Positions 1 to 33,435 of a DNA stretch of 33,435 bases are shown here, piece after piece (within the stretch, counting starts at the first letter, position 1; every line of letters starts with the position of its first letter). Origin of the DNA: Candidatus Latescibacterota bacterium (GTDB lineage: Bacteria > Latescibacterota > UBA2968 > UBA8231); the NCBI GenBank assembly GCA_007571365.1, contig RKRN01000293.1, positions 1-33,435 of the forward strand. Direction: 5' to 3'. Below the pieces are notes generated by a model that saw only the letters and a list, made by a program, of their open reading frames with translations, had not been told where the DNA came from and made no database searches. Made by a program: the position numbers and the translations under genes.

Positions 1-1
1 C

Positions 2-211
2 TGCTTTGCGGGCGCTCGTGTCGGGGTGCTCGGGCTGTGGCGGCGCGGGAGCTGGGCGCTCTGCCTGGTTGTGGTGGCGGTCTTCTTCGTCGTGAGCACT
101 GCCGGCTTGGTGTTGCTGGCGGCGCACGTCTATTGCGAGCTGGCGGTTTTAGGGTCGGTTATCTTGTTTGCGGTGGTGGTGAGCCGGGTGCGCGAGTTGT
201 CCGGCGGATAG
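2..211 (+). CDS. C-terminal end of a small membrane protein (partial)
   Basis: The reading frame is open from base 2 to a TAG stop at 209-211, so this is probably the end of a gene that begins outside the window. An internal GTG at 26 could also start a 61-residue protein. The visible peptide has two strongly hydrophobic stretches, one beginning ALCLVVVAVFFVVSTAG and one around LGSVILFAVVVS, consistent with two membrane helices and a short charged tail (RVRELSGG). I recognise no family. The next gene on this strand starts 138 bases later behind its own promoter, so the two are probably separate units. Coding status is moderately supported at best, because GC-rich frames often stay open by chance. 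Confidence 0.35.
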   Translation, partial: CFAGARVGVLGLWRRGSWALCLVVVAVFFVVSTAGLVLLAAHVYCELAVLGSVILFAVVVSRVRELSGG

Positions 212-295
212 TAAGCGCAGTACCGCAATGCAAATTTGGTCCAAGCTGGACATTGAGCTTGTGACGCAATGCTATTTTTTTCGGGATGATGAAGC

Positions 296-324
296 TTGAC
301 TTGCCCAGCTTTTGTAGCTACACT
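296..324 (+). promoter_or_regulatory. sigma-70 promoter of the toxin-antitoxin operon, with possible operator
   Basis: TTGACT (296-301) and TACACT (319-324) are separated by exactly 17 bases. A small imperfect palindrome, GTAGC at 314-318 and GCTAC at 328-332, covers the -10 box. GTAGCTAC at 314-321 is itself palindromic. Autorepression at such a site is typical of RelB/DinJ antitoxins, so this is a plausible operator; the binding itself is inferred. A strong AGGAGG lies at 336-341, eight bases before the ATG at 350. Confidence 0.7.
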
Positions 325-349
325 GGTGCTACGTTAGGAGGATATACAG

Positions 350-607
350 ATGAGTCGCGATACAGTCGTACGCGCTCGAATTGATAGCGAGACCAAAGCA
401 CGAGCGGCGGAAGCTCTGCAAACGATGGGCTTGTCGGTGTCCGATGCCATTCGCCTGCTGTTGTTGCGAGTAGCGGATGAGCAGCGGCTGCCTTTTGCCG
501 TTCAAGCACCTAACTCTACCACCGTAAAGGCGATGAAGGAATTGGACGCGGGCAAGGGCAAGGGCTTCGGCAGTGCCGAAGAATTGTTCCAAGACCTCGG
601 GGTCTGA
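350..607 (+). CDS. dinJ: RelB/DinJ-family antitoxin
   Basis: This 85-residue protein is the antitoxin half of a type II toxin-antitoxin pair. The N-terminus (SRDTVVRARIDSETKARAAEAL, split as a strand at about residues 4-11 and a helix to about 27) followed by MGLSVSDAIRLLL matches the ribbon-helix-helix DNA-binding fold of the RelB/DinJ family. The C-terminal part (about 50-85, ending SAEELFQDLGV) would be the segment that wraps and neutralises the toxin. The start is fixed by AGGAGG eight bases upstream. The next gene encodes a YafQ-like toxin one base after this stop, the usual DinJ-YafQ order. The family is known to autorepress, alone or with toxin. Family assignment is firm; the exact symbol is by analogy with Escherichia coli. 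Confidence 0.88.
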   Translation: MSRDTVVRARIDSETKARAAEALQTMGLSVSDAIRLLLLRVADEQRLPFAVQAPNSTTVKAMKELDAGKGKGFGSAEELFQDLGV

Positions 608-608
608 T

Positions 609-881
609 GTGCTGCTCCCGGTTCGCTCTACGCAGTTTAAGCGAGACGTGACAAGAGCCGCAAAGCGAGGCAAAGACCTGACTAAGTTGCGGCTCCTGCT
701 GTCGTTGTTGCTCCAGCAGGAGCCGTTAGCTGCTCGCCATCTCGACCATCCGCTACGGGGCATTTGGAAAGGCTATCGAGAAGCTCATATTGAGCCGGAC
801 TGGCTCTTGATTTACCGCGTCCAAGGAGCCGAATTGCATCTGGTGCGCACTGGTTCCCACGCCGATCTATTCAGGGAATAG
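609..881 (+). CDS. yafQ: YafQ-family mRNA interferase toxin
   Basis: The product belongs to the RelE/ParE superfamily and would cleave mRNA on the ribosome. The core DHPLRGIWKGYREAHIEPDW, followed by LLIYRV and RTGSHADLF, is nearly superposable on E. coli YafQ. The His, Asp and Trp of AHIEPDW and the His and Phe of SHADLF, which match residues important for YafQ activity, are all present, so the toxin looks intact. I chose the GTG at 609, giving 90 residues: FKRDVTRA then sits at the same distance from the start as in YafQ, and the start follows the antitoxin stop by one base, suggesting translational coupling. An ATG at 573 in the same frame would overlap the antitoxin by 35 bases and is less likely. 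Confidence 0.88.
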   Translation: MLLPVRSTQFKRDVTRAAKRGKDLTKLRLLLSLLLQQEPLAARHLDHPLRGIWKGYREAHIEPDWLLIYRVQGAELHLVRTGSHADLFRE

Positions 882-925
882 GTACGCAAAGGCGAATCAT
901 ATACCAACCGTTAGGCCGCATCGCG

Positions 926-940
926 CTCAAATTTTTTGAG
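926..940. terminator. short hairpin between convergent genes
   Basis: CTCAAA, three T, then TTTGAG form a perfect six-base stem between the toxin stop and the stop of the converging M16 protease. It is weak and AT-rich with no further T tract, so termination here is only a guess. Confidence 0.25.
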
Positions 941-953
941 ATACCGAGTAGCA

Positions 954-3791
954 CTACTCTTCCTCCGACTCACCCTCCTCTGGATAGAGCACCACCCGCA
1001 CATAGCGGTCCATGTTAAAATACCTCTGCGCCGCCTGCTGCACGGCCTCCACCGTCAGCGAATCGACCAACGCTGGATACTGAATCAGCCGTAGCGGATC
1101 GACCCCATTGAAATCAAGCGTCGCTAAAGACCCGACCCAGAAGCTGTTTTCCTCGAGGTTTGTTTCGCGCTGGCGTTTGCGTATTTCCTTGACCTTATCG
1201 ACGTAGAGGTCGGTGGTGCCGACGGTTTTTAGGCTGTCGATTTGCTCAAAGACCACCTGCGTCAGTTCCTCGACGCGCTCGGGATCGCTGCCAAAGGAAA
1301 TGGAGATGCGGTACTCCTCGTCTGGATAATGCGAGCCGCTGCTGCTGACCCGGACCCCATAGGTGCCGCCCAAGTCCTCGCGCAACACCTCACGCAGCTT
1401 GATTTCCAGCACAGAGGTCATGGCCCTGAGTTCGAGGTTGTTTTTCCAGCCGTCGTATGCAAAAGGGCCGGTAAAAACTAGCTGCGATTGGCTCTTAGGT
1501 TCAATGCCGCGATAGACCGCTTTGTCGACCACGCCGGCCGGGGTTTCGATGCCGACGTCGCGCCAAGTTTCCTCCCGTCCGGTGGCTGGCAAGCCGCCCA
1601 AATAGGTGCGCACCAGCGGCTCTATGCCTTCGAGCGTGAAGTTGCCGACCAAGAAAAACGAGAAGTCGCCGGCGTCGGCAAAGCGATCTTGGTACACGGC
1701 CATAGATGTGGCCAAGTCCATCTCGTCGAGCAGTGCCAGCGACCAAGGACGCGCCCGGTGGTGATACTGCGCCAAGGTGACCGCCAGGGTATCGCTAAAA
1801 GCCGTCTCGGGGCGTGCGCTGCGATTTTGTATAGTGCCTCGCAAGCGCGTCTGATAGGCTTGGAAGGCCGTGCTGTCTGGGCGCGGCGCGGTGAAGAAGG
1901 CGTAGATCAGCTCGAACAGGGTCTGGATATCTTCGGGCGAGGCCGAGCCAGCCATACCCTCCCGCAAGCTGCTGATCCACGGCGATACCCGCACCACTTT
2001 GCCGGCCAGTTTCTTATCCAGTTCGATCTTGTTAAACGGCCCCACGCCGCCCTCGCTGACCACCGCGGTCGCCGTCGAGGCCGCCACGTAGTCGGCGTCG
2101 GGGACTAGGGAGTGCCCGCCGGGGCTATAGGCCCGGAAGAGCACCTCATCGTTTTTGAAGTTGGTCGGCTTTAGGCATACGCGGATGCCGTTGGCCAGCG
2201 TCCACCAAGTCACGCCGATCTCGGGGATTTGGCTGCGCTCGACGATGGCCGCCGGGGCCGGTACTTGCGCCACGAGCGGCTCGTCGGATACTTCTTCGGC
2301 GTACGGCGCGATCTGCTGCTGCGCGACCTCGCTGAAGATCGCCAGCAGCTCCTCCTCGCTGGGGACGGCAATGCCCTCTTGCTCAGGTGCCTCCACGGTG
2401 ATTACCCGGTTTTTTTCGCTAGTCCACTCGCTGGCCAGCGCATTGACTTCTGCCAAGGCAATGCCGGGCACTAACTCTTGGTAGAGTTCGTACTCGTTGG
2501 CAATGCCGGGGATGGCTTCGCCGGTCAGCAGGTGGCGCACGTATTCGGCGGCAAAACCGCTCGACTGGAGCTTGTCGCGCTCGCGGTAGGACTGCTCCAT
2601 GCGGCGCAGCATTTCCTTTTTTTCGCGTTCTAGTTCAGAGGCGGTAAAGCCGTGTTGGCGCACTCGCGCCGCTTCAATCAACAGGGCTTCAAGTCCAGCA
2701 TCGAAACCATTGTTTGGCACCGCAGCGCCGAGGATGAAAAACTCCTTGGAGCGCAGCCAGCGCCCCTGCCCGGAATAGGCCCCTAAAAAGGGCGGTTCGG
2801 GGAGTTTGGTCCGTTCGCGTAGCCGCTGGTTGAACATCCGGTGATATAGGGCCTCAATCAGCGAGCGGCGATAGGTGCTCGCCGTCCCTTGCGGCCGCAC
2901 ATCCATTTTGTAGTAGATACTGACGTTGTTGTAGGTCGCCTCTGGGTCGGTGGTGATGGCAAAGAGCGTCTCCTCGTGGTCGGGCACGGGGAACACCGGG
3001 CGCTCGGCCGGGCTTGTGGGCGCGGGGATGCGTGCAAAATACTTCTGCACTAGGGCCTCCATGGCCGCTGGCTCCATGTCGCCGACGGCCACAAAACCCA
3101 TCAGGTCGGGCCGGTACCAAGTGCGGTAAAAGCGGCGCAGGGAATCGTGCTGAAAGGTGTCGAGCACGGCTTTCTGGCCGATGGGCAGGCGCCCGGCGTA
3201 GCGCGAATCTTTTAGCAGGATGGGCAATTGCTGGTCAAACATGCGGCGCTGGGCACCGCGTCCCAGCCGCCACTCTTCTACTACTACGCCGCGTTCCTTA
3301 TCGATTTCCTCGGCCTCAAAGCTGATCTGATGCGCCCAGTCCGCCAAAATTTGGCCGGCCGTCTCCACCACTTCGGCACTGTCGGTGGGCACGGTCAGCA
3401 TGTACACGGTCTCGTCAAAGCTGGTGTAGGCGTTCAGATCCGGGCCAAAGCGCATGCCGACTAGCTCCAAGTAGTCCACCAACTCTTGCTTGGCAAAGTT
3501 TTTGGTGCCATTGAAAGCCATGTGTTCGACAAAGTGCGCCAGCCCTTGTTGGTCGTCGTCCTCCAGCACGGAGCCTACATCAACTACCAGCCGCAGTTCA
3601 ACCCGGTTTTCGGGCTTCTGGTTTTTGCGAATGACATAGCGCAGGCCGTTGTCGAGCTGGCCGACAGTTACCAGCGAGTCAATGGGTAGCTGCGCCTCTA
3701 CGGCGGCCTGCTGCACCGGCGTTGGCGACGTGCTGACACAGGCGCACAACAGCACTGGCAGCACGACGAACAGCAGTAAAACTCGTCTCAT
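954..3791 (-). CDS. M16-family zinc metalloprotease lipoprotein (PqqL/pitrilysin-like)
   Basis: A 945-residue two-repeat peptidase of the insulinase/pitrilysin family, which degrades peptides in the cell envelope. The N-terminus (RRVLLLFVVLPVLLCAC) is a lipoprotein signal peptide with a lipobox-like LCAC, placing the lipid on Cys18. The inverted zinc motif HFVEH is at 86-90, with ligand Glu166 the expected 75 residues on, in ERGVVVEEWR. A second, non-catalytic M16 half begins near 520 and contains the GGTYGVRV segment typical of the C-terminal lobe. Length is normal for PqqL-like proteins. The start is supported by AGGAG six bases upstream. It lies 27 bases after a small gene on the same strand and may be cotranscribed with it. 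Substrate is unknown. Confidence 0.9.
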   Translation of the reverse strand: MRRVLLLFVVLPVLLCACVSTSPTPVQQAAVEAQLPIDSLVTVGQLDNGLRYVIRKNQKPENRVELRLVVDVGSVLEDDDQQGLAHFVEHMAFNGTKNFAKQELVDYLELVGMRFGPDLNAYTSFDETVYMLTVPTDSAEVVETAGQILADWAHQISFEAEEIDKERGVVVEEWRLGRGAQRRMFDQQLPILLKDSRYAGRLPIGQKAVLDTFQHDSLRRFYRTWYRPDLMGFVAVGDMEPAAMEALVQKYFARIPAPTSPAERPVFPVPDHEETLFAITTDPEATYNNVSIYYKMDVRPQGTASTYRRSLIEALYHRMFNQRLRERTKLPEPPFLGAYSGQGRWLRSKEFFILGAAVPNNGFDAGLEALLIEAARVRQHGFTASELEREKKEMLRRMEQSYRERDKLQSSGFAAEYVRHLLTGEAIPGIANEYELYQELVPGIALAEVNALASEWTSEKNRVITVEAPEQEGIAVPSEEELLAIFSEVAQQQIAPYAEEVSDEPLVAQVPAPAAIVERSQIPEIGVTWWTLANGIRVCLKPTNFKNDEVLFRAYSPGGHSLVPDADYVAASTATAVVSEGGVGPFNKIELDKKLAGKVVRVSPWISSLREGMAGSASPEDIQTLFELIYAFFTAPRPDSTAFQAYQTRLRGTIQNRSARPETAFSDTLAVTLAQYHHRARPWSLALLDEMDLATSMAVYQDRFADAGDFSFFLVGNFTLEGIEPLVRTYLGGLPATGREETWRDVGIETPAGVVDKAVYRGIEPKSQSQLVFTGPFAYDGWKNNLELRAMTSVLEIKLREVLREDLGGTYGVRVSSSGSHYPDEEYRISISFGSDPERVEELTQVVFEQIDSLKTVGTTDLYVDKVKEIRKRQRETNLEENSFWVGSLATLDFNGVDPLRLIQYPALVDSLTVEAVQQAAQRYFNMDRYVRVVLYPEEGESEEE

Positions 3792-3818
3792 GTAACACTC
3801 CTGTTTGATGGGGCCATT

Positions 3819-4085
3819 TTAACTAGCGGTTTGTTCTAGGATGGAAATTTTCGCTTTGGGATGTATATGGAGGATGCCGTGAATCCCTCTAACGGTGCGT
3901 CGATCCACTTCTCGGGCATAAACTTGGTCCCAGAATGCTGCATTTTCTTGCAACTCTTTGCTCAGATCTTCGAGGTATATTTCGTCCTCTGCTGCCGAGA
4001 ATAGCAGATCAAAGAGTTGATCAGGCACAGCGTATAGTTCAAAGCGGCTATTCAGTGCTCCATCTACAACCTCGATATGTTTCAT
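3819..4085 (-). CDS. small acidic protein, possible immunity protein of a toxin pair
   Basis: An 88-residue soluble protein beginning MKHIEVVDGALNSRFELYAV. I chose the ATG at 4085 because GAGGG sits five bases upstream and because the region before it codes in another frame. It is rich in Glu and Asp, with helical stretches such as AEDEIYLEDLSKELQENAAF and a conserved-looking GIHGILHIH near the end. I do not firmly recognise the family, although small proteins of this pattern are, to my recollection, found beside HGGPH-type toxin fragments. Directly upstream on the same strand lies a broken toxin-like frame (4099-4332), so an immunity role is a reasonable inference from context, not shown by sequence. 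Confidence 0.6.
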   Translation of the reverse strand: MKHIEVVDGALNSRFELYAVPDQLFDLLFSAAEDEIYLEDLSKELQENAAFWDQVYAREVDRRTVRGIHGILHIHPKAKISILEQTAS

Positions 4086-4098
4086 GTTACCCTCGTTT

Positions 4099-4332
4099 CT
4101 AGTTGTCTGGATAGACATTGATGTGGCCGGTATGGACCTCGAAGTGAGGACCGCCGTGCGACTCACCCGGTCGTGTGGGGCCCCATATATTGCCCTGTTC
4201 ATCGGGATAGCCTCTCCGGCCTTTGTAGGGGCCATACTCCACCACGACCCTTTCTCCATGCCAGTTAAGCGCTCGGGGAGGTCGTCAGCCCGCAAGGGAC
4301 GGTATGGTTTTCTTGGCTGAGGCATATATCAT
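4099..4332 (-). pseudogene. broken small toxin-like gene (HGGPHFEVH module)
   Basis: One frame reads ATG (overlapping the kinase stop as ATGA), 15 residues, an in-frame TGA at 4285-4287, then RPPRALNWHGERVVVEYG, YKGRRGYPDEQGNIWGPT and SHGGPHFEVHTGHINVYPDN before TAG at 4099. The second part is clearly protein-like: the RGYPDxxGNxW and HGGPHxxV patterns resemble C-terminal toxin modules of polymorphic (Rhs-like) toxins. A different frame, from ATG 4325, gives MPQPRKPYRPLRADDLPERL and could join the same module by a one-base shift near the AAAGGG around 4248-4255. Either way no uninterrupted gene longer than 48 codons (from GTG 4245) covers the module. It precedes the small acidic gene by 13 bases, as in a toxin-immunity pair. 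Assembly error remains possible. Confidence 0.55.
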
Positions 4333-5792
4333 GTAGTTTCGCTAGTAAACGCCGCGCTCGCTTCGGCAATCGAGCCAAACGCGCCGTCGGCCACCGCCGC
4401 ACACAGCGCGGCACCGACGGCGGCCTCTTCGCCGTGCGACCCCACGTGCAGCGGCAGGGCGAACTCGGCTTCCAGTGCCGCCCGCAGCACGGGATTTAAC
4501 TTGAGGCCGTTGCCTGAGCCAACCAGCTTGGCGCGGGCACCGCCGCCCAGCCGGAGGGCCTCGCGGTACGAGTCGGCCAATTCCGCGGCCATGCCTTCCA
4601 ACAGCGCACGCGTTAGATGCCCGGCCGTCAGCGTCGCCGCGGTCAGTTCGCGGAAGGCGGCTTTGGCGCGGGGCTGGCGGCGCGACCCGGAAAACAGCGG
4701 ATCGGCGCACACGCCTTCGGCGCCGGCCGGCACCGCGGCTGCTAAAGCTACGAGCCGCTCGTAGAGGGCTTCGCGGTCGGGTTGGACTTCGGCGAGGGCG
4801 TAGATGGCGGCGGCAAAAAAGTCGCGCAGCGTGCGGAACGTGCGGCCGCCAACGGCCCCTACGCCGGCCAGCAGATAGCCGCGCTGGATATAGGGGCGCA
4901 GCTCGAGCGAGCCGTGCGGCCGGGGGGCTTCGATATACAGGGCGGCTTGCCCGCCGGTGCCGACATTGACGGCCACAGTGTTGGCGTAATCAGCGACCGT
5001 GCCGGCAAAGCTGCACTGGTGATCGCCGGACGCCACGGCCACCGGCAGGCCGGCTGGGACGCCGAGCTTGTGGGCCATTGTTGCGGTCAGCGGACCGGCC
5101 ATAGTACACGATTCGACCAAATCGGGAAACAGCGACGGATTCAGGCCGAGCGCGGCGATAAGCTCGGCGGCCCAAGTGCGCTTGGTCACGTCATAGACAC
5201 CCCAGCCTGGCGCGTCTGTGGGATCGACCACCGGCCGTTGGCCCACCAAGCGCGACACCACAAACTCAGGAGCCGTGGTGCCAATGACGCCGCGGGGAAG
5301 CTGACTGTTGGCTTGGAGCCAAAACAGGTGCGGCGCGGCGTGGCCGGCCACGAGGGGGCAGCCGGTATGGGCAAAGGCCGGCCACTCGCCCGCGTTGGCC
5401 GTGGCTGCGCCGCGCTCGGCCATGGCGTCGAGGTAGGTATGCTGCAGGCCCGGCAGGCGGTCTTGGGCGCGTTGGTCTTGCCAGGAGAGATAGGGGCCGA
5501 CGGTCTTGAGAGCGGCGTCGAGGAGCTGCAGGCCCTGTTGCTGCCCGGTGACGCCGATGGCGGCGGGCTGGGCGTTGGTGTGGGCTAGGAGCGCGGCCGC
5601 GTTGTCGAGGGCCAGTTCGGTCATGGCGTCGAGATCCCATTCCGAGCGGCTGCGGCGCTTGTCGGCTGCGGAGGTTACTTCGGCCCCATTGGCCGCGCTG
5701 GCGGTGCCGACGACGGCGTTGGCGTCGAGGTCAATGACGATGGCACCGACGGTCGTCGAGCCGATGTCGAGCGCGAGGTAGTGCGTGGGCAT
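4329..5792 (-). CDS. FGGY-family carbohydrate kinase (sedoheptulokinase/xylulokinase-like)
   Basis: A 487-residue cytoplasmic sugar kinase that would phosphorylate a ketose or polyol with ATP. The first phosphate-binding loop is LDIGSTTVGAIVID (residues 8-21). GVTGQQQGLQLLD (80-92) and LSWQDQRA (102-109) are the substrate-side motifs of the family. GDHQCSFAGTV (from 256) carries the likely catalytic base Asp257, and VNVGTGGQ follows as the second phosphate motif. VGSGNGLKLNPVLRA is the adenosine-side segment. The GDHQCS...VNVGTGGQ pattern leans towards sedoheptulokinase, but substrate cannot be fixed by eye. The ATG at 5792 lies two bases after the dehydrogenase stop, so the two genes form a tight operon; an upstream extension to 6008 in this frame is overlap with that gene. 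Confidence 0.82.
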   Translation of the reverse strand: MPTHYLALDIGSTTVGAIVIDLDANAVVGTASAANGAEVTSAADKRRSRSEWDLDAMTELALDNAAALLAHTNAQPAAIGVTGQQQGLQLLDAALKTVGPYLSWQDQRAQDRLPGLQHTYLDAMAERGAATANAGEWPAFAHTGCPLVAGHAAPHLFWLQANSQLPRGVIGTTAPEFVVSRLVGQRPVVDPTDAPGWGVYDVTKRTWAAELIAALGLNPSLFPDLVESCTMAGPLTATMAHKLGVPAGLPVAVASGDHQCSFAGTVADYANTVAVNVGTGGQAALYIEAPRPHGSLELRPYIQRGYLLAGVGAVGGRTFRTLRDFFAAAIYALAEVQPDREALYERLVALAAAVPAGAEGVCADPLFSGSRRQPRAKAAFRELTAATLTAGHLTRALLEGMAAELADSYREALRLGGGARAKLVGSGNGLKLNPVLRAALEAEFALPLHVGSHGEEAAVGAALCAAVADGAFGSIAEASAAFTSETT

Positions 5793-5794
5793 GA

Positions 5795-6814
5795 TTAACG
5801 CAGGCGCGACCAGTCGAAGACCACGCCGAGGTATTCCTCTTTGTTGGCGGTAAGTCCCTCGTACATTTGCTGGCAGTCGGCCGGGGATGCTAGGTGCGAG
5901 AGCAAGGGCGCGACGACGAGCTGGCCGCCGGCGATCCACGCGGCGAGTTGGCGGTAATTGGCGTCGAGATCGCGGCCGCGCTCGGTGGCGTGCTGCGGCC
6001 AGCGCCACTCAAGGGCGCCAATCATGCGGATCGCCTCTAGGTGAATGTGCAGCAGCATGGGCGTCACGTCGAAGTGGGCCGGGGCGCGTGGACTGCCGAG
6101 GAGGATGAGTTCGCCGTGGCGGGCCACGCACATCGCGGTTTGGGCAATGACTTGGCTGATGCCAATGGCCTCGACGCCGATGCGGGCCCCTGCGCCGCCG
6201 GTCCAGTCGCGCACCACGGCTTTTAGATCGGCGCGGCCGGGATTGACGGTGCGTTCGATACCGCAGGCGTTGGCCTGCTGCAGGCGCAGCTCGGACAAGT
6301 CCGCAAGCATGACGTCGGCACCGGCTAGGCCGAAGAGCTGGGCGGCGAAATTGCCCACGAGGCCGCCGCCGACCACCAGCACGGTGTCGCCGGGCTGGAC
6401 GCTGGTCGAGCGCAAGGCGGAGATGCTGACGCCGGCCATGCGCGTAAACACGAGATGCGGCCCGGGGGCCTCGGGCGAGACGGGCAGCACCATGCGCTGT
6501 GCATCCGCCTTGACGATGGAAGCGTGGCGGGCAAAGGACAACACGCGGTCGCCCGGTTGGACAGCGGCAACCGCGTCGCCGACCTCGAGCACGTGGCCGA
6601 GGTTGCCATAGCCAGTGCCCCGAGGATACTGACCGGCGTCGCCGAAAGGCATCTGCTTGACGAGGCCGGTAAAGCCCGCGCCTTCGGTGCCGGCACTGAC
6701 GATGGAGTATTCGGTCTTTATGAGCACTTCATGGGGGTGCAGGCGGTCGTCGAGATCGGTCTGCGTGACTTCAATCCGCCCAGGCTCAACGACGGTGAGT
6801 TCATGGGTTTGCAC
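5795..6814 (-). CDS. MDR-superfamily dehydrogenase lacking zinc ligands
   Basis: A 339-residue NAD(P)-dependent oxidoreductase of the medium-chain dehydrogenase/reductase superfamily. The GroES-like N-domain ends near 130; the Rossmann core starts VLVVGGGLVGNFAAQLFGLA, with VMLADLSELRLQ as the cofactor-specificity strand. Where zinc enzymes have GxCGxD this one has SIVSAGTEG, and instead of GHExxG it has GYGNLGHVLEVG; the four-Cys structural lobe is also missing. It therefore belongs to the zinc-free [IV]SxGTE type. The start is decided by a perfect AGGAGG at 6824-6829, nine bases before the GTG at 6814; the longer frame to 6979 would bury that site inside the gene. It is followed by a sugar kinase, suggesting oxidation then phosphorylation of one sugar or polyol. 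Confidence 0.82.
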   Translation of the reverse strand: MQTHELTVVEPGRIEVTQTDLDDRLHPHEVLIKTEYSIVSAGTEGAGFTGLVKQMPFGDAGQYPRGTGYGNLGHVLEVGDAVAAVQPGDRVLSFARHASIVKADAQRMVLPVSPEAPGPHLVFTRMAGVSISALRSTSVQPGDTVLVVGGGLVGNFAAQLFGLAGADVMLADLSELRLQQANACGIERTVNPGRADLKAVVRDWTGGAGARIGVEAIGISQVIAQTAMCVARHGELILLGSPRAPAHFDVTPMLLHIHLEAIRMIGALEWRWPQHATERGRDLDANYRQLAAWIAGGQLVVAPLLSHLASPADCQQMYEGLTANKEEYLGVVFDWSRLR

Positions 6815-6850
6815 GGCGATAATCCTCCTTACATGGACCATGTACGGGAG

Positions 6851-6880
6851 TATAAAGGGCCTTTGGGCAAACGGCGTCAA
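6851..6880 (-). promoter_or_regulatory. candidate promoter of the dehydrogenase-kinase operon
   Basis: On the minus strand TTGACG (6875-6880) is followed 18 bases later by TTTATA (6851-6856). TATACT (6849-6854) matches the -10 consensus better but at a 20-base spacing. The position, just upstream of the AGGAGG at 6824-6829, fits. Confidence 0.4.
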
Positions 6881-7004
6881 GCCGGGCGGCGGTGGCAAAA
6901 AATGCCGACCTTTTCTATCATTGCATGAGTGAGGGGCGGCTAGCGTGAGGGGTTTATGGTGCCCGCACCGTGCGTTCAACGCCGATTTGTGCGGCTTTTG
7001 AGGC

Positions 7005-7052
7005 GAGCTTCGACGAGCTCAGCCGGCTAATGGATTCCCGCGTGTGCGGGAA
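7005..7052. repeat. REP-like palindromic intergenic element
   Basis: Two small inverted repeats lie side by side: GAGCT/AGCTC (7005-7009 and 7016-7020), within GCTTCGACGAGCTCAG, and TTCCCGC-GTGT-GCGGGAA (7035-7052). Both resemble short palindromes dispersed in many bacterial genomes, of the types CTTCGACAAGCTCAG and ATTCCCGC...GCGGGAAT. Only one copy is visible in this window, so repetition in the genome is inferred. Confidence 0.45.
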
Positions 7053-7234
7053 GGACGGTATGACATCTCGGTCGCTATTCAAGGTGGCCCATTGAGATTT
7101 TAAGACCGCGACCGTAGGGCCGTCGCTGGGTGCGCGGGCGTCTCGCTCGCCTGGCGGGGCCATAGAAGGGACCCATGCACCGGAAGGGTCATGTACTTAG
7201 GACCGAATCGGTTCTTGTTTTGGAGACTCAGCAG

Positions 7235-9384
7235 ATGCCTAATGCAGCCAAAATAATGCAGTGTGCGCCACGGTTGGAAGGCGTGTTTCGTCGTCGGACA
7301 CTACTTCCCCTAGGGTTTATATCCCTTACTACCTTAGCCCAATGCAGCCAGCCCGAACCCCCGGTGCCGGCCGCCGCGCCGCTGTCTAAATACACTGGCG
7401 ATCTGCCGGTCTTGCAATCCCACGGCGCGTTGCGCGTCATTGTGCCGCCTGAGCCGTTGAGTCATATACCCAAGCAGGCGGAACCGGTGACGATTGACTA
7501 CGACCTCGCCCGCGACTTGGCCGCCGAGCTCAATCTAGAGCTAAGGCTGGTAAAGGCCGAAAATTATGCCCAGATGGTCCAGATGTTGCTCGAAGGTGAA
7601 GGCGATATCGTTGCGGCGAGCCTGACGATTACGCCAGCGCGGCAGGAGCAAGCGGCGTTTTCGGTGCCGTACCTCTACGTGGATGAATACCTAATTACAG
7701 CCGCCAGCGACAGCCTGCCGACGGCGATTGAGGACTTGGCCGGGATGAAAGTGGGAGTCCGGGGTTCTAGCTCGCACTACCAGACCTTGTTGGATATTCA
7801 GCAACAGGTGCCGTCGCTACGCATTCACGCCGCACCGGAAAAACTCGGCCTCGAACACCTCATTGAAGGCATCGTGCGCGGCGAGTACCAAGCGACCATA
7901 GCCGACGAGCATTTGTGGCAAGCAGTGGCCAGCTACTACGACAGCATGGCTACGCCGTTGGTGGTGGCCAAAAACCGCCCGATCGCCCTGATGATGCGGC
8001 CCGACGATGTGCAGCTCAAGACCAAGGTTGATGAATACTTGCTCGCCCAGCAGTTTACGCGCCAGTCTCAGCAGGCTTTCACCGACGATCTGCCCGGCTT
8101 AAAAAAGCGGCGGCGGCTGCGCATGATCACCCGCAATAATGCGCTGACGTACTTTATCCATCGCGGTCAGCAGGTCGGCTTTGAATACGAGCTGATCAAG
8201 GAGTTCGCCGACCGCCACGACCTGCGGCTCGATATCGTCATTCCAGCAAGCCACGCCGACCTACTGACGTATTTGAACGAAGGCAAAGGCGATGTCGTGG
8301 CCGTGGCCATGACCATTACCGAGCAGCGCCAGGCCCAGGCCGCGTTTACCGCGCCCTACAACGAGTAGATGAGCTGGTGGTCGTGCGGGCGGATGAGGAC
8401 TCAATTACCGGCCTTGAGGACTTGGCTGGGCGCACGGTTCACGTGCGCCAAAGTTCTTCTTTTTACACCACGCTGTTGGCCATTGCCGATTCCATAGCGG
8501 GTTTGCAGATCGCGGCCCTGCCCGACTCCACCGAAACCGAAGACATTTTGGCCGGCGTTGAGAAAGGTCGCTACGACATTACCCTGTGCGACTCCAATTT
8601 GCTCGATGTGGAACTGGCTTATGGACGCCAGCTCAAGGCGGCTTTTAGCATCAAGCCGACGTCTTTGGGGTGGGCGGTGCGCCAGGACAATCCAGCCTTG
8701 CTGGCGGCACTTAACCAGTACATTCAACAAGAAAAAGACGGCTTGTTTTTCAACATGATGGAGAAGCGCTACTTCGAAAACAAGCGCACTGCCGTCAGGG
8801 CAAAGGATTCGCTGCGGGTCGATTTGAGTGGTCGGCTGTCGCCTTATGATGAGTTTGCAAAAAAATACGCCCAACTGTACGGTCAAGATTGGCGGTTGAT
8901 TACCGCGCAGATGTACCAAGAGTCCAAATTCGATCCCCAAGCTGTTAGCTGGGTCGGCGCACAAGGGCTGATGCAGGTCATGCCGGACACCGGGCGCGAA
9001 TTGGGGTTTACCGATTTGCACGACCCCGAGTCCAATATCCACGCCGGGGTAAAGTACATGCACCAACTGCTCCAGCGTTTTGACGCGAAAATCTCCATGG
9101 ATGAACGGATGCGCCTTGCGCTGGCCGCCTACAATGTCGGGTACGGGCACGTCCTTGACGCCCGGCGCTTGGCCCGCGAAAAGGGCTGGGATCCCGACCG
9201 ATGGTTTGGGCATGTCGAACAGGCGATGCGGCTGCTGGCCAAGCCAGCCTACCACAAGCGGGCGCGCTACGGCTTTTGTCGCTGCGGTCAGCCCGTGCAT
9301 TACGTGAGCAACATTCAGCATAGGTACGACGCCTATGTCGGAGTGCTGACAATGGCGCGGGCATCGGGCCAAGAGCGTCTGTGA
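7235..9384 (+). pseudogene. mltF: MltF-type membrane-bound lytic transglycosylase, frameshifted
   Basis: Two reading frames together encode one lipoprotein with two periplasmic solute-binding-like domains (about 7400-8090 and 8105-8790) and a C-terminal lytic transglycosylase (SLT) domain that cleaves peptidoglycan glycan strands. The signal is RRRTLLPLGFISLTTLAQC, lipobox LAQC. The first frame stops at 8366-8368 right after APYNE; the second continues VDELVVVRADED, exactly parallel to PYLYVDEYLITAASD in the first domain, so one G appears lost at about 8365. The SLT domain has its catalytic Glu in YQESKF (codon 8920-8922), GAQGLMQVMP and AAYNVGYGHV. Start ATG 7235 has GGAG nine bases upstream. 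Having two binding domains is more than in E. coli MltF. It could be a true mutation or an assembly error. Confidence 0.82.
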
Positions 9385-9397
9385 GCTTTGGCGCACC

Positions 9398-10792
9398 TTA
9401 CCCGCGCTCAAACACCTTGGCCGGCAGATACGTAGCCAACTCCGGCACAAACCACAGCCCCACTAACAGCAGCACCTGAATCGCGATAAAGGGCACGACT
9501 CCCCGGTAGATCTGCGGTGTGCTGATCTCAGGCGGAGCGACGCCGCGCAAATAAAAGAGCGAGAAGCCAAACGGCGGCGTGAGAAAAGAGGTCTGCAAAT
9601 TCAGAGCGATCATTACGCCCAACCACACCGGATCCAAGCCCATCGCCAAGAGGATCGGGCCGACGATGGGGACGACGACAAAGATGATCTCAAAGAAGTC
9701 GAGAAAGAAGCCGAGCAAAAACATCACCGCCATCACCAGCGCGAAGGAGCCGAGGACGCCGCCAGTCGCCTCATGGGCCAGAAAGTGCTCGACCGCTTCG
9801 TCGCCCCCATAGCCGCGAAAGACCAGCGAAAACACGCTCGCACCGATGAGTATGATAAAGACCATGGCGTTGATCTCGGTGGTGGTGCGCATGACTTCTT
9901 TGAGCGCGGCGCGGTTGAAATGCCCTTTGGCCAGCGATAAGAGCATGGCGCCCACCGCGCCGACCGAAGCCGCCTCAGTCGGCGTGGCCACCCCGAAGAG
10001 GATAGAGCCGAGGACGCCGCCGATGAGGACTAGCGGCGGCACGAGGGCCGCGCCGAGGCGGCGGAGGAAGGCCGCGCTGAAAATTTGGGTGCGCTCGGCG
10101 ACGGGCACGGCGGGCACGGCGGCTGGCTTGAGGAGGCCGAGCCCGATGATGTAGAGGATGTAGAGACTCATCAACACGAGGCCCGGCAACAGCGCACCCA
10201 TAAAGAGGTCGCCGACCGATACGGAGACCGGGGCAAAGTGGCCCATCTTGAGCTGGGCCTGCTGGTACGCCGAGGAAACGACGTCGCCGAGGATGACGAG
10301 CACAATGCTGGGCGGTATGATCTGACCGAGCGTACCCGAAGCGCAAATAATGCCGGTGGCAACCGCGGGCGAGTACGTGCGTTTGAGCATGGCCGGCAGC
10401 GAAATGAGTCCCATGGTGACGACCGTCGCGCCGACGATGCCGGTGGAAGCTGCCAACAGGCCGCCGACCAGGCAGACCGAAATCCCCAAGCCCCCGCTCA
10501 GGCGGCCACAGAGCTGGGCCATGGTGGCGAGCAGGTCTTCGGCAATTTTTGAGCGTTCTAGCACGACCCCCATAAAGACGAACAGCGGCACGGCCATCAG
10601 GGTCTCGTTGGCCATGATGCCGTAGATGCGGGTCGGCAAAGCCGAGAGAAAGGCCGCGTCAAAGTGGCCGGTGAGGATGCCGAGGCCGGCAAAGCCGAGG
10701 GCTGTACCCGCGAGGCAAAAGGCCACTGGGAAGCCAGATAGCAGCACCGCGAAGGTGCAGAGGAACATGGCCAGCGGCGCGAGTTCGCTCAT
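9398..10792 (-). CDS. TRAP transporter large permease (DctM/TakM-like)
   Basis: A 464-residue inner-membrane protein, the ion-coupled translocation subunit of a tripartite ATP-independent periplasmic transporter. It contains roughly a dozen hydrophobic helices and typical DctM stretches such as PLFVFMGVVLERS, GLLAASTGIVGATVVTMG, SGTLGQIIPPSIVLV and ATPTEAASVGA. Its ATG at 10792 overlaps the stop of the small permease gene as ATGA, so the two are translationally coupled; the longer frame to 10936 merely reads through the small permease gene. It is the last gene of the operon and converges with the transglycosylase gene, with only 13 bases between the stops and no visible terminator. The partner binding protein suggests 2-oxoacids as substrate. 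Confidence 0.92.
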   Translation of the reverse strand: MSELAPLAMFLCTFAVLLSGFPVAFCLAGTALGFAGLGILTGHFDAAFLSALPTRIYGIMANETLMAVPLFVFMGVVLERSKIAEDLLATMAQLCGRLSGGLGISVCLVGGLLAASTGIVGATVVTMGLISLPAMLKRTYSPAVATGIICASGTLGQIIPPSIVLVILGDVVSSAYQQAQLKMGHFAPVSVSVGDLFMGALLPGLVLMSLYILYIIGLGLLKPAAVPAVPVAERTQIFSAAFLRRLGAALVPPLVLIGGVLGSILFGVATPTEAASVGAVGAMLLSLAKGHFNRAALKEVMRTTTEINAMVFIILIGASVFSLVFRGYGGDEAVEHFLAHEATGGVLGSFALVMAVMFLLGFFLDFFEIIFVVVPIVGPILLAMGLDPVWLGVMIALNLQTSFLTPPFGFSLFYLRGVAPPEISTPQIYRGVVPFIAIQVLLLVGLWFVPELATYLPAKVFERG

Positions 10793-11265
10793 GGGTTGCG
10801 GAGGGTTTGGACGCTGTGGTGAATGATGGCTAGGGCTTGCAAAAACAGCAGTAAGAAGCACAGGGGAATGGCGGTTTTGAGCAGATAGACCGCCTCCAAG
10901 CCGCCGCCGTCTTGGGAGCCTTCGAGCACGGCCCAAGAGCCGGCGACAAAGGGCAGCGACTGGTAGAACAGCACCGCGCAGCAGGGAATCAAAAGCAGCA
11001 AGCTACCCAAGAGATTGACCAAGGCTTTGCGCTGGATGCCCAAAGGCCGGTAGAGGATATCGACGCGGACGTGCGCGTCGCGTGCGAGGGTATAACTGGC
11101 TGCGAGGAGGAAGGTAAACGCGTGCATGTACAGGGCTATTTCCTGCATCCAGACCCAGCCGCGCCCAAAGAAGTAGCGCAAAATCACGACGATAAAAGTC
11201 ACCAAGACCATACCTAGCGTCAGCCAAGGCACGGTGTGGGCGATGCCGCGGTTGAGGCGTTCCAT
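10789..11265 (-). CDS. TRAP transporter small permease (DctQ/TakQ-like)
   Basis: A 158-residue membrane protein with four hydrophobic helices: THTVPWLTLGMVLVTFIVVIL-like segment first, then EIALYMHAFTFLLAASY, LLGSLLLLIPCCAVLFYQ, and a final helix around AIPLCFLLLFLQALAII. DctQ proteins link the binding protein to the large permease. WMQEIALY and DAHVRVDILY are family hallmarks. I chose ATG 11265, seven bases after the binding-protein stop; a TTG at 11280 in the same frame would overlap that gene. No strong Shine-Dalgarno is seen, fitting translational coupling. The stop overlaps the large permease start. Confidence 0.88.
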   Translation of the reverse strand: MERLNRGIAHTVPWLTLGMVLVTFIVVILRYFFGRGWVWMQEIALYMHAFTFLLAASYTLARDAHVRVDILYRPLGIQRKALVNLLGSLLLLIPCCAVLFYQSLPFVAGSWAVLEGSQDGGGLEAVYLLKTAIPLCFLLLFLQALAIIHHSVQTLRNP

Positions 11266-11272
11266 GCGAGCG

Positions 11273-12403
11273 CTAGCCAAAGGTCAGGGCGCGGGCTTGA
11301 GTATAGGCTTGCTCGGCGATGCCGGTGTAGGCGATGGAGTTTTTGCGGAAGGCGTCAAACGAGCTATAGACGCGGCTGGAAAAGGGGTCTTGGCTCGCAA
11401 TCTCGGCGACGACCTCGGCCGACACTTTGCCGATTTGCGCCAACAGCTCGTCGGAAAAGCGCCGGAGCTGGACGCCGTGCTCGTCCACTAGCGTCTTGAG
11501 AGCGAGGCTATTGCGCATGGTGAACTCGCTGAGCATGTCGTCGTTGGCGGCTTGACAGGCGTAGGCGACGACGGCTTGCAGATCTGCGGGGAGGGCTTCT
11601 AAGGCTTGCTTGTCGACCATGCACTCCAGCGCGGTCCCCGGCTCGTGCCAGCCCGGCCAGTAGTAGTATTTGGCGGCTTGATGCAGCCCAAAGGCGAGGT
11701 CGTTGTACGGGCCGACCCATTCGGTGGCGTCGATGGCCCCGGTCTTGAGGGCTTGGAAAATCTCGCCGCCGGGCAGGGCTTTGACCGTGACTTGCAGGCG
11801 GCGCAAGACCTCACCGCCCAAGCCCGGCATCCGCATGACCAAACCGGAGAAGTCGGCTAGGGTGTTGATTTCGCGGTTGAACCAACCGCCCATCTGCACA
11901 CCGGTGTTGCCGACCGGAAAAGCCCGCAGGTTGAAGCGGGCGTAGAGTTCGTCCCACAGGGCTTGGCCGCCGCCATAGCGCAGCCAGCCGTTGATCTCGG
12001 CCGCGTTTAGCCCAAAGGGGACTGCCGAGAAAAACTGGGTTGCCTCGTGCTTGCCCTTCCAGTAGTAAGCGGCTGCGTGGCCCATCTCGGCGGTGCCGCC
12101 GGAGACCGCGTCGAATACGCCCGAAGCCGGTACCAGTTCGCCCGCACCGTACACCTTGACCTGCAGGCGTCCAGCGGACAGAGCCTCAATGCTGCGGGCG
12201 AGGTTGTTGGCACCGGTGCCCAAGGCCGGGAAGTCCTTGGGCCAGGTGGTGACCATCTTCCATTTGAAGCGCTGTTGGGCTTGAACCGCCGGGGCTGCTT
12301 GCTGTTCGGCTTGGCCACAGGCGGCCAAACCGCCAGCCGCCAGCAGGGGGGTGCGTTGGAGAAAGGAGCGGCGCGAGTGGGGTGCGGAATCGTGCATGAG
12401 CAT
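11273..12403 (-). CDS. TRAP transporter 2-oxoacid-binding lipoprotein (TakP-like)
   Basis: A 376-residue periplasmic binding protein. The N-terminus has a twin-arginine motif SRRSFLQ (10-16) followed by LLAAGGLAAC, so it is probably exported folded by Tat and lipidated on Cys29. The mature part (FKWKMVTTWPKDFPALGTG..., VFDAVSGGTAEMGHA, GNTGVQMGGWF, MRMPGLGGEVLRR, PGGEIFQALKTGAIDATEWVGPYND) closely follows TakP of Rhodobacter sphaeroides, which binds pyruvate and other 2-oxoacids. The Arg of MRMPGLGG and the Glu-Trp of ATEWVGP lie in that ligand pocket region. The ATG follows the rpiA stop by one base; an alternative ATG is two codons later. 2-oxoacid specificity is by similarity and fits the ferredoxin oxidoreductase upstream in the operon. 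Confidence 0.9.
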   Translation of the reverse strand: MLMHDSAPHSRRSFLQRTPLLAAGGLAACGQAEQQAAPAVQAQQRFKWKMVTTWPKDFPALGTGANNLARSIEALSAGRLQVKVYGAGELVPASGVFDAVSGGTAEMGHAAAYYWKGKHEATQFFSAVPFGLNAAEINGWLRYGGGQALWDELYARFNLRAFPVGNTGVQMGGWFNREINTLADFSGLVMRMPGLGGEVLRRLQVTVKALPGGEIFQALKTGAIDATEWVGPYNDLAFGLHQAAKYYYWPGWHEPGTALECMVDKQALEALPADLQAVVAYACQAANDDMLSEFTMRNSLALKTLVDEHGVQLRRFSDELLAQIGKVSAEVVAEIASQDPFSSRVYSSFDAFRKNSIAYTGIAEQAYTQARALTFG

Positions 12404-12404
12404 C

Positions 12405-13085
12405 TCAGCTTTTGTTGAGGAGGTGGCAGGAGCTGTCGTCTTGGCCGACGATCACGAGCTGGGTCATTTCGACGAAAAGCCCGTTTTCCACCACCCCGGG
12501 CAGGTAGTTGAGCCAGTGCTCGGTAGTGCGGGCGTCGTCGATCCCGGCGGGGAAGCGAGCGTCAATGACGTAGTTGCCGTTGTCGGTGACATAAGGGATG
12601 TCGGGTGCCTGCAAGCGCAAGGCTGGTTGGGAGCCTCGCTCTTTGAGGCCCCGTGCGACGAGGGGATAGGCCCAGGGGACGACCTCGACCGGCAGCGCGG
12701 CCTTGGTGCCGAGCCGATCGACTAGCTTGGATGGATCGGCGACGATGACTTGGTACTCGGTGATGGAGGCGACGACTTTTTCGCGCAGGAGCGCACCGCC
12801 GAGGCCCTTGATTAAGTTGAGGTTGGGATCGACCTCGTCGGCTCCGTCAATGGTTAAATCGACGCTGGATACCTCGGCCAGCGTCGTCAGTTCAATGTTG
12901 AGGGAACAGGCCAAGGCCGCCGTGGTTTCTGAAGTGGGGATGGCTTTGACTTCTAGCCCGGCTGCGACGCGCTCGCCGAGGGCGCGGATGGCCCATTCGG
13001 CGGTCGAACCCGTGCCTAGCCCTATGGTCATCCCGGCTTCAATGTACTCGGCGGCGCGGCGGCCGGCGGCTTCTTTCGGGGTCAT
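12405..13085 (-). CDS. rpiA: ribose-5-phosphate isomerase A
   Basis: A 226-residue cytoplasmic enzyme interconverting ribose 5-phosphate and ribulose 5-phosphate in the pentose phosphate pathway. It has the phosphate loop GLGTGSTAEWAI, the DGADEVDPNLNLIKGLGGAL catalytic block with both Asp and the Lys, and LLREK with the catalytic Glu, all matching E. coli RpiA. Length is normal. I favour ATG 13085 (MTPKEAAGRRAAEYI), with GGTGGGG just upstream, over ATG 13097, which abuts the preceding stop; the aligned E. coli start agrees. It sits between an acetyltransferase and the TRAP binding protein in one operon. Its metabolic link to 2-oxoacid uptake is not obvious. Confidence 0.93.
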   Translation of the reverse strand: MTPKEAAGRRAAEYIEAGMTIGLGTGSTAEWAIRALGERVAAGLEVKAIPTSETTAALACSLNIELTTLAEVSSVDLTIDGADEVDPNLNLIKGLGGALLREKVVASITEYQVIVADPSKLVDRLGTKAALPVEVVPWAYPLVARGLKERGSQPALRLQAPDIPYVTDNGNYVIDARFPAGIDDARTTEHWLNYLPGVVENGLFVEMTQLVIVGQDDSSCHLLNKS

Positions 13086-13097
13086 GTCCCCACCCAT

Positions 13098-13565
13098 TTA
13101 GAGGCGCGTACAATAGTGGATCTGACGGGCGACTTCCGCAAAGCCGAGGCTGGGATACAAGTGTGCGCCGATGGAGTTTTGCACCAGCGTCTCGATCTTG
13201 GCGCACTCCATGCCGGCCGCGCGCAGGTGGGCTAAGCCGCGTTCTATCAGTTGGCGACCCATGCCTTGGCCTTGGCAGTGCGGCAAAACGGCGAGATTGG
13301 GAATCCCGCCGATTTTGCTCTCGCGGTCGATGCGCGTGGTGATGTAGCCGACGACTTGGCCGCCTTCCTCCCACACAAAGACGCCACTGGCCCGCTGGCC
13401 GGCCACGTCGTCGTCAATATGGCGCAACTTGCGGAATTGCCAGTCGCGCCCGCCGATTAGCCCGAAGTGCTGCTCGATGTTGTGGTCGATGGATGCGCCG
13501 GGGAAGCAGACGGCCGTGATGTGCTTGAGCGCGGGCAAATCCGCTGGGCGATAGGGACGAATCAC
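13098..13565 (-). CDS. GNAT-family N-acetyltransferase
   Basis: A 155-residue acetyl-CoA-dependent acyltransferase of the GCN5-related family. It starts MIRPYRPADLPALKHI; strand 4 to helix 3 reads PNLAVLPHCQGQGMGRQLIERGLAHL, containing the acetyl-CoA pyrophosphate loop Q-G-Q-G-M-G, and NSIGAHLYPSLGFAEVAR is the usual C-terminal segment. The start is a GTG at 13565, four bases after the oxidoreductase stop; no strong ribosome site is visible, as expected for a coupled gene. Substrate unknown; a protein N-terminus, an amine or a small metabolite are all possible. Confidence 0.85.
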   Translation of the reverse strand: MIRPYRPADLPALKHITAVCFPGASIDHNIEQHFGLIGGRDWQFRKLRHIDDDVAGQRASGVFVWEEGGQVVGYITTRIDRESKIGGIPNLAVLPHCQGQGMGRQLIERGLAHLRAAGMECAKIETLVQNSIGAHLYPSLGFAEVARQIHYCTRL

Positions 13566-13569
13566 GGAA

Positions 13570-16500
13570 TCAGCTTTCAGGGGAAATCTGTAACAGCGCC
13601 GGGTCCGCGGCCGTATCGCGGCCGGCTAGCAGCTCGGCGGCCCGCTTTTTGGCGGCCGCCATTTTGGGCTGCCGGACGCCGCGGTAGCCGCGCACTTCTT
13701 CGGGCAGCGACAGGACTTGCACCCAAGTGTGATACTCGGCTGCCGAGTGCGGAGCAAAGTCGGCGATCAGACCTTCGTACCAAGCGGCGAAGTCGCGCTC
13801 TTCGCGGTGCCACCACGAGGAACAAAGTCGGCGGAGGAACTTCATGCGGGCGACCCACTTCAGCGATTTGTCGCCTAGCTTGAGATCCGGGCGAAAATCG
13901 CGGCCAAACAGGCGCAGGTGCGGCCGGTTCAGGTGGCGATAGCCGATGCGGTCGCCGCGGCTGGGGTCGATGTTGTAGCGGCTGCGGTCGCGGCGGTATT
14001 TTTCCTCGCAGGTGAGCAGATGGGCCACGTAGATTTCGTCTTTGATGGCGAGGACCTTGGCGAGCTGGTAGATGACCGCACGAGTGGCGGCAAAATCGAA
14101 CTCGGAGCCGTCTTTGGCCTGTACGGCGAGCACGTGGCGGATATAGTGGTCGGCATAATCGAGGTTTTCGTATTGAATTAGGTCGTACACCCGCAGCGCG
14201 AAATGCCGCCGCGCCGTAGCGACGGGCGTATCGCGGATGCGGTCGCGGTAGGCCGCGGCGACGCGCTTGCCCCGCGTCCGGGCCAGCAGCGCGGTCTTAT
14301 CGGCGACGAGTTCGGCGTAGCTGAGCGGTTGTTCTTCGACTGGAAAATGGTTTGGATCCAGCGCTAGATGCCGCCCCATGTTAAAGGCTTTTAGGTTCGT
14401 CTCGAGGTCGCGGCGCACGGCTTGGCCTATGGCCCAGATCAAGGTATTTAGCTCTAGGGAGAGCAAGCCGCGCTGGAAGGCTACACCGAGCATCATGATG
14501 TTGGCGTAGAGTTTGTTGCCCAAGTAGTGCTCGCAGATGCGGAAGAGATCCGCGCCGAAGTACTCGTCGGGACGGATGTGTTGGCGGATGAGGCTGGCTT
14601 GGGCTTCAGCCGAGAAGTCCTCTTGGCCGATGAGGGTGTCGATCGTGGGGGTCTTGGCGGTGTTGACGACGGCTGCGGTGCGCTCCGGGTGGGCGATGCG
14701 GTAGCGGCCTTCGGGGTCGAGGCCCCGCGCTGCTTCGAGTACGTCGAGGCCGAGGAGCAAGTCGGCCTTGCCGCAGGGAATCAGCGGCGAGACTGGAGTG
14801 CCCTTGGGCGCGTAGCTCAAATGCGAATAGACCGAGCCGTTGCGGATGGCCAGCCCCTTCTTGTTGGTCAGCCGCACCTCGTAGCCCTGCCGCACGCCGG
14901 CTTGGGCTAGCACCGAGGCCACCACGTTGACGCCCATGCCGCCGACCCCGGCTATGTAGGTGTACCAGATGTCGGTGAGGGGGCGGCGGGCCGGCGCGGG
15001 CAACTGGCTGGCGTCAATGGTTGGGGCCGAAACGGTGGCCGGGGCTTGGCGATGGATGGTAATCTCCTCAAAGGAGGGACAGGTTTTGTCGCGGTCGCCG
15101 ACTTCGACCCGGGTGCAAGCGCCGTCGGCAACGCAGGCGGAAGGATCGATGGCGATCTTGGGGCCGTACTCGGTGTCGGCTGCAACGGTAAGGCCGCTGC
15201 AGCCGGTGGCTTGAGTGCATTCGAGGCAGTACTCGCAGACTTCTTCGCTGATGTTGATGTGCTTTTCGACCGGCCGGAAGCCCTGTTCTTTGGCGATCGC
15301 ACTCTGACGCGCCCGCTCGCGGCGGTGGTAGGTGATGCCGCATTCCTTGTCGGCGATGATGATTTTGACCCCGTCGCGCAGCAAGGTTTTGCGGACGAGC
15401 GAATCGTAGTCCTGACGTTGGGATGGGTCCATGCGGGCGATAAAGGTCGTTGAATTGCCCGCTAGGCCGGCGACGGCTTTTTCGATGTCTTGGGCGAAGG
15501 TCGGTTTACCCAAGACATCGACGTCTACGCCTGGCGTGGGCTGATGACCGGTCATGGCCGTGGTCTTGTTGTCGAGGATGATGTAGGTGATGTCTTGGCC
15601 GTTTTTGATGGAGTCGGAGATGGCGATCATGCCGGTGTGAAAAAAGGTCGAATCCCCCATGAAGACGACTTGTTTGTTGTCGATGAAGGGATCGATACCT
15701 GCGCCGGTGCCGCCGCCCAAGCCCATACCGGAAAGATTGTGCATCAACTCGGAAAACGGCGCGTATTTGAGCATGGAATAGCAGCCAATGTCGCCGTGAA
15801 AAACCAAATCTACCGGGGCTTGGCCCGCAGACGGCGCGGCCAAGTCGGCTGCGGCTTTTTTGAGTACGCTGGCTGAGTCGCGGTGTGGGCATCCCGGGCA
15901 GAAGGAGGGCGTGCGCGGCGGAACGGCTGCGGTGGAGGGCACAGGTGCTAAGGTGTCGAGTTCGGCCTGTAGCTTCTCGCCGTCCAGCGGCAACTTGGCG
16001 TCCAGCGCAGCAAAAAGGCGGGATAGGGCTTGGACGATGAGCGAGGGGTGCAAGCCTTGGACGTCGGGAAAGCCCGGAGCATTGCCCGGGAAGCGCTTGC
16101 CCCACAGCGCGGGGCCGAGGTCTTTTTGCCGCGCCAACTCAGCGGCGATCTGCGGCTCGATAAAGGGCCGCTTCTCCTCGACCACGCAGAAAGCCTGCAC
16201 ACAATCGGCAAAGCGCGCGATCATCTGGGGGTCAACTGGGTACGTAATGCCCAGCTTGAGGATGGGAAAGTGCCCGGTCAGCCCGAGGAGGTGCAAGGCG
16301 TGTTCGAGATAGCTATACGCCAAGCCAGAGGTGATAAAGCCCAGCGGCTTGGGGCCGTCGCTAGGCGGATAGAGAATTTGATTGATGCACATCTGTCGCG
16401 CTAGCTGCCACAGGCGGGGATAGCGCTGGTGGACGACCTCGCGCTCTTTGTGCGCGGTGGCCGGTGGGATGACGACGCGGTCGTCTGAGCAGATGGTGCT

Positions 16501-17118
16501 CGTATCCAGCGCGATGCGCTGCTTGCGATTGAGGGTGGCAAAGCGGTTGGGATAGACCGTGACGCTGCCGCCGCCGTCGGCTTGGTTGGACGTGACCAGA
16601 TAGGTCAAATAAAGACGCGAGTGCCGCGACAACTCAAAACCCTGCCCGACCCAGTCTTTGATCTCCTGAAAGGTTGCAGGTTCGAGGACTGGGATGTAGA
16701 GATGCTGAGACAGAAAGCGCGAGTCAGCCGGTACTTGGGTCCCTTCCGACCAAGTGTCGTCGCCCACGGCGACTAGGGTGCCCCCGCTGGGCGAGGCCCC
16801 AACCATGTTGCCGAGCGCCAATCCGTCAGCCGCCACGTGCAAGCCGACGCTCTTCATCACCGCCAAGGCGCGAATGCCCTCCATCTGCGAGCCGTTGAGG
16901 CGGGCGGCGGCGAGGGCTTCGTTGTTGGCGATCTGTGCGACGATGCCGTGTTCGTTAAAGAGCTCCTTGTTGTTTTCGAGAGTCTCAAAAAGCTCGGCCA
17001 AGGGCGAACCGGGGTACCCGGTAATGATGCCGACTTGGCTTTCTAAGGCACCTTTGACGATCAGTTCGTTGCCCGTGTAAATGCCCGTGCCTTGTTCAAG
17101 TGAGAAGCGGGGATCCAT
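13570..17118 (-). CDS. indolepyruvate ferredoxin oxidoreductase, fused alpha-beta type
   Basis: A 1182-residue enzyme that oxidatively decarboxylates aryl (or other) 2-oxoacids to acyl-CoA with ferredoxin as acceptor. In order: a thiamine-pyrimidine domain with GYPGSPLAEL (33-42) and IANNEALAAARLNGSQ; CPGCPHRDSAS near 406; GDIGCYSM near 440 and GDSTFFHTGM near 485 (thiamine-diphosphate/Mg domain); a Cys-rich stretch near 626 (CEYCLECTQATGC, later CVADGAC and C), probably an Fe-S site; a gamma-type domain from about 720 (GVGGMGVNVVASVLAQAG); and a C-terminal domain (about 900-1182) found in the long bacterial fusions. I chose ATG 17118 because the promoter ends near 17155 and makes the upstream GTG 17154 untenable. 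First gene of a six-gene operon ending with a 2-oxoacid transporter. Confidence 0.92.
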   Translation of the reverse strand: MDPRFSLEQGTGIYTGNELIVKGALESQVGIITGYPGSPLAELFETLENNKELFNEHGIVAQIANNEALAAARLNGSQMEGIRALAVMKSVGLHVAADGLALGNMVGASPSGGTLVAVGDDTWSEGTQVPADSRFLSQHLYIPVLEPATFQEIKDWVGQGFELSRHSRLYLTYLVTSNQADGGGSVTVYPNRFATLNRKQRIALDTSTICSDDRVVIPPATAHKEREVVHQRYPRLWQLARQMCINQILYPPSDGPKPLGFITSGLAYSYLEHALHLLGLTGHFPILKLGITYPVDPQMIARFADCVQAFCVVEEKRPFIEPQIAAELARQKDLGPALWGKRFPGNAPGFPDVQGLHPSLIVQALSRLFAALDAKLPLDGEKLQAELDTLAPVPSTAAVPPRTPSFCPGCPHRDSASVLKKAAADLAAPSAGQAPVDLVFHGDIGCYSMLKYAPFSELMHNLSGMGLGGGTGAGIDPFIDNKQVVFMGDSTFFHTGMIAISDSIKNGQDITYIILDNKTTAMTGHQPTPGVDVDVLGKPTFAQDIEKAVAGLAGNSTTFIARMDPSQRQDYDSLVRKTLLRDGVKIIIADKECGITYHRRERARQSAIAKEQGFRPVEKHINISEEVCEYCLECTQATGCSGLTVAADTEYGPKIAIDPSACVADGACTRVEVGDRDKTCPSFEEITIHRQAPATVSAPTIDASQLPAPARRPLTDIWYTYIAGVGGMGVNVVASVLAQAGVRQGYEVRLTNKKGLAIRNGSVYSHLSYAPKGTPVSPLIPCGKADLLLGLDVLEAARGLDPEGRYRIAHPERTAAVVNTAKTPTIDTLIGQEDFSAEAQASLIRQHIRPDEYFGADLFRICEHYLGNKLYANIMMLGVAFQRGLLSLELNTLIWAIGQAVRRDLETNLKAFNMGRHLALDPNHFPVEEQPLSYAELVADKTALLARTRGKRVAAAYRDRIRDTPVATARRHFALRVYDLIQYENLDYADHYIRHVLAVQAKDGSEFDFAATRAVIYQLAKVLAIKDEIYVAHLLTCEEKYRRDRSRYNIDPSRGDRIGYRHLNRPHLRLFGRDFRPDLKLGDKSLKWVARMKFLRRLCSSWWHREERDFAAWYEGLIADFAPHSAAEYHTWVQVLSLPEEVRGYRGVRQPKMAAAKKRAAELLAGRDTAADPALLQISPES

Positions 17119-17154
17119 GGTCCTATCTGAGGAGATTGGGTATTGAACGCCCAC

Positions 17155-17182
17155 ATAGTACGAGGTCTGAGGCGGTTGTCAA
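17155..17182 (-). promoter_or_regulatory. sigma-70 promoter of the oxidoreductase-TRAP operon
   Basis: On the minus strand a perfect TTGACA (17177-17182) is followed after 16 bases by TACTAT (17155-17160). Transcription would start near 17148, leaving a leader of about 30 bases before the ATG at 17118. Confidence 0.7.
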
Positions 17183-17203
17183 GTCAGTTTGACGGCCTCA
17201 CAC

Positions 17204-17734
17204 TTAGGCATCGAGCCAATAGCGTTGGTATTCTTCTAGGAAGGTAAGGGTCTGTAGATCAACCATGCGGTCCGGGAAAAGTACGCCGTTGAGATGGTCG
17301 ATTTCGTGCTGGAGGACGCGGGCGAAAAGCCCTTCTGCTGCCAGGGCTACGGTGCGCCCCTTGCGGTCGTAGCCCTGGACCTCGACGGCTGCCGCACGCG
17401 GGACGATGCCGCGTAGTTGGGGGATGCTCAAGCAGCCTTCCCAAGCCTTTAGGCACTCGGGCGACTGGGCGGTAAACTGCGGATTGCAGAGCACGGTCAG
17501 CGGGATAGCAGCCTCGTCTTGGGGATCGGCCGCGGGGTCGCCGAGGACGATCAGCCGCAGGGGTTCAAACACTTGCGGCGCAGCCAAACCGATGCCCTCG
17601 TAGTCGATCATGGTCTCGATCATGTCGTCGATCAAGCGCTGCATCTGGGGGCTTTGTAGCTGGGCGGGGGGCACCTCGGCCGCGCGTTGGCGCAGCACCG
17701 GATGCCCCAGCCGCGACACCTTGCGAATGGCCAT
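17204..17734 (-). CDS. def: peptide deformylase
   Basis: A 176-residue metalloenzyme that removes the formyl group from nascent protein N-termini. All three family motifs are intact: GIGLAAPQV, EGCLSIP (metal-ligand Cys) and QHEIDHLNG (HExxH, metal-ligand His residues and catalytic Glu). Length is normal. The ATG at 17734 lies six bases after the stop of the sulfatase-modifying-factor-like gene, so it is the last gene of a three-gene unit. Unusually for def, no fmt or priA is beside it here. Confidence 0.95.
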   Translation of the reverse strand: MAIRKVSRLGHPVLRQRAAEVPPAQLQSPQMQRLIDDMIETMIDYEGIGLAAPQVFEPLRLIVLGDPAADPQDEAAIPLTVLCNPQFTAQSPECLKAWEGCLSIPQLRGIVPRAAAVEVQGYDRKGRTVALAAEGLFARVLQHEIDHLNGVLFPDRMVDLQTLTFLEEYQRYWLDA

Positions 17735-17740
17735 AGCGCG

Positions 17741-18328
17741 TTATGGCGTTTGCGGCGGAGCCGCCGAGCGACAACAGCGGAAGCCCACTAAGTCGAGGCG
17801 GTAGTCGGGGCCGAGGAACCGCCCGTAGCGGGAGTCGGCGCGGGCTAGGTTGACGTTGTGGAAGAAAGAGCCGCCGCGCACGACCCGCCAGCGATCAGCG
17901 CGCCCATACCAAGATGCGGTCCACTCCCAAGCATTGCCGATCATGTCATAGACCCCGTAGGTGTTGGTGCAGCCTGCATAGGCACCGCTGGGCGCTAGGC
18001 CCGGCCCGCGCTGCCAGACCCCATTGACGACAAAGCGCGTATTGCAGCGCCCCGGCTCGAATTCTGCGCCATAGGAATACGCGAAGTTCTGCGGCCCGGT
18101 GCAGGCTTGCTGCCATTCCTGTTCGGTACACAGTCGCTTGCCCTGCGCGGCACAGAGCGATTCTGCTTCGCCCCAAGTGACATTGACTTTGGGGGGCGTG
18201 CCGCGCTGGTTGGGGTACTCGTAGATGTCGATATAGAAATCCGGGCCGATCCGCACCATGCCTTCTACGTCGGCCGTGGCCAGCGTCGGCAGAGCGAGCA
18301 AAAGACAGAGGGCTAAGAGCTTATTCAT
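17741..18328 (-). CDS. secreted SUMF1/formylglycine-generating-like protein without the active-site cysteines
   Basis: A 195-residue protein with a signal peptide (MNKLLALCLLLALPTLATA, cleavage after Ala19) and an FGE-sulfatase fold: IDIYEYPNQRGTPP, VTWGEAESLCAAQGKRLCTE, EWQQAC, YGVYDMIGNAWEWTASW, WRVVRGGSFF and VGFRCCR. In true formylglycine-generating enzymes the RGGS segment is followed by two catalytic Cys within a few residues; here that stretch reads RGGSFFHNVNLARADSRYGR with neither Cys. It is therefore more likely a binding or structural protein of the SUMF1 superfamily than a sulfatase activator. It follows the CBM9-like gene by six bases and precedes def by six bases, so the three are cotranscribed. 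Confidence 0.8.
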   Translation of the reverse strand: MNKLLALCLLLALPTLATADVEGMVRIGPDFYIDIYEYPNQRGTPPKVNVTWGEAESLCAAQGKRLCTEQEWQQACTGPQNFAYSYGAEFEPGRCNTRFVVNGVWQRGPGLAPSGAYAGCTNTYGVYDMIGNAWEWTASWYGRADRWRVVRGGSFFHNVNLARADSRYGRFLGPDYRLDLVGFRCCRSAAPPQTP

Positions 18329-18334
18329 GGCTAT

Positions 18335-19129
18335 TCATTCTGCAAATTGCACCACGCCGAAGCGGGCCGGGTGATGAAAGCCGCGCTGGTAGGTCTCGCT
18401 CCAGGCCGTGTACTCGGTCTGCTCGTGGTAGTGCTGATGGAGTGGGTCTGAGGCGGAAAGATCGTTTAGGCGGCTTTTTAGGTTGCGCCCGGCCTTGCGT
18501 TCGATGCGGTAGAGGTTGAGCCGCCAGATATCGCCGGCTGTCGGGCGTGCACCGCCTGTGATGCTATCCGCCATAGCGGCCCAAGGGATGGCGATTTCTG
18601 CGGTCCAACCCCGGTCGAGCGCGAGCGAGTCGTTGGCGGTGCCGTGGGCTTGGACCGCTGTTTTAAGCCCGGCGATATCCCAGTCTTTGGATGAATGCCA
18701 TTCGGGCGACACCGAGTAGATCAGCAAATCGACGACCACATTGAGCGGGTTGACCTCCAATTCTAGGTAGCGTTTACCATCGCCATCGGGGTCGATAAAT
18801 ACCTCCACGACTTCCTCGCTCCACAGCGGATCGTCTTCCTCTGCGTAAATAGCCCACAGGTCCGCATCTTGACAGACGAAGGCAAAGTAAAAGTAGTCGC
18901 TATCCCACAACATTTTCGCCCGCGTGGGAAAGAGCACCTCGTCGTAATCGTTGAGGATGCGCTCAAAGCGGTTGATTTGATGCGCCCGTTCCCACGAGAA
19001 TTCGTCCAATGTGCCATCGATGACGACTGGTTCGAGGGCGCGTTGGACTGTGTAACGCGCCTCCAGACCTAATTCGGCATGCGCGGCGAATGGCAGGATG
19101 GCGAGCGCGAGAATCGTCAAGAAGTGCAT
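18335..19129 (-). CDS. secreted CBM9-like carbohydrate-binding protein
   Basis: A 264-residue exported protein. The signal peptide is MHFLTILALAILPFAAHA with cleavage after Ala18. The mature part reads like a family 9 carbohydrate-binding module: PVVIDGTLDEFSWERAHQI, an AKMLWDSDYFYFAFVCQDADLWA strand pair (split by the usual Asp-Tyr), EEVVEVFIDPDGDGKRYLELEVNP, GWTAEIAIPWAAM and WRLNLYRIER. Such domains often occur in xylanases and in orphan surface proteins; no catalytic domain is attached here. AAGGAG five bases before the ATG supports the start. It leads a unit with the SUMF1-like gene and def. Sugar ligand unknown. Confidence 0.8.
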   Translation of the reverse strand: MHFLTILALAILPFAAHAELGLEARYTVQRALEPVVIDGTLDEFSWERAHQINRFERILNDYDEVLFPTRAKMLWDSDYFYFAFVCQDADLWAIYAEEDDPLWSEEVVEVFIDPDGDGKRYLELEVNPLNVVVDLLIYSVSPEWHSSKDWDIAGLKTAVQAHGTANDSLALDRGWTAEIAIPWAAMADSITGGARPTAGDIWRLNLYRIERKAGRNLKSRLNDLSASDPLHQHYHEQTEYTAWSETYQRGFHHPARFGVVQFAE

Positions 19130-19152
19130 ATATGCTCCTTAATTTTAGGGAA

Positions 19153-19371
19153 TTATATCCCTAAGTGCCCAAGGGCTGTGTAGGCCGATAGCTGCGAGAT
19201 AAAGCGCAAACTACTGCTTACGGGCGCACCAAGCCACCTACATAGCCCTTTTATCTTTTTTAGACAGCGGACCTGATCATGTTCGGCTTGGCCCAAATTG
19301 ATCGAAAGCAGAAGCACCGGCACCGCGAGAATCGTTGCGGCTAGTATTGATTTTTTTATAGGTGGCATCAT
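19153..19371 (-). CDS. possible small secreted peptide
   Basis: A 72-codon frame starting MMPPIKKSILAATILAVPVL followed by LLSINLGQA, a credible signal peptide, then a basic tail with two Cys (RCLKKIKGLCRW). It lies between a strong hairpin (19402-19435) and the CBM9-like gene on the same strand. The only ribosome-site candidate, AGG, touches the first ATG. No family is recognised and the frame could be chance. Confidence 0.28.
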   Translation of the reverse strand: MMPPIKKSILAATILAVPVLLLSINLGQAEHDQVRCLKKIKGLCRWLGAPVSSSLRFISQLSAYTALGHLGI

Positions 19372-19401
19372 CCTATATAGGGCTGGCGGGTGATGGGGGA
19401 T

Positions 19402-19435
19402 CAGGGGGCGCGTTCCCCGCAGCACGCGCCCCCTG
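19402..19435 (-). terminator. hairpin after the amtB-glnK-torF operon
   Basis: CAGGGGGCGCGT (19402-19413), a 10-base loop and ACGCGCCCCCTG (19424-19435) form a perfect 12-base-pair stem, 32 bases past the TorF-like stop. There is no T tract on either side, so if it terminates transcription it may be Rho-assisted, or it may only protect the mRNA 3' end. Confidence 0.5.
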
Positions 19436-19467
19436 CTTCTGGTCCGGCGCGGTAGGCCGACCAGGTT

Positions 19468-20115
19468 TTAGAAACTCCGACCAAAAACGAGGAAGGTGGA
19501 TTCTTTGTCTGGGTTGAGAATGTACGAGGCAAAGTAGTCGCCTTTGCCCATGTTGAGGCCGACGCTGACCAAGGCTGGATCGGTCGTTGTCGTGTACAAC
19601 CCGTTGCCGAAGCCGACGGTGACGCTGACGGCGGTCTCTTCCATCTCGCCCAAGTCGTAGGTTGCTTCGGCCCAGAACGAATCGTCGGCGTCGCCGGATA
19701 CATTGTAAGCGACTAGAGCACTCAGGGGTACGCCATCGGGGGCCAAGGACGCGCTGATTTCGAGGATGTGTACCCCGTCTTCGTCGCTGTAGCTGAAGAA
19801 ACGGTCGTTTTCGGTCAGGCCCGGGAAGTAGTAGTCGGTCAGGGCAATGCCGATAGGGCCGGACGAGAAGCTGACGTAAAGGTCGTTCTCGTTGGCACTA
19901 CCGTCGGAGATCGCCCACGAGGACCAAGCACCCACTTCGATGTTGCCGTGACTGATGGACATGCCCGGCTGGACGCTGACGGCATTGCCGAAGTCCGTGC
20001 CGCGCCACACGTAGCGGTTGACTACGTCGGCGCCAAAGCCAACCCCGGCATCAGCCGGAACGGTCGCTAGGGTCAGCGCGAAGAAAAGGGGTGCGGCAAA
20101 AAGCAAGCGGTTCAT
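19468..20115 (-). CDS. TorF/Gcw_chp-like outer-membrane protein
   Basis: A 215-residue exported protein. The signal peptide MNRLLFAAPLFFALTLATVP-ADA is cleaved after about Ala23. The mature protein begins GVGFGADVVNRYVWRGTDFG and continues with alternating amphipathic strands (QPGMSIS, IEVGAWSSWAIS, NDLYVSFSSGPIGIALTDYY, VSVTVGFGNGLYTT) and ends in Phe (VFGRSF), all typical of a beta-barrel porin. The VNRYVWRGTDF opening resembles the Gcw_chp/TorF family, which is often found beside glnK-amtB. AAGGAG six bases upstream fixes the ATG at 20115; the longer frame to 20412 is a shadow of glnK. Likely cotranscribed with amtB-glnK and perhaps a route for nitrogen compounds across the outer membrane. 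Confidence 0.75.
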   Translation of the reverse strand: MNRLLFAAPLFFALTLATVPADAGVGFGADVVNRYVWRGTDFGNAVSVQPGMSISHGNIEVGAWSSWAISDGSANENDLYVSFSSGPIGIALTDYYFPGLTENDRFFSYSDEDGVHILEISASLAPDGVPLSALVAYNVSGDADDSFWAEATYDLGEMEETAVSVTVGFGNGLYTTTTDPALVSVGLNMGKGDYFASYILNPDKESTFLVFGRSF

Positions 20116-20179
20116 CAAATTCTCCTTAGCGTAAGAGTTAGTAGTTAGTGGTGAGTGGTGAACGGAGACTGCCCCCTCA

Positions 20180-20518
20180 CTATAACGCGCTTTCGCCCGT
20201 CTCGCCAGTGCGGATGCGCACGGCTTCTTGGATGGGTGCGGCAAAGACCTTGCCGTCGCCGACCTTGCCGGATTTGGCCGCCTCGACGATGGTGTTGATC
20301 GCCTGCTCGAGGTCGGCGTCCTTGACGACGACCTCGACTTTGATCTTGGGGACGAAATCAATGCGGTACTCGGCACCGCGATAGACCTCGCGGTGGCCGC
20401 GCTGGCGGCCAAAGCCCCGCACTTCGGTTACAGACATACCGGCGATACCCCGTTCGCCTAGGGCCTTCTGCACGGCCTCAAGGGCCGCTGGCCGGAGGAA
20501 TGCTTCAATTTTATACAT
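20180..20518 (-). CDS. glnK: P-II nitrogen regulatory protein
   Basis: A 112-residue cytoplasmic trimeric signal protein that senses ATP/ADP and 2-oxoglutarate and blocks AmtB when nitrogen is plentiful. It starts MYKIEAFLRPAALEAVQKAL; the T-loop carries Tyr46 and the uridylylation-site Tyr51 (RGAEYRIDFVPK); GKVGDGKVFAAPIQEAVRIR contains the B-loop and signature 2. Length is exactly typical. It lies 18 bases downstream of amtB, which argues for GlnK rather than GlnB. It would be controlled by the sigma-54 promoter in front of amtB. Confidence 0.95.
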   Translation of the reverse strand: MYKIEAFLRPAALEAVQKALGERGIAGMSVTEVRGFGRQRGHREVYRGAEYRIDFVPKIKVEVVVKDADLEQAINTIVEAAKSGKVGDGKVFAAPIQEAVRIRTGETGESAL

Positions 20519-20536
20519 GATGGTTGCCTCCCTCGC

Positions 20537-21883
20537 TTAGTTGTTGATGTGCTGGAAATCCGCATATGCGGGCTGGCCGTGCTCGCTTAGGTCGAGCCCC
20601 TCGTCTTCTTCCTCCTCATCGACGCGGAACCCGAGTGTCGCCTTGACAAGGCTCGCCAGCGCAAAGGAAAAGACAAAGGCGAAGATGGCGTACGACAGCG
20701 TACCCAATAGCTGAGTGCCCACGCTGTGGTCGGCGTTGGTGCTGAATAGTCCGACCGCAACCGTGCCCCAGACGCCGCAGATGCCGTGGACGGAGATGGC
20801 ACCGACCGGATCGTCAATTTTGATGCGGTCGATAAAGACAATGGCGAAAACGACGATGATTCCGGCGATCAAGCCGATCCAGATGGCCCCAGCCCACGTG
20901 ACTACGTCGGCCCCAGCCGTGATGCCAACGAGGCCGGCGAGAATGCCGTTGAGCGCCATGGTGATATCGGGCTTTTTGAGGTAGATATACGAGGTAAAAA
21001 TCGCGGCCAGGCAACCGGCCGCCGCGGCGAGGGTCGTGGTGACGAAGACCAGCGACACAGCCGCTGGGTCGGCACTGAGCACCGAGCCGCCGTTGAAGCC
21101 AAACCAGCCGAGCCACAGCAGGAAGACGCCGATCGTCGATAGCGGCATGCTGTGCCCGAGGATGGGCCTGATTTCTCCGTTGTGATACTTGCCCTTGCGC
21201 GCCCCCAGCACCACGACTGCGGCGAGGGCCGAGAAGCCGCCAAAGGCATGCACGACTGAAGAGCCAGCGAAGTCGTAGAAACCAAGGTCGTCGAGCCAGC
21301 CAGCACCCCACTTCCAAGAGCCGGCGATGGTGTAGCCAAAAGCCACCAAGATCGCGGCGTAAAGCATGAAGCCCGATAGCTTAATGCGCTCGGCAACGGC
21401 ACCGGAGACGATGGTGGCGGCGGTGGCGGCGAACATGGCTTGAAAGATAAAGTCCGACCAGTAGGTGTAATCTGCGTACTGATTGGTTAGGTTGGCCACA
21501 TCGTCGTCAAAGCCGATCCAGCCCTTGAGAGCCAACACATCGGCGATGAGCCAATCATCGCCCGGATACATGATGTTGAAGCCACACAAGGCGTAGGTGA
21601 GGATACCGGCCGAGATGATAAAGAGGTTTTTGAAGAGGATGTTGACCGTGTTCTTCTGCCGGGTCAGGCCCGATTCAAGCGCGGCAAAACCCAGATGCAT
21701 GATGAAAACCAAGGCCGCGGCGATGAGAATCCATAGGTTATCTACCATGAATTTGGGATAGGCCAAGGGCATGGCCTGGAAAGCTTCCACGGTTTTGAAA
21801 TCTCCCGCCGAAGCCTGAGTTGTCGCCCCAAGGACCGCGGCACAGAGCCATAAGAGCGCAGGACGGTTGCGAAAAACAGACAT
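20537..21883 (-). CDS. amtB: ammonium transporter
   Basis: A 448-residue inner-membrane channel for ammonia/ammonium with about eleven helices. A cleavable signal-like N-terminus (SVFRNRPALLWLCAAVLGAT...ASA) precedes the core. Recognisable are HLGFAALESGLTRQKN, ALCGFNIMYPGDD, HAFGGFSALAAVVVLGARKG with the first pore His, WLGWFGFNGGS, and SVHGICGVWGTVAVGLFSTN with the second pore His. I chose ATG 21883, with AAGGGA eight bases upstream, over ATG 21922, because the extra 13 residues (MPPHTLKKGKGLP) would precede the signal sequence. It is the first gene of amtB-glnK-torF, behind a sigma-54 promoter. Confidence 0.94.
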   Translation of the reverse strand: MSVFRNRPALLWLCAAVLGATTQASAGDFKTVEAFQAMPLAYPKFMVDNLWILIAAALVFIMHLGFAALESGLTRQKNTVNILFKNLFIISAGILTYALCGFNIMYPGDDWLIADVLALKGWIGFDDDVANLTNQYADYTYWSDFIFQAMFAATAATIVSGAVAERIKLSGFMLYAAILVAFGYTIAGSWKWGAGWLDDLGFYDFAGSSVVHAFGGFSALAAVVVLGARKGKYHNGEIRPILGHSMPLSTIGVFLLWLGWFGFNGGSVLSADPAAVSLVFVTTTLAAAAGCLAAIFTSYIYLKKPDITMALNGILAGLVGITAGADVVTWAGAIWIGLIAGIIVVFAIVFIDRIKIDDPVGAISVHGICGVWGTVAVGLFSTNADHSVGTQLLGTLSYAIFAFVFSFALASLVKATLGFRVDEEEEDEGLDLSEHGQPAYADFQHINN

Positions 21884-21964
21884 GGGCAATCCCTTCCCTT
21901 TCTTTAGGGTATGAGGAGGCATCTAAGCGACGCCTCTTGGCTGCGAACGTCGGATTGCTACAAG

Positions 21965-21980
21965 GCAAGAACCGTGCCAA
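21965..21980 (-). promoter_or_regulatory. sigma-54 promoter of amtB-glnK
   Basis: On the minus strand TTGGCACGGTTCTTGC matches the sigma-54 consensus TGGCAC-N5-TTGC perfectly, with correct spacing. Transcription would begin near 21953, about 70 bases before the amtB ATG. A sigma-54 activator gene lies immediately upstream. Confidence 0.9.
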
Positions 21981-22075
21981 GCGGATTGGGCGCAGAGACT
22001 TCGTAATCGTAGCTTATTGTAAATTAGGGAGTTAAAAAAATAACAATAAAGAGAAAAACGAGATGGGTATAATTA

Positions 22076-22113
22076 CAAAATTGAAAACAGTCTCAAAAAA
22101 GAACAATTTTGTC
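22076..22113. promoter_or_regulatory. inverted repeat, candidate upstream activator site
   Basis: ACAAAATTG (22076-22084) and CAATTTTGT (22105-22113) form perfect 9-base arms separated by 20 bases. The centre is about 140 bases upstream of the predicted amtB transcription start, a usual distance for a sigma-54 enhancer. It does not match the classical NifA (TGT-N10-ACA) or NtrC sites. Confidence 0.5.
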
Positions 22114-22123
22114 GTTTTATTCT

Positions 22124-23668
22124 TCACTTTTTGTAATTTTTCGGGCAGATGTCTAGTTTTTCAATCCGATAAGAGAAAATGCGGGTTGTAGTACCGAGGG
22201 TGCGGGCGGCCTTGGCTATATTGCCGCGGGCGTTTTTGAGGGCCTCGATGATGATCTCTCGTTCATAAGCCTGCATCATCGTCTTAAAGGAGCCGGTGAC
22301 CGGCGTTCCGGTGGCGTCGGCCGTTTGCAGAGAAGGGGGCAGGTGGTGGCCGTGGATGACGCCGTCGTTGCTGAGAATGATTGCCCGTTCAATGCAGTTT
22401 TCCAACTCGCGCACGTTGCCCGGCCAATGGTAGCTCATCATCATATCGATGGCGGGTGTAGAAATGCGGTACATCTCCACGCCGTGCTGGCGAGAGTACT
22501 TTTCGAGGAAGTGATCGGCAAGTTGCAGGATGTCGGATTTGCGCTCGCGCAAGGGCGGAATGAAGATGGGAAAGACATTGAGCCGGTAGAACAAGTCCTC
22601 GCGAAACGTCCCCTCGGCGATGGCTTTTTCCAGATCTATGTGGGTCGCTGCAACAACGCGGATATCAATCGGCACAGGGCCGCGACCACCGAGGCGCTCG
22701 ACTTCGCGATTTTGCAACACGCGGAGCAGTTTGACCTGTGCGCTTAGGCTGAGCTCGCCGATTTCGTCGAGGAAAATCGTCCCGCCGCGTGCTCGTTCAA
22801 ACCGGCCGGCTTTGCTCGTTGAGGCCCCGGTGTAAGCGCCGCGCTCGTGGCCGAATAGTTCGGATTCGACCAAGGTTTCCGGCAGGGCCGCGACGTGTAC
22901 TTTGACAAAGGGTTTGTCGGCACGTAAGCTGTTGTAATGTATGGCATCTGCGGCTAGTTCCTTCCCCGTGCCGCTGGGGCCGCGCAACAGAACCGTGGCA
23001 TCGCTGGGAGCCACTTGGCCGATGAGCTGACCAACCTCCTGCATAGGGCGGGAATTGCCGATGAAGTTGGCCGGGTGGAAGCGCTCGCGGAGTTCGTTTT
23101 GCAGGCGCAAGTTTTCATCGCGAAGATGGATTTGCTCGGCGCGGGCGCGTTGGCGGGCCGCGACCGATTGGCCGATCATGACGGATACGATCGACAGCAG
23201 GCGCACGGTATCTTGCAGGCTTTCGTTGCCTTTGTAGGGAATATCGACGCTAATGGTCCCTACTACCTGCTGCTGCTGGAGGATGGGCACGCAAATGAAC
23301 GAGCTCTGGTTTTTGGCCGCACTGCCGCGAGCGCCGGTGCGGTTGAGGAAGAGCGGCTCGCTGCTAATGCGCGGCACGATCACGGGCTTGCCCGACTCCA
23401 CGACCTTGCCGGTGATGCCTTCCCCGACGTCGTAGCGGCCGCGCTTGATTTCCGATCGCGAAAGTCCATAGGCTACGTCGATAGAGACTTCGGAGGCTTC
23501 TTGGCTCAAGAGGCTGACCGTCGCCAAACTCATGTCGAGTTGGTCGCACATGAGCTTGAGAATGACGTTGAGTGCCTCCGCAAACTTGGTCGTCGAGCCT
23601 AGTATTTGCCCGATTTCGTGCAGGATGGAAATTTGTTGTTGGGCACTAGCGGTGGGTAAGGTGGACAT
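22124..23668 (-). CDS. GAF-domain sigma-54-dependent activator (NifA-like)
   Basis: A 514-residue transcription activator. An N-terminal GAF sensor domain (about 20-170) contains [20 protein letters not shown] and [20 protein letters not shown]. The AAA+ domain (about 205-435) has Walker [21 protein letters not shown], the sigma-54 contact loop ERGAYTGA (Tyr instead of Phe), Walker [12 protein letters not shown], sensor [10 protein letters not shown] and the R-finger block [15 protein letters not shown] Fis-type helix-turn-helix ends the protein ([20 protein letters not shown]). The arrangement is that of NifA. GGGAGG six bases before ATG 23668 supports the start. It lies directly upstream of the sigma-54-dependent amtB operon, its most likely target. 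No nif structural genes are in view, so NifA itself is not claimed. Confidence 0.88.
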
Positions 23669-23687
23669 GTGAGCCCTCCCATTTTAC

Positions 23688-23736
23688 GATATTTTTGTCA
23701 TCTATTATGGGTAAAAACAACATTTTTGTAAATATC
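23688..23736 (-). promoter_or_regulatory. promoter of the NifA-like gene with repeated motif
   Basis: On the minus strand TTTACA (23727-23732), 17 bases, then CATAAT (23704-23709). On the plus strand ATTTTTGTCAT (from 23691) and ATTTTTGTAAAT (from 23722) are direct copies 31 bases apart, one downstream of the -10 and one over the -35. GATATTT (23688) and AAATATC (23730) are also inverted. This would suit a repressor or autoregulator. Confidence 0.5.
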
Positions 23737-23910
23737 AAAGAGCTACACATTCGTGGTTAAAACGGAAAATCGACCCAAAACATAGGGGCACACGCCGCAA
23801 GAGGCGTCATTAAAGCCAAGTGTCGAGAGTGGGCCGTACATTATTGTCATAGCATGTAGCACAAACTATGCCATCGCCGGCTAGGGCCTAGATAGGCCGC
23901 GGGAAGGTCA

Positions 23911-23939
23911 TTGCCGGAACGCATCAACTCGGTTATAAT
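23911..23939 (+). promoter_or_regulatory. sigma-70 promoter of the UvrB-motif gene
   Basis: TTGCCG (23911-23916), 17 bases, then a perfect TATAAT (23934-23939). A GAGG lies at about 23984-23987 before the ATG at 23993. Confidence 0.65.
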
Positions 23940-23992
23940 TCTGCGATGAAAATCTCTGCAATGTCAGTAAACAGCGATCGTGCGAGGTTGGC

Positions 23993-24766
23993 ATGAGTCG
24001 AGATATGACCGACCTATTAAATGAATGGTCCTTCGACCCAAAGGCGAATGTGCGGAAAATATCGGGCCGGGACGGGGTTGCGAAGATCCAGATCCGAGTT
24101 GATCAAGGGGCCTTTCAGGGCATTTTGCAGCTAAATCTCGACGGTCGGCCCGACGGCCGCCGGCCGCACGGGCGGGACTTTGCGCTCGATTACTATCGGG
24201 GTGAATTGGAAAAATACCGTCGCGAGCACGAGGCCAGCGACGAGGGCTTCGCGCTCGATGAAGTGGCTTGCCGCGAGCTTTTCGACGAGGGGAGCCGCTT
24301 GTACAAGCGCTACGCCTTTTTGCTCCAACTGCACGACTACCGGCGGGTCGTGCGCGATACCGAGCGCAATATGGCACTTTTTCGCTTTGTCAACCGCTAT
24401 GCCGAGCGCGAAGAGGACCGCGACAATCTAGAGAAATGGTGGCCTTACATCTTGCGCATCAACGGCGTGGCTCGGGCCATGATCTCCATCGGCGACCAGG
24501 ACTACGACAGCGCCTTGGCGATCGTGCAGCGGACGCGCATGCGGATTGGCATCTGGCCGGTGGTGGAGGCCGAGGAATTTTACATTGAGCGCGAGCGCTC
24601 AGAGGCCGCGCTCGAGGAGTTAGAGCAGGAAATTTTGCAAAAGAAGCCGCTGAGCCAACAAGAGCAATTAGAGCACTGGCTACAAGAAGCGGTCGATAGC
24701 GAAGACTTTGAAAAAGCCGCGCTCTTGCGCGACGAACTCAAGAAACTGCGCGAAGACGAACACTGA
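23993..24766 (+). CDS. UvrB/UvrC-motif protein of unknown function
   Basis: A 257-residue soluble, highly charged protein. The last 35 residues (QLEHWLQEAVDSEDFEKAAL followed by LRDELKKL) are a clear UvrB/UvrC (UVR) motif, the helical hairpin that UvrB and UvrC use to bind each other and that also occurs in McsA and ClpC-type proteins. The first about 200 residues are not a domain I recognise: MTDLLNEWSFDPKANVRKIS, then GRDGVAKIQIRVDQGAFQGI, then mainly helical sequence with many Arg and Glu. It is not UvrB or UvrC, lacking helicase and nuclease motifs. The start has GAGG five bases upstream and a consensus promoter. It is monocistronic and ends at a strong hairpin facing the sigma factor gene. 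Confidence 0.75.
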   Translation: MSRDMTDLLNEWSFDPKANVRKISGRDGVAKIQIRVDQGAFQGILQLNLDGRPDGRRPHGRDFALDYYRGELEKYRREHEASDEGFALDEVACRELFDEGSRLYKRYAFLLQLHDYRRVVRDTERNMALFRFVNRYAEREEDRDNLEKWWPYILRINGVARAMISIGDQDYDSALAIVQRTRMRIGIWPVVEAEEFYIERERSEAALEELEQEILQKKPLSQQEQLEHWLQEAVDSEDFEKAALLRDELKKLREDEH

Positions 24767-24807
24767 CCGAGCGGGTGCCGCCCGCAAACTATTTATCCTA
24801 CCAAATT

Positions 24808-24844
24808 GGCGGTCCGCTGCCCACGCCTAGGGCAGCGGACCGCC
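24808..24844. terminator. strong bidirectional hairpin between convergent genes
   Basis: GGCGGTCCGCTGCCC (24808-24822), a 7-base loop and the perfect complement (24830-24844) form a 15-base-pair stem between the UvrB-motif gene and the sigma factor gene, whose stops face each other. No T tract follows on either strand, so it is an atypical intrinsic terminator. Confidence 0.7.
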
Positions 24845-24852
24845 GTTCAATC

Positions 24853-25725
24853 CTAGTAAAACTCCGTCTCATCCACCAGCGCGAGAAGCGACTGGTAGCG
24901 AGTCGGGTGGCGGAGCTTGCTCAGGGCGCGCTCCTTGAGCTGGCGCACGCGCTCCCGGGTCAGGCCCATCAACCCGCCGATCTGCTCCAAGGTCAGTGCT
25001 TGGCTGCCATCGAGACCAAAGTAGAGGCGAATGATGCGCAACTCGCGGTCTTCAAGGCTGGCGAGAGCGGCCTCTAGATGGGCGCGAGCCGAGCTTTGCA
25101 AGACGTGGCTGTCGGGCGTCGCCTGATTGTCGTCGGCGAGGAGGCTGAGCAAGCTGCGATCGTCGTCCTCCTCAAAGGACTCGTCGAGCGAACGCACCGA
25201 GCGGGCACTGAGCATGGTATCGAGGACCTCCTCGGTTGGCAGGCCCAACTCAGCGGCGATTTCCTCGACATCTGGCTCGCTCTCGCGGCCTTGGCCCAGC
25301 TTGCGCACGGCCCGCGAAATGTCCTTGAGCAGGCTGAGCTTATTCAGCGGTAGGCGCACGGTGCGGGCGTGCTCGGCAATGGTCTGCAAGATGGACTGTT
25401 TGATCCACCACACGGCGTACGAGATGAACTTGTATCCCTTGGTGCCGTCGAAGCGCTCGGCAGCGGTTAGCAAGCCCACATTGCCGGCGCTGATTAGGTC
25501 CTCTAGCGAGAGACCTCGATTCTGGTAGTTTTTGGCCACATCGATGACGAAGCGCAGGTTGGCTTGAACCAACTCGTCGCGCGCGACCATGTCGCCGTCT
25601 TGGATCCGCGCCGACAACTCGACTTCTCGCTGGCGGCTCAGCGGCCTGGAATCGGCGATGTCGTCAAAGTAGAGGCGCAGCGTGTTGTCTTCGTCGTTTA
25701 GGACTTCTTGGATCGCGTAAGCCAT
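24853..25725 (-). CDS. short RpoD-family sigma-70 factor
   Basis: A 290-residue sigma factor. Region 1.2 (NTLRLYFDDIADSRPLSRQ), region 2 (ELVQANLRFVIDVAKNYQNR, GLSLEDLISAGNVGLLTAAE, FDGTKGYKFISYAVWWIKQS), region 3 (VRLPLNKLSLLKDISRAVRK) and region 4 with helix-turn-helix (LTLEQIGGLMGLTRERVRQL) are all present; region 1.1 is absent. The size matches the primary sigma factor of Bacteroidota-like bacteria as well as group 2 (RpoS-like) factors elsewhere, so it could be housekeeping or stationary-phase. AAGGAAGG eight bases before the ATG supports the start. It has a long unexplained leader (25726-26214). Its stop faces the 15-base-pair hairpin. Confidence 0.93.
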   Translation of the reverse strand: MAYAIQEVLNDEDNTLRLYFDDIADSRPLSRQREVELSARIQDGDMVARDELVQANLRFVIDVAKNYQNRGLSLEDLISAGNVGLLTAAERFDGTKGYKFISYAVWWIKQSILQTIAEHARTVRLPLNKLSLLKDISRAVRKLGQGRESEPDVEEIAAELGLPTEEVLDTMLSARSVRSLDESFEEDDDRSLLSLLADDNQATPDSHVLQSSARAHLEAALASLEDRELRIIRLYFGLDGSQALTLEQIGGLMGLTRERVRQLKERALSKLRHPTRYQSLLALVDETEFY

Positions 25726-26040
25726 GTGCGAAACCTTCCTTGGGTAAGGGTCAGTAGGTGCAAATTTTTGTACTTAGTTGCAACAATTTTGGCTGATGCT
25801 CTATAAGGCCCTTGAATTGCGCTAGTTTAGAAGCGTCAGGCTCTATGTGCTCAAAGTGCAAAATTTGCGTTCTCATTGTTTTAGTTCGGGGTTGCAAAGT
25901 ATCCCCGCGTTGCTCGATGCTCGATCTGGCAAAATTGTTCGCTCTGTATTAACAGATAGTTACGGTCGATACGGGCTGTGAAACTCTTCTGGTCGCGCAG
26001 CAGGCGACCGATGTTCCTTTCGACTCACACAGATAAATAA

Positions 26041-26055
26041 GCAAATCCAATGCCA
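26041..26055 (-). promoter_or_regulatory. sigma-54-like promoter sequence
   Basis: The minus strand reads TGGCATTGGATTTGC: TGGCAT, five bases, TTGC, one mismatch from the consensus. If used it would give the sigma factor mRNA a leader of about 300 bases. Confidence 0.4.
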
Positions 26056-26144
26056 CATTTAGTCTCTTATCGCTAAATCGCTGTGAATTTGTTACTTATG
26101 AAAAAGACGCCGCTGGGCGAGGAGCCGGTTGAGGGACCGCACAA

Positions 26145-26179
26145 GCGCAAAAGTGCAAAAAATGCAGAAAATGCAGAAG
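26145..26179. repeat. four tandem 8-9 base units
   Basis: GCGCAAAA, GTGCAAAAA, ATGCAGAAA and ATGCAGAAG follow one another directly, 35 bases past the stop of the NtrC-like gene. Function unknown; possibly a protein-binding array. Confidence 0.5.
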
Positions 26180-26214
26180 TCGCCTAGAACGGATGAATGA
26201 GCGGCCGATTCTAG

Positions 26215-27579
26215 CTACTTAGTCGCGAGGTTGTACTGCTTGATCTTGTACTGAAGGGAGCGGACGCTAATGCCCAAAATGGCGGCCGCTTGGCGGCGAT
26301 TGCCCGTGAGGCGCTGGAGGGTCTGGCGGATGAATTCGGCTTCGACCTCTTGGAGGGAAGAGCCCAGAGCCATTGAGAACTGCCTTGGGCCATCGGCTAG
26401 CTCGCCGAGCGGACCGGGCAAGTGTTCGGGGAGGATGACCGCAGCCGGGGTGGTGACCACGAGCCGCTGCAGCAGGTTGCGCAACTGGCGCACATTGCCC
26501 GGCCAATCATAGGCCATGAGGCCCTCCATCGCTTCCGGGCTGATCTTCTTGGGGGGCTTGTTTTGCGCCCGGCAGGTTTCGTCGAGGCCCATTTCGACTA
26601 AGACCGGGATGTCTTCGCGCCGCTGGCGCAAGGGGGGAATGTCGATGGGGATTACGTTGAGGCGGTAGTACAGGTCTTGGCGGAAGCCGCCTGTTGCGAC
26701 TGCGTTTTCGAGGTCGCGGTTGGTCGCGGCGATGATGCGCACATCGGCGTGGTGGACCTGTGGGTCCCCGAGCGGTTGGAACTCGTGGGACTCTAGGACG
26801 CGCAGAAGCTCGACCTGATTTTTGTGCGAGACCTCGCCAATTTCGTCGAGGAAGAGGGTCCCGCCTTCGGCGAGGGTGAAACGGCCGGGCCGGTCGGCAT
26901 GGGCACTGGTAAAGGCCCCGCGCTTGTGGCCGAACAATTCACTGGTAAAAAGCTCCTCGGTGAAACCACCGCAGTTGACGGCCACAAAGGGGGCGGCGCG
27001 GCGCCTGCTGCGATCGTGGATGGCGCGTGCGACCAGATCCTTACCGACGCCGGTCTCGCCGCGCAAGAGCACCGGCACGTCCGTTTCGGCCACTTGTTTG
27101 ATCGTGGCCGCGGCGGCCTGCATGGCCGGGCTGCGGCGCACGAGGCGGCGGAAGGGGGCTTCTTTTTCGAGGCGGTGGTGGAGCTTGCGGTTTTCGACGA
27201 CGAGTTCGAAGCGGTCGAGGGCGCGGGAGACTACGAGGCGCAGCTGGTCTAGATCAACGGGTTTGGTCACTACGTCGTATGCGCCCTTGCGCATGGCTTC
27301 GACCGCGGTGTGGACGTTGTCGTGGGCCGCGAGGATGATGCACAGCGTGTCGGGGTGGTGCTGGCCGATCGCCTGCAAAAGTTGCATCCCAGAGAGGCCG
27401 GGCATCTGCAAGTCGAGAATGGCCAAGTGAAAATTGCCCGCTTTTAGCATCCGGCGCACTTGGGCCCCGTCCGCCGCGGTTTCAATGACATAGCCGGGTT
27501 TTTGTAAGGCCTCTTGCAGCCCTTCGCGAATAAAAAGCGATTGATCGGCGATGAGGATGTTGGCTTGGAGTTGGGGCAT
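26215..27579 (-). CDS. NtrC-family sigma-54 regulator with atypical receiver
   Basis: A 454-residue regulator: receiver domain (about 7-120), AAA+ domain (about 150-375) and Fis-type helix-turn-helix (GNRRQAAAILGISVRSLQYK). The receiver has the phospho-acceptor Asp56 (AILDLQMPG) and Lys106 (VTKPVD), but the acidic pair is Asp12-Gln13 (LIADQS) and the switch Thr is Ala84 (IILAAHDN). The AAA+ part has Walker A RGETGVGKDL, Walker B GGTLFLDEIGE and RQDLYYRLNVIPI; its sigma-54 contact loop reads GAFTSA instead of GAFTGA. No histidine kinase is adjacent. The start ATG at 27579 lacks a good Shine-Dalgarno. It is transcribed away from the menaquinone operon, with only 44 bases between the starts. Function unknown; phosphorylation-independent or weak sigma-54 activation is possible. 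Confidence 0.88.
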   Translation of the reverse strand: MPQLQANILIADQSLFIREGLQEALQKPGYVIETAADGAQVRRMLKAGNFHLAILDLQMPGLSGMQLLQAIGQHHPDTLCIILAAHDNVHTAVEAMRKGAYDVVTKPVDLDQLRLVVSRALDRFELVVENRKLHHRLEKEAPFRRLVRRSPAMQAAAATIKQVAETDVPVLLRGETGVGKDLVARAIHDRSRRRAAPFVAVNCGGFTEELFTSELFGHKRGAFTSAHADRPGRFTLAEGGTLFLDEIGEVSHKNQVELLRVLESHEFQPLGDPQVHHADVRIIAATNRDLENAVATGGFRQDLYYRLNVIPIDIPPLRQRREDIPVLVEMGLDETCRAQNKPPKKISPEAMEGLMAYDWPGNVRQLRNLLQRLVVTTPAAVILPEHLPGPLGELADGPRQFSMALGSSLQEVEAEFIRQTLQRLTGNRRQAAAILGISVRSLQYKIKQYNLATK

Positions 27580-27603
27580 AAGTTCTTGTTGACAGTGATG
27601 GCA

Positions 27604-27621
27604 AGGAAATTAGCTTTTCCT
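27604..27621 (+). promoter_or_regulatory. hairpin occluding the ribosome site of ubiE/menG
   Basis: AGGAAA (27604-27609) and TTTCCT (27616-27621) form a six-base stem that contains the only Shine-Dalgarno-like AAGGA before the ATG at 27624. TTGACA at 27589-27594 could be a -35 box, but no good -10 follows. Confidence 0.3.
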
Positions 27622-27623
27622 GC

Positions 27624-28349
27624 ATGGAGAATAAACAAAACGTCGCCGAACACAAGAGGCGCAACCGCGACATGTTCAATGCCATTGCCCGGCGCTACGA
27701 CTTGCTCAACCACCTGCTCAGCGGCGGCGTGGATGTGTACTGGCGACGGCGCGCCCTCCACGCCGCCCGGCACAAGCATCCGCAGCGCGTGTTAGATTTG
27801 GCTACGGGCACGGGCGATTTTGCCCTTGCGGCAGCCCGCTTGGGGCCACAGCAGGTCGTCGGTATTGACATGGCCGTGGAGATGCTGCGGCTGGGGGCGG
27901 CCAAGGTGGCGGCCAAAGGTTCGTCCGTGCGCGTGGACCTGTTGGTCGGCGACGCTGAGCAGTTGCCGTTTCAGGATAATACCTTCGACATGGTGACCGG
28001 GGCCTTTGGGGTGCGCAACTTTGGCCACATTCCCAATGGCTTGGCCGAGGCCCATCGAGTGCTCAAACCTGGTGGACAGCTTTTGGTGCTCGACTTCTGC
28101 GAGCCTACGGCACCGCTGTTTCGGCAATTGTACTTGTTTTACTTCCACAAAGTGCTGCCCTTAATCGGTGGCCTACTCTCCGGCCAGCGCCGCGCTTACG
28201 CCTATTTGCCGCGCTCGGTGGGGGCCTTTCCTCAAGGGCGGGCCTTTGTCGAATTGCTCGTCGCGGCTGGGTTCAGCCAAGCGCAATATGCACCGCTAAC
28301 GTTGGGCATTGCCGCGGTGTACCAAGGGGTCAAAGGGCCAATTGACTAA
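27624..28349 (+). CDS. ubiE: demethylmenaquinone methyltransferase (UbiE/MenG)
   Basis: A 241-residue SAM-dependent methyltransferase that performs the last C-methylation of menaquinone. MFNAIARRYDLLNHLLSGGV is the family N-signature; VLDLATGTGDFALAAARLG is the SAM-binding loop; VTGAFGVRNFGHIPNGLAEA and RVLKPGGQLLVLDFCEP are the other UbiE motifs; and the C-terminus has YAYLPRSVGAFPQG and LGIAAVYQGVKG. All are conserved and length is normal. It is the first gene of an operon with mqnE, mqnC, mqnA and mqnP, so menG is the role here; no ubiquinone genes are in view. The start choice is fair but its ribosome site is poor. Confidence 0.93.
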   Translation: MENKQNVAEHKRRNRDMFNAIARRYDLLNHLLSGGVDVYWRRRALHAARHKHPQRVLDLATGTGDFALAAARLGPQQVVGIDMAVEMLRLGAAKVAAKGSSVRVDLLVGDAEQLPFQDNTFDMVTGAFGVRNFGHIPNGLAEAHRVLKPGGQLLVLDFCEPTAPLFRQLYLFYFHKVLPLIGGLLSGQRRAYAYLPRSVGAFPQGRAFVELLVAAGFSQAQYAPLTLGIAAVYQGVKGPID

Positions 28350-28394
28350 TGGGATACCCCTAGGTATTATGTACTCAAATTCAGGAGAAATTAG

Positions 28395-29519
28395 GTGATC
28401 TACGACGATCTTATTGGCCGCGCCGGTCTCGCCGCTATCCACGACAAAGTGCTGGCTGGGCAGCGTTTGAGCTTGGACGATGGTCTGCGCCTGTACGCCT
28501 GCGATGAACTGCCTATCTTGGGCTATCTGGCCAATATCGTCCGCGAGCGCAAAAGCGGCGACGCGGCATACTACGTGCGCAACCAGCACATCAACTACAC
28601 CAACATCTGCAACAAGCTCTGCAAGTTCTGCTCCTTCTATGTCAAGCCCAAAGACGAGCGCGGCTACGTATTATCGCCCGAGCAAGTCGCCGCACGGGTC
28701 GCCGAATACGACCAAGCCCCAATCACCGAGATCCACATGGTCGGCGGCGTCAATCCCAGGCTGCCCTATCAATACTATCTCGACGTCTTGCGGGCGATGA
28801 AGCAAGCTCGCCCCACCGCGCATCTGAAGGCCTTCACCATGATCGAGATCGCCCAAATTCAGCGCATTGCCAAAAAGCCGCTAGCCGAGATTTTTGCAGA
28901 TCTGAAGGCGGCGGGGCTAGCGTCGCTGCCCGGTGGCGGGGCCGAGGTCTTCAGCGATCGGGTCCAAGGCGACCTTTTCTGGACGAAGGCGGATTCCGAG
29001 GAGTGGTTGGAGATCGCGCAAACGGCGCATCAGGCCGGTTTGCCCTCCAATGCCACCATGCTCTACGGGCACATCGAAAACACCGCGGAGAAGGTCTATC
29101 ACCTCGTGCGACTGCGCGAAGTGCAGGACGAGACCGGCGGCTTCCTCTGCTACATCCCGCTCTCTTTTCACCCGGAGCGCACCGAGTTGGCGGACTTACC
29201 CGGGCCGACGGGTTGTCTCGATCTCAAGGAAATAGCCGTGGGGCGGCTAATGCTCGACAATTTCCCCCATGTCAAGACTTTCTGGATTATGAATACCATT
29301 GAGATTTCGCAGACCGCGCTCTGGTACGGAGCCGACGACATCGATGGCACGGTCATGGACTACGAAATCACCCGCAAGAGTTTCGGCGAGACTCAGCAGC
29401 GGCTGACGCAGTCCGAACTCGTGCAGCGCATCGTCGAGGCCGGGCGTCAGCCTCTGGAGCGCGACTCCCTCTACAATGTCGTCGCCGATACTCCGACTCT
29501 GCTGGCGGCAGCCGGATAG
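28395..29519 (+). CDS. mqnE: aminofutalosine synthase
   Basis: A 374-residue radical-SAM enzyme of the futalosine menaquinone pathway, which joins 3-[(1-carboxyvinyl)oxy]benzoate to adenosine with SAM. The iron-sulfur motif is CNKLCKFCSFY (CxxxCxxC) after NQHINYTNI. EIHMVGGVNPRLPYQYY, AFTMIEIAQI, LPGGGAEVFSD and LPSNATMLYGHIE follow the MqnE pattern. The start is a GTG with AGGAG about seven bases upstream. It ends four bases before mqnC, and the two proteins are distant paralogues. The GGGAEVFS segment and the CNKLCKFCSFY spacing favour MqnE over MqnC for this copy. Confidence 0.92.
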   Translation: MIYDDLIGRAGLAAIHDKVLAGQRLSLDDGLRLYACDELPILGYLANIVRERKSGDAAYYVRNQHINYTNICNKLCKFCSFYVKPKDERGYVLSPEQVAARVAEYDQAPITEIHMVGGVNPRLPYQYYLDVLRAMKQARPTAHLKAFTMIEIAQIQRIAKKPLAEIFADLKAAGLASLPGGGAEVFSDRVQGDLFWTKADSEEWLEIAQTAHQAGLPSNATMLYGHIENTAEKVYHLVRLREVQDETGGFLCYIPLSFHPERTELADLPGPTGCLDLKEIAVGRLMLDNFPHVKTFWIMNTIEISQTALWYGADDIDGTVMDYEITRKSFGETQQRLTQSELVQRIVEAGRQPLERDSLYNVVADTPTLLAAAG

Positions 29520-29523
29520 TGCC

Positions 29524-30666
29524 GTGATCGCCGATATTGCCGAAAAGGTCTATGCTGGGGAGCGCCTCGCACTCGACGATGCCCGTCGCTTGTACGCGCA
29601 CCACAACCTCGCCGAGCTGGGGATGCTGGCCCATTGGGTGCGCCGGCAGCAACACCCCGAGCGGGTGGTTACCTACAACGTCGGGCGCAACATCAACTAC
29701 ACCAATGTCTGTTGGGTCAAGTGCGACTTTTGCGCCTTCTATCGCCCGCCGGGTTCCAGCGCGGGCTACGTCCTGCCCAATGAGCAGATATTTGCCAAAA
29801 TCGACGAGTTGGTGGCCTTTGGCGGCGACGAGCCTAAGTCCTGTGAAATCCTGATGCAGGGCGGCCTCAACCCCAGGTTGCGCCTCAATTACTACGAGCA
29901 GTTGCTCGCGGCGATCCGAGATCGCTATCCGCAGGTGCAGCTACACTGTCTTTCGGCCACGGAAATCATCTACATCGCGCACCTGTCGCGGCTGCCGCTA
30001 GACGCGACCATTCGCCGCCTGCGCGACGCCGGGCTGGATTCGATCCCAGGTGCTGGAGCCGAGATCCTCAACGACGAGGTGCGCGACCTTATCGGCTTTC
30101 GCAAGGACCGCACCGAGGAATGGCTGGAAGTGCATCGCGTGGCGCACGAGCTGGGGATGCCGACCACTGCGACGATGATGTACGGCCACGTGGAGACGGT
30201 TGAGCACCGTCTAGAGCATCTCGACCGCCTGCGGCAGCTCCAAGACGAACGGGGTGGCTTTACCGCCTTTATCGCTTGGAATTTCCAGCCCGATCACACG
30301 GACTTGGGCGCGGACGCTACCCGCTGGAATGGCGCCAAAGCGACCGGCTACGATCACTTGCGCACGGTGGCCGTAGCGCGGCTCTTCCTCGACAATATCC
30401 CCAGCCTACAGGCTTCGTGGGTGACGCAAGGGCCTAAAATCGCCCAAGTCAGCTTGCGCTACGGCGTCAACGACTTTGGCAGCACCATGCTCGAAGAAAA
30501 CGTCGTCAGTGCCGCCGGCACTAGCCACACCAATGAGATGGGCTTAGATGCTATGGAACGGCTAATCCGCGATGCCGGCTTTGCGCCGCGGCGGCGCAAC
30601 ACTCGTTACGAGCCGGTGGCTTCGCCCTGTCGGATCGACGCTTTACAAGAGGCCGTCCATTCATGA
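29524..30666 (+). CDS. mqnC: cyclic dehypoxanthinyl futalosine synthase
   Basis: A 380-residue radical-SAM enzyme that cyclises dehypoxanthinyl futalosine. The cluster motif is CWVKCDFCAFYRPPGS after GRNINYTNV; EILMQGGLNPRLRLNYYEQL, LSATEIIYIAHLS, IPGAGAEILNDEVRDLI and PTTATMMYGHVE are typical MqnC, as is FIAWNFQPDHTDLG. I chose GTG 29524 because it lies four bases after the mqnE stop and begins IADIAEKVYAGERLALDD, colinear with family starts; ATG 29476 in the same frame would overlap mqnE by 44 bases. The stop overlaps the mqnA start as ATGA. Confidence 0.92.
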   Translation: MIADIAEKVYAGERLALDDARRLYAHHNLAELGMLAHWVRRQQHPERVVTYNVGRNINYTNVCWVKCDFCAFYRPPGSSAGYVLPNEQIFAKIDELVAFGGDEPKSCEILMQGGLNPRLRLNYYEQLLAAIRDRYPQVQLHCLSATEIIYIAHLSRLPLDATIRRLRDAGLDSIPGAGAEILNDEVRDLIGFRKDRTEEWLEVHRVAHELGMPTTATMMYGHVETVEHRLEHLDRLRQLQDERGGFTAFIAWNFQPDHTDLGADATRWNGAKATGYDHLRTVAVARLFLDNIPSLQASWVTQGPKIAQVSLRYGVNDFGSTMLEENVVSAAGTSHTNEMGLDAMERLIRDAGFAPRRRNTRYEPVASPCRIDALQEAVHS

Positions 30667-31457
30667 AGCCGCGCTTGGGCGCGGTCCCATACCTCAACAC
30701 GAGGCCCCTCGTCGTGGCCCTCGAGCGCGATCCTGCACCTTTTGCCCTGAGTTATTCGGTGCCCTCGCGCTGCGCCCGCGAGTTGGCCGCCGGCACGATC
30801 GACGTGGGAATCATTCCCGCGATCGAATACGCCCGTAGTTCACGCCCCTATTGGATCGTCCCTGATATAGCTATCGGTTCGCGGGGGCCGGTGCTGACGG
30901 TGCGCCTTTTTTGCCGCCGGCCGTTGCCGCAGGTCGAACGGATAGCCTTGGATACTAGCTCCCGGACTTCAGTGGCTTTGTTGTCCATTCTCATGCGCGA
31001 AAAGTTCGCTCTCACTCCGCAATTGATCGAAGCTCCACCCGATTTGGCGGCCATGTTAGAGTGCGCCGACGCAGCTCTGCTCATCGGCGATCAGGTCTTC
31101 CCGCACCTCGACGAGGGCTTGGAGAGTTTGGACTTGGGTCGGGCATGGACCGCTATGACCGAGCTGCCTTTTGTCTTTGCCTTTTGGGCGGGCTACCCGC
31201 AGGCACTCACACCCGCCCAAGTCCAACAATTGCAGCGGGCCAAAGATCTGGGGGTATGTCAAGTGCCATCCATCGCCGCAGCGTACAGTCGAGAATGCGG
31301 CGGTTCGCCCGAATTCTACCAGCATTACCTGACCCGCCACATCCGCTTTGATTTGGACGAGGCTGCCCAAGCCGGTTTGCGGCTGTTCTACCAATTGGCT
31401 CATCGCCACGGCCTGATCGACGCGGTTCCGCCGCTGCGCTTCTATCCAGCAGCCTGA
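30663..31457 (+). CDS. mqnA: chorismate dehydratase
   Basis: A 264-residue cytoplasmic enzyme of the periplasmic-binding-protein fold that removes water from chorismate, the first step of the futalosine pathway. It starts LGAVPYLNTRPLVVALE, the family hallmark; PSRCARELAAGTIDVGIIPA and EYARS bind the substrate; LDTSSRTSVALLSILM, ADAALLIGDQVF and ELPFVFAFWAGY are further family segments. The ATG overlaps the mqnC stop, so the genes are coupled. Length is normal. Confidence 0.93.
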   Translation: MKPRLGAVPYLNTRPLVVALERDPAPFALSYSVPSRCARELAAGTIDVGIIPAIEYARSSRPYWIVPDIAIGSRGPVLTVRLFCRRPLPQVERIALDTSSRTSVALLSILMREKFALTPQLIEAPPDLAAMLECADAALLIGDQVFPHLDEGLESLDLGRAWTAMTELPFVFAFWAGYPQALTPAQVQQLQRAKDLGVCQVPSIAAAYSRECGGSPEFYQHYLTRHIRFDLDEAAQAGLRLFYQLAHRHGLIDAVPPLRFYPAA

Positions 31458-31469
31458 AGGAAGGTCGAG

Positions 31470-32357
31470 ATGGCTCTCTTGCAGGCTATTGCGATGTACG
31501 GCCGCATGATCAAGTTCTCCCACAGCGTCTTTGCTCTGCCCTTCGCCTTTAGCGGTGCCTTGCTGGCCGCGGCTCACGCGGGTATCACCCCGGGCCAGAT
31601 CGGCTGGATTGCGCTGGCGATGGTGGGGGCGCGCAGCGCGGCGATGGGTTTCAATCGCCTCGTCGACCGCCACCTCGATGCGGCCAATCCCCGCACGCAA
31701 AACCGCGAGTTGCCGCGCGGCGTGGTTTCGCCGCAGGCTGTGGGATTGTTCGTAGTCCTGTCGGCCTTGGTCTTGGTCTTGGCAGCTTATCAGCTCAACC
31801 CGCTGTGCTTTTATCTGTCGCCGCTGGTTTTGGCCGTGCTCTTGTTCTACTCCCTGACCAAGCGCTTTACTTGGGCCTCTCACTTGGTTTTGGGGCTGAG
31901 TTTGGGTGGGGCACCGCTGGGTGCTTGGATTGCGGTCACTGGCGGCTTCGACCTCGTACCGCTGCTGCTCTGCCTAGGGGTGCTGGTTTGGGTGGCCGGC
32001 TTTGACATCGTCTACGCCTGCCAAGATCACGCCTTTGACATCCGCGCCGGCCTCCACTCTATCCCGGTGCGCTTTGGCATTGCCCGCGCTTTGTACCTCG
32101 CCCGCGCCTTGCACCTGTTGTTCGTGCTGGTGCTGATCCTCGTGGGCCGGCTGGCTGGCTTGAGCCTTTTGTACTGGTTGGGGGTAGTAGTGGTAGCCGG
32201 CCTGCTGGTGTACGAGCATCGGCTGGTGCGGGCCGACGATCTGTCCCGCATGAGCACGGCCTTTATGACGGTCAACAGCACGGTCAGCCTGATCTACTTT
32301 GCTGCGATCTGGGCCGATCTGCTCGTCTTTGGCGAGGGAGAATTGCTGCGCTTGTGA
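31470..32357 (+). CDS. mqnP: UbiA-family prenyltransferase of the futalosine pathway (MqnP)
   Basis: A 295-residue inner-membrane enzyme with eight to nine helices that would attach the isoprenoid chain to 1,4-dihydroxy-6-naphthoate. The first Asp-rich motif is NRLVDRHLDAANPRTQNREL, and the second is YACQDHAFDIRAGLHSIPVR; both are characteristic of MqnP rather than UbiA or MenA. It has AAGGAAGG at the right distance before ATG 31470 and lies 12 bases after mqnA. It ends the operon; the next gene starts 18 bases later but has different composition and is probably a separate acquisition. mqnB, mqnD and mqnL/M are not in the window. Confidence 0.9.
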   Translation: MALLQAIAMYGRMIKFSHSVFALPFAFSGALLAAAHAGITPGQIGWIALAMVGARSAAMGFNRLVDRHLDAANPRTQNRELPRGVVSPQAVGLFVVLSALVLVLAAYQLNPLCFYLSPLVLAVLLFYSLTKRFTWASHLVLGLSLGGAPLGAWIAVTGGFDLVPLLLCLGVLVWVAGFDIVYACQDHAFDIRAGLHSIPVRFGIARALYLARALHLLFVLVLILVGRLAGLSLLYWLGVVVVAGLLVYEHRLVRADDLSRMSTAFMTVNSTVSLIYFAAIWADLLVFGEGELLRL

Positions 32358-32374
32358 CGGGGAAAGGAAAATAT

Positions 32375-33435
32375 ATGAATATCAATGCTAGTATTATCGA
32401 CCAGAGGGTATCGGGTATTGTCGAAGATCACCCCGAATGGCTGCCTGAAGGGAACGACCTTAATAAAAAAAAGTCAGCGGCATTCGTGCTCCTGTGCATG
32501 TCAACATGCCTTGACATGATGCTTGAAGATAGTGCCGAATTACTTACCGAGGGCGGAAATGATGTCGGCGTTGATGGGCTTCATATTGGCGAAATTGAAG
32601 ACGGTGATTTTCTCGTCACGATCTTTCAAGGCAAGTACAAGATCAAAGATCTGAGCGGCAAAGCAAACTTTCCAGAAAATGATGTTCAAAAAGCTTTAGG
32701 GACCGTTCGGGTGCTATTTGATCCCAATAGAAATGTAGTCCTCAACCAAAAAATAGCCCCTAAAATTGAGGAGATCCGTTCGTTGATCCGCGATGCGTAT
32801 ATTCCCAATGTTCGGGTAATTCTTTGCAATAACGGAGATCGCTGGACAGCGCAAGCTGATAATTGGATAGCTAGCGCAGCAGCGGATTACGGGGATAAAG
32901 TAAAGTTCATCCACTGCAACCACGATTCTATCGTCGATATCTTACAGCGCAGCAAAAAGGTGGATACCATCCTGACACTTAGTGGACAAGCTATTGTAGA
33001 AGATATGAACTATATGCGCGTTTTGCTCGGGCGCGTTTCCGTGCAGGAGATTCAACGACTATTTGACGAGCACGGCGACGGCCTACTCGAGCGCAATATC
33101 CGCCGTTACCTTGGGCTGCACACCAATCGCGTCAACACGGCAATTCACGAGACGCTTTGCGATCCAAGCAAATCCGACAAATTCTATTTCTATAATAATG
33201 GCATTACCGCAGTCTGTGACCGATTTGATTACAACGCTTTTCAGCAATCAGACTACAAGGTACAACTCAAGAATATGCAGGTGATCAATGGGGGGCAGAC
33301 CTGCAAGACGATTCAAGAGACACTAAATGGAAATCTGCCTAACACAGTCGGCCAGTCTGCCTATTTGTTGATTCGTATTTATCAGTTAGCCGATGCCCAT
33401 AAGGAAGTCGTCCAAGACATCACCTACGCTACCAA
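32375..33435 (+). CDS. AIPR-family phage-resistance protein with nuclease-like N-terminus (partial)
   Basis: The frame runs from ATG 32375, behind GGAAAGGAAA, to the window edge, 353 residues without a stop. The N-terminal part has GGNDVGVDGLHI (60-71), then IFQGKYK (83-89), a D...QxK arrangement like PD-(D/E)xK restriction endonucleases (Asp63/Asp67, Gln85, Lys87). Residues 270-315 carry the AIPR core: FYFYNNGITAV (Asn274, Asn275, Gly276) and MQVINGGQTCKTIQ (Asn305 to Thr309). AIPR proteins are linked to abortive infection of phages, usually with partner genes. GC is clearly lower than in the menaquinone operon just upstream, suggesting recent transfer. It starts only 18 bases after mqnP and may use that operon's promoter. 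Function is by family; partners lie outside the window. Confidence 0.85.
   Translation, partial: MNINASIIDQRVSGIVEDHPEWLPEGNDLNKKKSAAFVLLCMSTCLDMMLEDSAELLTEGGNDVGVDGLHIGEIEDGDFLVTIFQGKYKIKDLSGKANFPENDVQKALGTVRVLFDPNRNVVLNQKIAPKIEEIRSLIRDAYIPNVRVILCNNGDRWTAQADNWIASAAADYGDKVKFIHCNHDSIVDILQRSKKVDTILTLSGQAIVEDMNYMRVLLGRVSVQEIQRLFDEHGDGLLERNIRRYLGLHTNRVNTAIHETLCDPSKSDKFYFYNNGITAVCDRFDYNAFQQSDYKVQLKNMQVINGGQTCKTIQETLNGNLPNTVGQSAYLLIRIYQLADAHKEVVQDITYAT

Follow-up and report, generated by a model that had tools for sequence, protein, structure and literature searches.

The window analysed here, 33,435 bases long and identical to a complete contig (C5) of a Latescibacterota draft genome, ends in the 5′ two thirds of an AIPR-family gene. 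In our best joint explanation, to which we assign a probability of about 0.6, this horizontally spread gene forms the left boundary of a defence hotspot with variable contents, and the encoded protein would act as a single-chain restriction effector. The AIPR family itself is known; the reading of its architecture as a PD-(D/E)xK nuclease joined to a gate, as well as the hotspot between mqnP and ilvD, appear to be new.

Reading frame and left junction of the AIPR gene

In an ORF scan of the window, the AIPR frame opens with the ATG at position 32375 of the forward strand and continues without a stop codon to 33433 (353 codons). The earlier note had described a low-GC AIPR frame just behind mqnP that runs off the window, and both points were confirmed. 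Residues 238–353 match the Pfam AIPR model PF10592 with E = 5e-29 and 102.3 bits (cut-off 25); the GC content of the frame is 45.9% (GC3 51%), compared with 61.9% (GC3 79%) for mqnP and 59.8% for the window. Since the window is the entire contig, the gene (32375–33435) runs off the contig and not merely off the window. Judged from relatives of 552–570 aa, the contig contains the N-terminal 353 of about 552–570 codons, or about 63% of the gene. The missing C-terminal part was found on no other contig when all contigs of the source assembly (a 5.47-Mb draft of 344 contigs with 6.15% contamination) were searched. Family membership is further indicated by the PADLOC model AbiU, which matches the fragment with E = 9e-29, and by the full-length relative L011, which scores 188 bits with PF10592 against the same cut-off of 25.

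The preceding gene (31470–32357, forward strand) encodes an MqnP/UbiA-like prenyltransferase; it is the final core gene in the menaquinone (futalosine) operon and forms the left flank of the hotspot. It scores 298.6 bits with NCBIfam TIGR01475 (cut-off 180.8), MqnP models match it below their own cut-offs, and its DNA is ~90% identical to that of five same-genus genomes. The mqnP stop codon (ending at 32357) and the AIPR ATG are separated by 17 bases, which form the left junction (32358–32374, forward strand). Here, blastn alignments to four same-genus genomes all stop at 32362, five bases past the mqnP stop; the letters 'TGACGGGG', common to the four relatives, close the homology, with the last aligned base at 32350–32362. 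The purine-rich GGGGAAAGGAAAA between mqnP and the AIPR gene is likely a ribosome binding site. Elsewhere in the window, positions 9500–11000 have a strong positive AT skew (0.2–0.33), unlike the remaining sequence.

Predicted nuclease and gate domains

Residues 1–200 (32375–32974, forward strand) are predicted to form a PD-(D/E)xK nuclease domain of the Mrr/FokI kind. In an alignment of 58 AIPR proteins, reaching down to about 16% identity, G65, D67, Q85 and K87 are the only columns of this region that are at least 90% conserved. Asp67 (32573–32575), a putative catalytic metal ligand within the motif GGNDVGVDG, is invariant (58 of 58 sequences, 100%), and Gln85-Gly86-Lys87 in FQGKYK (32627–32635), which would supply the QxK half of the active site, has Q85 in 98% and K87 in 91% of the proteins. 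The PD-(D/E)xK motif, in the form (D/E)...(D/E/Q)xK, is kept across the family, and conservation of D...QxK is, judged from the alignment, far beyond chance. The nuclease-like N-terminus with D...QxK proposed in the earlier note was therefore well placed, its residues being, together with G65, the most conserved of the first 200. The D..QxK motif is also found in five plasmid AIPRs of 18–23% identity and in phage-borne AIPRs, with widely varying spacing. The nuclease core is not universal, since 7 of 43 phage AIPRs have another residue in place of K87 and the motif is missing from MzaE; given that MzaE has an AIPR core, such cores may carry different front domains.

An AlphaFold model computed from a deep alignment (pLDDT 88.7) has a mixed α/β fold in residues 1–200 and places G.D..QxK on strands 68–71 and 78–87, which are followed by a helix. 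A G.D..QxK pattern on two strands, with a helix after them, is the layout of Mrr/FokI-type PD-(D/E)xK enzymes. FokI ranks first in the Foldseek comparison of the model with the PDB (probability 0.99 and 0.93; E = 0.028–0.05, above the significance level of 0.001), and no PDB fold matches the model at E ≤ 0.001. The restriction-endonuclease core that the earlier note anticipated in residues 1–200 is supported by motif conservation and by FokI as the best match, but the match, at E = 0.03–0.05, does not reach significance. A first, shallower model based on 33 close relatives (pTM 0.40) gave no fold match, and a sequence search of the PDB with the family profile gave no match up to E = 10. HMM–HMM comparisons against purpose-built alignments of Mrr_cat, DUF262 and DndB were not significant (p = 0.035 to 0.5 across the three); the best register with Mrr_cat sets QGK on QAK. 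In comparison with Mrr-type nucleases (PF04471), the AIPR protein shares the G.D..QxK signature and the strand-strand-helix order but has no significant HMM match and contains the large additional AIPR domain. Taken with the motif, the model makes it probable that the N-terminal domain is a PD-(D/E)xK nuclease core.

HEPN RNases have an all-helical domain with a conserved R...H motif. In the window's AIPR, residues 1–200 are mixed α/β in the model and contain no Arg or His column conserved in at least 80% of the 58 AIPRs. These observations bear on the possibility that the protein is an RNase-type, HEPN-like abortive-infection toxin and not a DNA-cutting restriction enzyme, as might be expected from the family name, which derives from abortive infection, and from the N-terminal HEPN domain ascribed to AIPR proteins in a published account (PMC3506569). 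The strand and helix layout of G.D..QxK and the fold match to FokI argue against this possibility, and the available part of PMC3710099 lists AbiU2, not AIPR, as HEPN. We consider a HEPN toxin unlikely; on the evidence of the model, the published N-terminal HEPN assignment is not supported for this AIPR branch. The window's protein thus agrees with PF10592 and AbiU in its strong model matches and in the core motifs NNG and NGxQT and differs in having a PD-(D/E)xK-like N-terminus where HEPN had been assigned. PD-(D/E)xK enzymes can cut RNA, so AIPR may still have a suicidal role.

The AIPR core domain (32957–33433, forward strand), truncated where the contig stops, is predicted from PF10592 and matches in the BFVD to be GmrSD_N/ParB-like. 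Its invariant positions among the 58 proteins are N241, R243, N254, NNG, T278, NGxQT, N356 and Q358. Two of the three core motifs, NNG and NGxQT, lie within the window: FYFYNNGIT (residues 270–278; 33182–33208) with N274, N275, G276 and T278 invariant, and NGGQT (residues 305–309; 33287–33301) with N305, G306, Q308 and T309 invariant. The NxQ residues N356 and Q358 fall beyond the contig end and are invariant in the relatives. Such conservation suggests a binding or catalytic pocket. The BFVD fold search returned four viral proteins named after the GmrSD N-terminal domain and one named DUF262 (probability 0.66–1.0, E from 0.002 to 0.09), and the HMM comparison, although not significant, aligned NGGQT with DGQQR of DUF262 and DGQHR of DndB. 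These matches support, but do not prove, a ParB/GmrSD-like gate.

A variable locus between mqnP and ilvD

An ilvD-like gene comes immediately after mqnP, only tens of bases away, in twelve genomes of the family and class. Genomes of the same genus are ~90% identical to the window until shortly after mqnP; beyond that point their genes differ and are mostly of defence type. An AlbA_2/Schlafen gene and a ParA-like gene occupy the site in G007 and also in G001, where they are followed by an HKD-SNF2 gene, a sigma-70 fusion and a type IIG gene. G003 has a Dsr1-like SIR2 protein (L068, 12092–15649), and G002 a 407-aa gene with no Pfam match, the end of which reads like a nuclease. Wherever same-genus contigs reach far enough, Fic, rmlB and ilvD come after the inserts. 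The same site therefore has differing contents in related genomes between conserved flanks, as expected of an island, and the proposal of the earlier note that the AIPR gene is the left edge of an acquired defence locus is supported by this variable, defence-filled site. Low GC alone proves little in this respect, because the loci of the relatives range from 41 to 61% GC. As a separate observation, the Fic-family gene and rmlB (L075, 2902–3957; L065, 6368–7429) bound the right side of the hotspot in all four insert genomes where visible and are missing at the mqnP–ilvD junction of the other genomes.

The right flank of the source genome, Fic-rmlB-ilvD-ubiX, is located on contig C118. To its left are a broken AAA_21 ATPase gene at 37–40% GC, split over two frames, and a phage-integrase-family tyrosine recombinase; a type IIG enzyme is represented by 37 codons that run off the contig on the opposite strand (1–111, minus strand; L075, 1–111). 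From synteny, we infer that C5 and C118 are the two sides of one island. The earlier note's expectation for the downstream sequence was in part realized, in that the core genes on C118 are preceded by the recombinase, the disrupted ATPase gene and the type IIG fragment, but C5 itself ends within the AIPR gene and the flank is placed by synteny. No 11-mers are common to both island borders. By analogy with the closest relatives, a type IIG restriction-modification gene was probably present in the part of the island that is missing between the two contigs.

The inverted type IIG fragment on C118 starts at an apparent specificity (TRD) domain and adjoins the tyrosine recombinase, and the hotspot contig of G001 also ends in the same TRD motif (residue 974; type IIG gene at L066, 10616–13561). 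These contig ends point to a specificity cassette that is repeated or invertible and interrupts assemblies. No inverted repeats of at least 30 bases were found around the type IIG genes of L002, L003, L009 and L016, and L003:6125–6985, grouped by clustering as an inverted type IIG fragment, was rejected as the sequence is sigma-factor-like.

The split AAA_21 ATPase and the fragmentary type IIG gene on C118 would also be compatible with a decaying island in which the AIPR gene is no longer functional. The AIPR frame, though, is open over all 353 codons seen, is 86% identical to intact relatives, and keeps all conserved residues and a good putative ribosome binding site, so we give decay only a small chance.

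Relatives, genomic neighbourhoods and proposed role

A scan of GTDB genomes yielded 38 AIPR relatives of 41–86% identity in Latescibacterota, Verrucomicrobiota, Fibrobacterota, Lentisphaerota, Chlorobiota, Binatota, Planctomycetota, Thermodesulfobacteriota, Pseudomonadota, Cyanobacteriota, methanogens and others. Within the window's own class, AIPR is present in only 4 of 47 genomes. The window sequence alone matched 33 plasmid and 16 phage records, a distant AIPR query matched 157 viral stretches, and AIPR is found in phages and prophages. This distribution over phyla, plasmids and phages would be that of a horizontally spread, widely mobile gene, and this forms part of the joint explanation given at the outset. 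On one viral contig, a close AIPR (69%; L090, 6001–7698) is flanked by a helicase-like gene on one side and tail-type genes on the other.

In the tree, the neighbours of the window protein are L002, L003, L016 and L009, which belong to two Latescibacterota, one Entotheonella and one Binatota; the two Latescibacterota genomes, of the same class as the window, contain the closest relatives, and three of the four companions adjoin HKD-SNF2 and type IIG enzymes. Across the 38 relatives, such type IIG or HKD-SNF2 genes adjoin AIPR in six (L002, L009, L016 and L035–L037), and BREX core genes (BrxC/PglX/PglZ) accompany it in 11. Eight of the latter loci are type-3-like (L004, L008, L011, L012, L013, L014, L027 and L029), with AIPR commonly between PglXI and BrxH or PglZ, and three are type-1-like (L021, L031 and L038). 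Elsewhere AIPR is a single insert in a housekeeping operon: downstream of glmS in L010 and of a SIS-domain gene in L024, between lpxK and an hldE-like gene in L025, and downstream of a T6SS VasJ gene in L020. From these lone inserts and from the BREX and type IIG placements it follows that AIPR can occur by itself and is also repeatedly inserted into methylation-based systems.

The source genome has its own BREX locus on contig C4 (L071, 455–11831), comprising BrxC, a 607-aa protein, PglXI, PglZ and BrxA, with neither an AIPR gene nor a BrxH-sized frame between PglX and PglZ. Because this locus is on another contig without AIPR and the AIPR clade is type IIG-associated, BREX was rejected as the partner of the window's AIPR.

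Several features of these loci are recorded here in their own right. In L010 (8088–11683), AIPR lies 83 bases behind the glmS-like gene, a classical Tn7-type attachment position. In L021 (4981–11604), PglX-like sequence is in two pieces, with a Schlafen/AlbA_2 gene and a gene that clusters with a YhcG-type PD-(D/E)xK gene between them. The sigma-70 fusions of L002 (11724–13346) and L066 (8764–10473) have an N-terminal domain 48–53% identical to the N-terminus of the adjoining type IIG enzyme and a MzaA-like sigma part; a restriction-enzyme front on a sigma factor is unusual.

The lone inserts are also relevant to the idea that AIPR serves chiefly, in the manner of DndB, to regulate or sense an adjoining modification system, its nuclease domain being vestigial. 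One publication assigns the N-terminal domain of DndB to the AIPR family (PMC3506569), another describes DndB as a regulator of the ParB superfamily (PMC12839542), and NGGQT aligns weakly with DGQHR of DndB. Still, D67, Q85 and K87 are far better kept than the rest of the N-terminal domain, and several AIPRs, such as those behind glmS and at lpxK/hldE, stand without modification genes; we rate a mainly regulatory role as unlikely. An assembly or binning artefact, in which an AIPR piece was misjoined to mqnP or came from a contaminating organism, is conceivable for a contig-end gene with its C-terminus missing from a fragmented and partly contaminated bin, but is very improbable, as four same-genus genomes diverge at exactly the same base behind mqnP with other genes there, the closest AIPR relatives come from the same class, and the right flank of the same site in the bin also holds foreign low-GC genes.

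Among known systems, GmrSD/BrxU (DUF262 + HNH) resembles AIPR in the fold search of the core and as a plug-in nuclease in BREX loci; its nuclease is HNH, in contrast to the N-terminal PD-(D/E)xK-like domain of AIPR, and the sequence similarity is not significant. MzaE of the MZA system has the AIPR core in common, and a sigma-70 fusion resembling MzaA adjoins the closest AIPR relative, but MzaE lacks D..QxK and occurs with Z1 and PD-(D/E)xK motif genes; the window fragment and L002 score 47 and 63 bits, respectively, with the MzaE NCBIfam equivalog, far from its cut-off of 1050. BREX auxiliary nucleases, for which a 2026 survey (PMC12839542) describes the same kind of placement, share with AIPR the position in BREX core operons, the PD-(D/E)xK class predicted for AIPR, and Schlafen neighbours; AIPR is not named in the survey's main text.

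No mechanism for AIPR was found in the literature searched. Returning to the single-chain effector, we interpret AIPR as a PD-(D/E)xK nuclease under a GmrSD/ParB-like gate, with a probable role against phages. The N-terminal nuclease would cut nucleic acid, most likely DNA; the core, with its predicted GmrSD_N/ParB-like fold, would sense a nucleotide or phage-altered DNA and gate the nuclease; and the C-terminal helices would bind a partner or the substrate. The protein's mode of action would then be that of the type IV enzymes GmrSD/BrxU, only with a different nuclease, and it would serve next to methylation-based systems as a second layer, either self-contained or plugged in. More tentatively, AIPRs at large could be single-chain nucleotide- or modification-gated nucleases exchanged by BREX, type IIG systems, plasmids and prophages and located, in this genus, beside a recombinase-linked, possibly invertible type IIG cassette. 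For this common and mobile family, the analysis provides predicted active-site residues and a predicted gate and connects it with BREX and type IIG systems, and it indicates the mqnP–ilvD junction as a site at which defence genes of an uncultured phylum can be sampled.
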